Below, piece by piece: positions 1 through 64,000 of a stretch of DNA of 64,000 nucleotides (its first letter is position 1; the number at the start of each line of letters is the position of its first letter). Under the pieces are notes generated by a model. That model ran no database searches, was not told the origin of the DNA, and was given only the letters and a program-made list of their open reading frames with translations. The translations under genes and the position numbers were made by a program. Origin of the DNA: Synechococcus sp. BIOS-E4-1 (GTDB lineage: Bacteria; Cyanobacteriota; Cyanobacteriia; PCC-6307; Cyanobiaceae); contig NZ_CP047935.1 of assembly GCF_014279995.1 (NCBI RefSeq), positions 2,439,494 to 2,503,493 of the forward strand, given 5' to 3'.

Positions 1-627
1 CCGTTGCGCAAAAAAGCGGCTGAAGAACGCGGACTGAAGGTGCTCCAGGCCGACGCCACTCTGGATGAAACACTGATGGAGGCCGGCCTCGATCGTTGCC
101 GAAGTCTGGTGACCGCATTGCCCAGCAATGCAGCCAATCTCTACGTGATCCTGAGCGCCCGGGGACTTGAGAAGCGATGTCGCCTCATCGCCCGAGCTGA
201 CAGCGAGGAAGCAGCGGCCAAGCTTGAACTGGCTGGTGCCAGTGTGGTGGTGAGCCCCTACGTGGCAGGCGGTCGGCTGATGGCGACGACGGCCCTGCGA
301 CCACTGGCCGTCGACTTCACGGATCTTTTGGCGGGATCCGACTGCGAAATCGAGGAATTCCGCCTCAGTGAAGATCCTCTGCTGATGCGTCAGATTGCTC
401 ACCGCAGCCTGCAGGAACTGGACCTGGCAAGGCGCACCGGCGCCATGGTGCTCGCCATTCGTGACAACAGCACCCTGCTGGCCAACCCCAATGGGGAGGT
501 GACCCTGGCCCCGGGCCAGATGCTTGTGGTGATGGGTAGCAAGCAGCAACTGGAGGACCTGCGTCAGATTCTTGGTGACGCCATTGACGCAGTGGAAACC
601 ATGCGAGGCATGCAGGCCACTGAATGA
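1..627 (+). CDS. TrkA-type potassium channel/transport regulatory subunit, 5' truncated
   Basis: The reading frame is open from the first base, so the start lies upstream of the window; the visible part is about 208 residues. It begins inside a Rossmann-like TrkA-N (RCK) NAD-binding domain (residues 1 to about 110; ALPSNAANLYVILSAR and the GASVVVSPYVAGGRLMA segment are typical) and ends with a TrkA-C ligand domain (about 120-200). Such proteins gate K+ channels or Trk transporters in the inner membrane; a pore domain may lie upstream but cannot be seen. The TGA is followed about 50 bases later by fabG on the same strand. Confidence 0.8.
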   Translation, partial: PLRKKAAEERGLKVLQADATLDETLMEAGLDRCRSLVTALPSNAANLYVILSARGLEKRCRLIARADSEEAAAKLELAGASVVVSPYVAGGRLMATTALRPLAVDFTDLLAGSDCEIEEFRLSEDPLLMRQIAHRSLQELDLARRTGAMVLAIRDNSTLLANPNGEVTLAPGQMLVVMGSKQQLEDLRQILGDAIDAVETMRGMQATE

Positions 628-674
628 AAGCTGGTTCTGCAGGTCCGTACGATCAGCCGGTCACAGGTCCTTGC

Positions 675-1427
675 ATGAGCAGCATCCGCACCCTCGATGG
701 CCAGATCGCTCTGGTGACAGGAGCCAGCCGTGGAATCGGTCGAGCCGTCGCCCTCGCCCTGGCTGAGGCCGGTGCTGAGGTGGTCGTGAACTACTCCAGC
801 TCACCTGATGCGGCCGATACGGTGGTCAGTGAGATCCGGGAATCTGGAGGTCAGGCCTATGCCCTTCAAGCGAATGTGGCCGACGAGGAGGCTGTGAACG
901 GTCTGATCAAGGCCGTGATCGAGCGCAGTGGAAGGATCGACATTCTGGTTAACAACGCCGGCATCACCCGCGATGGGCTGCTGATGCGGATGAAGACCGA
1001 AGACTGGCAGGCGGTCATCAATCTGAATCTGAGTGGAGTCTTCCTCTGCACCAGGGCCGTGACCCGCCCGATGCTCAAGCAGAAAAGCGGACGGATCATC
1101 AACATCACCTCTGTTGTGGGCCTGATGGGCAACGCCGGTCAGTCCAATTACGCCGCAGCCAAGGCAGGCGTCGTGGGATTCACCAGAAGCACCGCCAAGG
1201 AGATGGCCAGCCGTGGAATCACCGTGAATGCAGTGGCTCCCGGTTTCATCGCCACCGATATGACCAAGGAGCTTGATGCGGAGGGAATCCTCGCGGCCAT
1301 CCCCCTGGGTCAGTTCGGAACTCCGGATCAGGTTGCCGGAGCTGTGCGGTTTCTGGCAGCTGACCCTGCTGCGGCCTACATCACCGGTCAGGTTCTGCAG
1401 GTTGACGGAGGCATGGTGATGGGCTGA
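675..1427 (+). CDS. fabG: 3-oxoacyl-[acyl-carrier-protein] reductase FabG
   Basis: NADPH-dependent reduction of 3-oxoacyl-ACP in the fatty acid elongation cycle, cytoplasmic. This is a classical short-chain dehydrogenase of 250 residues: the TGASRGIG cofactor motif at 15-22, NNAG at 93-96, and the catalytic Ser146, Tyr159 and Lys163 (YAAAKAG). The frame is open further upstream to 624, but the ATG at 675 gives the family's normal length and places the nucleotide motif correctly. The C-terminal ITGQVLQVDGGMVM is characteristic of FabG. A small convergent membrane-protein gene lies just downstream. Confidence 0.93.
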   Translation: MSSIRTLDGQIALVTGASRGIGRAVALALAEAGAEVVVNYSSSPDAADTVVSEIRESGGQAYALQANVADEEAVNGLIKAVIERSGRIDILVNNAGITRDGLLMRMKTEDWQAVINLNLSGVFLCTRAVTRPMLKQKSGRIINITSVVGLMGNAGQSNYAAAKAGVVGFTRSTAKEMASRGITVNAVAPGFIATDMTKELDAEGILAAIPLGQFGTPDQVAGAVRFLAADPAAAYITGQVLQVDGGMVMG

Positions 1428-1452
1428 CGAGAGTCAGCGGCGGCCTCGTGCA

Positions 1453-1629
1453 TCAAGGCTCAAGCGGTTGCCCCAGTTCATCCCTGAGTTTGCGGATCCG
1501 CTGAAGCAATCTGAATCTGCGACTGCGCTCTGTTGCAGTGAGAAAGATGCGTAACGGCACGTAGACCAACGCCATGATCCCGGCCAGACCGGTCAGCAGA
1601 ACAAAGAACAGTGCCCCTGAATTGGCCAT
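1453..1629 (-). CDS. small conserved-looking membrane protein (58 aa)
   Basis: A 58-codon frame on the minus strand, starting at an ATG at 1629, filling the gap between fabG and groEL. The N-terminus ([17 protein letters not shown]...) is one hydrophobic segment of about 25 residues, followed by a strongly basic Arg-rich stretch ([19 protein letters not shown]) that would be cytoplasmic. The composition and the close packing between neighbours argue that it is real. I do not recognise a named family and infer only a single-pass inner-membrane protein. Confidence 0.6.
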
Positions 1630-1758
1630 GGGTCAACGCTAACGAGCGCAGCGGCCTTCAGCAGACATCAGCGCACGATGATTCGGCTTTCCCCACTTCC
1701 TGCAGCAAGTCAGACGTCCAGTCGTTGTGGGACATTGACGAACGGGTACTTGTCGACC

Positions 1759-3429
1759 ATGGCCAAGCTTCTCAGTTTTTCGGATGAATCCCGCGCTTCG
1801 CTGGAGCGGGGTATGAACGCTCTCGCCGATGCCGTGCGGGTCACCATCGGCCCGCGCGGTCGCAATGTGGTGCTTGAGAAGTCATTCGGAGCACCCGACA
1901 TCATCAATGACGGCGACACGATCGCGAAGGAGATCGAGCTCGAGGATCCCTTCGAGAACATCGGCGCCAAACTGATCCAGCAGGTGGCGTCCAAGACCAA
2001 GGACAAGGCCGGAGACGGCACCACCACAGCAACCGTGCTGGCTCAGGCCATGGTTGAGGAAGGTCTGCGCAACACAGCATCCGGAGCCAGCCCGATCGAA
2101 CTGCGCCGCGGCATGGAAGCTGCTGTTGAACACGTGGTCAAAGGCCTGTCGGAGCGAAGCCAGGCCGTCAGTGGAGATGCCATCCGTCAGGTGGCCACGG
2201 TCAGCGCCGGCGGCGATGAAGAGGTGGGCCAGATGGTGAAAGAAGCCATGGACAAGGTCAGCGTCGACGGAGTGATCACCGTTGAGGAATCCAAATCGCT
2301 GGCCACTGAGCTCGATGTCACCGAAGGCATGGCCTTCGACCGGGGCTACAGCTCCCCTTATTTCGTGACCGACGGCGACCGTCAGATCTGCGAGTTCGAT
2401 AACGCACTGCTGTTGCTGACTGACCGCAAGGTGAGCGCGGTGGCCGACCTGGTGCCTGTGCTGGAAGCCGTGCAGCAGTCCGGCTCTCCGCTTGTGGTTC
2501 TGGCCGAAGAGGTGGATGGGGAAGCCCTGGCCACCCTGGTGGTGAACAAGAACCGCGGCGTTCTCCAGGTCGCCGCTGTTCGCGCTCCATCATTTGGTGA
2601 GCGCCGCAAAGCGGCTCTGGCTGACATCGCCATCCTCACCGGCGGCACGGTGATCAGCGAAGACAGAGCGATGACGCTCGAGAAGGTCACACTCGCCGAT
2701 CTCGGCCGCGCCCGCCGAATCACGATCAGCAAGGAGAGCACGACGATCGTTGCCGGCGAGGAAAGCCGTGACGCAGTGGCTGAGCGGGTGGCCTCCATTC
2801 GGCGTGAACTCGACAACACCGAATCGGAATACGACCGGGAGAAGCTCAGCGAACGCATTGCCAAACTTGCTGGTGGCGTTGCCGTGATCAAGGTGGGTGC
2901 ACCTACCGAAACTGAGCTCAAAAACCGCAAGCTGCGCATCGAGGATGCCCTAAATGCAACCCGTGCCGCCGTTGAAGAAGGCATTGTTGCTGGGGGTGGT
3001 TCCACATTGCTGCAACTGGCAGGAACTCTTGATTCCGTTGCTGCGGAGCTGGAGGGAGATCAGCGAACGGGCGTGGAGATTGTTCAGCGCGCCCTGAGCG
3101 CACCCCTCAAGCAGATCGCCATCAACGCTGGTGCCAACGGGGACATCGTTGTGGAGCAGGTGCAGCGCTCCGGGCAGGGCTTCAACGCCGTGACCGGCAA
3201 TTACGAGGATCTGCTGCAGGCAGGCATTCTTGATGCCGCCAAGGTGGTTCGCCTTGGACTACAGGATGCTGTTTCGATCGCATCTCTGCTGATCACCACT
3301 GAAGTAGTTGTAGCCGACAAACCTGAGCCCCCTGCTCCGGCAGCACCCGGTGGCGATCCAATGGGTGGCATGGGCGGAATGGGTGGCATGGGCGGAATGG
3401 GCGGAATGGGAATGCCCGGGATGATGTGA
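1759..3429 (+). CDS. groL: chaperonin GroEL, solitary copy (GroEL2 type)
   Basis: ATP-driven folding chaperonin, a 60-kDa subunit of a double-ring complex in the cytoplasm. The frame is open from 1678, but the ATG at 1759 gives [12 protein letters not shown], the proper GroEL N-terminus, and 556 residues. Visible landmarks are the nucleotide-binding GDGTTT at 85-90 and a Gly-Met-rich C-terminal tail (repeated GGM, ending GMPGMM). No groES precedes it, so it is the monocistronic cyanobacterial paralogue rather than the groESL copy. I saw no CIRCE inverted repeat in the upstream sequence. Cyanobacterial GroEL2 proteins often have a stress-related, non-essential role (family knowledge). Confidence 0.92.
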
Positions 3430-3454
3430 TCCAACCATGCGCGCCTGGTTTAAC

Positions 3455-3637
3455 TCAGAGAGCCTGAACAAGGCGCGCATGAATCCGACAGACCGCCAGT
3501 GCTTCGCGCGGGGGCTTGCTGCAGAGATGTCCAAGCTCCCTGTTCAGAGCCTGGAGCTCACCCATCGGCAGGCCTGCTACCGGCAAAGCCAGAACAAGTC
3601 CTCCGACCATCGCCGGGAGTGAAATCAGGCGCAACAT
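3455..3637 (-). CDS. small secreted or membrane-anchored hypothetical protein (60 aa)
   Basis: A 60-residue minus-strand frame between groEL and nanE. It has a short hydrophobic N-terminus that looks like a signal peptide or anchor (MLRLISLPAMVGGLVLALPVAG), then a polar part with two cysteines (GHLCSKPPREALAVCRIH) that could form a disulfide. It is transcribed in the direction of nothing obvious, convergent with groEL. I do not recognise a family; support is composition and the otherwise empty gap. Confidence 0.5.
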   Translation of the reverse strand: MLRLISLPAMVGGLVLALPVAGLPMGELQALNRELGHLCSKPPREALAVCRIHARLVQAL

Positions 3638-3656
3638 GGCATGAGTCTCGCGGGAC

Positions 3657-4373
3657 TCAGCCAGTCTGCCTTTTCAGGTGACTGCAATAGGCCGCGACCT
3701 GGAGATCCACGCCGGTGATGGCTGTTCCGACAACGACCGCATCAGCCCCGCCCTCGATGGCATCAGCTGCGGTGACAGCAGAAGCGATGCCTCCTTCGCA
3801 CACCAGCGGCGTGGAGGCAGGAAGCTGTTGTCTCAACGGATGCAACAGCTCCATGGCTGGTGGAGAGAACTGAGCGGTGTCTTCCGTGTAGCCAAAAAGC
3901 GTCGTTCCCACCCAGTCACATCCCAGAGCCGCAGCCTTGAGGCCATTCTCAACACTGTCGACATCCGCCATCAGAGCTGCACCAAGCTCCGTTCTCGCTC
4001 GTTGGATCAGCGACTCAAGCTCTTGGCCAGAGGGTCGCTTGCGTGCCGTTGCATCCAAAGCGATCACGTCGGCACCAGCCGCCCAGACCGCTCTGATGTC
4101 CTCCCATCGAGGCGTGATGTAGACCGAACTGTCCGGGAAAGAGCGTTTCCACAGCCCCACGATCAGGGCCTCCGGACAACGCTCCCGAACAGCTCCGATG
4201 TGCTCAGGACTCTCCAGCCTGACCCCGATGGCGCCGTTGCGAAGACTGGCTTCGGCCATAGCGGCGATCACATCGGGATGACGCATGGGAGACCCCTCTG
4301 GGGCCTGAACCGAAACGATCAAGCCACCCTGGAGATGGTCCCGGGACAAGTGATTCACCGACAAGACGACCAT
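3657..4373 (-). CDS. nanE: N-acetylmannosamine-6-phosphate 2-epimerase, NanE-type
   Basis: Predicted to interconvert N-acetylmannosamine-6-phosphate and N-acetylglucosamine-6-phosphate in amino-sugar or sialic-acid metabolism. It is a 238-residue TIM barrel with the family's pattern: GGLIVSVQAPEGSPM near the N-terminus, GLWKR, the DATARKRP segment, MADVDSVENGLKAAALGCDWVGTT, and the phosphate-binding CEGGIASAVTAADAIEGGADAVVVGTAI at the end (quoted here in parts of the run). No other nan genes are nearby, so the physiological role in this cyanobacterium is inferred from the family only. It is followed 6 bases upstream on the strand by a hypothetical gene. Confidence 0.85.
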   Translation of the reverse strand: MVVLSVNHLSRDHLQGGLIVSVQAPEGSPMRHPDVIAAMAEASLRNGAIGVRLESPEHIGAVRERCPEALIVGLWKRSFPDSSVYITPRWEDIRAVWAAGADVIALDATARKRPSGQELESLIQRARTELGAALMADVDSVENGLKAAALGCDWVGTTLFGYTEDTAQFSPPAMELLHPLRQQLPASTPLVCEGGIASAVTAADAIEGGADAVVVGTAITGVDLQVAAYCSHLKRQTG

Positions 4374-4379
4374 GCCCTT

Positions 4380-4871
4380 TCAGGACGCCTTGGGCAGATC
4401 CTGTTGGCTGACGGGTGTCAGCCAGCGCCGCAATCGTTGTGGACCTGCGGCAGGAACCGGTCGAAGACTGGGGGCCGGAGTGTCGTGACTGATCTCAGGA
4501 TCAACAACGCGACCGACATCATCCAGACAGGTTTTCAACAAGGAGCTGAAACGATTGATCCCAGGGGACGGCAGCTCAGATTCCACATCCGAAGCTGCTT
4601 CGGCTTTGGCAGCAGGCGATGCATTCGATTCAGGCGCAGCAATCGGAGCAACCTCAGCCACAGGCTGTGCCGTGGACGATTGCGAACATTCTTCAGATGC
4701 CAGCAAACCCTGCGGCAGGGAGGCGACACCGAATCGGTGAACCCACTGCAGTTCGAGCCGTGTCAACAACGGTTGATCGTCCTGTTGCTGAGCCAGTTCA
4801 ATCAGTTGCTGAAGGTTGATTTGGCGAGGATCCTGATGCTGATAAGGAGAATGGTTCACGGAATCAGGCAA
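4380..4871 (-). CDS. hypothetical low-complexity cytoplasmic protein
   Basis: About 163 residues if the TTG at 4871 is used; a GTG slightly downstream is an alternative start. The N-terminal 60 residues (INLQQLIELAQQQDDQPLLTRL) look helical and folded, the middle is an Ala/Pro/Glu-rich linker, and the C-terminus is basic. The start overlaps the stop of the upstream ABC permease by 8 bases, suggesting translational coupling. I do not recognise a characterised family. Confidence 0.6.
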   Translation of the reverse strand: MPDSVNHSPYQHQDPRQINLQQLIELAQQQDDQPLLTRLELQWVHRFGVASLPQGLLASEECSQSSTAQPVAEVAPIAAPESNASPAAKAEAASDVESELPSPGINRFSSLLKTCLDDVGRVVDPEISHDTPAPSLRPVPAAGPQRLRRWLTPVSQQDLPKAS

Positions 4872-5721
4872 GCTTGCGGTTGAGCAAAGGGCGGATCAGC
4901 AGAAACAAAGCGGCCGTCAGCAGCGTCAACACCAGAAGGCAGGTGGTGCCGGTAACGGAGCCATAGGGAGCTTCGAGCAGAACCGATGACAGATCAAGCG
5001 GGCCGGCATAGGCGGCACGAATGGGTTCAATCGCGAAGGTAAGGGGATTTAGCGATGCAAGCCAGCCCAGCCAGGGGGGCATGAAGCTCAGAGGGGCAAG
5101 CGCCGTGCTTGCGAAAAGCAGAGGCAGGTTGGCCACAAAGATCACTGCAATCAGTTCGATGTGACCCGGCAGGGCAAACGCCAGTCCAAGGCTCAACGCT
5201 GTGACTGCGAACACCAGCAGCAGCAAGGTGACCATCACCAGCAGAAGACCTGCAGCGCCTGGCCATCCATAGCCGAGCAAAGATGCGGTGAGCATGATCG
5301 CCAGGCTCTGCACAAGACTCAACGTCGTGATGTAGATCACAGAGGCCAGAACAATCGAACTGCGACTGCGCAACGGTGCCACCAGCAGGCGGTTCAGAAA
5401 GCCGAATTCACGGTCGAACATCACTGGAAGCCCTGCATTGAGCGCCGCACTGAAGGCAGTGAAGACAATCACCCCAGCTCCGAGAAAACGGCCGTAGCTC
5501 ATGCCACCGGGCAGCAGCCCTTCCGGTGCGCGTGAGAAGAGAGCACCGAACAGAACCAGCCAGATCAAGGGCTGAAGTACACCGGCCACCAAGGTGGACG
5601 GACGTCGTTGAAGCTGAAGGAACAGACGTCTCGTCAGAGCGAATGTTTCCTGCAGAAGCTCGGCGATCGCCGAACCGTTGTCGGAGTTGGAGGAGCTTGA
5701 ATCGAGGGCAGGACTGGTCAT
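4864..5721 (-). CDS. ABC-2 type transporter permease
   Basis: Membrane subunit of an ABC-2 exporter. It has about six hydrophobic segments after a polar N-terminus; PLIWLVLFGALF, the conserved DREFGFLNRLLVAPLRSRSS loop and PLTFAIEPIRAAY near the C-terminus fit the ABC2_membrane/NodJ-like family. The open frame extends upstream into the ATPase gene, but the ATG at 5721 (285 aa) lies 37 bases after the ATPase stop and starts just before the Ser-rich N-terminus. It should pair with the adjacent ATPase; the substrate is unknown. The location next to ctaB and ctaA suggests, but does not prove, a link to cytochrome oxidase biogenesis. Confidence 0.85.
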   Translation of the reverse strand: MTSPALDSSSSNSDNGSAIAELLQETFALTRRLFLQLQRRPSTLVAGVLQPLIWLVLFGALFSRAPEGLLPGGMSYGRFLGAGVIVFTAFSAALNAGLPVMFDREFGFLNRLLVAPLRSRSSIVLASVIYITTLSLVQSLAIMLTASLLGYGWPGAAGLLLVMVTLLLLVFAVTALSLGLAFALPGHIELIAVIFVANLPLLFASTALAPLSFMPPWLGWLASLNPLTFAIEPIRAAYAGPLDLSSVLLEAPYGSVTGTTCLLVLTLLTAALFLLIRPLLNRKLA

Positions 5722-5758
5722 GGACAAGACGGAAACTGAAAGATGATCAGGTGAGGGA

Positions 5759-6772
5759 TCAACGCATCGACTGGCGTCTCTCTTGCTTGGGATCTCGCTG
5801 ACCTGCCACGGCAAGCTCGGCATCCATCAGAGTGCGACCGGTGGCCTGCAGATACACATCATCGAGACTGGGACGGCTCTGTGACAGGGAGAACACTTCA
5901 AGAGCCTCGCCCGCCAACCGTTGCTTCAGCGTTGCAAGCACATGCTCACCGTCGACAACGAGATTGAGTGAATAACCCTGAGCGCGGTTAATCACGATCC
6001 GTCTCACACCATCCACCACCTCCAGAAGTTGACAAACCCGTTCCGCTTCGGGCTGGTCACTGAATTCGCGCACTCTCAAGGTCACCCGATCACCGCCGAG
6101 CTGTTGTTTCAAGGCTTCAGGCGCACCCTCTGCAATCACGCGACCAGCATCGATGATCGCCATCCGATCAGCGAGAGCCTCCACTTCCTCGAGGTAATGA
6201 CTGCTCAACAGGATCGTGGTTCCCTGATCGCGGAGGTCTCGAAGCACCTCCCAGATCACAGCGCGACTTTCGATATCGAGACCGACTGTCGGCTCATCCA
6301 GAACAAGCAGTTGTGGTTGGTGCAGCAAACCGGAAGCGAGATCCAGACGCCGTCGCATCCCGCCGGAATAGGTGCCGCAGCGACGATCGATCCAATCAGC
6401 CATCGACATCCGATCCACCAGCTGATCAATTCGGTTGTTCCGGTCGTGCCGCGGAAGATGGTAAAGATCTCCCTGGAGTGCCAGAAGCTCGCGGCCGGTG
6501 AGGATCTTGTCGATCGCCACCTCTTGAGCCACATAGCCCATCAGTTGACGCACCGTACGGGGCTCCTGAAGCGCGTCGATCCCTGCAACAACGACGCGTC
6601 CCTGATCAGGGGCAAGCAGTGTGGCCAGAATGCGCAGCGCAGTGGTCTTTCCCGCTCCATTCGGTCCAAGCAATCCGTAGAGGCAGCCTGAAGGAACCGA
6701 CAGACTGAGTCCGCTCAGAGCCGAAACGGTCCCATAGGACTTTTCCAGTTGATCGAGCTCAAGCAATGACAT
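5759..6772 (-). CDS. ABC transporter ATP-binding protein (ABC-2/DrrA-type)
   Basis: Cytoplasmic ATPase of the exporter whose permease follows. Walker A GPNGAGKTT is at residues 36-44, the signature is YSGGMRRRL, Walker B is LLVLDEPTVGLD, and the switch His is in LLSSHYLEEVE. A C-terminal domain of about 90 residues follows the ATPase core, as in DrrA/CcmA-like proteins. The start chosen is the ATG at 6772 (337 aa, MSLLELDQLEKSYG); the open frame runs into ctaB but that extension lacks family character. It follows ctaB closely on the same strand. Confidence 0.88.
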   Translation of the reverse strand: MSLLELDQLEKSYGTVSALSGLSLSVPSGCLYGLLGPNGAGKTTALRILATLLAPDQGRVVVAGIDALQEPRTVRQLMGYVAQEVAIDKILTGRELLALQGDLYHLPRHDRNNRIDQLVDRMSMADWIDRRCGTYSGGMRRRLDLASGLLHQPQLLVLDEPTVGLDIESRAVIWEVLRDLRDQGTTILLSSHYLEEVEALADRMAIIDAGRVIAEGAPEALKQQLGGDRVTLRVREFSDQPEAERVCQLLEVVDGVRRIVINRAQGYSLNLVVDGEHVLATLKQRLAGEALEVFSLSQSRPSLDDVYLQATGRTLMDAELAVAGQRDPKQERRQSMR

Positions 6773-6800
6773 CCCGCCCACGGAAACAATCGTTTGAAAT

Positions 6801-7808
6801 CTAGGAAGCAATTCCTGTGAACCCTGCAGTCAGCGTCATCAGCCATCCCCTGAGCTGAAGATCAAACAGGGACGCCGCCGAGAGACGGCTGATGATCAGC
6901 AACAGACAGATCCCGAAGAGATAAAGAATCGACCAGCGGAACAATCCCTTGGCGCGATCAATGCTGTCAGGGTCTTCGGCAAGCTTGCCGATCATCTGAA
7001 GCAGGCGTCCATTGAAGGGAAGCACGAGCAGGCCATAGAAAAGCCCACCCTCCGGCAGTGCCCAGATCCCGAGCATGCTGATCAGGACCGTGGCCCAGCC
7101 ATAACGGCGAATGGCGCGAGCTGTGACGACAGACCCCTTCACGACCGGCAGCATGGGTATGCCGACCGCGCGGTAGTCATCGCGCAGAAGCAGAGCCAGA
7201 GCCCAGAAGTGCGCCGGCGTCCACACCATCACCAGCGCGAACAGCCACCAGCCACTCAGCCCCACATGACCGGTGGCTGCGGCTGCGCCTACCAGAGGAG
7301 GGATGGCGCCAGCGACACCTCCAACCACGATGTTCTGGGGTGTCCTTGGCTTGAGCAGTGCCGTGTAAAGCAGGACGTAACTGCAGAGCCCAAGCAGCGA
7401 AAGGCCTGCGGCGAGACAATTCACACCACTGACGAGCAGCATTGCCGCCGCCAGAGTGCAGGAGACAGCACCGGCGAAAGCAGCTGTTGGTGACAGTCGA
7501 CCCGAGGGCAGAGCACGGCCGCTTGTACGCTGCATGCGGCCATCAAGTTCCTGCTCCCACAGGCAATTGAGGACTCCTGCAGCGGCGGCGGCAAGAGCTC
7601 CACCACCAAGCGTGCAGACCAGTCTCGGAGAGGAGAGTGGCCAGCCCTCGGTCAAGGCCATCCCTCCAAGTGTCGTAGCCAGCAGCAGAGGAATCAGTCG
7701 CGGCTTGGCTACCTCAAGCCAGGCAGGAAGTTTGATTCGCTTGCGCGAAGGAACAACCTGTTCGCGCGTGAGCGGAGCCGAGGATGCAGCTGTGGCGGAA
7801 CTAGCCAT
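6801..7808 (-). CDS. ctaB: protoheme IX farnesyltransferase (heme O synthase)
   Basis: Transfers a farnesyl group to protoheme IX to make heme O for the aa3-type oxidase; an inner-membrane UbiA-family prenyltransferase. The 335-residue protein has about nine membrane segments and the two polar loops of the family ([18 protein letters not shown] and the [13 protein letters not shown] loop). It overlaps the end of ctaA by 8 bases, and the two diverge from ctaCDE encoding the oxidase itself. The N-terminal 25 residues are polar and rich in Ser and Ala; a later start is possible. Confidence 0.92.
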
Positions 7809-8730
7809 GACAGGCCTCCAGGGCGGAAGAGTCGAGAACGACGGACAGTGGATCTGATGAAGGTGGTTGACGCCTGCAGGTCAGTCCTGCGAGGACCGCG
7901 ACCAGAAGACACGCCACGAGCTGATGAGCCACGGTCACTGCGGGCTGTGAAAGGCCAAGACGCAGAGTCGTGACACCAAGGCCGATCTGTGTGCCCACCA
8001 GCAAAGGAGCCATCAACAGAAGCGGCCACTGCTCTCGGCCCCAGCGCCCACTGAGCAGGGCCACCAGAACAAAGAGCAGCACACAGGAAGCTGCCGGCGT
8101 GGCCGCGGCACGATGCCAGTGCAGCCATTGACAGGACTGACCTGCCTCAAGACAGCGCTGAGAGGCCCAGGACGTGGCCATGCCAGCACCCAGGAGGCAC
8201 TGGGCAGAAACCGCCAGCACACTCAATGAGCCGAAAACGGTCCACCAGCGAGGAGGCGAAACGGACTTGGGGTCTGCCAGAAGAGTCTGGGTAAGACCAC
8301 TGACAGTGATCACCAGCGTGAGAGCCAGGGCCAGATGAGCCGTGACCACCCCAGAAGGCAATAGCTTCAGCACCGTGAGTGCTCCAAGGCCTCCCTGCAG
8401 AGCAACCATCAGCACCAGAAGGGCGCTGAGTGGTAGCAACCATCCAGGCAGATCACGGCGATACCACCAAACGACCACCATCTGCACCAGAAGAGCGACG
8501 CCGACGACAAAGGCGTCGAGACGGTGAAACCACTCGAGGAAGACCTGGACGTTCATCTGTCGACCAGGCAGCAGGCTTCCGTAGCAAAGAGGCCAATCAG
8601 GACAGGCCAGGCCTGCCTCCATGACCCTCGTCGCTCCTCCGATCACCACCAGAGCCACAAGGGCCACCACGAGATGGGCAGCCAACTGAGCCAGGCGGAG
8701 ACGAATCGGATTGAGAGACGATGCAGTCAA
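7801..8730 (-). CDS. ctaA: heme A synthase (COX15/CtaA family)
   Basis: Oxidises heme O to heme A for cytochrome c oxidase in the membrane. The 309-residue protein shows eight membrane segments and the conserved signature [12 protein letters not shown] with nearby EWFHRLDAF, plus later histidines ([25 protein letters not shown]) positioned as heme ligands in the family. It starts with [11 protein letters not shown] and overlaps ctaB by 8 bases. The roughly 230-base gap to ctaC should hold divergent promoters. Confidence 0.92.
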
Positions 8731-8961
8731 CGCAAACTCCTTAATGGAGATGGTTATCCACGGAACGTAGCCATCTGAATCAAAACGGCACGATGTGTAG
8801 CCAAGTGCAACATCTGCAATCTCAGACTTGATGCGACTTTGCTGACAAGAGTGCTCTTGAGCTCAGAAAAGCCGAAGGATTTTCAGGCTTGCTTAACAAT
8901 CAACGCGTGGTGATTAGTAACCAACCTCCATAACCTGAGTAGAAATAGATTGAGGTCCGGG

Positions 8962-9786
8962 GTGCCCATCCCCTCAGCAATTCTGACGCTGGTCTTAGGA
9001 ATGCTCCTCGTGCTCGGGGGGCTATGGATTGGCCAGAACATCAACCTTCTTCCAGTTGATGCCAGCGCCAATGCCCCGATTTACGACGAGTTGTTTCGTG
9101 TTTTGTTCAGCATTGGCACAATCCTTTTCGTAGGAATAGTCGGTTTAATTCTTTTCAGCCTTGTGCGTTTTCGTCGCCGTCCCGGACAGCTCGGTGATGG
9201 ATTGGCTCTTGAAGGAAATCTTCCACTCGAAGTGTTCTGGACTGCTGTTCCTGCAATCGTTGTTCTCTTCGTTGGGCTCTACAGCTACGACATCTACGAA
9301 CGCATGGGCGGGATGGTGCCACTCGGCCATGGCAACCATGGCTCGGAGACGATGGTTGATCAGCGCATCTGGGGAGGCATCGGCTCGACGCAGGATTCCC
9401 AGACAGCCACAACGGCGGGGATCCCTCCATTGCCCATCGAGGTGACAGCTATGCAGTTCGCATTCCTGTTCCATTACCCCGACGGAGACATCATTTCCGG
9501 AGAAATGCATGTGCCCGTCGACCGACCGGTTTCACTGCGAATGGAAGCCAAAGACGTCATCCATGCATTCTGGATTCCTGAATTCCGGCTGAAGCAGGAC
9601 GTGATCCCCGGGCAGCCAACGGTTCTCGACTTCACCCCAACCCGCACGGGCAATTACTCGATCGTGTGCGCAGAGCTCTGCGGTCCTTATCACGGAGGCA
9701 TGCGCTCGAGCGTCGTGGTCGACAGCGCCGATGACTTCGACACCTGGCTCCAGTCCAACCGAAAGCCAACCGCTGCTGAAGCATGA
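8962..9786 (+). CDS. ctaC: cytochrome c oxidase subunit II
   Basis: CuA-containing subunit that accepts electrons from cytochrome c or plastocyanin at the lumenal or periplasmic side. It has two N-terminal membrane helices (about 5-28 and 50-75) and a cupredoxin domain. The CuA site is visible as the His of HAFWIPEFRLKQD and CAELCGPYHGGM near the C-terminus (two Cys, Glu, His, Met). I chose the GTG at 8962 because GAGG sits six bases upstream; an in-frame TTG at 8950 has no such site. The stop overlaps the ctaD start (ATGA). Confidence 0.93.
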   Translation: MPIPSAILTLVLGMLLVLGGLWIGQNINLLPVDASANAPIYDELFRVLFSIGTILFVGIVGLILFSLVRFRRRPGQLGDGLALEGNLPLEVFWTAVPAIVVLFVGLYSYDIYERMGGMVPLGHGNHGSETMVDQRIWGGIGSTQDSQTATTAGIPPLPIEVTAMQFAFLFHYPDGDIISGEMHVPVDRPVSLRMEAKDVIHAFWIPEFRLKQDVIPGQPTVLDFTPTRTGNYSIVCAELCGPYHGGMRSSVVVDSADDFDTWLQSNRKPTAAEA

Positions 9787-11453
9787 CGATTACAGCTCCC
9801 CCAAAAACAGCGCCAGCTTCACCATCACTGCAGCCGACGGGATGGCTTCGCTATCTGAGCTTCAGCGTCGACCACAAGGTGATCGGCATTCAGTATCTCG
9901 TTTGCGGATTTGCCTTCTATCTGATCGGAGGAGCCATGGCGGGCGCGATCCGAACCGAACTGCTGAGTCCGGTTTCAGACTTCATGGCCAGGGATGTTTA
10001 CAACCAGATCCTCACACTGCACGGGACAGTGATGATCTTTCTCTGGATCGTTCCAGTGGTCAATGGGGCCTTCGGCAATTACCTGATCCCCTTCTATGTG
10101 GGCGCCAGGGACATGGCCTATCCAAGACTGAATGCGGTTGCTTTTTGGCTCATTCCTCCAGCAGGGCTGATGCTTATCAGCAGTTATTTCATTACTGGAG
10201 CTGCACAATCCGGCTGGACAGCTTATCCACCACTCAGCATCACAACACCCGCAACCGGTCAGATCATCTGGATTCTGAGTGTTCTTCTTCTGGGCGGAAG
10301 TTCAATCTTCGGCGGCATTAATTTCATCGCGACGATTCTCAAGCTCCGCCGCCCTGGCCTGAAGTTGATGCAGCTTCCGATGTACTGCTGGGCAATGCTT
10401 GGCACCAGCATTCTCGTGGTTCTATCCACTCCAGTTCTTGCTGGAACGCTGATTATGCTGAGCTTTGATATTGTTGCTCACACGGGTTTTTTCAACCCTG
10501 GAATGGGTGGAAATGTTGTTGTTTACCAACATCTTTTCTGGTTCTATTCTCATCCAGCGGTTTACATCATGGTGCTGCCCGCCTTTGGCTTAGTCAGCGA
10601 AATTCTTCCGGTTCATTGCCGCAAACCTCTTTTCGGATACACAACCATGGTGTATTCAATTATGGCCATCGTTGTTCTTGGACTCGTGGTTTGGGCTCAC
10701 CATATGTTCACCAGTGGAACTCCGCCCTGGATGCGTCTGTTCTTCACCATTGCGACAGCCTTCATTGCGGTTCCTACCGGAATTAAATTCTTCAATTGGC
10801 TGGCAACGCTCTGGGGAGGTCGAATCAGTCTGAACAGTGCCGTGTTGTTTTCCTGTGGCTTCATTGTGAACTTCGTGCTCGGAGGAATCACTGGTGTCGC
10901 CCTCGCCCAGGTTCCGTTTGATGTTCATGTTCACGACACCTACTTCGTTGTTGCCCACTTCCACTACATCGTCTACGGGGGGTCGGTGTTTGTGATTTTC
11001 GCTTCGATCTATCACTGGTACCCCAAGATCACCGGACGCATGCTCGATGAACATCTCGGACGCTTGCATTTCCTGCTGACCTTCGTTGGCTTCAACCTCT
11101 GCTTTGCTCCGCAGCACTGGCTTGGCCTCAACGGCATGCCACGCCGGGTTGCCGAATACGACCCCCAGTTTCAGCTGGTCAATCAGATCAGCAGTGCAGG
11201 AGCGCTGCTGATGGCCATCAGCACCCTCCCCTTTCTCTGGAATGTGATTGCCAGCGCATTTCACGGTGCCATCGCAGGCGACAACCCATGGAGAGCACTC
11301 ACTCCTGAATGGCTGACGTCATCGCCACCACCGGTTGAGAACTGGAAAGGAGATCCACCGCTGGTGACCCATCCATACGGCTATGGCACCCCGGCCGACG
11401 AGATCGACCTGAACTCTGCCAGCGGCAGTGATCTTTGGAGAAGCGGTCAATGA
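9783..11453 (+). CDS. ctaD: cytochrome c oxidase subunit I
   Basis: Catalytic heme a / heme a3-CuB subunit of the proton-pumping terminal oxidase. The 556-residue protein has twelve membrane helices. Metal and heme ligand motifs are visible: TLHGTVMIF, WFYSHPAVYIMVLPAFG with the His-Tyr crosslink region, VWAHHMFTSG, and HDTYFVVAHFHYIVYGG. It lies in a ctaC-ctaD-ctaE operon with 4-base overlaps on both sides, so the three subunits are probably translationally coupled. Confidence 0.96.
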   Translation: MTITAPPKTAPASPSLQPTGWLRYLSFSVDHKVIGIQYLVCGFAFYLIGGAMAGAIRTELLSPVSDFMARDVYNQILTLHGTVMIFLWIVPVVNGAFGNYLIPFYVGARDMAYPRLNAVAFWLIPPAGLMLISSYFITGAAQSGWTAYPPLSITTPATGQIIWILSVLLLGGSSIFGGINFIATILKLRRPGLKLMQLPMYCWAMLGTSILVVLSTPVLAGTLIMLSFDIVAHTGFFNPGMGGNVVVYQHLFWFYSHPAVYIMVLPAFGLVSEILPVHCRKPLFGYTTMVYSIMAIVVLGLVVWAHHMFTSGTPPWMRLFFTIATAFIAVPTGIKFFNWLATLWGGRISLNSAVLFSCGFIVNFVLGGITGVALAQVPFDVHVHDTYFVVAHFHYIVYGGSVFVIFASIYHWYPKITGRMLDEHLGRLHFLLTFVGFNLCFAPQHWLGLNGMPRRVAEYDPQFQLVNQISSAGALLMAISTLPFLWNVIASAFHGAIAGDNPWRALTPEWLTSSPPPVENWKGDPPLVTHPYGYGTPADEIDLNSASGSDLWRSGQ

Positions 11454-12064
11454 CATCCCTCACTCCTCAAAACGCTCAGCTTGATCACATGGATGATCAC
11501 GGGGCTGAACACGGGGCTGAACATCCGGATCACCGCATGTTTGGCCTGGCCACCTTCCTGGTGGCTGACGCCATGACATTCGCCGGGTTCTTCGCTGCTT
11601 ATCTCACCTTCAAGGCAGTCAATCCGTTAATGCCAGGTGCGATTTATGAGCTTGAACTGCCACTGCCAACGCTCAACACCATTCTGCTGTTGGTGAGCAG
11701 CGCAACCTTTCACCGCGCTGGCGTGAACCTGCGCAGACAGCACAACGAACGCTGCCGCAAATGGCTGATGCTGACCGCCATTCTCGGTCTGGGCTTTCTC
11801 GCCAGCCAGATGGTGGAGTACTTCACCCTGCCCTTCGGCCTCGCCGACAATCTCTACGCCAGCACCTTTTATGCCCTCACGGGGTTCCACGGGCTGCACG
11901 TGACTCTCGGGACACTGATGATCCTGATTGTGTGGTGGCAATGCCGCACACCTTCAGGTCGTATCAGTGCCAGCAATCATTTTCCGCTCGAGGCAGCCGA
12001 GCTCTACTGGCATTTCGTGGACGGAATCTGGGTCATTCTGTTTGTGATTCTCTACCTGATCTAA
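11450..12064 (+). CDS. ctaE: cytochrome c oxidase subunit III
   Basis: Third core subunit of the aa3-type oxidase, an inner or thylakoid membrane protein of 204 residues with about five helices. The start at 11450 overlaps the ctaD stop as ATGA; the in-frame extension upstream lies within ctaD. Family features include FLVADAMTFAGFFAAYLTFK, ALTGFHGLHVTLGT and the C-terminal ELYWHFVDGIWVILF. The N-terminus is His/Asp-rich (HMDDHGAEHGAEHPDH), an acidic repeat before the first helix. Confidence 0.95.
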   Translation: MTSLTPQNAQLDHMDDHGAEHGAEHPDHRMFGLATFLVADAMTFAGFFAAYLTFKAVNPLMPGAIYELELPLPTLNTILLLVSSATFHRAGVNLRRQHNERCRKWLMLTAILGLGFLASQMVEYFTLPFGLADNLYASTFYALTGFHGLHVTLGTLMILIVWWQCRTPSGRISASNHFPLEAAELYWHFVDGIWVILFVILYLI

Positions 12065-12159
12065 CGAGCATCGAGATCGGTTCAATTGACAGAACTTCGA
12101 CGAACTCCTTGCCCGGGTTGCAGTCTGGGGTCAGAATTGATGTGTCTTTTCCGATAGAC

Positions 12160-12516
12160 ATGCTGGTTGGAGAGGAATTACTGAACAAGGCGCGAGCTCT
12201 CAGCAACCGTCCTGAAGATGAAATCGCCCGGGGCTGCGGTTACGTCGGTCCCAGTGGCCGTCTGATGCGCAAAAGTTTTTACAGAGCCCTGGTGGAAGCC
12301 AAGGGGTACAAACTTCCTTCCAGCAACGGTGGTTCAGGCGGAGGCAGCAGAGGACGTCAGGCCGAATTCCGCACACGCGTTCATGGCAATGGCAATCTTC
12401 TGATCGGCCATGCCTATACCAAACGCCTTGATCTTGTTCCAGGCCAGGAATTCAAGATTGAACTGAACAAGGATTCCGGCACGATCACGCTGCTGCCGCT
12501 CGCTGAATCCACCTGA
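12160..12516 (+). CDS. cyAbrB-family DNA-binding regulator
   Basis: A 118-residue cyanobacterial AbrB-like transcription factor. The N-terminal part (ELLNKARALSNRPEDEIARGCGYVGPSGR) and the phrase SFYRALVEAKG are typical of cyAbrB proteins, and the C-terminal half (AYTKRLDLVPGQEFKIEL) resembles the swapped-hairpin AbrB DNA-binding fold. The frame is open far upstream into ctaE, but the ATG at 12160 matches the family's beginning. cyAbrB proteins affect carbon and nitrogen gene expression in cyanobacteria (family knowledge); targets here are unknown. Confidence 0.8.
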   Translation: MLVGEELLNKARALSNRPEDEIARGCGYVGPSGRLMRKSFYRALVEAKGYKLPSSNGGSGGGSRGRQAEFRTRVHGNGNLLIGHAYTKRLDLVPGQEFKIELNKDSGTITLLPLAEST

Positions 12517-12553
12517 ATCAACACTTCAGAGCACGGATTATTACTCGTGTTCG

Positions 12554-12585
12554 CCCAAGGAGACAACTGTGTGCTGCTCCTTGGG
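12554..12585. terminator. possible bidirectional terminator hairpin
   Basis: A 9-bp perfect stem (CCCAAGGAG with CTCCTTGGG) around a 14-base loop lies between the convergent abrB-like and DUF308 genes. There is no clean T run, so the terminator assignment is tentative. Confidence 0.35.
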
Positions 12586-12608
12586 TTAGTTGTGTTCAGG
12601 ATGTCGTC

Positions 12609-13199
12609 TTAGGCGATGGCAGGAGGATCCTGATTGTCATCGATGCTGGAGCTGAACGCGATTAGCTCGATTCCACTGAACAGGAAGCTGATGCCCACCA
12701 GCGTTCCGAGCACCCACAGCAGACCCCAGAACTTGAGAGTGACAATCAACAGACCCAGGATGAAGGTGATCACGCCATTGGCGATGGCCCATCCAGCGCC
12801 GGGTTGACCGCTGTTGGCCAGTCCATTGAAGAAGGCCACGACGCCCTCCACAAGAAAGACGATGCCGATGGCCAAGGCGAACGCAGCAACCTGCTCTGCG
12901 GCTTCACCGGGATCCCGAAAGTTACTGATCATCGAGCCACCGGCAACGATGAACAGGGTGGACACCACCAAACGCCAGAAGCAGATCCAGCGGCCCATCC
13001 TGCCGGAACGGGCAAGGTTGCTGATCCAGCCGACCACACCGCCGACCAGAAACAGCACAGCAATCACGCCTGTGGTCCAGAACGAAGCAATGACTGGGAA
13101 GATCAGGGCCAGGACGCCCAGAACGATGAGAAGAATGCCCTCTGCAATCGAGAAGGCTTTGAAGGTGCCCAGGGATTCGGAGCGGTCCTCGGAATTCAT
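12609..13199 (-). CDS. HdeD/DUF308 family membrane protein
   Basis: A 196-residue membrane protein with about six hydrophobic helices in three pairs, each pair carrying the DUF308 pattern (GILLIVLGVLALIFP, GIVFLVEGVVAFFNG, GIELIAFS). HdeD proteins are linked to acid resistance in enterobacteria; the cyanobacterial role is unknown. I chose the ATG at 13199 (MNSEDRSESLG) since the upstream extension to 13256 is unlike the family. It is convergent with the abrB-like gene. Confidence 0.78.
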   Translation of the reverse strand: MNSEDRSESLGTFKAFSIAEGILLIVLGVLALIFPVIASFWTTGVIAVLFLVGGVVGWISNLARSGRMGRWICFWRLVVSTLFIVAGGSMISNFRDPGEAAEQVAAFALAIGIVFLVEGVVAFFNGLANSGQPGAGWAIANGVITFILGLLIVTLKFWGLLWVLGTLVGISFLFSGIELIAFSSSIDDNQDPPAIA

Positions 13200-13272
13200 G
13201 AACAGTTCAGAATGAATAACATCCGAAAGGTATTGAGACCTCACAAATCCCGCCATGGTTTGTGGTTAGCGG

Positions 13273-13920
13273 TCAGCCCCAGCCATGCTCTGCAAGCCAG
13301 GCGGCGCTGATCGGGGGAGTTTCTTCCTGAGAGCCACTGGCACTGATGAGCCGTTCCGTATAGCGAGCCAGCAGATCAATCTCGAGGTTCACCTCATCAC
13401 CCACCTGCAGATCACGAAGGGCTGTAACCGACCAGGTGTGCGGAATCACCGCCAACCAGAACCTTGACCCGGCATCAGCACAACCCGCCACGGTGAGGCT
13501 GATGCCATTCACCGCAACACTGGCCTTATCGCAGATGTAGCGACCGAAGTCCGCATCCCGCCAGCGCAGTTCTAGATGCCATGACTGGGGCAAAGACTCC
13601 ACGGCGACCACCTCACCGATGCCGTCCACATGTCCGCTCACAAGATGGCCTCCCAAACGGTCTGACAGACGAAGAGCGGGCTCGAGGTTCACAGACCCTC
13701 CCCCTGCAGCCTTCGCCCCGAGAGTGGTGCGCTGAAGCGTCTCTTCACTCACATCCGCCAGAAAGCCATCACCCACCAGTGAAGCGACCGTGAGGCAGAC
13801 ACCGTCCACAGCGACGCTGTCACCAAGCTGCAGTGGAGCGAAAGCACTGCAGCCTTCGACGAGCAGAGCGCGGCCACGTCGTTCGACCTGACCCACCGCC
13901 TGGACCAACCCGGTGAACAT
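13273..13920 (-). CDS. ribE: riboflavin synthase, alpha subunit
   Basis: Dismutates 6,7-dimethyl-8-ribityllumazine to riboflavin. The 215-residue protein begins MFTGLVQAVGQV, the family signature, and contains two lumazine-binding repeats (about 1-95 and 96-190), each with a CLTVASL or SLTVAG type core and a GGHLVSGHVDGIG motif between them. The start is the ATG at 13920; the open frame upstream is not family-like. It diverges from the BFN-family gene with very little space between them. Confidence 0.93.
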   Translation of the reverse strand: MFTGLVQAVGQVERRGRALLVEGCSAFAPLQLGDSVAVDGVCLTVASLVGDGFLADVSEETLQRTTLGAKAAGGGSVNLEPALRLSDRLGGHLVSGHVDGIGEVVAVESLPQSWHLELRWRDADFGRYICDKASVAVNGISLTVAGCADAGSRFWLAVIPHTWSVTALRDLQVGDEVNLEIDLLARYTERLISASGSQEETPPISAAWLAEHGWG

Positions 13921-13966
13921 TGCCCATCTCCATCTCCTCTGCACTGGTCATAATCGAGAGAGCGGC

Positions 13967-13970
13967 GGAG
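13967..13970 (+). promoter_or_regulatory. ribosome binding site deciding the BFN gene start
   Basis: GGAG lies six bases before the TTG at 13977, which is in frame with and nine bases ahead of the ATG at 13986. This spacing supports the TTG start. Confidence 0.5.
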
Positions 13971-13976
13971 CCGTAC

Positions 13977-14570
13977 TTGATCGAGATGAGCGTGGCGGGA
14001 ATCGCCCTGGATGCCAGCAGCCGCAGTCCGATCGTGCTGCTGCGGGACCCATCCCGAAGCCGTCAGGTGCCGATCTGGATTGATCAGGCTCAGGCGCATA
14101 ACATCATGGCCGGCCTCAGTGATACGCCTCAGCCCAGGCCCCTCAGCCATGACCTGATGGCGGCATTGCTGGAGGCAGGGGGATTGCAGCTGGAGCGCGT
14201 GATCATTCATGCGATCGAAGACAGCACCTTCAGAGCCGTATTGCGCCTAGGCGGGAGCGACCACGACTCCGTGGCTTCCGGAGAGAGTGAGCTTGAGGCG
14301 GCTGTCGATGAGGACGACAACCTGCTTGAGATCGATGCACGCCCCAGTGATGCGATCGCACTGGCCATCCGCACCGGCAGCAGCATCTGGATGCTTGAAG
14401 AGGTGGTTGCGGAAGCCTCGATTGCCGTCGATGCCGAAGCGGATGCGGAGGATCGTGATGAATTCCGTCGCTTCCTCGATGGGATCAGTCCCGCTGCCCT
14501 GGGACGACACCTGAAATCCCGCCAGTCTAGGGATCCTAGAGATACCCAGGGCGACACCCAGGACCCTTGA
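13977..14570 (+). CDS. bifunctional nuclease (BFN/DUF151) family protein
   Basis: About 197 residues. The N-terminal 140 residues carry the BFN/DUF151 pattern: VAGIALDASSRSPIVLLRD, the conserved VPIWIDQAQAHNI, RPLSHDLMAALLEAGG, and DARPSDAIALAIRTGSSI. Plant members have DNase and RNase activity; bacterial roles are not settled. A Glu/Asp-rich C-terminal extension follows. The start is set at TTG 13977 by a GGAG six bases upstream, giving an MIEMSVAG N-terminus like other members; ATG 13986 is the alternative. The stop overlaps the next gene's start. Confidence 0.82.
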   Translation: MIEMSVAGIALDASSRSPIVLLRDPSRSRQVPIWIDQAQAHNIMAGLSDTPQPRPLSHDLMAALLEAGGLQLERVIIHAIEDSTFRAVLRLGGSDHDSVASGESELEAAVDEDDNLLEIDARPSDAIALAIRTGSSIWMLEEVVAEASIAVDAEADAEDRDEFRRFLDGISPAALGRHLKSRQSRDPRDTQGDTQDP

Positions 14571-15724
14571 GCAGCACACTCCCCCGGGCTGTGCTGCGCC
14601 GCTCATTCGGTGACGGGGCCGACGTGAGCCTGTTCACTCTTGGCACCATGCGCGCTCTCCAGTCTCCGGAGCAGATGCTGCAGGTGTTACGCGCCGCTCT
14701 TGAGGCTGGCATCAACCATCTTGAGACCGCACCGGCCTATGGACCAGCTGAAGCCTTTCTTGGCAAGGCGCTTGCTCAGCTGAGCAAGGAGGGCGTCGCC
14801 CCGGCCGACGGTGGCTGGGTGATCACCAGCAAACTGCTTCCAGGGCAGAGTTTTCTCTCTGGGCGTGAGGCTCTGGAGTCCAGCCTCAGCAGACTGGGGA
14901 TCAACAGACTGGACAATCTGGCCATTCATGGCCTGAACCTGGACAGCCATCTCGAATGGGTGCTCTCCGGCGAGGGAGCCCGGCTGATCGACTGGGCCCT
15001 GGCGAGCGGCAAGGTCCGACAGGTGGGTTTCAGCAGCCACGGGTCCAATGCCCTGATCGAGCGTGCCATCGCCAGTGACCGCTTCAGGTTCTGTTGCCTG
15101 CATCTGCATCTGCTGGACCCCACGCGCATGCCGCTGGCACAGCAGGCTTTAGAGCGATCCATGGGCGTTCTTGCGATTTCACCGGCTGACAAGGGTGGTC
15201 GCCTTCAGGCACCAAGTGAACAGCTGAAAGTTGACTGCAGCCCCTTCCAGCCCTTGCAGCTGGCTTATCGCTTTCTGCTGGCGGCCGGCATCAGCACACT
15301 GACCGTGGGAGCCCGGAGCGCCGCAGACCTCAAACTGGCTCGATCGCTCGCAGCTAGCGAGGGCCCATTGGATCTGGAGGAGCAGCGAGCTCTTACTCAC
15401 CTTGAGCAACAGCGTGAGAGTCGACTGGGGCATGAGCTTTGCGGCCAGTGCCGTGCCTGCCTTCCATGCCCCAACGACGTCCCGATCCCCGAGCTGCTGA
15501 GGTTGCGCAATCTTGCCCACGGCCATGACCTGATGGAATTCGCCGGGGAGCGCTACAACCTGATCGGCCGGGCCGGGCACTGGTGGGAAACGGTCGATGC
15601 GAGCCAATGCGACAGCTGCGGAGACTGCCTGCCGCGCTGCCCGCACCAGCTGCCGATCCCCGACTTACTGGCGGAGACCCATCGACTGCTGGCAGCGGCA
15701 CCGCGGCGGCGGTTATGGGGCTGA
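14567..15724 (+). CDS. aldo/keto reductase with C-terminal 4Fe-4S domain
   Basis: 385 residues from a TTG that overlaps the previous stop. Residues 1 to about 270 form an AKR TIM barrel (TLGTMRALQ, INHLETAPAYGPAE, KLLPGQ, GFSSHG). The C-terminal 100 residues hold two cysteine clusters: CGQCRACLPCPNDVPIP and CDSCGDCLPRCPHQLPIP, consistent with one or two Fe-S clusters, as in the AKR-ferredoxin fusion family. A flavin-free redox role with ferredoxin-like electron input is an inference. No catalytic characterisation of this subgroup is known to me. Confidence 0.83.
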   Translation: MSSTLPRAVLRRSFGDGADVSLFTLGTMRALQSPEQMLQVLRAALEAGINHLETAPAYGPAEAFLGKALAQLSKEGVAPADGGWVITSKLLPGQSFLSGREALESSLSRLGINRLDNLAIHGLNLDSHLEWVLSGEGARLIDWALASGKVRQVGFSSHGSNALIERAIASDRFRFCCLHLHLLDPTRMPLAQQALERSMGVLAISPADKGGRLQAPSEQLKVDCSPFQPLQLAYRFLLAAGISTLTVGARSAADLKLARSLAASEGPLDLEEQRALTHLEQQRESRLGHELCGQCRACLPCPNDVPIPELLRLRNLAHGHDLMEFAGERYNLIGRAGHWWETVDASQCDSCGDCLPRCPHQLPIPDLLAETHRLLAAAPRRRLWG

Positions 15725-16723
15725 TGCTTCCCAGAGCTGCTGCAAACGTTGCGCTTCTGCAGCATCGGGTGGCAACAACATCCAGCTCTGTGTCCAGACC
15801 GATTCCTGAGGAAGCACGAGAGGACGCAGTCTGAGCGGAATCCGAGCCTCCGCCTCGAAAAGCTCATCTCTGGGCAACGGCGGGATCCAACCCTGAGCCA
15901 ACAATCGAGACAGCAAAGGTTGGTTCCAGGCTTTCAGCACCCAGTCCTGCGGAATGGGTTCAGCCGTCTGGGAAGGCCGAACCAGCAGCGTCCAGTGGAG
16001 TGGTGCGCCCTGCTCAGGCAACACAGCGGTGAGTCTGGGATCACGCTGGAGGGCAGCCATGCAGCGCTGCAGAGGCAGCACGGCAACCCTGGCATCACCC
16101 TGCAGCAGCCAGTTCATGCCGAAACGGTCATCAAAACTGAGGGTCGCCGCACGCAGACGACGCAGGGCATCGCCCTCTTGCATTCTCTCTGCGAGTGAGA
16201 TCAGCAGCCTCGGACTGGATGGCAGCAGCAGCTTGCCCTTGGCTGCCGGGTCGAGCAGAGCGTTCCAGCCAGCATCCGGCGCAGGTGCATTGGTCCCATC
16301 CCGCCGGATCACCATCACCCATGGACTAAAAGCCACCGGCAACATCAGGCCCCTCCAAGCGAGGGGAGCCTCGCTGAGGAAGCGTTGTCCAGAAGGCCCC
16401 ATCCTCGAAAGAAGAGCATCAGCAGCTATCGCCTGCAGACGCTCGGGGCTGATCACCGACAACCAGCCGTCAGTGAGAGCAAGAAGGTCGGTTGGCAGCG
16501 GCCAGGGACTCTCGAGCGGTGTCGCCCCTGACAAAGCATCGAAACGCCAGGGTGCTGGCAGATCACGACGCCAGAGAGAGGGCAGACAGTCCGGGGTTGC
16601 ACGCAGGGTGGGAACCGCTCCTACACGACCGCAGCCGCTGAGCCCCGCCGCCGCTGTCACAGCGGCGAACTGGAGAAACCGACGACGGTTCAATAATAGC
16701 GCCGGAACGGCAACAGGCTTCAT
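15713..16723 (-). CDS. Tat-exported solute-binding lipoprotein (polyamine-binding-like)
   Basis: 336 residues. The N-terminus has a twin-arginine signal (LNRRRFLQFAAV at about 11-22) followed by a lipobox-like LSGC with Cys31, so it should be exported folded and lipid-anchored. The rest resembles periplasmic type-2 solute-binding proteins such as the PotD family (RRDGTNAPAPDAGWNALLDPAAKGKLLLP in part). No permease or ATPase is adjacent, so the substrate is not known. The 3' end overlaps the convergent aldo/keto reductase by 12 bases. Confidence 0.7.
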   Translation of the reverse strand: MKPVAVPALLLNRRRFLQFAAVTAAAGLSGCGRVGAVPTLRATPDCLPSLWRRDLPAPWRFDALSGATPLESPWPLPTDLLALTDGWLSVISPERLQAIAADALLSRMGPSGQRFLSEAPLAWRGLMLPVAFSPWVMVIRRDGTNAPAPDAGWNALLDPAAKGKLLLPSSPRLLISLAERMQEGDALRRLRAATLSFDDRFGMNWLLQGDARVAVLPLQRCMAALQRDPRLTAVLPEQGAPLHWTLLVRPSQTAEPIPQDWVLKAWNQPLLSRLLAQGWIPPLPRDELFEAEARIPLRLRPLVLPQESVWTQSWMLLPPDAAEAQRLQQLWEASAP

Positions 16724-16732
16724 GGTCCGAAC

Positions 16733-17935
16733 CTACGGGGCGACAGTGTTCGCATGGCCTGCCGCGAGCAGCTGATCGACCGCCCGATCGCAGCACTGCA
16801 GCAGAGTGTCAGTGGAAACACCTCTCCACTGAGCCAGAAGGGCCAGGCCACCAGCACCGACTCCTTCTTTTACATGGCCCAGCTCGAAATCGCGGAGGCG
16901 GGAGTGGCGGCTTGCCGAGAAACGCAGACCAGAGGCATAGGCCTGCAGTGAAACGGCATAGTGCTGCTCGAGGTTGCTGAGCAGCGTCACCAGGGAAGAC
17001 GCAGGCGTTGCAGCCTGCAGACGCTCCGCGGCCAGCCAAGCGGTGGTTCCGATCACAACCCGATCGCAGAGCTGCTGACGACGGTCTGCTGAAACCGCGT
17101 GCAGTGCAAGGGCAAGCACCGCAGCCATCTGACTGCCACCGGCGAGCAGTATGGACTGATCCGTATCAAGCACCCCGATCAACAGCCCTGTGGCAAGGGC
17201 CTGAAAAGGATCACCCACGGCCGCCAGCAAGGCCTGAGCATCGATTTTTGAGTGGCCAGGCAAGTGAGACAGCCCTTCGCTGACCAGCTGCTGCTTGAGC
17301 GCCATGGGGGGATGCAGAGCACTGCCACTCACCAGTGCCTGCACAGGCAATCCCAGCCCCGTCAGCACTGCCAAGGCTGTTGTGGTGCCACCGGGAACAC
17401 ATTCCGCCAGCACCAGCGGCCGACGCAGTTGTCGCCCAAGACGCCGACCGCGCTGCAGCAACTGGAGCACCCTGTCGGGGGACATTGCAGCGCCGCTGGA
17501 GACGCATTGCCCCGGCCCGCAGCGTGGGTCCTCAAAGCGGAGATGGGGAAAGTGCGGTGGCACCGTCAAGCCGAGAGCGGCAACCTGCGGGTCGAGGCCG
17601 AGTTGATCGCACACAACCCAGCTGATCAAGGCTGGTGAAACCCCCGCCGGCAAAGGTGGCAGGGACCAGAGCGGAGGAACGGATGGCCCCTTGAGCAGCA
17701 GTTCCGCATCAGCAAGAGCCGTGGTGCGGCGTGCAGCTGGTGTACAGCCCGCCGCAGAGATTCCCTGCTGTTCAGCGGTCCTTGTGGAGGCGAGCACCAG
17801 CAACAGATCCGGAAGTGGTTGGACAGGATCAGACCAGATGCCTGCAAAGCGTGTTGCATCTGCCGTGGCCGGCGAACCGGTCAGTCGACAAACCCCGAAT
17901 GGAGGATCAGAGGGGGTCGAGGGCGACCAGTCCAT
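16733..17935 (-). CDS. CobT-like protein (UPF0284; nicotinate-nucleotide phosphoribosyltransferase related)
   Basis: 400 residues from the ATG at 17935; the upstream open frame runs into the preceding gene. It shows the phosphoribosyltransferase-like features of the UPF0284/TIGR00303 group: LVLAECVPGGTTTALAVLTGLG, a Gly-rich SQMAAVLALALHA, and GHVKEGVGAGGLA near the end. The family is distantly related to CobT, which activates dimethylbenzimidazole for cobamide synthesis, but its own reaction is not established. It overlaps the DUF2232 gene by 29 bases in a topA-led operon. Confidence 0.72.
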   Translation of the reverse strand: MDWSPSTPSDPPFGVCRLTGSPATADATRFAGIWSDPVQPLPDLLLVLASTRTAEQQGISAAGCTPAARRTTALADAELLLKGPSVPPLWSLPPLPAGVSPALISWVVCDQLGLDPQVAALGLTVPPHFPHLRFEDPRCGPGQCVSSGAAMSPDRVLQLLQRGRRLGRQLRRPLVLAECVPGGTTTALAVLTGLGLPVQALVSGSALHPPMALKQQLVSEGLSHLPGHSKIDAQALLAAVGDPFQALATGLLIGVLDTDQSILLAGGSQMAAVLALALHAVSADRRQQLCDRVVIGTTAWLAAERLQAATPASSLVTLLSNLEQHYAVSLQAYASGLRFSASRHSRLRDFELGHVKEGVGAGGLALLAQWRGVSTDTLLQCCDRAVDQLLAAGHANTVAP

Positions 17936-18551
17936 GAAGCAGCGGGGGAGGGTCCGGGACGGGGGCCTGCAATCGGGGGAAAATCCAGTAAGCCAGTGCG
18001 TGGAGAGCAAGCACGTAAACCAGCTGCTGGATGAGCACAAGAGCAAGCGCCATCAGCTGAACCAGCAGCAGATCAGGCGCGAGTGGCAACTGCAGCAGTT
18101 CCAGCAACCTGTCCAGCAGGCCTGCACCGGCACGGGTGATGATCACCCAGAGGTTTTCACCCACCAACAGCGAAAGAGCAACAACGCGGACGAGAAAACC
18201 AGCAGCACCGATCAGCAGGCCGATCCCCCAGCTCAGCCACCAGCTGCAGCGATGCAACCAGCACCAGCCGAGCCATACAGACAACAAGCCATAGGGGAAC
18301 AGCATCAAGGGTCCGCGGACAGGCCCCATCAAGGCGATCAGCAGAAGAATCGCCACCGCCAGGCCTTCGACCCCGGCACGGCCACCCCGACGCACAGCCA
18401 GCAAGGCGAGTGGCAGAGGCAGGGCAAGACGGAACAGAGCTCCGCCGACCGGGAGGTAGTAGAGAGCCAGCCAGATCAAGGCAGCCGCGGCCGCCAGATA
18501 GGAGGATTCCATCATTCGCAGAGCCTGGCGATGGCTGAGAACTGGTCGCAT
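17907..18551 (-). CDS. DUF2232-like polytopic membrane protein
   Basis: 214 residues with about six hydrophobic helices and the pattern of DUF2232 proteins, which resemble the transmembrane (S-component-like) part of ECF-type systems. Its function is unknown. It is tightly packed: its start overlaps the lipoprotein stop (ATGA) and its 3' end overlaps the CobT-like gene. A link to cobamide or vitamin transport through that neighbour is tempting but unproven. Confidence 0.65.
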   Translation of the reverse strand: MRPVLSHRQALRMMESSYLAAAAALIWLALYYLPVGGALFRLALPLPLALLAVRRGGRAGVEGLAVAILLLIALMGPVRGPLMLFPYGLLSVWLGWCWLHRCSWWLSWGIGLLIGAAGFLVRVVALSLLVGENLWVIITRAGAGLLDRLLELLQLPLAPDLLLVQLMALALVLIQQLVYVLALHALAYWIFPRLQAPVPDPPPLLHGLVALDPL

Positions 18552-19057
18552 CAGGAAGCAGGCTTCGGCTGAAGCTGGGAAGGCTGATTCAGATCGCTGA
18601 CGGGCACCTTTTCGATGGTCTCCACCTCGAAGCCAATGCCAGCACGCCTGAGAGCCTCGGTGACCCCCTCCGCGGGAGCCGCTGGATCCGCTGCTGAGAG
18701 GCGGATCATGATGCGATACGGCAGGGTTCGCTCCGGAGTGGGTTTCGCCTCGGGTTTTTCAGTCGAGTCCTCAGCTTCGCTGACTCTGGCTTTGGGCTGT
18801 TTGTTGTCGTTGTCGTTGTCGTTGTCGTTGACCTTGGCCTGATCTTCGTTCTTGTCAGTAACAACGCGGGAATCTACGATGTTGTCGTCTGGATCGTTGT
18901 CGACTGGATCCGCCTGGGTGACTTCTGGACTGACTTCGCCTGCCTGAGAGTCGAAGCTTTCTGACAGCCGCTGGCCGAATGGTGTGCCATCACAGGCCTG
19001 CAGCAGCATGAGCAAGGGCAGCAACGACCGAGCAAACAGTCTGATCCTGATGCCCAT
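18551..19057 (-). CDS. lipoprotein with Asn-Asp repeat linker
   Basis: 168 residues. A signal peptide ends at a lipobox-like LLQAC (Cys22). The middle is acidic and low-complexity, with a tandem hexanucleotide (bases 18803-18830) encoding repeated Asn-Asp. The C-terminal 60 residues (ERTLPYRIMIRLSAADPAAP ... GIGFEVETIEKVPV) look folded. Start and stop overlap topA and the DUF2232 gene, so it belongs to the topA operon. I do not recognise a family. Confidence 0.68.
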   Translation of the reverse strand: MGIRIRLFARSLLPLLMLLQACDGTPFGQRLSESFDSQAGEVSPEVTQADPVDNDPDDNIVDSRVVTDKNEDQAKVNDNDNDNDNKQPKARVSEAEDSTEKPEAKPTPERTLPYRIMIRLSAADPAAPAEGVTEALRRAGIGFEVETIEKVPVSDLNQPSQLQPKPAS

Positions 19058-21759
19058 CAGGAGTCGGCGGGGCGAATCACGCGCACGGCACTGGCACGCA
19101 GACGACCTGACTTCGTCGTGGCAGGAGGCTTCTTGGCTGCTGGCTTCTTGGCTGCAGCTTTTTTAGCTGCAGGTTTCTTGTTGGTGGAAGCCTTTCGGCC
19201 TCCCTTCTTACTGGCGGCCTTCGCCTCCAGCAGCTCCACCGCCTGCTCAAGAGTGATGTCATCAGCCCCCTTCCCTTCCGGAAGAGAAGCATTGACCTTG
19301 CCCTGCTTCACATAGAGACCGTAGGGGCCGTCATACACCTGCACCGACTCATCACTGCCCTCGGGCTTACCGAGATCCTTGAGCGCGGTTCGGCCGCCTC
19401 GACCACGTTTGGGCATCGCCAACAGTTCAAGAGCACGGGTGAGTCCCACGGCGAGCACATCGTCGTCGCCCTTCAAGGAGCGGTAGTCCTTCTCACTTTT
19501 GCCCTTGTCCCAGACCACATAGGGGCCAAAACGACCAAGTCCGGCCTGAACCCTGCCACCATCAGGGTGCTCTCCCAGCAGCCTGGGCAGTCGCAGCAGT
19601 CCCAGAGCATCATCGAGGCTGAGGTCTTCGGGCTTCACTCCCTTGGGCAGCGAGGCACGCTTGGGCTTGGGGTTCTCATCACTGACCTGCCCGCGCTGCA
19701 CGTAGGGCCCGTATTGACCGAACAGCAGATAGATAAAATCTCCGGTTTCCGGATCTTCCCCCAAGGCCTCAGGCCCATCGGCTTTCTGCTTGAGGATCAG
19801 TTCGGCCTGATCGTGATCGAGATCGGCGGGGGTGATCTCATGAGGCAGGGTGGCCTTGATCAGCTCCTCCTCTCCGTCGTCACCGACACGTTTGGCTTCG
19901 AGATAGGCCCCAAAGCGACCGATCCTGACCACACAGGGGAGTCCCTCGAGGTCGATCGTGCGCGAGGCACCGGGGTCGATATCGCCCTCCCGCAGGTGAA
20001 CCTGGGACTCCAGCCCTTCATTGCCCTTGTAGAAGCTTTCCAAGTATGGAAGCCACTGCACCTTTCCATGAGAGATCTCATCGAGGGTGTTCTCCATCCT
20101 GGCGGTGAAGGAGGTGTCAACCAGGTCGGGGAAGTGCTCCTCGAGCAGCGCCGTCACCGCAAAGGCTGTGAAGCTGGGCGTGAGTGAATTGTTCTGAAGC
20201 GCGGCGTAGCCCCGATCCACGATCGTTCCGATGATCGAGGCATAGGTGGAGGGCCTGCCGATCCCTTCCTTCTCGAGCATCTTGACCAGGGAAGCTTCCG
20301 AGAAACGGGCCGGAGGCTGGGTCTGGTGGCCAAGCGCCTCAACGTCTTTGAGGTTGGGAGAATCCCCCTGCTTGAGCGCTGGCAGCAACACTTCCTGGCC
20401 TTCCAGGGCAGCGTCGGGGTCATCACTGCCCTCCACATAGGCACGGAAGAAACCAGGGAAATCAATGCGCTTGCCGCTGGCTCGGAACACAGCATCAGCG
20501 GCACTCAGATCAACAGACAGCATGGTGAGGCGGGCCTCAGCCATCTGGCTGGCAACGGTGCGCTTCCAGATCAGTTCATAGAGGGCTAGGTCCCTGCCAT
20601 CTAGACCTGTCTCCTGTGGAGCACGAAAACTCTCGCCAGCAGGGCGAATCGCTTCGTGGGCCTCCTGTGCGTTGCGGGCCTTGGTGCTGAACTGCCTGGG
20701 CCCCTTGCTCAGATAGTCGTTGCCATACCGCGATTCAACACAGCTGCGGGCAGCGCTGATCGCCTGATCAGAGAGATGCACCGAATCGGTGCGCATGTAA
20801 GTGATGAAACCACGCTCATAGAGACCCTGAGCGCAACGCATGGTTTCCCTGGCAGAAAGCCGGAGCTTGCGGTTCGACTCCTGCTGCAAGGTGCTGGTCG
20901 TGAACGGTGGAACGGGGCGTCGCACCGTGGGTTTTTCCTCCACGGACGTGACGCTCCATGCCACCGACTTCACCGTTTCGGAGAGGGTCAGGGCATCGCT
21001 TTCACTGAGAAGGCGGACCTTGCTCCCGGCCTTGAGCTCACCGGTGTTTTCATCAAAATCATTGCCGGTGGCAATGCGCTGCCCCTCGAGGTGGGTGAGT
21101 TTGGCGTCAAAACGACTGCCGGTCTGCTCGAGACCGGCCTTGAGGTCCCAGTAGCTGCCGCTGCGGAATGCCCGACGTGCGCGTTCCCGTTGCACCAGCA
21201 GACGCACAGCAACGGACTGCACGCGTCCCGCGGACAGACCCCAAGCCACCTTCTTCCACAACAGCGGCGACAGCGTGTATCCCACCAGACGGTCAAGAAT
21301 TCGTCTGGTTTCCTGGGCATGCACCAGCTCCATGTCCAGCTCACGGGTCTGGTCAAGAGCCCGCCCAATCGCCTCCTTGGTGATCTCGTGAAACACCATT
21401 CGTTTCACCGGAACCTTCGGCGCAAGCAGCTGCAACAGATGCCAGCTGATGCTTTCGCCTTCCCGGTCTTCATCCGTCGCCAGCAAAAGCTGATCAGCAC
21501 CTTTGAGGGCGTCCTTTAGCTCCTTGACCGTTTTTTTCTTGTCCTTCGGCACCACATAAAGGGGCTCGAAATCGGACTCGGTGTTGACGCCGAGATTGGC
21601 CCACTTCTGGCCCTTCTGAGCCGCTGGAATCTCACTGGCGTTGTTCGGGAGATCGCGTACATGCCCCATGGAGGCTTCCACCCGGAAGTCCTTGGGGAGG
21701 AATCCACGGATGGTGCGGGCCTTGGTGGGGCTCTCAACGATGACCAGGGTGTGCGCCAA
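19057..21759 (-). CDS. topA: DNA topoisomerase I
   Basis: Relaxes negative supercoils by a type IA strand-passage mechanism. The 900-residue protein has a Toprim domain at the N-terminus ([33 protein letters not shown]), the active-site tyrosine region FITYMRTDS at about 310, and several C-terminal repeat domains in place of zinc fingers ([34 protein letters not shown]). The tail is a Lys/Ala/Pro-rich stretch with repeats of AAKKPAAKK, presumably for DNA contact. It heads an operon of four overlapping genes. Confidence 0.95.
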
Positions 21760-21886
21760 AGGAGGGCAGATAACCGTTCCCTTCTTTATCGCACCGCCGC
21801 TCCAGTTGCAGCGAATACACGTGATGCCTCAAGGAAGAACGGAAGCGCAGCTACAATCGCCCGAACCGCTTTGCCCTGCGCGCGCC

Positions 21887-23458
21887 ATGCCCGAGATGGG
21901 TGCCTTGCTTCTCGATACCCAGCCATTGGCAGCGCCGGGTGATTTGCTCAACCTTGCGCTGAACGCCGGTGCTATTGCCCCGGAAGGTGCAGTCCTGCTG
22001 GCGATGCTGGCCACCCTGCTGGTGGATCTGGCCGGCGAAAAAGTATCCGTGCGCTGGGTTCCACCCATTTGCTACGCAGGTCTGGGTACGGCTCTGGTGC
22101 TGCTTGCACTGCAGTGGAACGCCCCGCTTGAGCCCTCCTTCCTTGGCGCATTCCTCTCTGATCACCTGGCAATTGCCTTCCGGGCCGTTGTGGCTTGCTC
22201 AACGCTGCTGTCTTTGCTGATTAGCTGGAGGTATGCCGAACAGGGTGGAACCCCTGTGGGTGAATACGCCGCAATCCTGTTAGCGGCAACGCTTGGAGGC
22301 ATGCTGCTCTGCGGTGCCACCGATCTGGTGAGCATTTTTGTTTCGCTGGAAACTCTCTCAGTCGCGAGTTACCTGCTCTCCGGGTACATGAAACGCGATG
22401 CCCGCAGTTCGGAAGCGGCGCTGAAATATTTGCTGGTGGGTTCCGCCGCAGCTGCGGTCTTTCTTTACGGTTCATCACTCCTGTATGGACTCAGCGGCTC
22501 CACCAGCCTTGAAGCGATCGGGCAATCACTGCTGACCAGTCCCACCCCTCTTGCTGCTCTGGCACTCGTGTTCGTGCTGGCAACCGTGGCGTTCAAGATC
22601 GCGGCAGTGCCGTTTCATCAGTGGACACCAGACGTTTACGAGGGATCTCCGACCCCGGTTGTCGCCTTCCTGTCAGTCGGTTCCAAAGCCGCCGGTTTCG
22701 CCCTGGCTCTTCGAATCCTCGTGGGCTGTTTTGGCAGCTTCGACACGCAATGGAAACTGCTGTTCACCGTTCTCGCGGTGCTCAGCATGACCCTCGGCAA
22801 TGTCGTTGCGCTCGCCCAGACCTCGATGAAACGGATGCTGGCCTACAGCTCCATCGGTCAGGCCGGCTTCGTGATGATCGGCCTGGTTTGCGGCACCGAG
22901 GACGGTTTCGCCGCCATGGTCCTCTACATGGCTGCCTACCTGTTCATGAACCTGGGGGCTTTTGCCTGCATCATCCTGTTTTCAATTCGCACCGGCAGTG
23001 ATCGAATCTCCGATTACGCCGGTCTTTATCAGAAGGATCCCCTGATCACACTCGGGCTCAGTCTCTGCCTTCTGTCGCTTGGTGGCATCCCGCCCATGCT
23101 CGGCTTCTTCGGCAAGATCTATCTCTTCTTCGCGGGCTGGGCTGATCACCAGTATTTGCTGGTGGTGGTGGGCCTGATCACCTCGGTGGTTTCGATCTAC
23201 TACTACATCGGAGTGATCAAGATGATGGTGGTCAAGGAACCCCAGGAAGCCTCCGATGCAGTGAAGTCCTATCCGCCGGTCCAGTGGAACACCCTGGGAC
23301 TGCCTCCACTCCGCGTTGCTCTGGTGACCTGCGTAGTGGTCACAGCTGTTGGTGGGATCCTCTCCAATCCCCTCTTCCAGTGGGCCAGTGATGCGGTCGC
23401 TGGAACCCCGATCCTGCAGCAGGCGATCGCCAATGCCTCCGATGCCACCCTTGGCTGA
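21887..23458 (+). CDS. ndhB: NAD(P)H-quinone oxidoreductase (NDH-1) subunit 2
   Basis: Proton-pumping antiporter-like subunit of thylakoid NDH-1, used in respiration, cyclic electron flow and CO2 uptake. 523 residues with about fourteen helices; [52 protein letters not shown] and [13 protein letters not shown] (shown in part) are NdhB/NuoN signatures. I chose the ATG at 21887 ([11 protein letters not shown]); MGALLLDT nine bases on is an alternative. It diverges from topA. Its 3' end overlaps the start of the ABC ATPase gene. Confidence 0.94.
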
Positions 23459-24179
23459 CCGAGCGGCGGGTCAACGCTTACCCGTCGCTGAATTGCGCGG
23501 GGTCGACAAGATCTATGGAACTGGCGCTGGCCTGGTCAGGGCGCTCGATCAACTGGATCTGACCGTGCGTAAAGGCGATTATCTCGCCGTGATGGGTGCC
23601 AGTGGCTCTGGCAAAAGCACTGCAATGAACATTCTGGGCTGCCTCGACCGCCCCAGCAGCGGCTCTTATCACCTCAATGGGAGTGCCGTAGAGGAGCTTG
23701 ATGACGATGCCCTGGCGGATCTGCGCAACCAGCAGCTGGGTTTCGTGTTTCAGCAATTCCATCTGCTGCCCCACGCGACGGCTCTCGAGAACGTGATGCT
23801 GCCGATGATCTATGCAGGGCTCTCACCCAAGCAGAGACGCGACAAAGCCATAGAAGCGCTGGACCGCGTTGGCCTTGGGGAAAGAATGGAGAACAAGCCG
23901 AATCAGCTTTCCGGCGGTCAACAGCAGAGAGTGGCCATTGCCAGAGCCATCATCAACCAGCCTGCCCTGCTCCTTGCTGATGAACCCACCGGTGCCCTCG
24001 ACTCACGCACCACGGATGACGTGTTGAATCTGTTCGACGCCTTGCACGACCAGGGGATCACGCTGGTGCTGGTCACCCATGAAGATGATGTTGCGGCTCG
24101 TGCTGAACGGGTGGCTCATTTTCGGGACGGTCGTGTCGAACGCTGGGATGGTCGCGCCCACGACTCCAAGCCGACCTGA
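23433..24179 (+). CDS. ABC transporter ATP-binding protein (MacB/LolD-like)
   Basis: 248 residues. Walker [10 protein letters not shown], the [15 protein letters not shown] signature, Walker [13 protein letters not shown] and the His of LVTHEDDVA are all visible, as is the [18 protein letters not shown]-loop region typical of the MacB/LolD/DevA group. These usually work with a FtsX-like permease and a membrane-fusion protein, neither of which is adjacent. Starts at 23433 or 23442, inside the end of ndhB. The response regulator gene follows. Confidence 0.88.
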
Positions 24180-24218
24180 GCTTGCTGATTAGGCTGGTGT
24201 GTGGGTGAACTGGATTAC

Positions 24219-24959
24219 ATGGTCTCCTCCGCCACTCCGAAGACGAGGCTCCTACTGGTGGACGACGAGGCTCGCCTCACGGAACTCCTGAAAATGGAAC
24301 TGGAGGTTGAGGGGTATGAGGTTGATGTGGCCGCGGATGGTGCCACTGGCCTGATCCGAGCCCGCACGGAGCCATCCCCGGACCTGATTGTTCTGGACTG
24401 GAATCTTCCCGATTTCAGCGGTGTGGACATCTGTCAGAGAATTCGCAGTAGCGCCATCACCACACCGATCCTGATGCTCACCGGCCACGACGACGTCGCT
24501 GATCGTGTGACGGCCCTGGATGCTGGAGTTGACGACTATCTCGTCAAGCCTTTTTCCATCGAGGAATTGATGGCTCGACTGCGGGCCATGCAGAGACGTG
24601 CCAGCACATTCTCTGCTGCAGCTGGCGATGGACAGCATCCTGAAACACTCCAGGTCGGAGATCTGGTGATGAACACGAGCACCAGGGATGAGAGCCGTTC
24701 CGGCCAGTTGATTCAGTTATCCGTGAAGGAGTACGAATTGCTGAATTTCCTGATGCGTGGTCAGGGGAAAGTGCTTGAACGCACTGAAATCATGCACGGA
24801 GTCTGGGGTGAGAACTTCTACGGCGACGACAATCTTCTCGATGTGTACATTCGCTATTTGCGTCAGAAGATCGAATCAAGTGAGCGTCCTGCCTTAATTC
24901 ACACCGTGAGAGGTGTGGGTTTCATCCTGCGGGAAGAGCGTCAGCTTGAGACGTCATGA
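24219..24959 (+). CDS. OmpR-family response regulator
   Basis: 246 residues. The receiver domain (about 10-125) shows the acidic pair in LLVDDEARL, the phosphoacceptor Asp in LIVLDWNLPD, the Thr/Ser of MLTGHDD and the Lys of YLVKPF. The winged-helix output domain (about 145-240) has KEYELLNFLMRGQGKVLERTEI and YIRYLRQKIE. No kinase gene is adjacent, so the partner is unknown. The ATG at 24219 is preferred over a GTG at 24201. Its 3' end overlaps the convergent peptidase gene by 6 bases. Confidence 0.9.
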   Translation: MVSSATPKTRLLLVDDEARLTELLKMELEVEGYEVDVAADGATGLIRARTEPSPDLIVLDWNLPDFSGVDICQRIRSSAITTPILMLTGHDDVADRVTALDAGVDDYLVKPFSIEELMARLRAMQRRASTFSAAAGDGQHPETLQVGDLVMNTSTRDESRSGQLIQLSVKEYELLNFLMRGQGKVLERTEIMHGVWGENFYGDDNLLDVYIRYLRQKIESSERPALIHTVRGVGFILREERQLETS

Positions 24960-25925
24960 GTCCTGCGAGCGCTCGAGACTGGTCATCAGCTGACCCACAA
25001 GCAGCGACACGGCGTCTGCACCGGAAGCAGTGAGCGGATTGAGGTCCAGATCGCCAGGATCGACAGCCACCCAGCCGCCGGCCTCAGGCTTGCGCAGTTC
25101 AAAATGCAAATGGGGTCCAGTGCTGAGCCCCGTGCTGCCCACACGACCGATCACCTCACCCTGATGAACCTTCTGGCCGGACTTCACGTAAATCTCTGAA
25201 AGATGTCCGTAGAGGGTCCGGCGTTTGGGCTGGGCATGATCCAGCTCCACAGCAATGCCGTAACCACCGGCCAGACCGCTGCTCAGGACCGTTCCTGACA
25301 AAGCAGCGACAACTGGGGTCCCTTCAGGGGCTGCCAGGTCCTTGCCGGCATGCATCAGCCATCTACCGATGATCGGATGGATCCGCCAGCCGAATTCACT
25401 GGTGGTGATGGCTGAACCGATGATCGGGAACAGCAGCTTGCGATCACCGTTGCCAGAGATCGATGCGGGCCTGGGTGAAACAGCAAACACCGTCTCCAGG
25501 CGGAACGTGGCAGAGGAGCCTGCCAGCAAAGCCTTCACCGGGACTGAGATCGGAGGAAGCGGTGTGCCATCAAACCCGCGTCTGGACAACCCTGTGAGCG
25601 TTTCGTCACGACCTTTCCAGACCACGCGGGGTTGCAGACGGGAACTACGGCGGCGCACCGCCACACCGCTGCTGCATTCCTGCTGCGAGAGGGCACCGCT
25701 GCGGCAGGCCTTCTGGAACGCAGGAACATCAATGGGCCGGGCCTGTTCCCCCGTTTCAAGCTGCCGTCGCTCGAGCGGAGTGATGACGCGATTTCGTTCC
25801 AGGGACTCCAGCGAACGATCGAAGGTGAGTGGAGGTGGAGCCGGCTTGAGCTCAGGAGGGGTCACTGGACCCTGCAGAGCAGGGATGGACAGCAGAACCG
25901 ATGCGGCAAGCCAACGCAGAACCAA
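24954..25925 (-). CDS. M23 family peptidoglycan endopeptidase
   Basis: 323 residues with an N-terminal signal-like hydrophobic segment. The C-terminal LytM/M23 domain (about 165-290) carries the zinc site: His and Asp in MHAGKDLAAPEGTPV and the HLHFEL motif after GSTGLSTGP. Predicted to cut peptidoglycan cross-bridges in the periplasm, or to act as a regulator of amidases. The region 30-160 holds no recognised domain. It is preceded, on the same strand, by birA. Confidence 0.87.
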   Translation of the reverse strand: MVLRWLAASVLLSIPALQGPVTPPELKPAPPPLTFDRSLESLERNRVITPLERRQLETGEQARPIDVPAFQKACRSGALSQQECSSGVAVRRRSSRLQPRVVWKGRDETLTGLSRRGFDGTPLPPISVPVKALLAGSSATFRLETVFAVSPRPASISGNGDRKLLFPIIGSAITTSEFGWRIHPIIGRWLMHAGKDLAAPEGTPVVAALSGTVLSSGLAGGYGIAVELDHAQPKRRTLYGHLSEIYVKSGQKVHQGEVIGRVGSTGLSTGPHLHFELRKPEAGGWVAVDPGDLDLNPLTASGADAVSLLVGQLMTSLERSQDS

Positions 25926-25955
25926 CGGAACAAGACGGTCTCATCGAGCGAGACT

Positions 25956-26741
25956 CTAGAGATCCTGGTCAGGGCTGTCTGTCCAACGGGTCCAGCTTGT
26001 CCTCCGGGTCCCCTGCTCCAGAAGCAGACGTCCGTCCATGCCGATGCCTCGCACTTGCCAGGCCTCTCCCGTGCCTGGATCAGCAACCGATTCAGCCCAG
26101 AGACGCTGCTCGGCCTGACGGACCACCATGCAGGGATCAAGTGCCAGCTCGCGGGCGCGGTCGAGTGCGCGCAGCACGGCTCCTTGCCAGACCCTCAGCC
26201 GACATCGCCCTGAAGAAAGACGTTCCCTCAGGGAGACTGCTCCAGGCGGCGCGGGATTACTCACATTGAGACCCACCCCTATCCTGGCTAGACGGACCCG
26301 ACTGCCGCGGAAAACCAGTGTGGGCAGCACACCGGCCAGCTTGCGGGAATCAATCAACAGATCATTGGGCCACTTGATGGACACCTGAAGGCCAGTGGAC
26401 TCGACCTGCTCCGCCAGGGCGAGAGCCACGGTGAGACCGAACAAGCCCGTTGAACATTGCTGCTGAGGCCAGGGAAGAGCCGCACTCAACCAGACACCGC
26501 CCCTCGATGCCATCCAGCGGCGTCCGTACTGTCCATGAGCACGGATCTGATGGTCAGCCAACACTGCGCGTGGATGGAGGCCACACCAGGGGTGCTGCAC
26601 GAGCCATTGAGACAGCTCGGTCTCAGTGCTGGCACACACGCCCAACCGCCTCAGCCACCAGGAGTCATCACCATGGCGACGCAGATCATGCAGCAATCGC
26701 CCCCGGCCAGTCCTCACAAAGGTCAATGGTGCTTCTCCCAC
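25956..26741 (-). CDS. birA: biotin--[acetyl-CoA carboxylase] ligase
   Basis: Attaches biotin to the carboxyl carrier protein of acetyl-CoA carboxylase. 261 residues with the catalytic pattern STETELSQW, HGQYGRRW (the GRGRxG equivalent is GQYGRRW here), IKWPNDLLIDSRKLAGVL, and RIGVGLNVSN. There is no N-terminal helix-turn-helix, so it is a ligase-only type, without the repressor function of E. coli BirA. It overlaps the aminotransferase gene by 19 bases. Confidence 0.88.
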   Translation of the reverse strand: MGEAPLTFVRTGRGRLLHDLRRHGDDSWWLRRLGVCASTETELSQWLVQHPWCGLHPRAVLADHQIRAHGQYGRRWMASRGGVWLSAALPWPQQQCSTGLFGLTVALALAEQVESTGLQVSIKWPNDLLIDSRKLAGVLPTLVFRGSRVRLARIGVGLNVSNPAPPGAVSLRERLSSGRCRLRVWQGAVLRALDRARELALDPCMVVRQAEQRLWAESVADPGTGEAWQVRGIGMDGRLLLEQGTRRTSWTRWTDSPDQDL

Positions 26742-27916
26742 CAGGGATGCAGGCGAATCACAGCCTGCTCCAGATCCTCGACCGGACGGACAAGAGCCAG
26801 CCGCAACCAGCCACGACCCGCGTCACCAAAACCGGAGCCCGGAGTCAGCGCCACGCCGCAGTGGGCCAACAACTCAGCCGCAAGCTGTTCGTCGCTCCAC
26901 CCCCTTGCACATGCCCATTCCGGAATAGGCATCCAGAGGTAGAGGGCCATGGATGGAACCGGCACAGTCCAGCCAAGATCAGCCAAGGCCTGTCGCATGC
27001 GGTCGCGGCGCTGGCGATAAACGGGCAGGAGACGTGATGGCCAGTCGGCATGTTGATCCAGCGCCACCTCCGCGCCCCGCTGCAGCGCCTGACACTGATT
27101 GAAATCAACGACGCCTTTCAGCTGGCGCAAGGCTTTGATCAACGGAGCAGCCCCCACCGCAAACGCCAGCCGGAATCCTCCGAGACACCATCCCTTGGAC
27201 AAAGAGAAGAATTCGATTCCCCGCTCACGCCAGTGGGGGCAGCGCAGCAGTGACGGGGCATCGCCCTCCAGCGCCAGATCCACATAAGGGTTGTCGTGGG
27301 CCAGCACCAGATCGTGCTGAACGGAACGGTTCATGGCCTCGTCAAGCCAGGCCTGCTCCCCGGTGCGGGCGGTGGGGTTATGAGGAAAACCGAGAACCAT
27401 CAGAGCCAACTGCTGCCATTGGTCTGTGGAGAGCGCGTCGAAGTCCGGAGCCCAGTCCCGCTCAGCGGTGAGTGGAAGGGTGTGAATGTCGGCATCCGCC
27501 AGTTCCAGTCCACCCCGGTGAGAGGGGTAGGAAGGGTCAAGAATCAGCGCCGAATCGCCGGGATCAAGAACCGCAAGAGGCAGATGCGCCGTACCTTCCT
27601 GCGATCCAACCAGCAGGAGCACTTCGGTCTGGGCGTCCACTTGAACACCGAAGCGCTGCTGACACCATGCGGCAGCAGCACTCCTGAACGATTGCGTCCC
27701 TGCATGAAGGCAGTACGAGGCGCTGGAGGGATGCTGAAGCACCTCGGCCATGGCTTCCACGGCAGCGTCTGGTGGCGCCAGATCAGTGGAGCCGAGAGAC
27801 AGGTCGATCAGAGCCTGATGCTTCTGCCGTTCGCTGTCGACGTATGCCGATTTGCGCCGGTCATTGCGATCGAAGACACCGCTGCCGAGCCTTGCAAGGC
27901 GATCAGAGGTGATCAT
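26723..27916 (-). CDS. PLP-dependent class I/II aminotransferase
   Basis: 397 residues of fold-type I. Landmarks are LSLGSTDLAPPD near the N-terminus, GSQEGTAHLPLAVLDPGD, the GFPHNPTAR cofactor motif, HDNPYVDL, and the PLP lysine in SLSKGWCLGGFRLAF. The overall pattern is close to LL-diaminopimelate / aspartate aminotransferase-like proteins, but the true substrate cannot be read from sequence. Translation start is the ATG at 27916. vipp1 lies upstream on the same strand, separated by 44 bases. Confidence 0.82.
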   Translation of the reverse strand: MITSDRLARLGSGVFDRNDRRKSAYVDSERQKHQALIDLSLGSTDLAPPDAAVEAMAEVLQHPSSASYCLHAGTQSFRSAAAAWCQQRFGVQVDAQTEVLLLVGSQEGTAHLPLAVLDPGDSALILDPSYPSHRGGLELADADIHTLPLTAERDWAPDFDALSTDQWQQLALMVLGFPHNPTARTGEQAWLDEAMNRSVQHDLVLAHDNPYVDLALEGDAPSLLRCPHWRERGIEFFSLSKGWCLGGFRLAFAVGAAPLIKALRQLKGVVDFNQCQALQRGAEVALDQHADWPSRLLPVYRQRRDRMRQALADLGWTVPVPSMALYLWMPIPEWACARGWSDEQLAAELLAHCGVALTPGSGFGDAGRGWLRLALVRPVEDLEQAVIRLHPWWEKHH

Positions 27917-27959
27917 CCAGAGAAGTCTGCGGTTGGAAGCGGGTGATCACGGTCCCTGA

Positions 27960-28739
27960 TCAGATCTTGTCGATGGAGCGGCGGAGCTCTTCGAGGTCGT
28001 TGTCGACTTCCGCAACGTTGACAGGCTGGACAGCATCAGCCTTGCCCTGATCAGCCGCTGGCAGTGCAACGGCTTCAGGGCCACCGGCCAGTTGCTGGCG
28101 AAGGGCAGCGAGTTCATCATCCACATCATCACCACCCTCAAGGGCTGCGAACTGGCTCTCCAGATCGGCCCCTGCCAGTTCAGCTGCTGCCTGACTGCTG
28201 GCTTCCATCGCCTGGACCTTGTCCTCCATCCGCTCAAAGGCGGCCATGGCGGAATTGCTGCCCATATTTCCCACTGCACTCTGGAGCTGCTGCTGAGCCT
28301 TGGCCGCCTGGGCCCTGGCCTTGAGCATGTCCTTCTTGGTGCGCGCCTCGGCGATCTTGCCTTCGAGGGCCACAAGACTTTTCTTGAGGGTTTCCACCTG
28401 GGCGTCCTGCCCCTGCACCTGCTTGGCCAGAGAGGCCGAGGTCTCCTGGAATGTCTTACGCCGGGTGAGTGCCTCTCGGGCCAGATCCTCTTCGTTCTTT
28501 TTGAGAGCGAGCTCTGCCCGCTCGTACCAAGTACGTGCCTGGGATTCCGCTTGATCAGCCTGATTGCGAAGGCGCTTCTGGCTGGCGATCGCCATGGCAA
28601 CAGCCTGGCGCAGCTTCACCAGATCCTCCTGCATGTCAGCCACGGACTGGTCGAGAATCTTGACGGGATCCTCGGCCTTGCTCACGAGATCGTTGACATT
28701 GGCGCGCAGCAGTCGGCTGAGCCGGTCGAAGAAACCCAT
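27960..28739 (-). CDS. PspA/IM30 family protein (Vipp1-type)
   Basis: 259 residues, almost wholly coiled coil, beginning MGFFDRLSRLLRANVNDLVS, the N-terminal amphipathic helix of the family, then long helices to about 200. PspA/Vipp1 (IM30) form ESCRT-III-like rings that protect or remodel membranes, and in cyanobacteria Vipp1 supports thylakoid biogenesis. A C-terminal tail (EVDNDLEELRRSIDKI) follows a Pro/Gln/Ala linker, favouring the Vipp1-like arrangement. The start is ATG 28739, not the upstream frame. Confidence 0.88.
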   Translation of the reverse strand: MGFFDRLSRLLRANVNDLVSKAEDPVKILDQSVADMQEDLVKLRQAVAMAIASQKRLRNQADQAESQARTWYERAELALKKNEEDLAREALTRRKTFQETSASLAKQVQGQDAQVETLKKSLVALEGKIAEARTKKDMLKARAQAAKAQQQLQSAVGNMGSNSAMAAFERMEDKVQAMEASSQAAAELAGADLESQFAALEGGDDVDDELAALRQQLAGGPEAVALPAADQGKADAVQPVNVAEVDNDLEELRRSIDKI

Positions 28740-28820
28740 GGATCGGGGCGAGCAGCAATTTGAGGGTAGCGAGCAAATCAAGAGCACCTGCCTAAGGTCG
28801 ACTCAAAATCGGCAATTGGC

Positions 28821-29366
28821 ATGGGTCGGGCCCCGAAATCGCAGCGGCGCCGCTTCGGGAAGGGAGAAGTGCTGATGCCCCCTGAACCAGAACCCGTTCA
28901 GCCGATTAGCGGATGTCTTGAGACTCTTAAACGAACTTGGAGACAGGAGGGTTCACTGGCTGCGCTCTGGCAGGACTGGCCGAAACTGGCCGGCGATCCC
29001 CTCTCCAGCCATTGCCAACCACTGGCGCTGCGGAGTGGAACGCTGATCGTGGGGGCCAGGCATCCCCAGTGGCGCCAGGCCTTGCTTTACAGCAAGCCTC
29101 AGCTGCTCGCATCCATTCGTGCAGCAGGCCATCCCGTGCGTGATCTGCGGATTCAACAACACCATCCAACACCGCGTGAGGTGATCGGAGACCCCCTCGA
29201 GGAATGGAAACGACACCCAAGTCGCATTGACGTGCATGGCATCGCGGCATGTCCCCGTTGTGGAACCCCCTCTCCCATGGGCGAAATGGCGCAATGGGGG
29301 CATTGCAGCTTCTGCCGCCGCATCCAACTGAGCGAGTTGTCGAGGCCGGATGATCGCGATCAGTAA
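28821..29366 (+). CDS. DUF721/DciA-like protein with C-terminal zinc ribbon
   Basis: 181 residues. Residues about 30-110 match DUF721 (LWQDWPKLAGDPLSSHCQPLALRSGTLIVGARHPQWRQALLY in parts), the domain of DciA, the ancestral loader of the replicative helicase. The C-terminus has two CxxC pairs (CPRCGTPSP and CSFCRR) predicted to bind zinc. Marine cyanobacteria lack DnaC, so a role in helicase loading is plausible but inferred. It is convergent with the glycosyltransferase gene, overlapping it by 7 bases. Confidence 0.75.
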   Translation: MGRAPKSQRRRFGKGEVLMPPEPEPVQPISGCLETLKRTWRQEGSLAALWQDWPKLAGDPLSSHCQPLALRSGTLIVGARHPQWRQALLYSKPQLLASIRAAGHPVRDLRIQQHHPTPREVIGDPLEEWKRHPSRIDVHGIAACPRCGTPSPMGEMAQWGHCSFCRRIQLSELSRPDDRDQ

Positions 29367-31216
29367 CGCTCAGGTCTCGGCTTCTTCCAGGTGAGAGCCA
29401 CACCTGCATCGCGCAGATCAGCAGCACGCTTCTCAAGCCGTGATCTGTCCAGCCGCCACAATTCGTAGATGCCCGCGCTCGCCAGCTTTTGAGGCTGGAG
29501 ACCCTGCCAGTGCTGCTTGGCTGCCGTTCCACGGTTGATGACGACCAGCACAGAGGGTGAAGCATCGACCTCGGTAATGGGCAAGCCCTGGAAACCTTGT
29601 CGCTGCTCATGACTGAGACGATCAGCGAGGTTGGCGAGAGCTGCTTGTGACTGGCCTTCATAGACCACCACCTGGTCTGTATAGAAGTGAAGCGAGGGCT
29701 TGAGCACGCCGATCATCGCCAGGGGTTCTCCTGGACGACGTTGCTCCACAACCTGCTTTGCCACCTGCCGCACCGGCAGCTGACGGACCCGATCACCAAG
29801 CTGGATCATCGGCACGAGGGCAATCAGCTGAAACAGCACCATCGGTCCCTGCCAGGCCAGCAGTCGTCCGGGCACAGAGCCCCACAAACTCCTTGTTCCA
29901 AGCAGGACAGCAACGATGAAACACACAGCAGCTCTGATCACCAACCCACTGGCCATCAGCTCAGCCGGCAAGGTGGGCATCTCCGGATCCTGAATCAGAG
30001 GTATCCAAAGGGGCGATGCCAGCAGACCAGCCGCCAGGACTGCGGTGCAAAGCGCAGTTGAACACCAGGCGATCAGCAACCCCCGGCGTTGCTGAAGAGA
30101 CGGGGGAAGGGCCGTAGATGCAATCAGCAAGGCTGCGGCCGGTGTAGCTGGCAGCCAATAGCTGGGCAACTTGGTCGCCGCTGCGGTGAACAGCAGAAAC
30201 ACCGCCAGCAACCAGCAGCCGGCGAAATGGCCCAGGCTTTGGCGAGCGGGTCGGCGCTGAAAGGAAGCGCCTCCCGCGAAATCGGCAATCACCCTGCCCA
30301 ATCCGAATAACAGCAGCGGCGTGAAGGGGAATGACGCCACCACCAGCACGGGCCCGAAAAACCACCAGGGCTGCAGATGATCGTTCACAACGCTGGTAAG
30401 GCGTTGAAGATTGTGATAGCCGAAAAAGCTGTCCCAGAAAGGCTGCCCCTCCACCAGCAGCTCTGCTGCATACCAGGGAAGACTGATCAAAGCTGTGATC
30501 AGGAGTCCTTGCAAAGGCCTCAGAGAAGTCCACAGACCTGACAGATCCCGGCGAATCGAAGCGAACAGCACCAGGGTGATACCTGTGAGAACCACCGCCA
30601 CGGGGCCTTTGGTCAACACGGCGAAGGCCAGAACGATCCAGGCCAGCCACCAACGTCGACCCGATCCACTCGCGTAGCAGCGCCATTGGCAGAGCAGGCT
30701 GAGAGCGAGCGTCCCAGTCAGTAGCGAATCACTGACAGCCGTCCTGCTCCAGATCAGTACCAGTGGAGACAGGGCGAACGCAAGTGCTGCGGCGATGGCC
30801 GTCCGACGGGGATATGAATCGCCCTGCAGTGGGTACCGCAGCAGGGTGTCCCCCAGTGCAAGCATGGTCAACACCGAGGCCAGGGCCGAGGGCAGTCGAG
30901 CCGCCCAGGTGCCTAGCGGATCCCAGATGTTTCCGGCCGGCAGGGCATATCCCAGGCCCATCAGCCAATACACCAATGGTGGTTTATCGAACCGGGGCAA
31001 TCCGTTGACCCTTGGTGTGAGCCAATCACCGGTCTCCGCCATCGCACGGCCCGACGCCGCAAATAGAGGAGGCGTTTCATCAACGAGACCGGTATTGCCG
31101 AGCTGCCAGCAGAAGATCGCCAGTGCCAGCGCAAGGATGAGCAGCATTCCACGCCGGCGCTGGCGAGCTGTTGGAACAACGACTGAGGGAGTCGGGGCTG
31201 ATGAATCCGCTGTCAT
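29360..31216 (-). CDS. ArnT/PMT-like lipid-linked glycosyltransferase
   Basis: 618 residues with about eleven membrane helices and a soluble C-terminal domain, typical of GT-C glycosyltransferases that use lipid-phosphate sugar donors. The first periplasmic loop contains the conserved DETPPLFAASG and PRFDKPPLVYWLMG. The start is ATG 31216, sharing a base with the next gene's stop; the upstream extension is not family-like. The acceptor (lipid A, protein or polysaccharide) is unknown. It forms a unit with a GT4 glycosyltransferase and a DMT transporter. Confidence 0.85.
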   Translation of the reverse strand: MTADSSAPTPSVVVPTARQRRRGMLLILALALAIFCWQLGNTGLVDETPPLFAASGRAMAETGDWLTPRVNGLPRFDKPPLVYWLMGLGYALPAGNIWDPLGTWAARLPSALASVLTMLALGDTLLRYPLQGDSYPRRTAIAAALAFALSPLVLIWSRTAVSDSLLTGTLALSLLCQWRCYASGSGRRWWLAWIVLAFAVLTKGPVAVVLTGITLVLFASIRRDLSGLWTSLRPLQGLLITALISLPWYAAELLVEGQPFWDSFFGYHNLQRLTSVVNDHLQPWWFFGPVLVVASFPFTPLLLFGLGRVIADFAGGASFQRRPARQSLGHFAGCWLLAVFLLFTAAATKLPSYWLPATPAAALLIASTALPPSLQQRRGLLIAWCSTALCTAVLAAGLLASPLWIPLIQDPEMPTLPAELMASGLVIRAAVCFIVAVLLGTRSLWGSVPGRLLAWQGPMVLFQLIALVPMIQLGDRVRQLPVRQVAKQVVEQRRPGEPLAMIGVLKPSLHFYTDQVVVYEGQSQAALANLADRLSHEQRQGFQGLPITEVDASPSVLVVINRGTAAKQHWQGLQPQKLASAGIYELWRLDRSRLEKRAADLRDAGVALTWKKPRPERY

Positions 31217-32319
31217 CAGGAGATGGTGCCATCCACTGGTGTCAGCCCCCTGCACATCCAGGCTTCGACCCGAGCTGCCAGTCCTTCCTGACTCGCGCAA
31301 CGCTCGACCCAGCGCCGGCAGGCAAGACGGTCGATGGCCGACGCCTTAAGCGTTGCTTCGGCAAGGGCTTCCCGATCATCGGGGGCTACAAGCCAACCGG
31401 TTTCGCCGTCCTGAATGATCTCTCCGGGGCCGCCGCGGTTGTAGGCGATCACTGGTACACCGCAAGCCAAGGCCTCAACGACAACATTGCCGTATGCCTC
31501 ATTCCACTTGGGCGTGTTGAGCAACGCTCTGCAACCGCCAAGCTCACGCTGCAGCTGAGCTGTGGGCTTGAAGCCGCACCATTCAACAGTGCCTGCTGGA
31601 ACGGCACTCTCGACACGCTTCGCATAGGCATCGTCCTCCACCAGCCCCCAAACACGCAGTGTCTCGCCAAGCTGGGCCGCTACCGACGCCGCATCCTCAA
31701 GCCCCTTTTCGGGTGCCACACGTCCGGCCCAGCCCAGCGGACCACCCGTTGTGAGCTGCAGCTCGTAACGGGAAAGATCAAACCCGTTACCGACCACTTC
31801 AGGAGGCTCTACCAGGGCGAAGTCGTCGGCCTGACGACGGGTGTGAAACGCAAGGCGGCGCTGATCCCATCGGGCCAGATCAGCCACGGCAGCGTCCATC
31901 ACCGAAGACACGGAACCCATACTCACGAGATGAAAAATTTTTGGAGCCACGTGAGGAGTGAGCCATAACGGCAGCCAGTCGTAACCGAAATTGAGCAGCG
32001 CATCGACATCGCTGCCCAGCCCCAAGGCGCGATCCCAGAGTCGAGGCAGCACAGCATCCCTGGGGATCCGCATCGGTGCGTTCCGATCCGCATGCTGCCA
32101 ACTCGGCTGATCAACCCCCGGAACGGTATGCAGTGTCACCGTGCCATCCGTCACCGGTAAACAGGACCCTTCCGGGGCCACGAGATGCAGGCGATGGCCA
32201 CGCTGGACCAAACCCTTCACCAACGATGCAAGCGTGAGCTCAACCCCACCCCCCCTGCCGCTGCCGAGCTGTCCTACAGGTGTGCTGACCAGCACCAGAG
32301 TCAGAGGACGATCGTTCAT
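31216..32319 (-). CDS. glycosyltransferase family 4 protein
   Basis: 367 residues in a GT-B fold. The N-terminal part has LGSGRGGGVELTLASLVKGL, and the C-terminal nucleotide-sugar domain has the PLGWAGRVAPEKGLEDA and EAYGNVVVEALACGVPVIAYNRGGPGEII motifs including the EX7E catalytic signature. Start ATG 32319 overlaps the DMT transporter stop by 4 bases. Donor and acceptor are unknown; the neighbour suggests cell-surface glycan assembly. Confidence 0.87.
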   Translation of the reverse strand: MNDRPLTLVLVSTPVGQLGSGRGGGVELTLASLVKGLVQRGHRLHLVAPEGSCLPVTDGTVTLHTVPGVDQPSWQHADRNAPMRIPRDAVLPRLWDRALGLGSDVDALLNFGYDWLPLWLTPHVAPKIFHLVSMGSVSSVMDAAVADLARWDQRRLAFHTRRQADDFALVEPPEVVGNGFDLSRYELQLTTGGPLGWAGRVAPEKGLEDAASVAAQLGETLRVWGLVEDDAYAKRVESAVPAGTVEWCGFKPTAQLQRELGGCRALLNTPKWNEAYGNVVVEALACGVPVIAYNRGGPGEIIQDGETGWLVAPDDREALAEATLKASAIDRLACRRWVERCASQEGLAARVEAWMCRGLTPVDGTIS

Positions 32320-33278
32320 GCCTTCATATCCCCTGGACGGGTGATCGAGGCAGAAAGCCAGGGCTCCCAGAGACGCTGTCGCTGACTCACCAACAGCACT
32401 GAGATCAGCACCAGCAGCACCGCCAACCATTGCAGGGTGTCAAGCCGTTCCCCCAGCAACACCCCCCCTGAGGCAAGCGCAAACACCGGTGTGAGAAATC
32501 CAAGCGTGCTGAAACCGGTGAGATCCTCCCGGTTGGCAAACCAGAAAAAGAGGGAATAGGCAAGCGCGCTGCCCAAAAGCGAGGCGTAGGCCATCTGAGC
32601 CCAGTCATAGGCCGACCAGGGTGGGATCAGCTCAGTGCTGGCATCAAGACCATGCCAGGCGAGCAGAGGGAATCCACCCAGAACCATGTGCCAGCCGGTC
32701 ACCGCCACGGGATCACTGTTTCTGCAAGCGAAGCGACAGAGCACGGTGCCCAGGGCCATCGCCAAAGCCGCCAGCAGCATCCAGCCCGTGCCGTCCTGCC
32801 ATCCAGCCTGCAGATCGGAGAGATCAGCCTGCAACCACCAGTGCTGCAGGAGAGGTGCCGGAACCCCCAGACAGACGATTCCGGAAAGTCCGAGCACAAG
32901 ACCGATCCAGCCGATCGGATTGATCGATTCCGCGAACAGCCAGCGTGCGAGCAGAGCCACGATCAGGGGCTGCGAATCAATCAGGACCGATCCAAGGCCT
33001 GCACCAGTGCCCTGCAGCCCCTTGGCCAGAAAGAACTGAAAAAGAATCGCATCGACGAGGGTGAAAACCAGAAACCAGCCACGATCAGCTGAATTAATGG
33101 TCAACGACCTGCCCAGGTAAGGAACGGCAATGAGCAGCACGATGCCTGCCGGCAGCAGGCGCAGACAGGCCACAAGCGGAGCCCCACCAGACTCCACAAG
33201 AGGGGCCATGGCCGCCATTGCAGTACCCCACAGAGCGAAGGGCAACACCATCAGCAGCCCGCGCTGCAGCGTCGTCAT
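32316..33278 (-). CDS. EamA/DMT family transporter
   Basis: 320 residues with ten predicted membrane helices in two EamA repeats (PFALWGTAMAAMAP ... and LLAALAMALGTVLCRF ...). Such inner-membrane carriers export or import small metabolites; no substrate can be assigned. It heads a three-gene unit with the glycosyltransferases, with a 4-base overlap to the next gene, and diverges from sppA about 50 bases away. Confidence 0.83.
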   Translation of the reverse strand: MTTLQRGLLMVLPFALWGTAMAAMAPLVESGGAPLVACLRLLPAGIVLLIAVPYLGRSLTINSADRGWFLVFTLVDAILFQFFLAKGLQGTGAGLGSVLIDSQPLIVALLARWLFAESINPIGWIGLVLGLSGIVCLGVPAPLLQHWWLQADLSDLQAGWQDGTGWMLLAALAMALGTVLCRFACRNSDPVAVTGWHMVLGGFPLLAWHGLDASTELIPPWSAYDWAQMAYASLLGSALAYSLFFWFANREDLTGFSTLGFLTPVFALASGGVLLGERLDTLQWLAVLLVLISVLLVSQRQRLWEPWLSASITRPGDMKA

Positions 33279-33331
33279 GGAAGTAGGCCGATAGGGTCCT
33301 TTTTAAGATCCGGCGAGTTGAACGGAGGATC

Positions 33332-34144
33332 ATGGGGTGGCTTTGGCGCCGCAAGTCCAAACGCCGCATGGCGCGCATCGTGATTGAAGGCGCGATCAGT
33401 GGCTCGACACGACGCAGAGTGCTGAAGGCTCTGCGCGAGGTGCAGGAGCGGGAATTCCCGGCACTTCTGCTGCGCATCGACAGTCCAGGAGGAACGGTCG
33501 GCGACAGCCAGGAAATCCATGCCGCTCTGCTGCGCCTGCGCGACAAAGGCTGCAAGGTGGTGGCCAGCTTCGGCAACATTTCCGCCTCCGGAGGGGTCTA
33601 TGTCGGCGTGGCAGCTGATTCGATCGTGGCCAATCCAGGCACGATCACTGGCTCGATCGGTGTGATTCTGCGGGGCAACAATCTCTCGGAACTGCTGTCG
33701 AAAGTGGGTGTCCGCTTCGAAACCGTGAAGAGCGGTGCTTACAAGGACATTCTTTCCCCCGACCGAGCCCTGAGTCCTGAGGAACGTGAGCTGCTGCAGA
33801 GCCTGATCGACAGCAGTTACGACCAATTCGTCGCCGCCGTTGCCGAGGGTCGTGGCATGGACAAGAACAAGGTTCGCACCTTCGCTGATGGACGCGTGTT
33901 CAGTGGTGCGCAGGCCAAGGATCTGGGCCTTGTGGATGAGCTGGGGGACGAGGAGCAGGCTCGATTGGTTGCAGCCCGTCTAGCTGAACTTGATGAGGAG
34001 CGCTGCCGGCCTGTGACCCTCGGCAAACCTCGCAAGCGCCTTCTGCAGAGCCTGCCTGGATCCAGCCTTCTGCTGCGACTCGATCAGTTGCTAACCACTG
34101 AACTTGAGCTGAGCGGCCAGCCCCTCTGGATGCACAGACCATGA
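33332..34144 (+). CDS. sppA: signal peptide peptidase SppA (67K-like)
   Basis: 270 residues, an S49 family serine protease degrading cleaved signal peptides or membrane proteins. The oxyanion loop LLRIDSPGGTVGDSQEIH and the nucleophile region GNISASGGVYVGVAADSIVANPGTITGSIGVI (read in parts) are present, and the Lys of TVKSGAYKDILSP serves as the general base. It is the short form with a single domain and no obvious membrane anchor. The stop overlaps the aroH start by 4 bases. Confidence 0.9.
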   Translation: MGWLWRRKSKRRMARIVIEGAISGSTRRRVLKALREVQEREFPALLLRIDSPGGTVGDSQEIHAALLRLRDKGCKVVASFGNISASGGVYVGVAADSIVANPGTITGSIGVILRGNNLSELLSKVGVRFETVKSGAYKDILSPDRALSPEERELLQSLIDSSYDQFVAAVAEGRGMDKNKVRTFADGRVFSGAQAKDLGLVDELGDEEQARLVAARLAELDEERCRPVTLGKPRKRLLQSLPGSSLLLRLDQLLTTELELSGQPLWMHRP

Positions 34145-34521
34145 CAGCCCCTCGGCTGCTGCGAGGCCTGCGCGGTGCCACCACCTGCGCTGACAACAAC
34201 GCCCATGCCATCCATGAGGCTGTCGCTGAACTGGTGGACGCACTGATGGACCAGAACGCCCTGGATCCAGATCAGCTGGTCTCGGTGACGTTCTCCGTGA
34301 CCGCCGATCTGGACGCCAGCTTTCCCGCAGCGGTGGCGCGCCACCGCACAGGCTGGGAAGAAGTGGCCCTTCTGGATGTCCAGCAGATGGCCGTCCAGGG
34401 AGATCTTGCCCGTTGCATCCGTCTGCTGGCCCACGCCTGGCTTCCATGCGATCGGCCACTTCACCATCCCTACCTGAGGGGAGCATCACGGCTGCGCCCG
34501 GACCGATCTGGTCACAACTGA
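34141..34521 (+). CDS. aroH: chorismate mutase, AroH type
   Basis: 126 residues of the monofunctional AroH (trimeric barrel) family, converting chorismate to prephenate for Phe and Tyr synthesis. Features include RGLRGATTCADNN at the N-terminus, LVSVTFSVTADLDASFPA and the conserved RHRTGWEEVALLDVQQM. It overlaps sppA (ATGA), so the two are co-translated. Confidence 0.9.
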   Translation: MTAPRLLRGLRGATTCADNNAHAIHEAVAELVDALMDQNALDPDQLVSVTFSVTADLDASFPAAVARHRTGWEEVALLDVQQMAVQGDLARCIRLLAHAWLPCDRPLHHPYLRGASRLRPDRSGHN

Positions 34522-34620
34522 CAGATCAGTGGCCGACCCCCGAAGCACCTGCGTTCGTGAGATTCTCACGACAATCCACTCACGACTTACGGCGTCCGCG
34601 CCGACTGCTCCCGAATCACG

Positions 34621-35208
34621 ATGAAAAGACGTTGTTCTCTCACTCCCCTTCGCAGAGCAGGACTTGCAGCTCTGATTGGTTGCGGAGTCATCGGTGGAGC
34701 GGCGGTGCCACCCCTATCAACACCCCCCGCTTTTGCACAGAACACACCTTCTCTGCTGGAATTCCGGTGGGATTCAGGAACTGGATATCGGAAGCTGTAC
34801 TTCGTTCAGACCAGCCAACGCCGGCGTGAGCGCTCAGAATATTTCTTCATGCTGCGCAAGAAGGATCGCAAGACCGCGATCCTCAAACTGAGCATCACGG
34901 TGCCCAGCTATTTCAACGCGCGCATCCGCCCACAGAATCTCTCACTCTGCAAGATGTCGATGGGCGGGATGCTCTCAAGAAGCAAGTGCAAGGAAGTGCT
35001 GCCGGCGGTATTTGAAGTGAATGAAAAACAGACAGCCATCGAGGTTTTCCCTGACACTCCGATTCCAACTGGTGGTACCTATGCCGTGGTCATGAACGTC
35101 TTCAATCCGAGCCAGGGGGGAATGTTCCAATTCAATGCCCTGGCGCAGGCACCGGGAGACGTTCCCGTATCCGGCTACCTCGGCAGCTGGCTTGTGGATA
35201 TCGACTGA
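34621..35208 (+). CDS. secreted DUF2808 protein
   Basis: 195 residues. A basic N-terminus and hydrophobic stretch end near ...PPAFAQNTPSLLEF, a typical Ala-X-Ala cleavage site, so it should be exported. The mature part is a beta-rich DUF2808 domain (FRWDSGTGYRKLYFVQTS, FFMLRKKDRKTAILKLSITVP, CxxxxxGGMLSRSKC with two cysteines possibly bonded). Function unknown. It lies upstream of rpmH on the same strand. Confidence 0.75.
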   Translation: MKRRCSLTPLRRAGLAALIGCGVIGGAAVPPLSTPPAFAQNTPSLLEFRWDSGTGYRKLYFVQTSQRRRERSEYFFMLRKKDRKTAILKLSITVPSYFNARIRPQNLSLCKMSMGGMLSRSKCKEVLPAVFEVNEKQTAIEVFPDTPIPTGGTYAVVMNVFNPSQGGMFQFNALAQAPGDVPVSGYLGSWLVDID

Positions 35209-35261
35209 CCCCTGCTGATAAACTCGCTCCTTGACAAAAGGCCGGGTGCCGGAAAAATTCC

Positions 35262-35399
35262 ATGACGAAACGAACTCTCGGAGGCACAAGTCGCAAGCGC
35301 AGGCGCGTATCCGGTTTCAGAGTGCGCATGCGCACTCACACCGGACGTCGTGTGATCCGCAGCCGCCGCAAGCGCGGACGTTCACGCCTTTCTGTCTGA
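35262..35399 (+). CDS. rpmH: 50S ribosomal protein L34
   Basis: 45 residues, very basic, beginning [15 protein letters not shown] with the L34 motif [22 protein letters not shown] (read in parts). Too short for routine gene finders with a 60-codon cutoff, but unmistakable and in its usual place 18 bases upstream of rnpA. Confidence 0.96.
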
Positions 35400-35417
35400 T
35401 TCTTTCGGATTGCCGCG

Positions 35418-35819
35418 ATGGTCCTGCCGGCATCCATGCGTCTGCGCGGCCATCGCTGTTTTGATCATCTGCATCGGAAAGGCAAGCGCTTCCACGGCAA
35501 CCTGATGGTGCTGAGAAAGGTCTCAGCCCACCACTCCCTGCTTAAACGCCGAGCAACCACGGCTACATCACATCTTCCACGCGGGACTCCAACCTGTCGA
35601 GTGGCAGTGGTGATCAGCAGCAAAGTCAGCAAGCGCGCCGTGATCAGGAATCGATTGCGAAGGCGCCTGCACGACCATCTGCGCATAAGGTTCGAACATG
35701 CTCCGGAACACGCCAGCGTCTGGATTTTGGTCAGTTTGAAACCCGGAGCAGCCACCGAGGATCACGACTTGCTGGAAGAATGCGACAGATTGCTTGAACA
35801 GGCGGGCCTGAAGCCATGA
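35418..35819 (+). CDS. rnpA: ribonuclease P protein component
   Basis: 133 residues. Protein subunit of RNase P, assisting 5'-leader removal from pre-tRNA. The family's RNR-type motif is visible as SSKVSKRAVIRNRLRRRLHDHL, along with RLRGHRCFDHLHRKGKRFHG at the N-terminus. It follows rpmH as in most bacteria. A later ATG at residue 7 is possible. The stop overlaps the PH-domain gene. Confidence 0.93.
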   Translation: MVLPASMRLRGHRCFDHLHRKGKRFHGNLMVLRKVSAHHSLLKRRATTATSHLPRGTPTCRVAVVISSKVSKRAVIRNRLRRRLHDHLRIRFEHAPEHASVWILVSLKPGAATEDHDLLEECDRLLEQAGLKP

Positions 35820-36238
35820 CCAGCTCCATCAAGGAAGACACCTTTTACGAGGGAGGTCCTGCGAAAGGGGACCTCATCTTCAACATCCTTCTGGGCTTCA
35901 CCCTGATTGCCCTGCCATTCACCGTAGGGGCCATCGTGCGAGCTCTTTGGCTGCGCTTTCGCGTCACCAGTCGGCGAGTGTCCGTGAGCGGCGGCTGGAT
36001 GGGTAAGGACCGCAGCCAGGTGGTCTACAGCCAGATCCGTGAGGTGCGCTGTGTTCCCCGTGGCTTCGGCGCGTGGGGTGACATGGTTCTCGTGCTGACG
36101 GATGGATCACGGCTCGAGCTCCGTTCGATGCCACGCTTCCGTGAGGTTGAGACCTACATCCAGGAAAGGATCACCAGCAGACCAGAATCCAACGGATCGA
36201 GCAGTGACAGCATTCCAAGCAAAGGATTCGCTGCCTGA
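35816..36238 (+). CDS. PH-domain (bPH2/YdbT-like) membrane protein
   Basis: 140 residues: one hydrophobic region (about 23-47, possibly a hairpin), then a bacterial PH-like domain (RFRVTSRRVSVSGGWMGKDRSQVVYSQIREVRC in parts). Cyanobacteria often carry this gene between rnpA and yidC. Function unknown; a role near the membrane insertion machinery is only suggested by position. Overlaps rnpA by 4 bases. Confidence 0.72.
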   Translation: MTSSIKEDTFYEGGPAKGDLIFNILLGFTLIALPFTVGAIVRALWLRFRVTSRRVSVSGGWMGKDRSQVVYSQIREVRCVPRGFGAWGDMVLVLTDGSRLELRSMPRFREVETYIQERITSRPESNGSSSDSIPSKGFAA

Positions 36239-36313
36239 GCCTGCGCACCAACGCGACGGCCTCGACGCTGTTGCACACTGGCATCACCCTTCACCGCCCA
36301 TCGGAACGCCATC

Positions 36314-37453
36314 GTGATCGGTTACATCTCCGACAATCTGCTGCTGCCGATCCTGGATTTCTTCTATGGATTGGTGCCCAGCTACGGGCTCGCGATCGTG
36401 GCTCTCACGGTGGTGATCCGCCTTGCTCTGTTCCCGCTGAGCGCGGGATCGATCCGCAGCGCACGGCGCATGCGGATCGCCCAGCCTGTGATGCAGAAGC
36501 GGCAGGCTGAGATCAAGTCCCGCTTCGCCAGCAACCCTCAGAAACAGCAGGAGGAGATGGGCAAATTGATGAAGGAGTTCGGCAGCCCGCTGGCCGGATG
36601 CCTGCCCCTGCTGGTGCAGATGCCGATTCTGTTCGCGTTGTTCGCCACGCTGCGTGGATCACCGTTCGCAGACGTTCCTTACACCCTCAATCTGAAAGTG
36701 CTGCCCGCAGAGCAGATCGCTGCGGTTGAGCCCAAACCATTTACCAGTGCGAGCCACTCGATCTTTGTCACTGAAACCGATCACTTCCCCGTGATCGCCA
36801 GCCTGCCCGGCGGAACCAAGATCGGCACCGGCGACAGCGTTCAGATCCAGCTTCAGGCCAAAAGTGGCGAGGCTTTCGGGGAGATACTTGACGGTGTTGA
36901 GAACGGCAAGTCCTTCCTGCCTGCCTGGACGGTGACCAAAGGGGAGTCGATTGTCTCCGTCTCTGAAGCCGGAGAGATCACAGCGCTGTCTCCTGGTGAT
37001 GCGACCGTTGAGGGCAAGATCCCCGGTCTGGCAGCCCGCAGTGGTTTCCTGTTCATCAAAGCTCTTGGTCAGGTCGGTTTCTACACCGACGGTGCCGTCA
37101 ACTGGGACATCGCCATCCTTGTGGGCTCCTTTGGCCTGAGCCTGTTCATCTCCCAGCTGCTGTCGGGGATGGGTATGCCAGCGAATCCTCAGCAGTCAAC
37201 AGCCAACAAGATCACGCCTGTGTTGATCACAGGAATGTTCCTGTTCTTCCCCCTGCCGGCCGGCGTCCTGCTGTACATGGTGATCGCCAACATCTTCCAG
37301 GCGTTGCAGACCTTCTTGCTGACCCGTGAAGCTTTGCCTGACAATCTGCAGGCCATCGTGGACGAACAGCTCAAGCAGCAACCCGCGGCAGCCACAGCCG
37401 GTGGAGTTTCAGGAAGCCGATTGCCTTTCGAGCCAAAGGGCGGCAACAAATGA
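36314..37453 (+). CDS. yidC: membrane protein insertase YidC/Alb3
   Basis: 379 residues starting at a GTG. Inserts membrane proteins into the plasma or thylakoid membrane, alone or with Sec. The first helix (about 8-30) is followed by a basic cytoplasmic loop, then [20 protein letters not shown] (helix 2 region) and a C-terminal set of helices. The periplasmic P1 loop between about 130 and 250 is larger than in plant Alb3. It overlaps the next gene by 4 bases. Confidence 0.92.
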
Positions 37454-38004
37454 TTCCCGGCCTTGAGCCGGTACCGCTCAGGGAGCTACAAGCTCTGGGA
37501 ACCTCCAGGGTCTGGTCAGTGGATGGTCAACTTGATGAAATGCCCAGCCTCACTCCAGTGCGAGGAACTCTCAGGGCTGAACATCTCGGCAATCTTCTAG
37601 AGGTTGAAGGATCGGTTCAGACCATCGTCTGCCTTCGTTGCGACCGTTGCCTCGGACACTTCAACCAACAGCTCAGTGCTATCTCCAAGGAACTGATCTG
37701 GCTGGGCCAGGAGCCCAGCGATAGTCATCTCGCTGAAGCGGGTGTGGACCAAACTTCAGCCGATGGTCTGATGGAGTGCCTGAACCCAAGCGGGGATTTC
37801 GAACCAGAACGCTGGGTTTTTGAACAGCTGAGCCTGCAGATGTCGGTCGTCAATCGCTGCGGGGAGCACTGCCCCGGGATGCCGCAACAACCGTCGGATC
37901 TCTCTGCAATTAGCGGGGAGCAAAGTTCCACACCAGATCCTCGCTGGCAGGCCCTGAAGGATCTGCAGTCGTCGATGCAACGCAAAGGGACGAACCATGA
38001 CTGA
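37450..38004 (+). CDS. YceD/DUF177 family protein
   Basis: 184 residues. The DUF177 family (YceD) often accompanies rpmF and fatty-acid genes and affects 23S rRNA metabolism in some bacteria. A double cysteine set is visible, [11 protein letters not shown] near 57-66 and CGEHCPG late in the protein, the family's putative zinc ligands. Starts at the yidC stop (ATGA overlap). Confidence 0.72.
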
Positions 38005-39496
38005 TAACTGGATCGCACAACTGGACCTGTTGATCCGATCAGGCACACCGTTGATCTGGATCCGCAGCCATGAAGAGGAGCGCGTGGAAACGCTGCTGCG
38101 CCAGACATCGGAGCGCTTGCCCGACCGCACTCTCACCTGCTGGGATTTCGTCGGAGGCCTCAGCGGCGCCCTGGGCCAGGAACAACTGGGAGCTCGACAG
38201 CCGATGGCGGTGCTGCAGTGGCTGCAGGAGCGCTCCCCCTCCAGTCCAACCCTGCTGCTTCTCAAAGATGTGCACCGGTTCTGCGAGGACCCTGGAATCG
38301 CCCGCATGCTGCGGAACCTCGCCAGCCAGTTACGAACCACACCACACACCTTGATCGTGACCTGCGGGCAGTGGACGCCACCCGCCGACCTGGACGAGGC
38401 GCTCACGCTGATGGATCTCCCTTTGCCCCAGGAGCAGGAGTTACGAACACTGCTCGCCAACATCGCCAGAGCTAGCGGTCGAGCCCTGGAGGCTGATGTA
38501 CTCGAGGAACTCACTCATGCCTGCTGCGGCCTGAGCGAGACGAGGGTGCGGCATGTGGCCGCCAAAGCTCTCGCACAACGTGGATCTCTCAGCCGCGAGG
38601 ACTTGGTCGATGTGCTGGAGGAGAAACGGCTTTCACTAGCCCGCAGCGAAGTGCTGGAGTTCTGCCGAACGGATGCAACGCCTGGCGACATCGGTGGGCT
38701 GGAAACGCTCAAGCACTGGCTTGATCAACGTCACAGGGCCTTCAACGACGATGCACGCCGCTTCGGACTTCCTCTGCCCAGAGGAGTGCTGCTCGTGGGT
38801 CCTCAGGGCACCGGCAAGTCACTCACAGCCAGAGCAATCGCCCACAGCTGGTCAATGCCACTACTACGACTTGACGTTGGCCGCCTCTTTTCCGGCCTGG
38901 TCGGAGCCAGCGAAGCCAGGACCCGCGACATGATTCAACGGGCTGAAGCGATGGCGCCCTGCGTTCTCTGGATCGATGAGATCGACAAGGGATTCGGCAA
39001 TGACAGCCGCAGTGATGGCGGCACCAGTCAGCGTGTTCTGGCCACCGTGCTCACCTGGATGGCCGAGAAACGATCGGCGGTGTTTGTGGTGGCCACCGCG
39101 AACGGCGTGGAGCGTCTACCGGCAGAACTGCTGCGCAAGGGACGTTTTGATGAAATCTTTCTGCTGGATCTGCCTTCGAGAGATGAGCGTCTGAGCATCC
39201 TCAGCCTTCACCTGCAGCGGCGCCGTCCTGGTCTCAATCTGCCGCTGTCAACCGTGGTCGATCGCACGGACGGTTATTCCGGCGCTGAATTGGAGCAAGT
39301 GGTGATTGAAGCGATGCACCTGGCCTTCGCCGAAATCCGTGAACTCACCGAAAGCGACATGATCCTGGCGGCATCGCAGCTTGTACCCCTGTCACGCACG
39401 GCAAGGGAGCAGATGGAAAGCCTCAAGCAATGGGCCAGTGCCGGGCGAGCGAGGCCTGCATCATTGCGAGCCGTAACGAACCCTGACACGGCGTAA
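37997..39496 (+). CDS. Ycf46-like AAA+ ATPase
   Basis: 499 residues. The N-terminal domain (1 to about 240) is degenerate, while the C-terminal AAA+ core has Walker A VGPQGTGKS, Walker B CVLWIDEIDKGF, sensor-like ATAN and the arginine finger region LLRKGRFDEIF. This matches the plastid-conserved Ycf46, a protein linked to photosynthesis and inorganic carbon responses in cyanobacteria (literature), though its precise task is unknown. It overlaps YceD by 8 bases. Confidence 0.85.
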   Translation: MTDNWIAQLDLLIRSGTPLIWIRSHEEERVETLLRQTSERLPDRTLTCWDFVGGLSGALGQEQLGARQPMAVLQWLQERSPSSPTLLLLKDVHRFCEDPGIARMLRNLASQLRTTPHTLIVTCGQWTPPADLDEALTLMDLPLPQEQELRTLLANIARASGRALEADVLEELTHACCGLSETRVRHVAAKALAQRGSLSREDLVDVLEEKRLSLARSEVLEFCRTDATPGDIGGLETLKHWLDQRHRAFNDDARRFGLPLPRGVLLVGPQGTGKSLTARAIAHSWSMPLLRLDVGRLFSGLVGASEARTRDMIQRAEAMAPCVLWIDEIDKGFGNDSRSDGGTSQRVLATVLTWMAEKRSAVFVVATANGVERLPAELLRKGRFDEIFLLDLPSRDERLSILSLHLQRRRPGLNLPLSTVVDRTDGYSGAELEQVVIEAMHLAFAEIRELTESDMILAASQLVPLSRTAREQMESLKQWASAGRARPASLRAVTNPDTA

Positions 39497-39568
39497 CGAT
39501 CCGCCCCTTCAACCTGGGACGAACACAGCCAGGCTCCGTAAGTTCCAAGGACCGCCGAAAGTCTGGAA

Positions 39569-39730
39569 TTGAACCGTTCCTCCGAAATCACCACTCAACT
39601 GGCAGCTGCCTGCCTTGGAGCCGGGGTGATCACCACGGTGGCCGTCTCTCAGGGCCAGAACCCTCTCACCGCCTTGGGAATCACGTTGTTCTCAGCCGTG
39701 GCGGCTGTGATGGTTGGGCAGGTTTTCTGA
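39569..39730 (+). CDS. small hydrophobic protein (53 aa)
   Basis: A 53-codon frame from a TTG at 39569 between ycf46 and serS: polar start (NRSSEITTQ), then two hydrophobic stretches (LAAACLGAGVITTVAV and LTALGITLFSAVAAVMVG) like a hairpin. Composition and position suggest a real small membrane protein, of no known family. Confidence 0.55.
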   Translation: MNRSSEITTQLAAACLGAGVITTVAVSQGQNPLTALGITLFSAVAAVMVGQVF

Positions 39731-39789
39731 GTGCTGACAGAGCGCTGACAGCGGACGCCTAGGCTGCCGGCGCGATCATCCGAACCCCT

Positions 39790-41067
39790 GTGCTCGATCA
39801 GCGTCTGGTGCGAGAGAACCCCGAGCTGATTGCCACTCAGCTGGGACGCCGAGGCCTGAATGTGGATCTCAGCTCCCTTCAGCAGATCGCTCAGCATCAA
39901 CGCGATCTCGAACAAGAACGCAGCACGCTTCAGGCGGAAGGCAACCGCATTGGCAAGGATGTAGGCCTCAAGATCAAAGGTGGAGCTGATCCGAAGGGTG
40001 CCGAAGTTGCTGAACTGCGTCAGCAGGGCAACGCCATCAAGCAGAAGGTGTCGGTTCTCGAGGAAAAGGAAAAACAGATTGCCTCAACGCTGAAGACTCA
40101 GCTGCTCACATTTCCCAACCTTCCCTCGGCTGACTGCCCAGACGGCAAGGATGAAAATGACAACGTTGAGGTGCGCAGCTGGGGCATCCCCCGCCAGCAG
40201 AAAGGCCTGGAGGAACACTGGGCGATTGCCGACCGTCTCGGCCTTCTGGACAGCGAGCGTTCCGTGCGCATTGCCCAGAGCCGATTCGTGACCCTATTTG
40301 GCCAGGGAGCGCGACTGGAGCGCGCTCTGATCAACTTCATGCTCGATCTGCATGGCGGCAAGGGCTACCGCGAGGTGCTGCCACCGGTGCTGGTGAACAG
40401 CGCCAGTCTCACCGGATCAGGGCAGCTGCCGAAGTTTGCCGAGGAAAGCTTCCGTTGCGCGGACGACGATCTCTGGCTGACGCCCACAGCGGAGGTGCCG
40501 GTGACATCCCTGCATCGCGACGAAATCATTCCGGGGGATCAACTGCCCTTGAAGTACGTGGCCTACAGCCCGTGCTTTCGAAGAGAAGCCGGCAGCTACG
40601 GCCGTGACACCCGGGGACTGATCCGTCTGCACCAGTTCAACAAGGTTGAGCTGTACTGGTTTGTTCACCCTGACCAGTCAGCCGAAGCTCATACGCAGAT
40701 CACCGCGGATGCCGAGGCTGTGCTTCAGGCCCTGGAACTCCCTTACCGGGTGCTGGAACTCTGCACCGGTGATCTGGGATTTTCCGCATCGCGCACTTAT
40801 GACCTCGAGGTCTGGCTCGCAGGCGCCGGTGCGTACCGGGAAATCTCCAGTTGCAGCGTCTGCGGTGATTTCCAGGCACGGCGTTCCTCGATTCGCACCA
40901 AGGAAGGAAAAGTGACCAGGCTGGTTCACACCCTGAATGGCAGTGGTCTGGCGATCGGCCGCACCATGGCCGCTCTGCTGGAAAACGGTCAGCAGTCCGA
41001 CGGCAGTGTGCTGCTGCCTCAGGCACTGGTCCCTTACTTCGGTGGGGACAGAATCCAGCCAGAATGA
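39790..41067 (+). CDS. serS: seryl-tRNA synthetase
   Basis: 425 residues from a GTG. Class II aminoacyl-tRNA synthetase charging Ser onto tRNA-Ser (and tRNA-Sec if present). The N-terminal antiparallel coiled coil (about 30-100) binds tRNA; motif 2 SPCFRREAG and motif 3 [17 protein letters not shown] mark the catalytic core. The gene lies between the small membrane gene and rseP. Confidence 0.95.
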
Positions 41068-41085
41068 GTGGATTGAAAGGTATCC

Positions 41086-42168
41086 ATGAACGTTCTGGCC
41101 TCACTGCTGGCTCTGGGGCTGTTGATCGTCATTCATGAAGCGGGCCATTTCCTGGCCGCCCGTCTGCAAGGCATTCGAGTCAATGGCTTTTCGGTGGGAT
41201 TCGGGCCCGCTGTGCTCAAAACCGAGCAGGGAGGCGTCACCTACGCCCTGCGATTACTCCCTCTGGGTGGATTCGTTTCATTCCCCGAAGACGATGAAGA
41301 GAGCGACATTCCCAAAGACGATCCCGATTTATTGCGCAACCGGCCGATCCCACAGCAGATGCTGGTGATCAGTGCTGGCGTTCTGGCCAATCTGCTGCTG
41401 GCCTGGTTGGTTCTTGTGGGACACACGGCCACCACAGGAGTCCCTGGGGAACCTGGGCCCGGCGTCATGGTGATGAGCGTGCAGGGCGGCGAACCGGCGG
41501 CTCTGTCCGGGCTGAAACCCGGCGACCGCATCCTGTCGATCGATGCCGTTGATCTCGGCCGTGGAGAGCCGGCTGTCCAGGCGGCAGTCGATCCGATCCG
41601 CAACAGCCCGGGGCAGCCGCTCACGCTTCAGGTGCTTAGAAACGATGTGGTCACGCCACTTCAGCTCACGCCTGCCAACCAGCAGGGAATCGGTCGTATC
41701 GGCGCCCAGCTTCAAGAAGTCGTCAGCGGCTCCACGCGACCCGTGCGCTCACCTCTGGAAGCGCTCAGCGTGTCCAGCCAGCAGTTTGGCGGGCTCTTCA
41801 GCAGAACGGTGTCTGGCTATGCAGGCTTGTTCACCAATTTCGGCGCCACCGCTCAGCAGGTTTCAGGCCCGGTGAAGATTGTGGAAATGGGTGCGCAACT
41901 CTCGAGCCAGGGAGGGTCGGGTCTCGCCCTCTTTCTGGCTCTGATCTCCATCAACCTGGCGGTCCTCAACGCTTTGCCGCTGCCGCTGCTCGATGGTGGA
42001 CAACTGGTGTTTCTGCTGCTGGAGGGTCTGCGCGGACGCCCACTGCCGGAGCGGTTTCAACTGGCTGTGATGCAGTCCAGCCTGCTGCTTGTACTCGGGC
42101 TCAGTGTGCTGCTGATCGTGCGTGACACCAGCCAGCTTCCTGTGGTGCGTCAATTAATCGGCCAATGA
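41086..42168 (+). CDS. rseP: site-2 protease, RseP/M50 family
   Basis: 360 residues. Intramembrane zinc metalloprotease: the catalytic HEAGH at 17-21 lies in the first helix, a central PDZ-like domain spans about 120-200 ([17 protein letters not shown]), and the C-terminal [19 protein letters not shown] supplies the second active-site motif. Cleaves transmembrane anchors such as anti-sigma factors; the substrate here is unknown. 19 bases after serS. Confidence 0.9.
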
Positions 42169-42211
42169 AACTGTATGGTTGCTGATTGAACTGCTCGTTT
42201 TCAATCGCTGC

Positions 42212-42514
42212 ATGGCCAAGAAGTCGATGATCGCCCGCGATGCGAAGCGCAAGAAAATGGTTGAGCGCTTCTCAGCCAAACGGACTGCCCTGATGGCCGC
42301 CTTCCATGCAGCGAAGGACCCCATGGAGCGGCTTGAGATCCACCGCAAGATCCAGGCACTGCCCCGCAACAGCGCACCCACTCGTATGCGCAACCGCTGC
42401 TGGGCTACGGGCAAACCAAGAGGCGTTTATCGCGACTTCGGCCTCTGCCGCAACCAGCTTCGTGAACGCGCCCACAAAGGTGAACTTCCCGGCGTGGTCA
42501 AGTCCAGCTGGTGA
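42212..42514 (+). CDS. rpsN: 30S ribosomal protein S14
   Basis: 100 residues beginning [20 protein letters not shown] and carrying the S14 signature [28 protein letters not shown]. It is the zinc-free (C-) long form, lacking the CxxC motifs of the short form. The open frame extends upstream but the ATG at 42212 is clearly the family start. Confidence 0.96.
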
Positions 42515-42549
42515 TTGGTCGAGTCTCTGCTTAAAAGTGATGCAGTTGA

Positions 42550-42575
42550 GGAGGTGTTTGAACACCTCCTTTTTT
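42550..42575 (+). terminator. rho-independent terminator after rpsN
   Basis: Perfect 9-bp stem GGAGGTGTT/AACACCTCC with a 2-base loop followed by six T residues. It sits 35 bases after rpsN and before pnp, so pnp likely has its own promoter. Confidence 0.85.
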
Positions 42576-42674
42576 GATGGATGTGACAGAGCGAATCGAA
42601 TTGGATTCGGTGGGATTGACGTTTCAATCCTGTGAAGTGCCAGAATCAACCTTGACAGAAAGACATAAACAACA

Positions 42675-44840
42675 GTGCAAGGTCAGACACAGTCGATCTC
42701 CTTTGACGGTCGGGAGATTCGGTTGACCACGGGGCGATATGCCCCCCAGGCCGGTGGCTCGGTGATGATCGAATGCGGCGACACTTCGGTGCTTGTCACA
42801 GCCACCCGTTCCAAAGGTCGAGAAGGAATCGATTTCCTTCCCCTAATCTGCGACTACGAAGAGCGCCTTTACGCAGCAGGACGGATTCCAGGGAGTTTTA
42901 TGCGTCGTGAGGGGAGACCTCCCGAGCGAGCCACACTGATCTGCCGTTTGATCGACAGGCCGATGAGGCCTCTCTTCCCGAGCTGGATGAGAGACGACAT
43001 CCAGATCGTGGCCACCTGCATGTCGCTTGATGAGCGTGTTCCGGCGGATGTGCTTTCTGTGACAGGTGCCTCAATGGCCACACTGTTGGCAGGCATACCC
43101 TTCCAGGGTCCGATGGCCGCGGTGCGAGTTGGTCTTCTCGGCGACGACTTCGTGCTCAACCCCAGCTTCCGAGAGATCGAACGAGGAGATCTCGATCTGG
43201 TCGTTGCCGGAACACCCGATGGTGTGGTGATGGTTGAGGCAGGTGCGAATCAGCTGCCGGAAGGGGATGTGATTGAAGCGATCGACTTCGGATACGAGGC
43301 GGTCTGTGAGCTGATCAAGGCTCAGGAATCCATACTCAAAGAAGCTGGTATCGAGCAGGTGAAGCCAGAGGCTCCCAGCGAAGACACCACTCTGCCGGTT
43401 TATCTGGAGAAGGCTTGCAGCAAATCAATCGGCGATGTGCTCAGCCAGTTCGATCAGAGCAAGACCGAGCGCGACGAAAAGCTTGATGCCATCCGTGATC
43501 AAACCGCTGAAACCATTGAGGGTCTAAAGGACTCCGACCCCGTCCGTCAGCTTGTTTCAGGCAACAGCAAAGCACTGCCGACCAGCTTCAAAGCCCTGAC
43601 CAAGAAGCTGATGCGTCAGCAGATCGTGAAAGACGGCAAACGTGTCGACGGCAGAAGTCTCGATCAGGTGCGTCCGATCAGCGCAGCGGCCGGCGTGTTG
43701 CCCAAGCGCGTGCATGGCTCTGGTCTGTTCCAGCGCGGCCTCACCCAGGTGCTGTCGACCGCAACCCTGGGCACACCCAGCGATGCCCAGGAGATGGACG
43801 ATCTCAACCCCAACACCGAGAAGACCTACCTCCACCACTACAACTTCCCCCCTTACTCAGTGGGTGAAACCAAGCCGATGCGCTCCCCTGGACGGCGCGA
43901 AATCGGCCATGGAGCCCTTGCAGAACGAGCCATCTTGCCCGTGCTGCCAGCGAAGGACACCTTCCCTTATGTGGTGAGGGTGGTGAGTGAGGTACTCAGC
44001 TCCAATGGCTCCACCTCAATGGGTTCTGTCTGCGGCAGCACCCTTGCCCTAATGGACGCCGGTGTACCTCTGAAAGCGCCCGTCAGCGGCGCCGCCATGG
44101 GTCTGATCAAAGAAGGCAAGGAGGTGCGCATCCTCACCGACATTCAGGGCATCGAGGACTTTCTCGGCGACATGGACTTCAAGGTGGCTGGCACCGACAA
44201 GGGCATCACCGCTCTGCAGATGGACATGAAGATCACCGGCCTGGAAATCAAAACCGTTGCCGAGGCGATCAATCAGGCCCGTCCGGCCCGTCTCCACATC
44301 CTCGAGAAAATGCTCGAGGCGATCGACACCCCCCGCGACGGCATGTCACCGCATGCCCCTCGCCTGCTCAGCTTCCGCATTGACCCGGAACTGATCGGTA
44401 CCGTGATCGGCCCAGGTGGACGGACCATCAAGGGGATCACCGAACGCACGAACACCAAGATCGACATCGAGGACAGCGGCATTGTCACCATTGCGTCCCA
44501 CGACGGAGCGGCGGCTGATGAGGCGCAGAAGATCATCGAAGGGCTCACCCGCAAGGTGAATGAAGGTGAGGTGTTCAGCGGTTCCATCACCCGGATCATT
44601 CCGATCGGCGCCTTTGTGGAGATCCTTCCTGGCAAGGAAGGCATGATCCACATCTCGCAGCTGTCTGAAGCTCGAGTTGAGAAGGTGGAAGACGTGGTCA
44701 AGGTCGGCGACGAGGTCACCGTTCGCGTCCGCGAAATCGATAACCGCGGTCGCATCAACCTGACGCTGCGCGGTGTGCCTCAGAACGGCGAAGACACTGA
44801 GCCCGAACCAGCCCCCACGCCGGTTGCTCCCCTCTCCTGA
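42675..44840 (+). CDS. pnp: polyribonucleotide nucleotidyltransferase (PNPase)
   Basis: 721 residues from a GTG. 3'-to-5' phosphorolytic exoribonuclease and, in cyanobacteria, the main poly(A)-like polymerase. Two RNase PH domains (about 1-200 and 300-530) bracket the alpha-helical linker; the active-site [14 protein letters not shown] pattern appears as [17 protein letters not shown], and a KH domain ([13 protein letters not shown]) and an S1 domain ([19 protein letters not shown]) end the protein. Confidence 0.96.
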
Positions 44841-44849
44841 GCGGTCGCC

Positions 44850-45764
44850 TCAGACCTGAAAACCAGGATCGATTGTCTCCATGGCCCGTGCCGCTCGCTG
44901 CTCAAGCGCGGCATGGGCTTTTCCATGGCTGGCGATCAGACAACCTGCCTGACGCACATCACCGGTGTTGTAGGCCAGCGGACGACCATCCGCATGGGTG
45001 AAGGCACCACCAGCTGCCAGCAACACGGCCTCAGGTGCTGCCATATCCCAGTCTTTAGGAGCACTCTTGCCAGAGAGCGAGATGTAGAGATCGGTCTCAC
45101 CTCGCAGGATGGTGGCCACCTTGCAACCCACACTGCCGACAGACTTGGAGCCGGCAAGAGGAAGAGCTGCAATCAGTCGTTCCAGCCGATCGTCCCGATG
45201 ACTGCGGCTCGCCACCATGATCAGTTCGCCCTCAGCAGAGCGGTCGCTGAAGCGAACGGGACTGCGCATGCCGCTGCGGTTTTCGCACCAGCTGCCATCA
45301 CCCACCACACCGAACCACAGCTCATCCGCCTCCGGAAGCAACACCACACCCAGCACAGGACGCTGACCCTGCACCAGCGCCAGATGAACGGCGTATTCGC
45401 CTGTGCCTTGCAAAAAATCCTTGGTGCCATCCAGAGGATCCAGAATCCAGAGCCATTCGGCAGGCAAGGGCTCTCCATCGGTGAGCTGCTCTTTGGCCGT
45501 CTCCTCGCTGAGCAAGGTCCAGCCAGCATCGGGGAACGCTGAACGCAGACCATCCAGCAACCATTGATTCACCGCCAGGTCAGCTGCAGAGACAGGCCCC
45601 TCTCCACCGTTGTCAACACTCAGGGCCCGGGAAAAACCATGGGGAGGCTGCTCAGCGCGGGCATAGGCCCGCAGAATGTCGGCGGCCCCCCAGCAGAGAG
45701 GGCGCAGTGCCTCGAGCAGGCTGTCCTGACTGATGCCGGCAGGCAGGTTCATCGCAGTCGGCAT
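44850..45764 (-). CDS. cysQ: 3'(2'),5'-bisphosphate nucleotidase CysQ-like
   Basis: 304 residues from the ATG at 45764 (a neighbouring ATG and one at 45752 are alternatives). Mg-dependent phosphatase of the inositol monophosphatase superfamily, removing 3'-phosphate from PAP. Signature motifs are LSEETAKE, WILDPLDGTKDFLQG, and KDWDMAAPEAVLLAAGG. Removes inhibitory PAP made by sulfate assimilation. Convergent with pnp, divergent from rsmI. Confidence 0.85.
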   Translation of the reverse strand: MPTAMNLPAGISQDSLLEALRPLCWGAADILRAYARAEQPPHGFSRALSVDNGGEGPVSAADLAVNQWLLDGLRSAFPDAGWTLLSEETAKEQLTDGEPLPAEWLWILDPLDGTKDFLQGTGEYAVHLALVQGQRPVLGVVLLPEADELWFGVVGDGSWCENRSGMRSPVRFSDRSAEGELIMVASRSHRDDRLERLIAALPLAGSKSVGSVGCKVATILRGETDLYISLSGKSAPKDWDMAAPEAVLLAAGGAFTHADGRPLAYNTGDVRQAGCLIASHGKAHAALEQRAARAMETIDPGFQV

Positions 45765-45790
45765 CATGGAGTGATCTGGGCGGAGCCATT

Positions 45791-46657
45791 GTGAAGCAGC
45801 GCGCCGAACCGGAAGCTGGTGTTCTCTATCTGGTGGGCACACCGATCGGTCATCTGGGCGACCTTTCACCAAGAGCACGGGCCCTGCTGGTCGCCGTGGA
45901 CACCATCGCCTGCGAAGACACACGCCATAGCGGCCAACTGCTCACAGCCCTGGGATCGAAAGCCCGCCGCTGCAGCTTCCATCAGCACAACACGTATGGC
46001 CGCATTCCTCAGTTGCTCAACGAACTCAGCAGTGGCCACAGCGTTGCCGTGATCAGTGATGCCGGACTGCCCGGGATCAGTGACCCAGGCGAAGAGCTCG
46101 TGGCTGCAGCACGACAAGCCGGCCATGCCGTGATCTGCATCCCCGGCCCCTGCGCCGCGACCACAGCACTGGTCAGCAGTGGCCTTCCCAGCGGCCGCTT
46201 CTGCTTCGAAGGATTTCTGCCGACCAAAGGGCGTGAGCGGCGCGAAAGCTTGGCAGCAGTGGTTGCAGAAGAACGCACCACGGTGCTTTACGAGGCTCCG
46301 CATCGTCTGGTGAAGTTGCTGGAAGAGCTTCAGGAACTTTGCGGTGATCAACGCGCTCTACAGGTGACCCGCGAACTGACCAAACGTCATGAACAACAGG
46401 TGGGACCGACCGTGATCGCGGCCCTCGAACATTTCAAGGAGCATCCTCCCCAAGGTGAATTCACACTGGTGCTGGGTGGTGCTCCGCAACAGGAGCAAGC
46501 CACCATGAACGACGATCAGTGTCGCCAGCAACTCACAGCACTGATCAAGCAGGGCATGAAGCCCAGTGACGCAGCCAAGGATCTATCCAGAAGCGCCGGA
46601 CGATCACGGCGGGAGCTGTACGCACTGCTGCATGAGAACCAGAAACAGGCAGACTGA
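45791..46657 (+). CDS. rsmI: 16S rRNA (cytidine1402-2'-O)-methyltransferase
   Basis: 288 residues from a GTG. SAM-dependent tetrapyrrole-methylase-fold enzyme modifying C1402 in the 30S P site. Signatures: LVGTPIGHLGDLSPRA at the N-terminus, CEDTRHSGQLL, SDAGLPGISDPGEELV and PGPCAATTALVSSGLP. A C-terminal helical domain (SDAAKDLSRSAGRSRRELYALL) is the usual RNA-binding extension. Confidence 0.93.
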   Translation: MKQRAEPEAGVLYLVGTPIGHLGDLSPRARALLVAVDTIACEDTRHSGQLLTALGSKARRCSFHQHNTYGRIPQLLNELSSGHSVAVISDAGLPGISDPGEELVAAARQAGHAVICIPGPCAATTALVSSGLPSGRFCFEGFLPTKGRERRESLAAVVAEERTTVLYEAPHRLVKLLEELQELCGDQRALQVTRELTKRHEQQVGPTVIAALEHFKEHPPQGEFTLVLGGAPQQEQATMNDDQCRQQLTALIKQGMKPSDAAKDLSRSAGRSRRELYALLHENQKQAD

Positions 46658-46681
46658 TCGGAGCTGCGCGAAACCCGCGGC

Positions 46682-46909
46682 ATGTTGCTGCGCCTGAGAC
46701 TGCTGCTGATCACGCTGGGTGGTAGTGCCGCTTTGCTTGTGGTGCTTTGCCTTGGTGCCCAAAATCTCAGCGACCGCTACAGGTTGAAACTGGGCGTGGG
46801 GACGACGGCACCACTGCCTGCAGGCTTCATTGTTGGAGTCAGCACTGTTCTGGGAGTGATCAGCGGTGGCAGCCTCGCGGTGGTGTTGATGCCTCACACA
46901 CAACGCTGA
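46682..46909 (+). CDS. small two-helix membrane protein
   Basis: 75 residues with two hydrophobic helices (about 5-27 and 46-70) joined by a basic, polar loop (NLSDRYRLKLGVGTTAPL). Reminiscent of LapA/YciS-like small membrane proteins but I am not sure of the family. It starts 24 bases after rsmI. Confidence 0.55.
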   Translation: MLLRLRLLLITLGGSAALLVVLCLGAQNLSDRYRLKLGVGTTAPLPAGFIVGVSTVLGVISGGSLAVVLMPHTQR

Positions 46910-46911
46910 AT

Positions 46912-47685
46912 TCAGACATCCAGTGAATACAGGGCGCCTTCCAGCACGAGGCGAGTGATTCCCCTGGCAAGCAGATGGCGAGAAGTGCGCTCAAACACCT
47001 GGGTATCGGGAACCTTGATCACACGCTGGCTTCGTCCACACTGACGCTTGGCAGAGCGAGGGCTGGAGTAGAGGCATAAGGCCTGGCGTGCCAGCTCTTC
47101 GGGATTGACCACACCCAGTTCAGGGAACTCGCTGAGTGGTCGTGGATCCAGCTCAACCGTCTTATCGACCAGCATGTAAACGCTGTCGGGAAGGATGCCG
47201 GTAACGAAAGGACGACAGCTGACCTGCTCCCTGCTGACTTGCGGCAGATCAACCGGCAGAACAGCAATCTCCTGAAAAACCCCATCCGATGGCGCATCGA
47301 AGGGCTCGTCATCGGAGACCTCATCAGTATCGTCATCACCGAAATCGTCCGCATCATCGAGGGCAAGGGTGACGCTGCCATCAACTTCATCGGCCTGCGT
47401 CAGCTCAGGTTCAACGGGAATTTCAGGGGCTCGCCCGTGATCCGCTGCAGCTTCAGGCACCTCATTCGCTTCGAGTGAATCAACCTGAGCTGTGGTCAAA
47501 GAAGCGCGAGCACGCGCCGACTTGAGCGCGTCGTAATCCTCTGGACTCAATAGGGTGCGAACAGTGCGACTGACCGTATTCGCGCTGCATCCGTAAGCCG
47601 CAGCGAGAGCGGCGGTTGACTCCCCGGCGCGATAACGGACCAAAAGCTCCTGCTTTTGACTGTTAGTAAGCCGGCTTGGTGCCAT
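46912..47685 (-). CDS. helix-turn-helix protein with acidic middle region
   Basis: 257 residues from ATG 47685. The N-terminus is a clear resolvase/transposase-like HTH (TNSQKQELLVRYRAGESTAALAAAYGCSANTVSRTVRTLL in parts) followed by an Asp/Glu-rich disordered stretch (about 90-135) and a C-terminal conserved-looking domain (SYMLVDKTVELDPRPLSEFPEL, then SQRVIKVPDTQVFERTSRHLLARGI). No recombinase catalytic motif was seen, so it reads as a regulator-type DNA-binding protein. It lies directly upstream of tRNA-Arg. Confidence 0.65.
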   Translation of the reverse strand: MAPSRLTNSQKQELLVRYRAGESTAALAAAYGCSANTVSRTVRTLLSPEDYDALKSARARASLTTAQVDSLEANEVPEAAADHGRAPEIPVEPELTQADEVDGSVTLALDDADDFGDDDTDEVSDDEPFDAPSDGVFQEIAVLPVDLPQVSREQVSCRPFVTGILPDSVYMLVDKTVELDPRPLSEFPELGVVNPEELARQALCLYSSPRSAKRQCGRSQRVIKVPDTQVFERTSRHLLARGITRLVLEGALYSLDV

Positions 47686-47752
47686 CGAGCATTTTGAGCA
47701 GCCTTCAACTTTAGATGCTGCTCCCTGGTTTGACTGCAAGAATGAGCTTCAT

Positions 47753-47826
47753 GCTCCCTTAGCTCAGCTGGATAGAGCAACTGCCTTCTAAGCAGTCGGT
47801 CGATGGTTCGAATCCATCAGGGGGCG
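47753..47826 (+). tRNA. tRNA-Arg (anticodon TCT)
   Basis: A full cloverleaf: acceptor GCTCCCT pairs with AGGGGGC, D-arm GCTC/GAGC, anticodon arm ACTGC/GCAGT with loop CTTCTAA (anticodon TCT, reads AGA), T-arm GATGG/CCATC with TTCGAAT loop. The CCA is not encoded. It marks the switch from core genes to the accessory region on its right. Confidence 0.95.
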
Positions 47827-47919
47827 TCAGTTACACCAAACGCACGGGAGGTCAACGGCCTGGCACTGGTGCGAACGATGTTGCAGGCGGCTGGGCGTGA
47901 TGCTGAGACGCCATGACTG

Positions 47920-48108
47920 ATGTGGACGCAGGCGTGCCAGGGACTGATGGCGACATGGCCAACACTGCCTAGGCATCCAAGGGATGTTGAACAGATTGCT
48001 GATAGTTGTGCGAATCACAGTCTTGATGCGGTCAGTTATGGCGTGCAGTGGTGGAGGGCTAAGTGGAAGACAGGCAGCGCGAAAAGTCGAATGGGGCAAG
48101 TGTGGTGA
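47920..48108 (+). CDS. hypothetical small protein, first of a coupled trio
   Basis: 62 codons from an ATG just after tRNA-Arg. The second half (VEQIADSCANHSLDAVSYGVQWWRAKWKTGSAK in parts) looks protein-like but I recognise no family. Its TGA overlaps the next ATG as TGATG, typical of translational coupling and common in phage operons, which is the main support. Confidence 0.35.
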   Translation: MWTQACQGLMATWPTLPRHPRDVEQIADSCANHSLDAVSYGVQWWRAKWKTGSAKSRMGQVW

Positions 48109-48332
48109 TGAATATCCAGAAAGGAGATGTTGTGAGGTTGGCCGGAAGTGTGACGTTGGCTGAGCTTGGGCTGGCGTTATGTGATGACGACGGCGAGATG
48201 TTGGAGATCGATGGGGAGGTGATGGAAGTGTTACCGCAGTGGGTGGATGTACGAATTAAGAGGATGCTGAAAACAGTGAGTTTTGCTGCACCAATGGAAG
48301 GTGCGATTCGGCGGATGGTGCGACGTGAGTAA
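48108..48332 (+). CDS. hypothetical small protein, second of a coupled trio
   Basis: 74 residues from the ATG at 48108 that overlaps the previous stop. A GGAG-like sequence precedes an in-frame alternative. The sequence (NIQKGDVVRLAGSVTLAEL, then MLEIDGEVMEVLPQWVDVRIKRM) suggests a small beta-rich fold; no family recognised. Possibly phage-derived. Confidence 0.4.
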   Translation: MNIQKGDVVRLAGSVTLAELGLALCDDDGEMLEIDGEVMEVLPQWVDVRIKRMLKTVSFAAPMEGAIRRMVRRE

Positions 48333-48524
48333 GTGTTGGAGGTATTCGATGGTGAAGCGCGGCTATGGCCTAATGCAGCGGCGTTAAAGGGTGTTAGTGA
48401 TGAAAGGGAAGGCAAGTTGAGCAAAGCTGCAGCGCGAGTGTTTTGGACTCTTGGTGTGGATGAAATCCCTGTGAGCTACACAAACGGGGGAGTCAGGCGG
48501 GTGGAAGACCACCTGATTGGGTGA
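48333..48524 (+). CDS. hypothetical small protein, third of a coupled trio
   Basis: 63 codons from a GTG immediately after the TAA of the preceding gene, in the same frame. This could be a separate gene, or one gene interrupted by the TAA. No family is recognised (LSKAAARVFWTLGVDEIPVSY). Low confidence. Confidence 0.35.
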   Translation: MLEVFDGEARLWPNAAALKGVSDEREGKLSKAAARVFWTLGVDEIPVSYTNGGVRRVEDHLIG

Positions 48525-48596
48525 TGTGACTCCGATTGATTCCGGAGATGGTGAAGAGGTCCAGGAGGGATGACCTCCACTATCTAAATCAATCAA

Positions 48597-48923
48597 ATGA
48601 AACTCTTTAATTCTCTAGCTGCTATTGCAATTACACCGCTAGTAATTACAGGCGCTCCAGCATCTGCGAATGATATGAGTGCCATGGAAGCCTTGCCTGT
48701 ATCTCATTGGGAAAATGCTTGGCTTAATAATCCAGCATTACATTCAGTGCTTTGCCCGACTGGGCGCAACTTAAATTCAGTCAATAAAAGTTATTTTTCT
48801 GATTTCAATCGTACTTATCTTATAGGAAAAGGGACTCAGGCGGGACAAAGTTATCTATTGGCTAATCGAATTACTGACGGAATGTGGGCGGCAGTACGAA
48901 AAGCATGCCCAGAAATTTGGTGA
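48597..48923 (+). CDS. secreted hypothetical protein
   Basis: 108 residues with a good signal peptide (MKLFNSLAAIAITPLVITG... ending at Ala-Ser-Ala near 24). The mature part has two cysteines (VLCPTGRN, RKACPEIW) that might form a disulfide, and an aromatic, polar composition. The DNA is clearly more AT-rich than the core genes to the left. No family recognised; marine cyanobacteria carry many such short secreted proteins. Confidence 0.6.
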   Translation: MKLFNSLAAIAITPLVITGAPASANDMSAMEALPVSHWENAWLNNPALHSVLCPTGRNLNSVNKSYFSDFNRTYLIGKGTQAGQSYLLANRITDGMWAAVRKACPEIW

Positions 48924-49014
48924 ATTTTGTTCACTGTCGGGAAGCCTGAAGCCATGAACACGGGGCTGAGAGCTATACAAAACCCGAAAGGGAAAAGCAG
49001 GGGGCGTTGAGTAG

Positions 49015-49039
49015 TCGCTATCGATCTCCCGACAAAACA
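49015..49039 (+). repeat. 25-bp direct repeat, left copy
   Basis: Starts TCGCTATCGATCTCCC and ends ACAAAACA; identical to 49603-49627. The two copies flank a pair of small membrane-protein genes. A recombination or insertion footprint is one reading. Confidence 0.7.
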
Positions 49040-49067
49040 ACTTTGAGAATCATCGTTTAACAAGTCA

Positions 49068-49364
49068 ATGAACAAATCCAATCCACTATCCGACTTCGTT
49101 CAATTCATCATTGGTGGCTGCTTCTTTGCTGCTGGTGTCTTTCTTCTGTCAAACCAAGTGATGGTAAGAGCGCCGATGGCTATCGGAGGTGCGGTCAGGT
49201 CTGGTTATGGACGAGGTTGGGGCTCTGGGTTTGCCTTCCCCTGGGGCAGCCCAGGTATGGGATTACTCCTGCTGCCACTTGGTATTGGACTTTGCATGGC
49301 TTTTGCAGGCGCATATGAGCGATGGTCAAAGTTATTGATCTGGGCTTCGTTGTCGGCTCTTTAA
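49068..49364 (+). CDS. small membrane protein with Gly-rich loop
   Basis: 98 residues with two hydrophobic helices (about 10-28 and 64-82) separated by a Gly/Trp/Phe-rich loop (SGYGRGWGSGFAFPWGSPG). No named family is recognised. It lies between the two 25-bp direct repeats, with a second small membrane gene just downstream. Confidence 0.55.
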   Translation: MNKSNPLSDFVQFIIGGCFFAAGVFLLSNQVMVRAPMAIGGAVRSGYGRGWGSGFAFPWGSPGMGLLLLPLGIGLCMAFAGAYERWSKLLIWASLSAL

Positions 49365-49388
49365 CTCGGAGTTCTGAACAGCGTGAGA

Positions 49389-49601
49389 ATGTCATTCATG
49401 CCAACAACGCTTTGGCAGCTTGCTATTTACATCGCGATGATTGCTGTTGGTGGTGGTTTGATGTTCAAAGGGCTTAAAGGATCAGGTGAGGAAAGGTCTC
49501 CGACTCAAGGCAGCCCACAATCACCAGACCAATACAACACTGATGTTTTGAAAGAACTGACTGACCTGAAGGATCAGATCAATCAAATGAAAAATAAGTA
49601 A
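49389..49601 (+). CDS. small single-pass membrane protein
   Basis: 70 residues from the ATG at 49389 (a GTG six bases earlier is in frame). One helix near the N-terminus (LWQLAIYIAMIAVGGGLMFKG), then a polar tail ending LKELTDLKDQINQMKNK, which looks like a short coiled coil facing the cytoplasm. No family recognised. Confidence 0.5.
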   Translation: MSFMPTTLWQLAIYIAMIAVGGGLMFKGLKGSGEERSPTQGSPQSPDQYNTDVLKELTDLKDQINQMKNK

Positions 49602-49602
49602 C

Positions 49603-49627
49603 TCGCTATCGATCTCCCGACAAAACA
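49603..49627 (+). repeat. 25-bp direct repeat, right copy
   Basis: Identical to 49015-49039, just before a terminator hairpin. Confidence 0.7.
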
Positions 49628-49643
49628 CCTCACACCAACCAAG

Positions 49644-49665
49644 CCCCGCCAAGTGCGGGGTTTTT
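49644..49665 (+). terminator. rho-independent terminator
   Basis: CCCCGC/GCGGGG stem, loop CAAGT type, then TTTTT. The same hairpin recurs at 50084-50106. Confidence 0.8.
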
Positions 49666-49875
49666 CACTGCCCTGGAGCCTTGGCTTCACCGGCTTCTGC
49701 GTGAGCTAAATCCAGTTGGGCACTCACTTCTGAGCGGTTCACCAGAAGCTCACTAGAACTTCGAGGGTTCTACACCAGAGCTATGTAGTGGGGTTCATCA
49801 GAAAGGCTGTGATCTTGAAGGAGTCGAGGGGGCAACGCCTCCAACACAACTCACACACTTATCAGCTTTAAAACA

Positions 49876-50043
49876 ATGACTACTTCAATCTTCAATGCTC
49901 CCTTGCAAATCAAGGAAGCTATTCCAACCTCCACCCAGCCAGAGCTTGAACCGCTCTTCGATCAAGAGTTGGAAGCTGCTGCTGGGGGAATGTACCTCGG
50001 CAATCTGGATCGCGTCCTGGCACCTCTGGGAAGAGTCTTGTAA
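49876..50043 (+). CDS. double-glycine leader peptide (55 aa), Cys-free core
   Basis: A 55-codon frame ending at TAA 50041. The sequence shows a leader of 38 residues ending FDQELEAAAGG, the double-glycine processing motif used by C39 peptidase exporters, then a 17-residue core starting MYLGNLDRV and lacking cysteine. The leader (MTTSIFNAPLQIKEAIP) is unlike Nif11 leaders. So it may be a bacteriocin- or signal-type peptide of another class, or a RiPP whose core is modified without cysteine. A strong terminator follows. The function and partners are not visible. Confidence 0.55.
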   Translation: MTTSIFNAPLQIKEAIPTSTQPELEPLFDQELEAAAGGMYLGNLDRVLAPLGRVL

Positions 50044-50083
50044 GAACTGAACGCAGGCCTCTCACCAAGTGAGATCAAGTACG

Positions 50084-50106
50084 CCCCGCCAAGTGCGGGG
50101 TTTTTT
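50084..50106 (+). terminator. rho-independent terminator after the 55-aa peptide gene
   Basis: CCCCGC/GCGGGG stem and TTTTTT; the same stem-loop as at 49644-49665. It also overlaps the 3' end of the convergent DUF3104 gene, so it may act in both directions. Confidence 0.8.
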
Positions 50107-50386
50107 ATTGCACTGATTCCCTCGGAAGGATATGAGTCACCAGTGCAGCGTTGACCCAGCGGATCATGCCTGAATCCACATCAGCGATCTGAATCAGGTT
50201 GCGAATGCTCGGGTCACGGGCAGCGCCGCCGCAGTAGATCACCTGCCCCATCCACCAATCCTTGTCAGACTTTTCGCAGGTCAGATAGTCGTGGCGCACG
50301 ATCACCGTCATGCCCGGAACCACGCTCAGGACGATCGGCTTCTCCGAGGGGTTCTGTTGGTTGTAGTGACCGTGATCGACTGACAC
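50105..50386 (-). CDS. DUF3104 protein
   Basis: 93 residues. The pattern VVPGMTVIVRHDYL, WWMGQVIYCGGAARDPSIRNLIQIADVD and IRWVNAALVTHI matches DUF3104, a short family I know only from marine picocyanobacteria, of unknown function. A degraded second copy of its tail lies at 54385-54440. It is convergent with the double-glycine peptide gene. Confidence 0.7.
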   Translation of the reverse strand: MSVDHGHYNQQNPSEKPIVLSVVPGMTVIVRHDYLTCEKSDKDWWMGQVIYCGGAARDPSIRNLIQIADVDSGMIRWVNAALVTHILPRESVQ

Positions 50387-50733
50387 GCTCTTGAAGCCAG
50401 GACGCCTGTATTAGTCATGCCCGGTAAACGCTGCCGCAACGGTCGCAACCAGGGAAGGCTCGGCATCATGTGCGGACTGACGCCTGATCCATACTTCGCC
50501 CTCTCTTCATTGGCTTGCTGGCTTCTGCTGTTGCTATCACCTCGCCAAGCGCAGGACTTTTCATGTTGATTCTTTCGATCCAGCTTTGCCGCTGAATATG
50601 ACTGAACTTCAAGCCAAATCTGGCTACTCCTTCCAACGAAGGATCTTGAAACCGTATCTTCTTGTGCGGCTGTTCCTCTTCCGACTTCTAAACAGCAGGC
50701 GTAGACCGAAAGGGTTCCAAACGGAGACACATC
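50387..50733. other. gap before first Nif11 gene; one doubtful 50-codon frame
   Basis: This stretch separates the DUF3104 gene from the first Nif11 gene. A 50-codon plus-strand frame (50417-50569) has a hydrophobic middle (SLACWLLLLLSP) but no clear ribosome site, so I do not call it. The upstream of the 50734 gene lacks the promoter block shared by the next Nif11 genes. Confidence 0.4.
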
Positions 50734-51018
50734 ATGTCCCAAGAACAGCTCCAAGCATTCATCGAAAAGGTCCAAGGTGACACCCGTCTTCAGGAGAAGT
50801 TCAAAGCTGCTGATGATTCAGACGCAGTTCTTGCGATTGCGAAAGAGGCGGGATTTATGATTTCTGCTGATAAGATGGCACAATCAGAGATGACTGAAGA
50901 AGAGCTGGAAGGCGCGGCTGGGGGGCTGCGGCGGCCGGGGTGTGTTAATTCCTTCTGGACCCCCCCGGTCAATCCTTCACTGTTTCACTGTTCGACTAGC
51001 ACTCCCTTCTGTGACTAG
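50734..51018 (+). CDS. Nif11-leader lanthipeptide-type precursor (prochlorosin-like) 1
   Basis: 94 residues. The first 64 are a Nif11-type leader (MSQEQLQAFIEKVQ...) ending EEELEGAAGG, the cleavage motif of ProcA peptides. The 30-residue core starts LRRPGCVNSFW and has three Cys plus several Ser and Thr, so up to three (methyl)lanthionine rings are possible if a LanM enzyme acts on it. No such enzyme is in the window. A 43-base stretch (50815-50857) is identical to the distant precursor at 62753-63025. A terminator follows. Confidence 0.85.
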   Translation: MSQEQLQAFIEKVQGDTRLQEKFKAADDSDAVLAIAKEAGFMISADKMAQSEMTEEELEGAAGGLRRPGCVNSFWTPPVNPSLFHCSTSTPFCD

Positions 51019-51045
51019 AACTCGACCGATGTGAGCCTACTCATC

Positions 51046-51069
51046 AAAGCCCCTGCGCAGGGGTTTTTT
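51046..51069 (+). terminator. terminator after precursor 1
   Basis: AAAGCCCCTGCGCAGGGG palindrome followed by TTTTTT. Related GCCCCTGC-type hairpins follow the other cluster members. Confidence 0.8.
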
Positions 51070-51074
51070 ATTGC

Positions 51075-51197
51075 TTCGATCACCCCAAAAAAGACCATCA
51101 ATCAGCCTCCGATACCTGGCACGATTGAGCGCAGTAATTGTTAGCCAAAGATATTGCAACAGGGTGTTGCTATAACCATTAAAGACTCTCGACACCC
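51075..51197 (+). promoter_or_regulatory. conserved Nif11 upstream block, copy B
   Basis: Directly precedes precursor 2. It contains a CACCCCAAAA stretch, then ACCTGGCACGATTGAGCGCA, TTAGCCAAAGA and TTGCTATAAC, the last resembling an extended -10 element 22 bases from the ATG. The same order recurs before precursors 3, 4 and 6. A shared promoter/regulatory block is inferred from repetition, not from a known motif. Confidence 0.65.
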
Positions 51198-51482
51198 ATG
51201 TCAGAAGAGCAACTGAAAGCATTCATCGCCAAGGTTCAAGCAGACACCTCAATACAGGAGCAGTTAAAGGCAGAAGATGCTGATGTTGTTGCTATTGCAA
51301 AGGCTGCTGGGTTCTCTATCACCACAGAAGACATAAAAGAGCATCATAAAAAGAAAGAGGATCGTCAAACCCCGTCTGATGCTGAGCTGGAAGGAATGGC
51401 TGGAATGACGGGTGTAGAAACCTGTGGGTTATTTTGTCATACACCGGGTGAATGCTGTGGCTGGTCCTTGTTGACTTGTTAA
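51198..51482 (+). CDS. Nif11-leader precursor 2, GM instead of GG at the cleavage point
   Basis: 94 residues. Leader MSEEQLKAFIAKVQADTSI, with an unusual charged insertion (HHKKKEDRQ) before AELEGMAG. The expected AGG motif is AGM here, so cleavage by a C39-type peptidase may be altered. The core starts TGVETCGLFC and has five cysteines, including one CC pair (ECCGW), and ends in LLTC. It could be a real but atypical precursor or one losing function. It has the conserved upstream block and its own terminator. Confidence 0.78.
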   Translation: MSEEQLKAFIAKVQADTSIQEQLKAEDADVVAIAKAAGFSITTEDIKEHHKKKEDRQTPSDAELEGMAGMTGVETCGLFCHTPGECCGWSLLTC

Positions 51483-51509
51483 GTATTTACGGCCACAGCC
51501 TACACACTC

Positions 51510-51537
51510 AAAGCTTCTGCGTTGACAGGGGCTTTTT
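51510..51537 (+). terminator. terminator after precursor 2
   Basis: Imperfect AAGC...GCTT hairpin with inner CTG/CAG pairs followed by TTTTT; a diverged copy of the hairpin after precursor 1. Confidence 0.6.
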
Positions 51538-51540
51538 ATT

Positions 51541-51664
51541 TCTTCAATCACCCCAAAAAGACCATCAATCAGCCTTCAATACCTGGCACGATTGAACGCT
51601 GTAAGTATTAGCCAAAGACACTGCATCAGGTCGTTGCTATGACTGCTGAACAGACCTCATACCC
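51541..51664 (+). promoter_or_regulatory. conserved Nif11 upstream block, copy C
   Basis: Near-identical to copy B: TCAATCACCCCAAAAAGACC, TACCTGGCACGATTGAACGC, TATTAGCCAAAGACACTGCA, then TTGCTATGAC. Precedes precursor 3. Confidence 0.65.
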
Positions 51665-51898
51665 ATGTCAGAAGAGCAACTCAAGGCCTTCCTCACCAAA
51701 GTCAAAGGCGATTCCAATCTCAAGGAGAAACTAAAAGCTGCTAAGTCGCATCTTGAAATTGTAACTATAGCTAAGGAGCATGGTTATGAATTCACTGTAG
51801 ATAAAATCATCCTGCTCAGTGATGAAGAACTTGAAAACGTGGCTGGTGGCACCAACTGGAGTACCGAGCTTGGAGGTAACTGGTGTCAATATGACTGA
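51665..51898 (+). CDS. Nif11-leader precursor 3
   Basis: 77 residues. Leader MSEEQLKAFLTKVKGDSNL... ends DEELENVAGG at residue 62. The 15-residue core (TNWSTELGGNWCQYD) has one Cys with Thr and Ser upstream, so at most one ring. The leader is very close to that of precursor 4, while the core is unrelated: the leader-conserved, core-variable pattern of prochlorosins. Confidence 0.82.
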   Translation: MSEEQLKAFLTKVKGDSNLKEKLKAAKSHLEIVTIAKEHGYEFTVDKIILLSDEELENVAGGTNWSTELGGNWCQYD

Positions 51899-51938
51899 CC
51901 TCATAACTTCCATGCACAGCTTGCGTATTCAAAAACTC

Positions 51939-52040
51939 ACAAATTAATCTCCAATATCTGGCATCAATTCAGCGCAGCAATTATTAGCCAAAGCCTCTAT
52001 AGCAGATCGTTGCTATAACCTTTGAAGACATCCGATAGCC
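51939..52040 (+). promoter_or_regulatory. conserved Nif11 upstream block, copy D
   Basis: Shorter, more diverged copy before precursor 4: ATATCTGGCATCAATTCAGC, AATTATTAGCCAAAGCC, then GTTGCTATAACC. Confidence 0.55.
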
Positions 52041-52271
52041 ATGTCCATAGAACAACTCAAGGCCTTCCTTGAAAAAGTCAAAGGTGATACCAATCTTCAA
52101 GCCAAGCTAAAAGCGGCAAAAACACCTGAAGATGTTGTAGACGTTGCTAAAGAACACGGTCACGAATTCACTGCTGATAAGATCAACCAGCTCAGCGAAG
52201 AGGAGCTGGAAGGCGTGGCTGGGGGATGTGGCTGTTTAGCTCTTGAGTCTCAATATTCTGGTGCAGCTTAG
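52041..52271 (+). CDS. Nif11-leader precursor 4
   Basis: 76 residues. Leader MSIEQLKAFLEKVKGDTNL... ends EEELEGVAGG at 62. The 14-residue core (CGCLALESQYSGAA) places both cysteines at the start, with only Ser as possible dehydration sites after them, so ring direction would be opposite to precursor 3. It has a terminator downstream. Confidence 0.82.
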   Translation: MSIEQLKAFLEKVKGDTNLQAKLKAAKTPEDVVDVAKEHGHEFTADKINQLSEEELEGVAGGCGCLALESQYSGAA

Positions 52272-52331
52272 TCACAATAGTGATTATGGGTGTTAGTTCA
52301 CTTTTATATGATTGAATCAAACTCATCAAAG

Positions 52332-52353
52332 CCCCTGCATTAGAGGGGTTTTT
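52332..52353 (+). terminator. terminator after precursor 4
   Basis: CCCCT/AGGGG hairpin with TTTTT; same family as the hairpin after precursor 1. Confidence 0.65.
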
Positions 52354-52739
52354 ATTTCTTCAATCACCCCTAATAGCCCATGAATAATCCCTCAATGCCT
52401 GGCACGATTGAGCGAAATAGCTTTGTAAGATTTCGGGGTATTGATGGGTGTCCAGCGCTCCTTCTCGCCCGTCAAGATCTTGGATCGTGAGGTCTGCTGT
52501 TCAGTGATGAGCACTGCCCTTTTCGCTAAATTCGGCGAAATCTCATTGACACCAAAACAGTGTCAAGCTCTCGCCTGAGTTTTTTGTAAATCCGAACGTA
52601 ATCAGCCATCGGAGCGAAGTCTAGAACTGCCTGTAAAAAATGAACTTGCTCGGGCAGTTAAATTAACCCTATTTTGGCTCAATTTCACCTAATTGATTCA
52701 GAAGATATAGCTATAAAATGATTTAAGATTTTGTTTCTG
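52354..52739. other. gap with a solitary Nif11 upstream block, then unassigned sequence
   Basis: The left part (52357-52414) repeats the spacer and ATGCCTGGCACGATTGAGCG segment but then diverges, without the TTAGCCAAAG part or a gene: a truncated cassette. The rest (52415-52739) holds no convincing ORF. An AT-rich TATAAAAT just before the next gene could be a -10 box. Confidence 0.5.
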
Positions 52740-53021
52740 TTGTCAAATGATCAACTCAATGCCTTCATGCAGCGGGTTTCAGCTGACGAAGGTCTGCGGT
52801 CTAGACTTAAAGCATCAACAAGTCCTCAGGCGGTCGCTGAGATAGCCAAGGAACTTGGTTACACAGTTCCTGTGGATGATTTGTACGCAGGTGATTGCCT
52901 TTCAGCACAGGAACTTGAAGCGGTTTCCGGCGGTGGAGGTGCCAGGGCACAGAAAAGCTGTACTTGGGGATGCGTTTGTAAGACGTCCTTGGACAATGAA
53001 GTCGGATACCCTGAAGAATGA
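52740..53021 (+). CDS. Nif11-leader precursor 5, divergent
   Basis: 93 residues from a TTG at 52740, which gives MSNDQLNAFMQRV, the counterpart of MSEEQLKAF. The leader is the most diverged and carries a cysteine (AGDCLSAQELEAVSGG). The core begins GGARAQKSCTWGC with three Cys (SCTWGCVCKTS), and Thr/Ser nearby. It lacks the conserved upstream block, and has its own terminator, a different hairpin. It may belong to a second lineage of the family. Confidence 0.72.
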   Translation: MSNDQLNAFMQRVSADEGLRSRLKASTSPQAVAEIAKELGYTVPVDDLYAGDCLSAQELEAVSGGGGARAQKSCTWGCVCKTSLDNEVGYPEE

Positions 53022-53037
53022 GGTCGTAGATATTGGC

Positions 53038-53065
53038 AAATTGCCCTCTTTTGAGGGCAATTTTT
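53038..53065 (+). terminator. terminator after precursor 5
   Basis: TTGCCCTC/GAGGGCAA stem with TTTT loop, followed by TTTTT. Confidence 0.8.
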
Positions 53066-53129
53066 GATTCGGGAAAGGGAACACCTGTCTCCTCAACGCT
53101 TCAGTCTTGTCGTTGGAGTGAAGTGATGA

Positions 53130-53354
53130 TCACCAGACCGAGATGGTCTCGCTGCTTCCGACTGTCCAGAGTGTGAGGCCTTTGCTGATTGCGATCGCCA
53201 TGTAGGCCGTGGCCTCGGCCATGTGGCTGTTGTCGTCATCCATCGGCTCGGCTTTGCCGGGTTTGAAAGTCAGGTTCCGCAGTGAACGGATCACCCGCTT
53301 GCAGGTCGAGTCCACCTGGAGTCGGCGCTGGCCGTCGGCCGACAGGATCCACAT
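53130..53354 (-). pseudogene. phage terminase large subunit, C-terminal remnant
   Basis: A 74-residue frame resembling the tail of phage terminase large subunits: GQRRLQVDSTCKRVIRSL, NLTFKPGKAEPMDDDNSH, and AEATAYMAIAISKGL match the nuclease-domain end. The rest of the protein is missing, so this is a fragment. It diverges from the terminase small-subunit remnant. Confidence 0.5.
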
Positions 53355-53396
53355 TCAAACTTCATTGGCATCAATTGCGCCTGTCAGAATTGATGC

Positions 53397-53739
53397 ATGG
53401 GTAAGAAATGCACAAAGGCTGAGAAGACAGCGCTTTTAAGAGCTGGCCAATCTGATCGTCAAAGGTTTATCCCAACGACAGCTCATGCACCATGTGACGA
53501 ATTCATGGGGGCTGTCTTCAGAACAAGCTTCTCGATACGTCCGCGAAGCAAGGGATGTGGTGAAGGCTGACCTCAGCGATATTGACCGGGTCGACATGCT
53601 TGCCAGCAAGGTGCAGATGCTGGAGCAGATCGCTACTGATGCAGTTGCAGTAGGCAGGGAGAGCAATGCGATTGGTGCAATCCGTCTGCTGAATGAACTT
53701 GTGGGATTCGGGGCAGGACAGAAGCCTGGATTTCGCTGA
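53397..53739 (+). pseudogene. phage terminase small subunit-like gene, frameshifted
   Basis: The ATG at 53397 begins MGKKCTKAEKTALL, then the matching continuation ELANLIVKGLSQRQLMHHV and SSEQASRYVREARDVV is in another frame (open from about 53450, annotated ATG at 53485). Together they look like a terminase small subunit: HTH then coiled coil (MLASKVQMLEQIATDAVAVGRE). A single frameshift near 53440 separates the halves. Alternatively the gene starts at 53485, in which case the HTH would be cut. Confidence 0.55.
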
Positions 53740-54047
53740 TGAATCGATCACAGGCACTTCAGTACATCGAGCAGCTATGGGGAAAGGGAGAGCTGGAAGA
53801 AGCAACTCATCGCTACGCACTCATCGTCGTTGACTTGATCAGCGATGCAGGAAATGAAGAGCTGCTGTGCTGTCAAAAGCCAGAAGAGCTTTCGGCTTGG
53901 ATACGGCGTGATGCACTCGCCTGGCAAGCAAAGCTGAGCGAAGAGGAATTCGCCGAGCAATTTGAGGTTGGGCATGGCAATGCCTATGGATGCATCGACT
54001 ACGAGTGTGTGCTGTCTTTACTGGTCTCTATGTGTCAGTCGGACTAG
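53739..54047 (+). CDS. hypothetical acidic protein
   Basis: 102 residues, starting with a TGATG overlap after the terminase-like gene. Acidic, with several Cys (LLCCQKPEELSAWIRR, VSMCQSD). No family recognised. The coupling suggests it came with the phage-like gene. Confidence 0.5.
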   Translation: MNRSQALQYIEQLWGKGELEEATHRYALIVVDLISDAGNEELLCCQKPEELSAWIRRDALAWQAKLSEEEFAEQFEVGHGNAYGCIDYECVLSLLVSMCQSD

Positions 54048-54122
54048 CTAGCCAGGCACTTTGCCGCACTGAAGAAGCCTTTGAGTTGTCGGACAGAAGT
54101 ATCTGGTTAGAAGGTTGCAGTA

Positions 54123-54359
54123 TTAGTTCTTGTAGAAACGGCAGAAACGGTTGTTTGCGACTTCTACATTTCTATTAATGGAGGGCATTGGCCCTTCAAT
54201 TCCCAGCTTTTTCCAGTAATGGATGTTCATTTCTGGAGGATTTAGCCCAGACATTGTTGATTGCGCATCATATTGAGCACAAATAGCTCTCTTCGACTGG
54301 CAACCCACCAGCAGTATCGAAGCGGCTGCAACGGCTGCAATGGGGATGAGTCGTTTCAT
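54123..54359 (-). CDS. small lipoprotein
   Basis: 78 residues. A signal peptide ends in LVGC (Cys20), a clear lipobox, so the product is probably lipid-anchored. The mature part (SKRAICAQYDAQSTMSGLNP, KLGIEGPMPS, NNRFCRFYKN) has two further cysteines. No family recognised. Confidence 0.6.
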   Translation of the reverse strand: MKRLIPIAAVAAASILLVGCQSKRAICAQYDAQSTMSGLNPPEMNIHYWKKLGIEGPMPSINRNVEVANNRFCRFYKN

Positions 54360-54384
54360 CACACCAGTGTGGCCTCAGTCAGTC

Positions 54385-54440
54385 CTAGGGGGCTGTGAAA
54401 ATGTGACTGACTAGGTCTGCGTTGACCCAACGGATCACAA
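54385..54440 (-). pseudogene. DUF3104 C-terminal remnant
   Basis: Reading from 54440 leftward gives VVIRWVNADLVSHIFTAP and a stop, matching the end of the DUF3104 protein at 50105-50386 (IRWVNAALVTHI). The upstream part of the gene is absent. Confidence 0.6.
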
Positions 54441-54626
54441 CAAAAAAAGGCGGGTGATCTCCATCACTCCCCAACCCTCATCATTACCACCCGTTAGACG
54501 GCTAGTTCACGGTAAAAATTGATGCCTGCCACCCGGATTGAACGGGGTCACCACTTAGGCGGGCAACGCTTCCACCCGCACACTGCAGGCAAACAAAAAA
54601 AACCACTCCTTACGGGGGCATACGGT

Positions 54627-54803
54627 CTAAACCGAAACGGTACTTACTGATCCATCATCAATATTCAAATGAGTAACAAGGCAGCTAGTAATGCAATTTT
54701 TATCATTTAAATCGCATTCTGTGATGCAGACGAAATACTCTTCTAGTGCATCCCATCTTTCAGTGATAGAACTTTGAAGGGACTCTTTCTTCAATTCGTA
54801 CAT
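54627..54803 (-). CDS. small protein with twin CX3C motif
   Basis: 58 residues from the ATG at 54803. The sequence is mostly helical and acidic, with two CX3C motifs (CITEC and CITSC) six residues apart, in addition to no other cysteines. Twin CX3C pairs can form two disulfides in an antiparallel helical hairpin or bind metal. I recall related short proteins in marine picocyanobacteria but cannot name a family. Confidence 0.6.
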   Translation of the reverse strand: MYELKKESLQSSITERWDALEEYFVCITECDLNDKNCITSCLVTHLNIDDGSVSTVSV

Positions 54804-55140
54804 GCTTGGCTCCCGAGTGAGAGCTCTATAGGAGGCGCTGCACAGGAAAGTCAATTAATTTGTGTCGATGAATAAACTACCTAGAAATTCACTCATAAGA
54901 GAAAATACTCATTGGAATGGCTTTTCCGGGAAGTCCATGGTGAATACTGCCAAAAACCGCGCAGGCCTGATGCTGAACGCATCGCTTAAACGATCCCTAC
55001 GAAAGCACAACACAAGAACAGCATGCATCCAATCACTCCCTAATACCGAATAAAAAATAAATACCTAATTGCGAAATGATAAGCCTGTCCGCTTATTGAT
55101 TCGGATAAGCATAAGTTCGACAAACGAAATGGAGACGAGC
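54804..55140. other. gap; doubtful short frame
   Basis: A frame of about 60 codons on the plus strand (54862-55053) has an Arg/Asn/Thr-rich sequence and no ribosome site I trust, so it is not called. The rest holds no recognisable feature. Confidence 0.35.
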
Positions 55141-55377
55141 ATGAATGCATCCAAGAAAACTCCAGCCTACTTCTTGCGCTGGAGCGTCCAAAAAGTAACC
55201 AAAGGCCTATACGCAGTCACGGCAACTATTGATGGTTCCGATTACGACTTTGTTGGCAATTTCAAGTCAATTCAAGAAGCTCAAAAAGCCGGTAGGCGAT
55301 ACGTGTCAGACCTTTTGCATAATTCACTTTCCGGTGGACGTTTATCACTCAGATCAGCAAAAAGCTTCCTCGCCTAG
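55141..55377 (+). CDS. hypothetical basic protein
   Basis: 78 residues. The ATG at 55141 is preceded by GGAG at about ten bases, which decides against earlier in-frame ATGs. The sequence (YFLRWSVQKVTKGLYAVTATIDGSDYDF then SIQEAQKAGRRYVSDLL) looks like a small beta-alpha fold. No family recognised. Confidence 0.5.
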   Translation: MNASKKTPAYFLRWSVQKVTKGLYAVTATIDGSDYDFVGNFKSIQEAQKAGRRYVSDLLHNSLSGGRLSLRSAKSFLA

Positions 55378-55507
55378 AACGACCCTTGCCAGACTGGTGG
55401 TCGATCGATTTCCAACATGCCGACTTCTTTTGAAGCAGGAGGGAATCTGATAATTTCTTGCTACGAGGATCGTCGCCAGCCAGAACAGGAGTAGATGAAT
55501 TCACTTG

Positions 55508-55705
55508 ATGGTTCCAAGCACTGATCCAGGGAACACAGGCGATCAAATAACCGCTGTGATCACAGCGGTTGCAGTCTTTAGTGGTCTGAGCTGCTTAGCG
55601 GTTGTGATCATTGGTGGCTTCATTACTGCAGATGCAGCCAAGGACGGGATCAAGCAAATACCCATGGAGTCTCCAATACCGATCGAGGCTCCTTTAACTC
55701 CATAA
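55508..55705 (+). CDS. small single-pass membrane protein
   Basis: 65 residues from the ATG at 55508. One hydrophobic helix (about 15-40, AVITAVAVFSGLSCLAVVIIGGF), then a short polar tail rich in Pro (IPMESPIPIEAPLTP). No family recognised. Confidence 0.45.
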   Translation: MVPSTDPGNTGDQITAVITAVAVFSGLSCLAVVIIGGFITADAAKDGIKQIPMESPIPIEAPLTP

Positions 55706-55843
55706 CTGTTCTTGCATCGGCAAGCCCCGATTCGTCAGGGACAGATGTCACCAGAGCAACGATCAGGTCTCCAGCGTCACCACAACAGCACTGCCGATGT
55801 AGTCAACATCGGGGCGAGGTTGCTTTGTGGGTTGAGACCTTCT

Positions 55844-56080
55844 GACGAAAGGCCCGGTGATACGGCAATAACCACCGGGCAGATCGTGATACGAGCCACT
55901 TCGGTGAACAGAATTAAATTCGATTAAACGTCCGCAAGCGACGCCATGGTGGCGATCAGGTCAGCGACAACACCAAACGAGGCTGCTCAAGTGGTCAACC
56001 TCACGATGTTGTCGCGTGGAGTACAGGATGCGATCACGTGACGATGATTCCGGCATGGTCACCCGCCGGGCAGGTCGTCA
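55844..56080 (+). repeat. diverged ~240-bp repeat, copy 1 (direct sense)
   Basis: This segment matches 58991-59230 read on the other strand, with identical blocks such as GCCCGGTGA, GGGCAGATCGT and GTCCGCAAGCGAC and the GATCACGTGACGATGA block. One end contains a GCCCGGTG/CACCGGGC hairpin. Reading frames are partly conserved (DTAITTGQIVIRATSVNRIK here, DTAITAGQIVMSATWVNRIK there) but broken by stops, so it looks like a decayed coding repeat. Confidence 0.65.
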
Positions 56081-56105
56081 CAAATGCGATCACGATTGAA
56101 CGGAG

Positions 56106-56255
56106 TCAGAAACCGATTTGACTGAGGATTCCCTGGCCGGTGAGCAGCTCGGTGCCAAGGCCAATGACAAAGCCCATCATTGCTAGACGACCATTCCAGG
56201 TCTCAGCAAAGTCGCTGAAGCCGAATCGGGTTTGGGTTTGAGTTGAAGTTGTCAT
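56106..56255 (-). CDS. hli: high-light-inducible protein (HLIP)
   Basis: 49 residues, one membrane helix, with the chlorophyll-binding-protein signature FAETWNGRLAMMGFVIGLGTEL and a C-terminal GQGILSQIGF. HLIPs bind chlorophyll and protect or help assemble PSII under high light. Too short for a 60-codon cutoff. It lies about 630 bases upstream of psbA on the opposite strand, so the two could share conditions of expression. Confidence 0.9.
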   Translation of the reverse strand: MTTSTQTQTRFGFSDFAETWNGRLAMMGFVIGLGTELLTGQGILSQIGF

Positions 56256-56316
56256 GTCTTTGATTGATTGATTGAGTTTGTAAGCCTCACGGAGGTGAGG
56301 CTTTGCAAAGGTGTGA

Positions 56317-56487
56317 TCAGCCAGCTACAGCTGAAATGCTGTACGGAGCCTCAGGGGAGCTGGTCGGCATCGGGTCAAGCTTGCCAAGTGCCAAAGCTTT
56401 GGCGCGGACATACATCTGGCTTGACGTGTCACCGGCTGCTTCCAACGCTTTGGCGACGACATCCCAGTTGCGGATTTCAGTAGACAT
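56317..56487 (-). CDS. small hypothetical protein next to hli
   Basis: 56 residues from the ATG at 56487: MSTEIRNWDVVAKALEAAGD, then SSQMYVRAKALALGKLDPMPTS. I have the impression that similar short proteins accompany hli genes in marine picocyanobacteria, but cannot verify it. Possibly co-transcribed with hli. Confidence 0.5.
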   Translation of the reverse strand: MSTEIRNWDVVAKALEAAGDTSSQMYVRAKALALGKLDPMPTSSPEAPYSISAVAG

Positions 56488-56885
56488 TGCTGGTCGTTTG
56501 AAGATGTGAAAAGCATCGCCAGCAAGCTGGTCTGCCCGTGACGGTGAAACCCGCCAAGGGACCGAACACGCGAAACGAGACATGCCCCGCTAGCTCCACC
56601 CAGATCGGACGGGGTCGATGTTCATTTGTGGTCTTGGCCTCTATTTGTTCAGGCGAAAATCACAACGACTGCATAAGTTCCCTTTCCGGTCGTTTATCAA
56701 CCACCCCACATATCCATACGCAATAACGATTAGCTGAGCTGATCGTTGAGATCAAGGTTGCTGTCCCGGTTTTGGCGATTCGAAAGGTTCACATCGCGCA
56801 AAGAAGCTTTACATTGTTGTGGTCGGTCAACCGACTTTCTTTACCTGCCGCCGGGTTTCGACCCACAGGCTTCTTTTCCGTTCTC
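56488..56885. other. psbA upstream region
   Basis: No gene is called here. The last 160 bases contain the likely psbA promoter; the rest shows no clear feature. Confidence 0.5.
56788..56836 (+). promoter_or_regulatory. probable psbA promoter and 5' UTR hairpin
   Basis: TTCACA (56788-56793) and TACATT (56810-56815) are spaced 16 bases, fitting a sigma-70-type promoter. A short GTCGG/CCGAC hairpin lies in the predicted leader, about 55 bases before the ATG. Inferred from sequence only. Confidence 0.45.
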
Positions 56886-57965
56886 ATGACCACCACCATT
56901 CAGCAGCGCTCCGGCGCTAATGGCTGGCAGCAGTTCTGCGAGTGGGTCACCTCCACCAACAACCGCCTCTATGTGGGCTGGTTCGGTGTGCTGATGATCC
57001 CCACCCTGCTGGCTGCCACCACCTGCTTCATCGTTGCGTTCATCGCAGCACCCCCCGTCGACATCGACGGCATCCGTGAGCCCGTCGCCGGCTCCCTGAT
57101 CTACGGCAACAACATCATCTCCGGTGCTGTTGTGCCCTCCTCGAACGCCATCGGCCTTCACTTCTATCCCATCTGGGAAGCTGCTTCTCTCGACGAGTGG
57201 CTGTACAACGGCGGTCCTTACCAGCTGGTTGTCTTCCACTTCCTGATCGGCATCTTCTGCTACATGGGTCGCGAGTGGGAACTCTCCTACCGCCTTGGCA
57301 TGCGCCCCTGGATCTGCGTTGCTTACAGCGCACCTGTGGCTGCTGCCTCCGCCGTGTTCCTGGTGTACCCCTTCGGTCAGGGTTCCTTCTCTGACGGCAT
57401 GCCCCTGGGCATCTCCGGCACCTTCAACTTCATGTTGGTGTTCCAGGCCGAGCACAACATCCTGATGCACCCCTTCCACATGCTTGGTGTGGCTGGCGTC
57501 TTCGGTGGTTCACTGTTCTCCGCCATGCACGGTTCACTGGTGACCTCCTCCTTGGTTCGCGAAACCACTGAGAACGATTCACTGAACTACGGCTACAAGT
57601 TCGGCCAAGAGGAAGAGACCTACAACATCGTGGCTGCCCACGGTTACTTCGGTCGCCTGATCTTCCAATACGCATCGTTCAACAACAGCCGTAGCCTGCA
57701 CTTCTTCCTGGCTGCCTGGCCCGTTGTCGGCATCTGGTTCACCGCCCTGGGCGTGTCAACCATGGCCTTCAACCTGAACGGTTTCAACTTCAACCAGTCC
57801 ATCCTTGATGGTCAGGGCCGCGTCCTGAACACCTGGGCTGATGTGCTGAACCGCGCCAACCTCGGCATGGAAGTGATGCACGAGCGCAATGCTCACAACT
57901 TCCCCCTCGACCTGGCTGCTGCTGAGTCCACTCCTGTGGCTCTGCAAGCTCCCGCCATCGGCTGA
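56886..57965 (+). CDS. psbA: photosystem II D1 protein, Glu130 (D1:2/high-light) form
   Basis: 359 residues. D1 core subunit of PSII, binding the special-pair chlorophylls, Q_B and Mn-cluster ligands. The start is the ATG at 56886 ([10 protein letters not shown]); an upstream in-frame extension is not D1. Residue 130 is Glu (MGREWELSY), the D1:2-type residue, as opposed to Gln in the D1:1 form. The C-terminal extension after LDLA ([15 protein letters not shown]) is removed by CtpA in the mature protein. It sits in the accessory region, between inverted copies of a repeat. Confidence 0.97.
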
Positions 57966-58005
57966 GGCTGAAGTCTCCAAGAGATTCAGCTTTAGCTGAA
58001 TCGGA

Positions 58006-58032
58006 AAGCCCCCTCTCACGAGGGGGCTTTTT
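58006..58032 (+). terminator. terminator after psbA
   Basis: AGCCCCCTC/GAGGGGGCT stem followed by TTTTT. A separate GATTCAGC hairpin lies at about 57982-58001. Confidence 0.85.
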
Positions 58033-58508
58033 GTTGGCTGGGTGGTTGGTCAGCTAACACCAAAGAGGAAGGCCGCCCTCCCCCTGGAAAGACGGCCTAC
58101 TTCGCTCGTTTGTGCATTGTTCAACCCATCGCTTGTAGAAAAAAAGAAGGGGTCGAAGCTTCTGGCTAGAGGCGCCCTGGGGCCATTTGCTCTAGGTGTC
58201 GGGTTGTTTTCTCCTAGGGCACCTAAGGCGGTGCAAACGGAGCGGCGATTGGCGTGACGTATCTGAGGTGTACCTAACCAAACGACCAACCCAGGTCATT
58301 GTTGAGACTGTTGGAGCAGGGGCCAGAAGTCAGTCTGCTTCTGCGATCTGCGCTGGTGGAGTGTCAGCTGTCAAAGCTCCTCCGATCTCGACAAACATAC
58401 TTTCGTCAGCGAACACACATATGGCAACCAGCCATCCTGCTCATTGCCTTCACCGGCAAAAAATCCAATAGTGAAGACGGCTTGCCCAAGCTCAGATGAG
58501 GGGCAGTA
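58033..58508. other. gap downstream of psbA
   Basis: Frames exist on both strands (for example 58042-58257 plus and 58050-58289 minus) but overlap each other, lack ribosome sites and resemble nothing known, so none is called. No RNA gene was recognised. Confidence 0.4.
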
Positions 58509-58910
58509 ATGACGACGCCTCGAACCGCTGCGAACTGGTCTCTAGCCCTGCTGTTGGTGCTTGGCCTAGCGCAGCCTGCTGCAGCCCTGGAAACCGTAAC
58601 CATCCGCAGCTGCTACGACGGCGACACCTGCCGCAGCAATACCGGCGAAAAGATCAGGCTGGCTTGTATGGACACACCAGAACTGCGTGGTAAGTGTGCC
58701 AACCCTGTTCCTGCCCAAGCAGCACGGGACTATCTGCGCGGGCTTGTCGTTGGCCGTGGCGTAGGCATCAGACGCATCACCAAAGACCGTTATGGCCGCA
58801 CGGTGGCTGAGCTGTTTGTGGATGACTGAAACGTGCAACAGCAACTGGTCGCCTCTGGCCATGCAGACATCTATTGGAAGTACGCGCACCAATGCGGGTG
58901 GACGCAATGA
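58509..58910 (+). pseudogene. secreted thermonuclease-like (SNase) gene with in-frame TGA
   Basis: Residues 1-106 have a signal peptide and SNase motifs (SCYDGDTCRSNTGEKIRLACMDTPELRG and KDRYGRTVAELFV in parts). At codon 107 (58827-58829) a TGA interrupts, but the same frame continues with NVQQQLVASGHADIYWKYAHQC, the normal end of the family, to 58910. A GGA-to-TGA change would explain it. The C-terminal helix is part of the fold, so the truncated product is probably inactive, unless the stop is read through. Confidence 0.75.
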
Positions 58911-58990
58911 GCACCTCCGTCGCCACTTACTCCGGCTGCTATCCCGATGAGGGCACTCAGGAGCTGACCCCGCTTGATCGGGGTGGCAGG

Positions 58991-59230
58991 CATGACGACT
59001 TACCCGGCGGGTGCCCAATGCCGGACTCATCGTCACGTGATCGCAAGTTCTCAGGGAGCGATCACATCGTGATGTTGATCATTGCGGCAATGTCGTTTGG
59101 TGTTGTCGCTGACATGATTGCCGTCTTGGTGTCGCTTGCGGACATCCACTTGACTTTTGATCCTGTTCACCCACGTGGCTGACATGACGATCTGCCCGGC
59201 GGTGATGGCGGTGTCACCGGGCTCGTCGTC
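58991..59230 (-). repeat. diverged ~240-bp repeat, copy 2 (inverted)
   Basis: Inverted counterpart of 55844-56080. Shared blocks include CCACCCGCCGGG-like, GATCACGTGACGATGA and GCAGATCGTCATG elements. The two copies flank psbA, hli and the nuclease pseudogene. Confidence 0.65.
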
Positions 59231-59315
59231 ATGCGACCTCCCCTCACAAAGCAGCCGCGCCGGGATGTTGGCCGTCTCACCAGTGCTGATGTGGTGCCGC
59301 TTGCGCTGATCTGAT

Positions 59316-59350
59316 CGACATTTGAGCGCAGTAATTATTAGTTAAAGACA
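59316..59350 (+). promoter_or_regulatory. solitary partial Nif11 upstream block, copy H
   Basis: ATTTGAGCGCAGTAATTATT followed by AGTTAAAGACA resembles the core of the Nif11 upstream blocks, but no Nif11 gene follows. Possibly a relic of a lost cassette. Confidence 0.45.
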
Positions 59351-59507
59351 ATTCACCGTCGCTGAAAGGGTGGTGAAGGCCCATCCCCCAAGCGAGCGAT
59401 TCACTGTCCAGCTGGACCCGGACAGCGCGGGCAGCGAACGCCGTTACGGATATCCGCTTTACATTCCGCAATGAGCCGCTTAACATTTATTCAATATCAG
59501 AAGTCTC

Positions 59508-59639
59508 ATGTTCGGCACCACCGACCTCCTAGTTCTGATCGTCAGTTTCGGCGCTGCTTGCTTCACGCTCAGCCTTTACAAGGCAGCTGGGCTCAGTGAT
59601 CGGCTGACTGTCCAGGTTGAGACGGAAAGTTCGGATTAA
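59508..59639 (+). CDS. tiny membrane protein (43 aa)
   Basis: 43 residues beginning MFGTTDLLVLIVSFGAACFT, one hydrophobic helix, then a polar acidic tail (VQVETESSD). It resembles small one-helix photosystem or membrane peptides in size and layout, but I recognise no family. Confidence 0.4.
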   Translation: MFGTTDLLVLIVSFGAACFTLSLYKAAGLSDRLTVQVETESSD

Positions 59640-59990
59640 ATCTCTGCGAGAGTCTTTCCACTCCAGAAGAGGTCAAAGACCATCGACAGTCTCGTAATTC
59701 TGTCCATCAGCACTGTTTTCTTGGCGCTGATGGCGATCAGCTCGCAGCTCTACAGCCGCGAGGCCGAAGGCTGAAAGTTCCCGCATGCAGGAAGCTCACC
59801 AGACCGAAACCCAAAGTGAGGGGATGCTCGCCTAAGTATTTATAACTACGACGTATCTGTTCGCCGTTCTGCACTGTTAGCTCGTCTGAGGACGGGAAAG
59901 TTGAAGACGCGTCGATCTGAGGAGGGTGGGGCCCTCCTCTTTTTTTATCTGTCCATTGCAGTTTTGTCATCGAAACCCCCCGATCAGGTG
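59640..59990. other. gap with start-less hydrophobic frame and a terminator
   Basis: At about 59680-59773 a 30-codon frame (DSLVILSISTVFLALMAISS, then QLYSREAEG) looks like another one-helix peptide, but no ATG, GTG or TTG starts it. A strong terminator lies at 59919-59946. Confidence 0.35.
59919..59946 (+). terminator. rho-independent terminator
   Basis: GAGGAGGG/CCCTCCTC stem with a 5-base loop followed by seven T. Confidence 0.85.
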
Positions 59991-60293
59991 ATGCGCCCAC
60001 CCCTGGCCTCCGGGGATGGTGGACTCATCAGCTACGAATCGATGAACCCTCGGGAAGAGATCAACACAAAGGCATGGGGACTCTGGATTTCGCCTCGCGA
60101 AGAGGACATCCAAAACCAGAAACAACACATCAACACCCGCACTGAAAGCAGTTCGAGCAAGGGCCACAGCAACGTGACGCTGGTGAAGTTCACCGCCGAG
60201 GTGACCATGGGCGCGGATCTCTACGCGGAATGGGCCAAAGACGGGAAATTCAACATGCACGCCGCTGAATACGTGATCAACAAAGAGCCATAG
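59991..60293 (+). CDS. hypothetical protein
   Basis: 100 residues from the ATG at 59991; MNPREEINTKAWGLW at 60042 is an alternative. The sequence (NVTLVKFTAEVTMGADLYAEW) looks structured, no family recognised. It is convergent with the minus-strand operon ending at 60299. Confidence 0.45.
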   Translation: MRPPLASGDGGLISYESMNPREEINTKAWGLWISPREEDIQNQKQHINTRTESSSSKGHSNVTLVKFTAEVTMGADLYAEWAKDGKFNMHAAEYVINKEP

Positions 60294-60298
60294 ATCCA

Positions 60299-60682
60299 TC
60301 AGCGCAGCTTCTGCATCAGCTGAGTCATCAGCACGAGCGCATCGCTTAGCGACACGCAGACCCGTGCATCAAGAGCTGACTGCTCCGGCATCGCCTCCAG
60401 CTGCTCACGGACACGACCAAGCGAGCGGAGCATTGCTGTGGATCTCAGCCGTGGCTCTGCATCCAGCTGCTCCAGGAAATCGGTCGTGTCGTTGCTGCAG
60501 TCGGGGCGACCACTGAACGCGTCCCACACCGTTGCGGTTGGCGTGGGTTCAAGAGGAAAGCCACTGATGCCCCCATCAGCAGCAGGTTCGACGGGCGCCC
60601 TTTCGACAACGATGCCCCCAGGCTCGATGTCTTGAACGGGTGGATCCACCACGTCGTTCAGAAGCCTTGATCTCATGCTCAT
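60299..60682 (-). CDS. hypothetical protein, last gene of a four-gene phage-like operon
   Basis: 127 residues from ATG 60682, which overlaps the previous stop (ATGA type). Polar, helical C-terminus (SLGRVREQLEAMPEQSALDARV). No family recognised. Confidence 0.5.
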   Translation of the reverse strand: MSMRSRLLNDVVDPPVQDIEPGGIVVERAPVEPAADGGISGFPLEPTPTATVWDAFSGRPDCSNDTTDFLEQLDAEPRLRSTAMLRSLGRVREQLEAMPEQSALDARVCVSLSDALVLMTQLMQKLR

Positions 60683-61140
60683 GCCATTGCCCCTGCGGGT
60701 TGTCTCGTCTGTTGCTTCATTCGTTCCAGGCGCTCTTGAACTAATCGCCTTGGGTCGAACTCTTTTCTTGCTTTGGCTCGTTCCTGCAGGTCTCGATCTC
60801 TCAAGAGACCAAGCCACAGCTGTTCGTAATCACGACGCTTTGCCGCTTGCTCCCATTCCTTATTGAGCTGTCTGTCTCTGCGGGCTTCTGCATAAGCAGA
60901 CGCCTTCAACAACAAGCGCAGTTGAGTCAGCTCAGCTGGTGAGCCAATGCTGTTGTCGATGCGTTTGTAAGCCCACTGGACAACACCATCAGCGCCGCCA
61001 AGCTCATAAATCCCAGCAATGGTTGCGGTGAATCGCTTGGTCTTGCCTGCTCGATTGAACTTCAGATGACGAGTGACCGCTTCCTCAGAACTCATTGCAG
61101 GTTTACGGGCTGAGCCCTTGTCAGACCTTGTGGCTCTCAT
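60679..61140 (-). CDS. hypothetical basic protein, third gene of the operon
   Basis: 153 residues. Strongly charged and helical (EWEQAAKRRDYEQLWLGLL), with overlapping start and stop. Could be a DNA-associated or scaffold-type protein; not recognised. Confidence 0.5.
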   Translation of the reverse strand: MRATRSDKGSARKPAMSSEEAVTRHLKFNRAGKTKRFTATIAGIYELGGADGVVQWAYKRIDNSIGSPAELTQLRLLLKASAYAEARRDRQLNKEWEQAAKRRDYEQLWLGLLRDRDLQERAKARKEFDPRRLVQERLERMKQQTRQPAGAMA

Positions 61141-62087
61141 GCACCAGCCCCTTGGCGCTGCTCGGCCATCAGCGCTGCATCACGCTTCTGGCGGCGCACG
61201 TATTCAGAATCCATCCGCCCGGCATGAACACCATTCGGGAACTGGATCTGCAGCTCTTCAGCAACGGCATCCACCAGCGCAGCGAACTGCGATCGCCACT
61301 GCTCGCTGACGGCCGTCGTCGCCATGGTGTTGACCTCACCTCTGGTGATCGGATCAGTCCAGGCATCGGTCTGACCCTCCAAGTTGGCGAGCGACACCTC
61401 AAGCTTCTGCTGACGGGTTTCACCAGCCACCAGCTGCGCCTCAACTGCGTTGCCCCTCTGCTCCATCAACGCCGTGGTGCTCTTCACCGATCCCGACAAC
61501 GCATCAATCGCAGTCGCCTGTGCTTCGAGCTGATCGCGATGCTCCGCTGCAGCCTGCTCACGCTCTTGCTGATGCTGCGCAGCCTCCTGACCGGCTTCAG
61601 CCCTGATCGCCGACAGATTGGTGACCTGCTGCGCGATCGCTGCCTCTTGCTCCAGCAACGCCGTGGATTTATCGGCCTGCACCTGCAGATCCATCTGATC
61701 CATCCGCCGCTGCTGCGCTTCCACCAGCGTCAGCAACGTGGCCACCTGGCTCTCCAGCACCTTCCGCGCCTTGCGTTCTGAATCCAGTGCATCCAGAACA
61801 CCATTGGCGACGGTGGCAACAGTGTTTTCATCAGCGGTCTGCTGCTGCCGCTCGGCTATCAACTCCTTAAACCGCTTCTGATCCGCGGGGGAGAGATCGA
61901 AGAACTCTTCTGGATAACGATGACCATCACTGCCCTGAATAAACCGACCGCTGGGGGCTGCTGACGGTGCAGCAGCAGCAGGAGTGCCGAGCACTGCAGG
62001 TTCAGCAGGTGCCTCCACTTCGCCGAGGGCTCTCCTACGAGCGCGATCAACAGCACCCGCCGGTGCCTTCTTGATTGCTTTAGCCAT
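61137..62087 (-). CDS. coiled-coil protein, second gene of the operon
   Basis: 316 residues. Low-complexity Ala/Pro N-terminus, then DGHRYPEEFFDLSPADQKRFKELIAERQQ (in parts), then a long Gln/Glu/Ala-rich coiled coil (about 100-250). The layout resembles phage scaffold or tape-measure-like proteins, but I could not match it to a family. Confidence 0.5.
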   Translation of the reverse strand: MAKAIKKAPAGAVDRARRRALGEVEAPAEPAVLGTPAAAAPSAAPSGRFIQGSDGHRYPEEFFDLSPADQKRFKELIAERQQQTADENTVATVANGVLDALDSERKARKVLESQVATLLTLVEAQQRRMDQMDLQVQADKSTALLEQEAAIAQQVTNLSAIRAEAGQEAAQHQQEREQAAAEHRDQLEAQATAIDALSGSVKSTTALMEQRGNAVEAQLVAGETRQQKLEVSLANLEGQTDAWTDPITRGEVNTMATTAVSEQWRSQFAALVDAVAEELQIQFPNGVHAGRMDSEYVRRQKRDAALMAEQRQGAGA

Positions 62088-62563
62088 CAGCTCATCACTC
62101 CCTGACGCTGCTGTTCACGAGCCGCTTGCTCTGCGTCCTCTGCAGCAATCAGCCGCTTCGCCTGGCGCTCATCACCACCAGCACGAACCACAGCGTTCTG
62201 GAAGCGCTTCTGATTGGCGCCGTCTTCCAATGCCTTCAGCTGTGCCTCAAGGCCCTTCTCTCGCTGCTGCTGAAACTCAGCAACGAACTCAGGATCATGC
62301 GCCCACAAATCAGCCTGCGCCGCAGCACTTAACTCCTCTCCACCCTGTAGCTCCGCAATCGTCGCCACACTCAGCGATCCACCAGCAGCAACGCGCCACC
62401 TAGCAGCCTGCGCTGGGTCAATCTCTGCCATCGCTGCCTGCAACATCCCCGCAGTAGATCCATTCTTCTCGAACGGATTACTAGGGCTGATCTTGCTCGA
62501 ATCAATGCCTGCCATCTTGCAAGCTTGATTCAATAATTGAATCTGCTTTGGTGTCATTTTCAT
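62087..62563 (-). CDS. hypothetical protein, first gene of the operon
   Basis: 158 residues from the ATG at 62563 (MKMTPKQIQLLNQACKMAGI). Gln/Ala/Glu-rich helical C-terminal half, no recognised domain. Its stop shares a base with the next start, so the four genes are probably translated together. Confidence 0.5.
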   Translation of the reverse strand: MKMTPKQIQLLNQACKMAGIDSSKISPSNPFEKNGSTAGMLQAAMAEIDPAQAARWRVAAGGSLSVATIAELQGGEELSAAAQADLWAHDPEFVAEFQQQREKGLEAQLKALEDGANQKRFQNAVVRAGGDERQAKRLIAAEDAEQAAREQQRQGVMS

Positions 62564-62627
62564 GTGGGCTGCAATGTCCCATTTACAACCCCATTCTAAA
62601 AAGTCGGTTTTATCTATCTCTGCTCAA

Positions 62628-62672
62628 CTGCGCTCAATCGTGCCAGGCATTGGAGGCTGATTTATGAGATTA
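62628..62672 (-). promoter_or_regulatory. solitary partial Nif11 upstream block, copy G
   Basis: On the minus strand, downstream of precursor 6: CAGCCTCCAATGCCTGGCAC and GATTGAGCGCAGT, then divergence. Same truncation as at 52357-52414 on the other strand. Confidence 0.5.
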
Positions 62673-62690
62673 GTCAGGCTATTAAAAAAA

Positions 62691-62713
62691 CAAAAAACCC
62701 TGACAATGCAGGG
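62691..62713 (-). terminator. terminator after precursor 6
   Basis: On the minus strand, CCCTG/CAGGG hairpin (with GAAGCCCCTGCAT context) followed by TTTTTTG. Confidence 0.65.
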
Positions 62714-62752
62714 GCTTCAGATTGCTAATATGAGTTGAATACATTACCTCAC

Positions 62753-63025
62753 CTATACGCATTTATAATCATCTACCACACCTGTCTGATATAAACTCCC
62801 TGCGGTACATTTACCACCAGCCACATTTTCCAATTCTTCTTCAGAAAGCTTTTGTTGAACCTGTTTCAGGTTATCAGCAGAGATACTAAATCCCGCCTCT
62901 TTCGCAATCGCAAGAACTGCGTCTGAATCAGCAGCAGCAGCAGCTGCAGCAGCTTTTAGCTTCTCCTGAAGGCTGGTGTCAGCTTTGACTTTGGCGAGGA
63001 ATGCCTTGAGTTGCTCTTCTGACAT
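62753..63025 (-). CDS. Nif11-leader precursor 6 with poly-Ala expansion
   Basis: 90 residues. Leader MSEEQLKAFLAKVKADTSL..., with a run of eight alanines (about 25-32) from a GCT/GCA trinucleotide tract, then DSDAVLAIAKEAGF identical to precursor 1, ending EEELENVAGG. The core (KCTAGSLYQTGVVDDYKCV) has two Cys near the ends and three Ser or Thr between. Precursor 1 shares 43 identical bases, so recent exchange or duplication between the two is likely. Confidence 0.83.
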   Translation of the reverse strand: MSEEQLKAFLAKVKADTSLQEKLKAAAAAAAADSDAVLAIAKEAGFSISADNLKQVQQKLSEEELENVAGGKCTAGSLYQTGVVDDYKCV

Positions 63026-63122
63026 GGGTATTAGGTCTATTCAGCAGTCATAGCAACAGTCTGCTGCAGTGTCTTTAGCTAATACATACTGCGCTCAATC
63101 GTGCCAACGAGTCGGAGTTGAT
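63026..63122 (-). promoter_or_regulatory. conserved Nif11 upstream block, copy F
   Basis: On the minus strand: TTGGCACGATTGAGCGCAG, TATTAGCTAAAGACACTGCA, then TTGCTATGAC and ACCTAATACCC before the ATG. Very close to copy C. Confidence 0.65.
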
Positions 63123-63203
63123 TTCTGCCGCTGAACGAGTATTGGCCGAAGTTGCTAGTCAATCCAGATACTCAGGTTGACCATCAACATCACTTGAACT
63201 TAA

Positions 63204-64000
63204 TTAAAGGGGTTTTATGCACGTACCATTTGGCCCCTTGAATGTGGGAAATATGCAACTCCCGTCGCTACCAGCATCGCCCTCAACTGATCCAAAGTTG
63301 CAGTTGTCGTTGTCATTTTGGGGACCACAGGTAGCCGCAGCTTGATCGTCAGGTGGACCCTGGGGGGGCGGGGGTAATCCACTGATGTCCCCAGAGCCGC
63401 CTTCAGGAGTGCAAACAGTGCCTGAGTTTGCGCCTGTGCCTTCTACACAATCACTAAAAAGGGCGTGATCGTAAACCCTGATAGTGCGATTGCTTGGAGT
63501 TGTTATCAGGGCATTAATCACAGGTAGCTCTTGAACTTGCTTGCGCTGGTCTTCTGTAGATGAACCACCAAAGCGAACTTCAATGTCAGCTGAAACTCTG
63601 GTATCGAAAGCTTCGTCATAGGAGATGTTTACCCCTGCTGTTAAACCACTGCTGATCTCATAAGCCAAGCGTCCGAGCACACCAGAAGCATCAGCCTTAC
63701 CTGAATCACCATTTTGGTAGTAGTAACCAACAGAGGCATTCAGCTCAGGAATGATGAAGTAGCCAACATCCAATCCATAAGTATCCAGAGCACCACCGGA
63801 GAAAAACCAGTTGAGTCTTTGCTCAACTTCCCCAATAGGAACCAGGGCGTAGGCATTGAAGTTCCAGTTATTGGAGACCGCTTCTGCATTGACTGCCACC
63901 TGTTGAAAGAACGCACTCTTCTCAGTACCAATGACATTGATGCCTGTATCGGTTCCACCCGTATTCATCGGGCGGCTGTCATAACCAGCATTCAGTCCAT
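63204..64000 (-). CDS. outer-membrane beta-barrel protein (inverse-autotransporter-like), 5' truncated
   Basis: The frame is open to the window edge, beyond the in-frame ATG at 63968 (GLNAGYDSRPM precedes it), so the gene starts outside. About 145 residues read as alternating beta strands (NWNFNAYALVPIG, LDVGYFIIPELNASVGYYYQNG, SGLTAGVNISYDEAF, RVSADIEVRFGG), like the barrel of inverse autotransporter or intimin-type proteins. A Pro/Gly-rich linker and a Cys-containing tail (CGPQNDNDNC, CIFPTFKGPNGTCIKPL) follow. Family assignment is tentative. Confidence 0.5.
   Translation of the reverse strand, partial: GLNAGYDSRPMNTGGTDTGINVIGTEKSAFFQQVAVNAEAVSNNWNFNAYALVPIGEVEQRLNWFFSGGALDTYGLDVGYFIIPELNASVGYYYQNGDSGKADASGVLGRLAYEISSGLTAGVNISYDEAFDTRVSADIEVRFGGSSTEDQRKQVQELPVINALITTPSNRTIRVYDHALFSDCVEGTGANSGTVCTPEGGSGDISGLPPPPQGPPDDQAAATCGPQNDNDNCNFGSVEGDAGSDGSCIFPTFKGPNGTCIKPL

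Follow-up and report, generated by a model that had tools for sequence, protein, structure and literature searches.

A Nif11-leader precursor array in Synechococcus sp. BIOS-E4-1 and its probable modification in trans by distant LanM enzymes

Must a row of peptide precursor genes lie beside the enzyme that modifies its products? We address this question for five adjacent genes and a sixth nearby in a 64-kb window (the whole stretch of DNA analyzed, bases 2439494–2503493 of the one-contig, 3,314,220-base genome of Synechococcus sp. BIOS-E4-1). On the evidence of the sequence, the array very likely represents a small set of class II lanthipeptide precursors of the prochlorosin/synechococsin type, which a LanM enzyme would modify in trans and a C39-ABC protein would export. 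Precursor genes found apart from any modifying enzyme are not necessarily orphans, and this genome is an extreme case of lanthipeptide making with few enzymes and many substrates. The 3' block behind the precursor genes, the tRNA-edged islands, and a 5' element with phased repeats are handles on how such arrays are assembled and co-regulated.

Precursor genes of the array

Do the six genes encode Nif11-leader peptides? Genes 1 to 5 lie on the forward strand at 50734..51018, 51198..51482, 51665..51898, 52041..52271, and 52740..53021, and gene 6 on the reverse strand at 62753..63025, the places given by a first-pass annotation made from the sequence alone, with the start of gene 5 revised as described below. 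All six open reading frames are intact, and all exceed the curated cut-offs of both Nif11-leader models: The E values for PF07862 are 5.5e-15, 5.5e-15, 2e-20, 3.2e-20, 3.4e-13, and 6e-16 for genes 1 to 6, and the TIGR03798 scores are 74.1, 80.3, 80.3, 88.1, 53.1, and 84.5 bits (curated cut-off, 32.3 bits). Because every gene clears both cut-offs, we do not regard the match as a product of chance. Direct reading finds Ser or Thr together with Cys in all six cores; the core cysteines number 3, 5, 1, 2, and 3 in genes 1 to 5, in keeping with the one to five reported earlier, and 2 in gene 6. The leader end of the double-glycine type, previously ascribed to the whole set, is present in five of the genes and missing from gene 2, whose leader ends in ...EGMAGM (i.e., AGM instead of GG). 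For the four genes after gene 6 (60302–62563), searches of PHROGs and Pfam gave nothing at E 0.01.

The cores had also been described as unrelated, and this stands for genes 1–4 and 6, which are mutually dissimilar in this part. An ungapped identity profile of the precursor units at fixed offsets was not taken as proof of unrelated cores, because the 3' block also appears unconserved in that profile. With a global-alignment threshold strict enough that the sisters of gene 5 fall beneath it, 164 cores from this genome yielded a single near-matching pair, in which the partner of gene 1 is a copy of it at C1:1958113 (692 bp at 96%, the right edge of the copy coinciding with the end of the motif described below). 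Among 135 cores from stretches of relatives—an incomplete sample—15 of the 164 found a near match, and a core identical to that of gene 4 occurs at a different locus (L111) in the relative G028.

Gene 5 departs from this pattern. Its better start is the TTG at 52740 (MSNDQL..., in agreement with its relatives) rather than 52731, and those relatives comprise two sisters in the same genome and eight database matches, at least one of which (P0005) is also from this genome. In an alignment of seven sequences (the window gene, the two sisters, and four of the eight database matches), the positions of the core SCxxGCxCKxSxxxExGYP are invariant in all seven. The logic of the hypervariable core fits genes 1–4 and 6 and fails for gene 5, a Nif11 peptide whose core is fixed and which may have a role of its own. 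This conserved core, the absence of GG from gene 2, and the single Cys of gene 3 all sit awkwardly with a lanthipeptide reading. Just upstream of the array is another open reading frame (49876..50043, forward strand; MTTSIFNAP...LEAAAGG / MYLGNLDRVLAPLGRVL), which encodes a short double-glycine peptide with no Cys. Searches of this peptide against PF07862 and TIGR03798 returned neither family, and copies of its gene are present in stretches from this genome and from G028.

Modifying enzymes and precursor numbers

Where would the modifying enzyme be encoded? The matches of a whole-genome search for LanM and C39 all lie outside the 64-kb window, as the first-pass annotation had concluded for the window itself. 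Two full-length LanMs score above the family cut-off (723.5 and 708.1 bits), both with WCHG and CCG motifs and neither with internal stops; a third LanM-like place (98.6 bits) falls under the cut-off. The CCG motif is called characteristic of ProcM-like enzymes in passages of PMC10783134. The two candidate LanMs lie about 0.28 and 2 Mb from the array along the contig. LanM1 has a divergent Nif11 gene (500407–500676) as a neighbor about 0.6 kb away. LanM2 (C1:2202991–2206374, about 284 kb from the array) is 87.6% and 88.9% identical to homologues in two relatives and is part of a same-strand run with genes for a C39-ABC protein (C1:2208530–2210722), another ABC protein, and HlyD-like and TolC-like proteins. 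Three C39 domains are found in the genome, the one adjacent to LanM2 being fused to ABC domains. In NCBIfam, the two ABC proteins and the HlyD-like protein match best to the NHLP/Nif11 bacteriocin export models TIGR03796, TIGR03797, and TIGR03794, although all three score under the curated cut-offs (704 of 853, 515 of 709, and 80 of 156 bits).

How many precursors might these enzymes serve? At least 150 Nif11 places in the genome exceed the cut-off, a lower bound because 150 of 276 first-look candidates were scored. With these places, two full CCG-type LanMs, and three C39 domains in the same genome, the earlier description of the array as an orphan cassette cluster does not hold. A genome without LanM and leaders without a Nif11 match—the findings that the first-pass annotation had named as speaking against it—were looked for, and neither was found. 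Our own profile recovered 198 Nif11 open reading frames at E 1e-3 in 0.58 Mb of stretches, window included, a set that contains fragments and non-prochlorosin Nif11 peptides; a start-and-junction expression kept 155 of them and dropped 43, and in 146 of these 155 clean precursors the core combines Cys with Ser/Thr. In the passages of the literature at hand, two ProcM-like enzymes and 143 SyncA are given for a strain printed as BIOS-E1-4 (PMC10783134), and BIOS-E4-1 is credited with the most repeats (PMC9024877) and with the largest gene number (PMC7522525). The window array is one of many prochlorosin/synechococsin arrays in the genome, whose strain is probably the one already reported with 143 precursors.

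Does LanM go with large precursor numbers across the genus? LanM is present above the cut-off in 12 of 31 genomes, and one further genome has a weak match. With at most 135 candidates scored per genome, the 12 LanM genomes hold from 12 to at least 135 Nif11 places ("at least" applying to this genome and G028) and the other 19 hold 4–15, a difference with a one-sided Mann–Whitney P of 4e-6, or 4e-5 for genomes at least 90% complete (11 vs. 13), values that are only a guide because related genomes are treated as independent. Nif11 peptides are present in all 31 genomes, including the 19 without LanM over the cut-off; a Nif11 leader alone is therefore no proof of modification by LanM.

These data are consistent with the following scheme. 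Each gene has a Nif11 leader and its own core and, given the DNA conserved in front of many such genes and the terminator-like sites behind genes 1, 2, and 4, would mostly be a self-contained transcription unit. A promiscuous LanM of the CCG type, with LanM2 the likeliest candidate, probably recognizes the leader in trans; it would dehydrate Ser and Thr and join them to Cys in (methyl)lanthionine rings. Cleavage behind the double glycine would fall to the C39 peptidase-ABC protein encoded in the LanM2 run, which by homology may also export the product with its HlyD- and TolC-like partners. The prochlorosin logic that the first-pass annotation invoked (conserved leader, variable core, enzyme acting in trans) is borne out as far as sequence goes, with gene 5 as the exception. 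In passages of PMC10783134, prochlorosins and synechococsins (ProcA/SyncA, with ProcM/SyncM) likewise combine Nif11 leaders, precursor genes that are partly in tandem and partly scattered, variable cores with Cys, Ser, and Thr, and a CCG-type LanM elsewhere in the genome; the array differs in the conserved core of gene 5 and in the lack of GG in gene 2.

DNA flanking the precursor genes and alternative readings

What lies between the genes of the array? An intergenic block, consisting of a terminator-like site followed by an end TGGCACGATTGAGC, is clear after genes 1, 2, and 4. Behind gene 1 (51046..51135, forward strand), the terminator-like site spans 51046–51067 and TGGCACGATTGAGCGCAGT lies at 51117–51135; behind gene 2 (51510..51602, forward strand), such a site is accompanied by the end motif with two mismatches over 19; and behind gene 4 (52328..52418, forward strand), the two are at 52328–52352 and 52400–52418. 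Downstream of gene 3 no terminator-like site was found, and the block is not clear there. The end motif flanks gene 6 on both sides (63093–63106 upstream and 62632–62645 downstream). Overall, nine terminator-like sites were found, against 3.4 expected from shuffles. In the ungapped profile, the upstream DNA common to the precursor genes extends over roughly 130 nt, in addition to the leader DNA. A consensus promoter scan of 50300–53500 gave two sites, compared with 3.1 in shuffles, and none before an array gene, so it is this conservation that suggests promoters of their own.

The 14-mer motif (up to two mismatches) occurs 178 times in the genome, against 6 occurrences of a reversed control. 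Eighty-five of 124 motifs near Nif11 genes lie 20–140 nt before a Nif11 start; among the 39 located elsewhere, several precede a class B gene (see below) at about 205 nt and others precede non-Nif11 DNA. A simple promoter operator is unlikely as the sole account of the motif, because its distance to the start codon varies (about 81 nt in one class, about 205 nt in another, and 340 nt for gene 5) and because the first genes of arrays, in our own reading, mostly lack it. The anchor AATCAGCC is found behind 110 of the 198 Nif11 open reading frames from this genome, compared with 61 of 400 random stretches. The 3' block would be the 3' part of a unit duplicated many times. Its left part, up to CCTGGCAC, also occurs in G005, G012, G016, G025, and G028; in G005, and to some extent in G012, what comes after CCTGGCAC is instead a stretch resembling a terminator hairpin, GCCCGC...GCGGGC. 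The block is hardly present in G018 (four anchored blocks), and G009, G022, and G023 had fewer than four anchored blocks each.

The gene of the 49876 peptide is preceded by a different kind of 5' element, here called class B (49704..49875, forward strand). It contains four phased CACCA-like repeats, which in the window copy begin at positions 37, 48, 70, and 93, with spacings of 11, 22, and 23, and such a spacing is what tandem response-regulator sites would show. The stretches examined contain 67 nhmmer matches to the element; 27 full-length copies from this genome precede 12 Nif11 genes, 8 genes for other double-glycine peptides, 5 for secreted-like peptides, and 2 others, and two further copies are partial. 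In an alignment of 56 sequences, the repeats and the stretch around CTGTGATCTTGAAGGAGTC behind them are near-invariant. This distribution suggests one regulon of small exported peptides. A riboswitch is not supported: RNAalifold found no conserved fold in 56 of 59 selected sequences (3 pairs and 0 compensatory changes), Rfam gave nothing at gathering score at the element in three other loci, and nine matches in 49500–50200 at E up to 5 were all sub-threshold (best, Yfr1 with E 0.0069). The literature passages covered, which include few subscription papers, mention recombination proteins near precursors but neither the 3' block nor the 5' element, and the main-text passages of PMC10783134 mention neither of these nor the tRNA-Arg island described below.

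Could the array have lost its enzymes, or never have used them? That it is a true orphan or a decaying array, with precursors no longer modified, we regard as very improbable: The lack of LanM and C39 matches in the 64 kb and the internal stops in 9 of the 150 Nif11 places listed would fit such a history, but the genome retains both uninterrupted LanMs and its C39 domains, all six genes here are open, and many other Nif11 clusters are also distant from enzymes. It is unlikely, too, that the products are double-glycine peptides that leave the cell free of lanthionine rings or owe their modification to a different enzyme, gene 5 and the 49876 peptide being the likeliest cases. The invariant core residues of gene 5, the class B element common to other double-glycine peptides, and a LanM-like protein matching the dehydratase domain only (C1:1539826–1543391, near an NHLP-like precursor) point in this direction, whereas five of the six leaders reach at least 74 bits against TIGR03798 and the cores of genes 1–4 and 6 contain Cys and Ser/Thr.

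A further alternative concerns how the array was built. An integron-like recombination, specific to the site TGGCACGATTGAGC at the 3' end, would account for a motif that stands at the 3' end of many units with differing 5' modules after it, and the units do resemble integron gene cassettes in their head-to-tail order, shared 3' end, and differing genes. About 0.1 kb from one motif copy lies the end of a lambda-integrase-like protein. Among 16 pairs examined, one gave no single match and 11 had a downstream motif; in these 11, similarity broke off on the right no more than 5 bp from the motif end in five cases, ran past it in three, and stopped short in three. Edges at the motif are also expected from homologous exchange because the block itself is conserved, and this conservation alone could explain the edge positions. 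Unlike integron cassettes, the units seemingly have their own 5' regions. The hypothesis is weakened by the lack of any integron integrase over the TIGR02249 cut-off (four weak matches lie below it), by the absence of exact 19-mer matches from viral contigs (0), by the variation of the block in G005, G012, and G018, and by the 106 of 198 precursor open reading frames with no motif (up to three mismatches) within 200 nt upstream, and we consider it quite improbable. Similarly doubtful is the idea that small-peptide genes of the genus are exchangeable cassettes—class-specific 5' module, leader, variable core, and common CCTGGCAC-ended 3' block—swapped at that block and carried from one tRNA-bounded island to another by 362-aa-type tyrosine recombinases; if true, it would amount to an integron-like system for peptide diversity that includes Nif11, other double-glycine, and secreted peptides. 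Searches with the 362-aa recombinase-like protein returned nothing from Pfam or PHROGs (E 0.01) or from NCBIfam (0.1) and no related PDB sequence, and its low-confidence model (mean pLDDT 55, below 50 from residue 206) matches lambda integrase with E 2.4e-4 and TM 0.27.

The tRNA-edged island

How, on the preferred reading of precursors modified in trans, might such arrays come to differ? Duplication probably enlarges them, with turnover taking place within islands, two of which have a tRNA edge, so that the cores of different species would diverge but their leaders and flanks remain alike. The variable region with the array is bounded on the left by a tRNA-Arg (TCT) gene predicted by ARAGORN (47752..47828, forward strand): DNA similarity stops at 47835 for G028 and at 47827 for G025, and similarity to G016, whose stretch has no left side, begins at 53385. 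Tycheposons are tRNA-targeting genomic islands. The region resembles such islands in that it begins at the 3' end of the tRNA-Arg and in that the tRNA 3' 24-mer (up to four mismatches) has two further copies in each of the matching regions of G028 and G025; it differs in that the window contains no second copy of the 24-mer at up to four mismatches and no match of two tested recombinases. With up to three mismatches, the stretches examined also contain this 24-mer elsewhere in the genome: twice in locus L068 and, close to a different Nif11 cluster, at C1:2728101 (an exact copy) and 2723158. The corresponding island region of both relatives, G028 and G025, carries Nif11 genes as well, with no match between their cores and those of the window at the threshold used. 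At L111 in G028, similarity to the BIOS-E4-1 genome breaks at 3208614, beside a tRNA-Val (3208616–3208687).

Surroundings of LanM2 and other LanM-like proteins

Adjoining the gene for LanM2 (C1:2202991-2206374 on the genome's single contig)—the full-length CCG-type LanM that probably modifies the array's precursors—is a ~3-kb insertion at about C1:2199908-2202971, which is missing from the same site in stretches from two relatives, G025 and G028 (overlapping flanks of ~78 and 135 bp). A CCG-type LanM ~48% identical to LanM2 is found in an alphaproteobacterial record (Roseovarius lutimaris). Elsewhere in the genome, C1:1539826-1545941 encodes a LanM-like protein whose match is confined to the dehydratase domain, and G028 has a similar enzyme. 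Four precursor-like genes lie near this protein; the one that was scanned scored 35.5 bits against the model of the NHLP leader (below its cut-off of 50.9), while the remaining ones were so called by reading of the sequence.

Neighbors of the end motif

Directly behind the end motif (the short motif closing the 3' block of array units) of the Nif11 precursor gene at 62753..63025 (-) are four genes for unknown proteins (window 60299-62563, minus strand). The first 0.6-1.5 kb behind this motif has DNA copies at C1:2729991-2731562, 949738-951372, and 1563626-1564241. The array end motif also occurs ~0.1 kb from the end of a gene for a 362-aa tyrosine-recombinase-like protein (C1:1181735-1182820), for which there was no family match; its relatives are encoded adjoining a tRNA-Ser (C1:1954704) and at C1:1974078.

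The class B 5' element

At window 49704-50043, the phased CACCA-like repeats of the class B 5' element are followed by a double-glycine peptide without a Nif11 match. Profile matches and alignment reveal that this element also precedes unrelated small-peptide genes in several genomes. Upstream of it, the Yfr1 sRNA model gave a weak match (window 49609-49663; 25.7 bits vs. a gathering threshold of 38).
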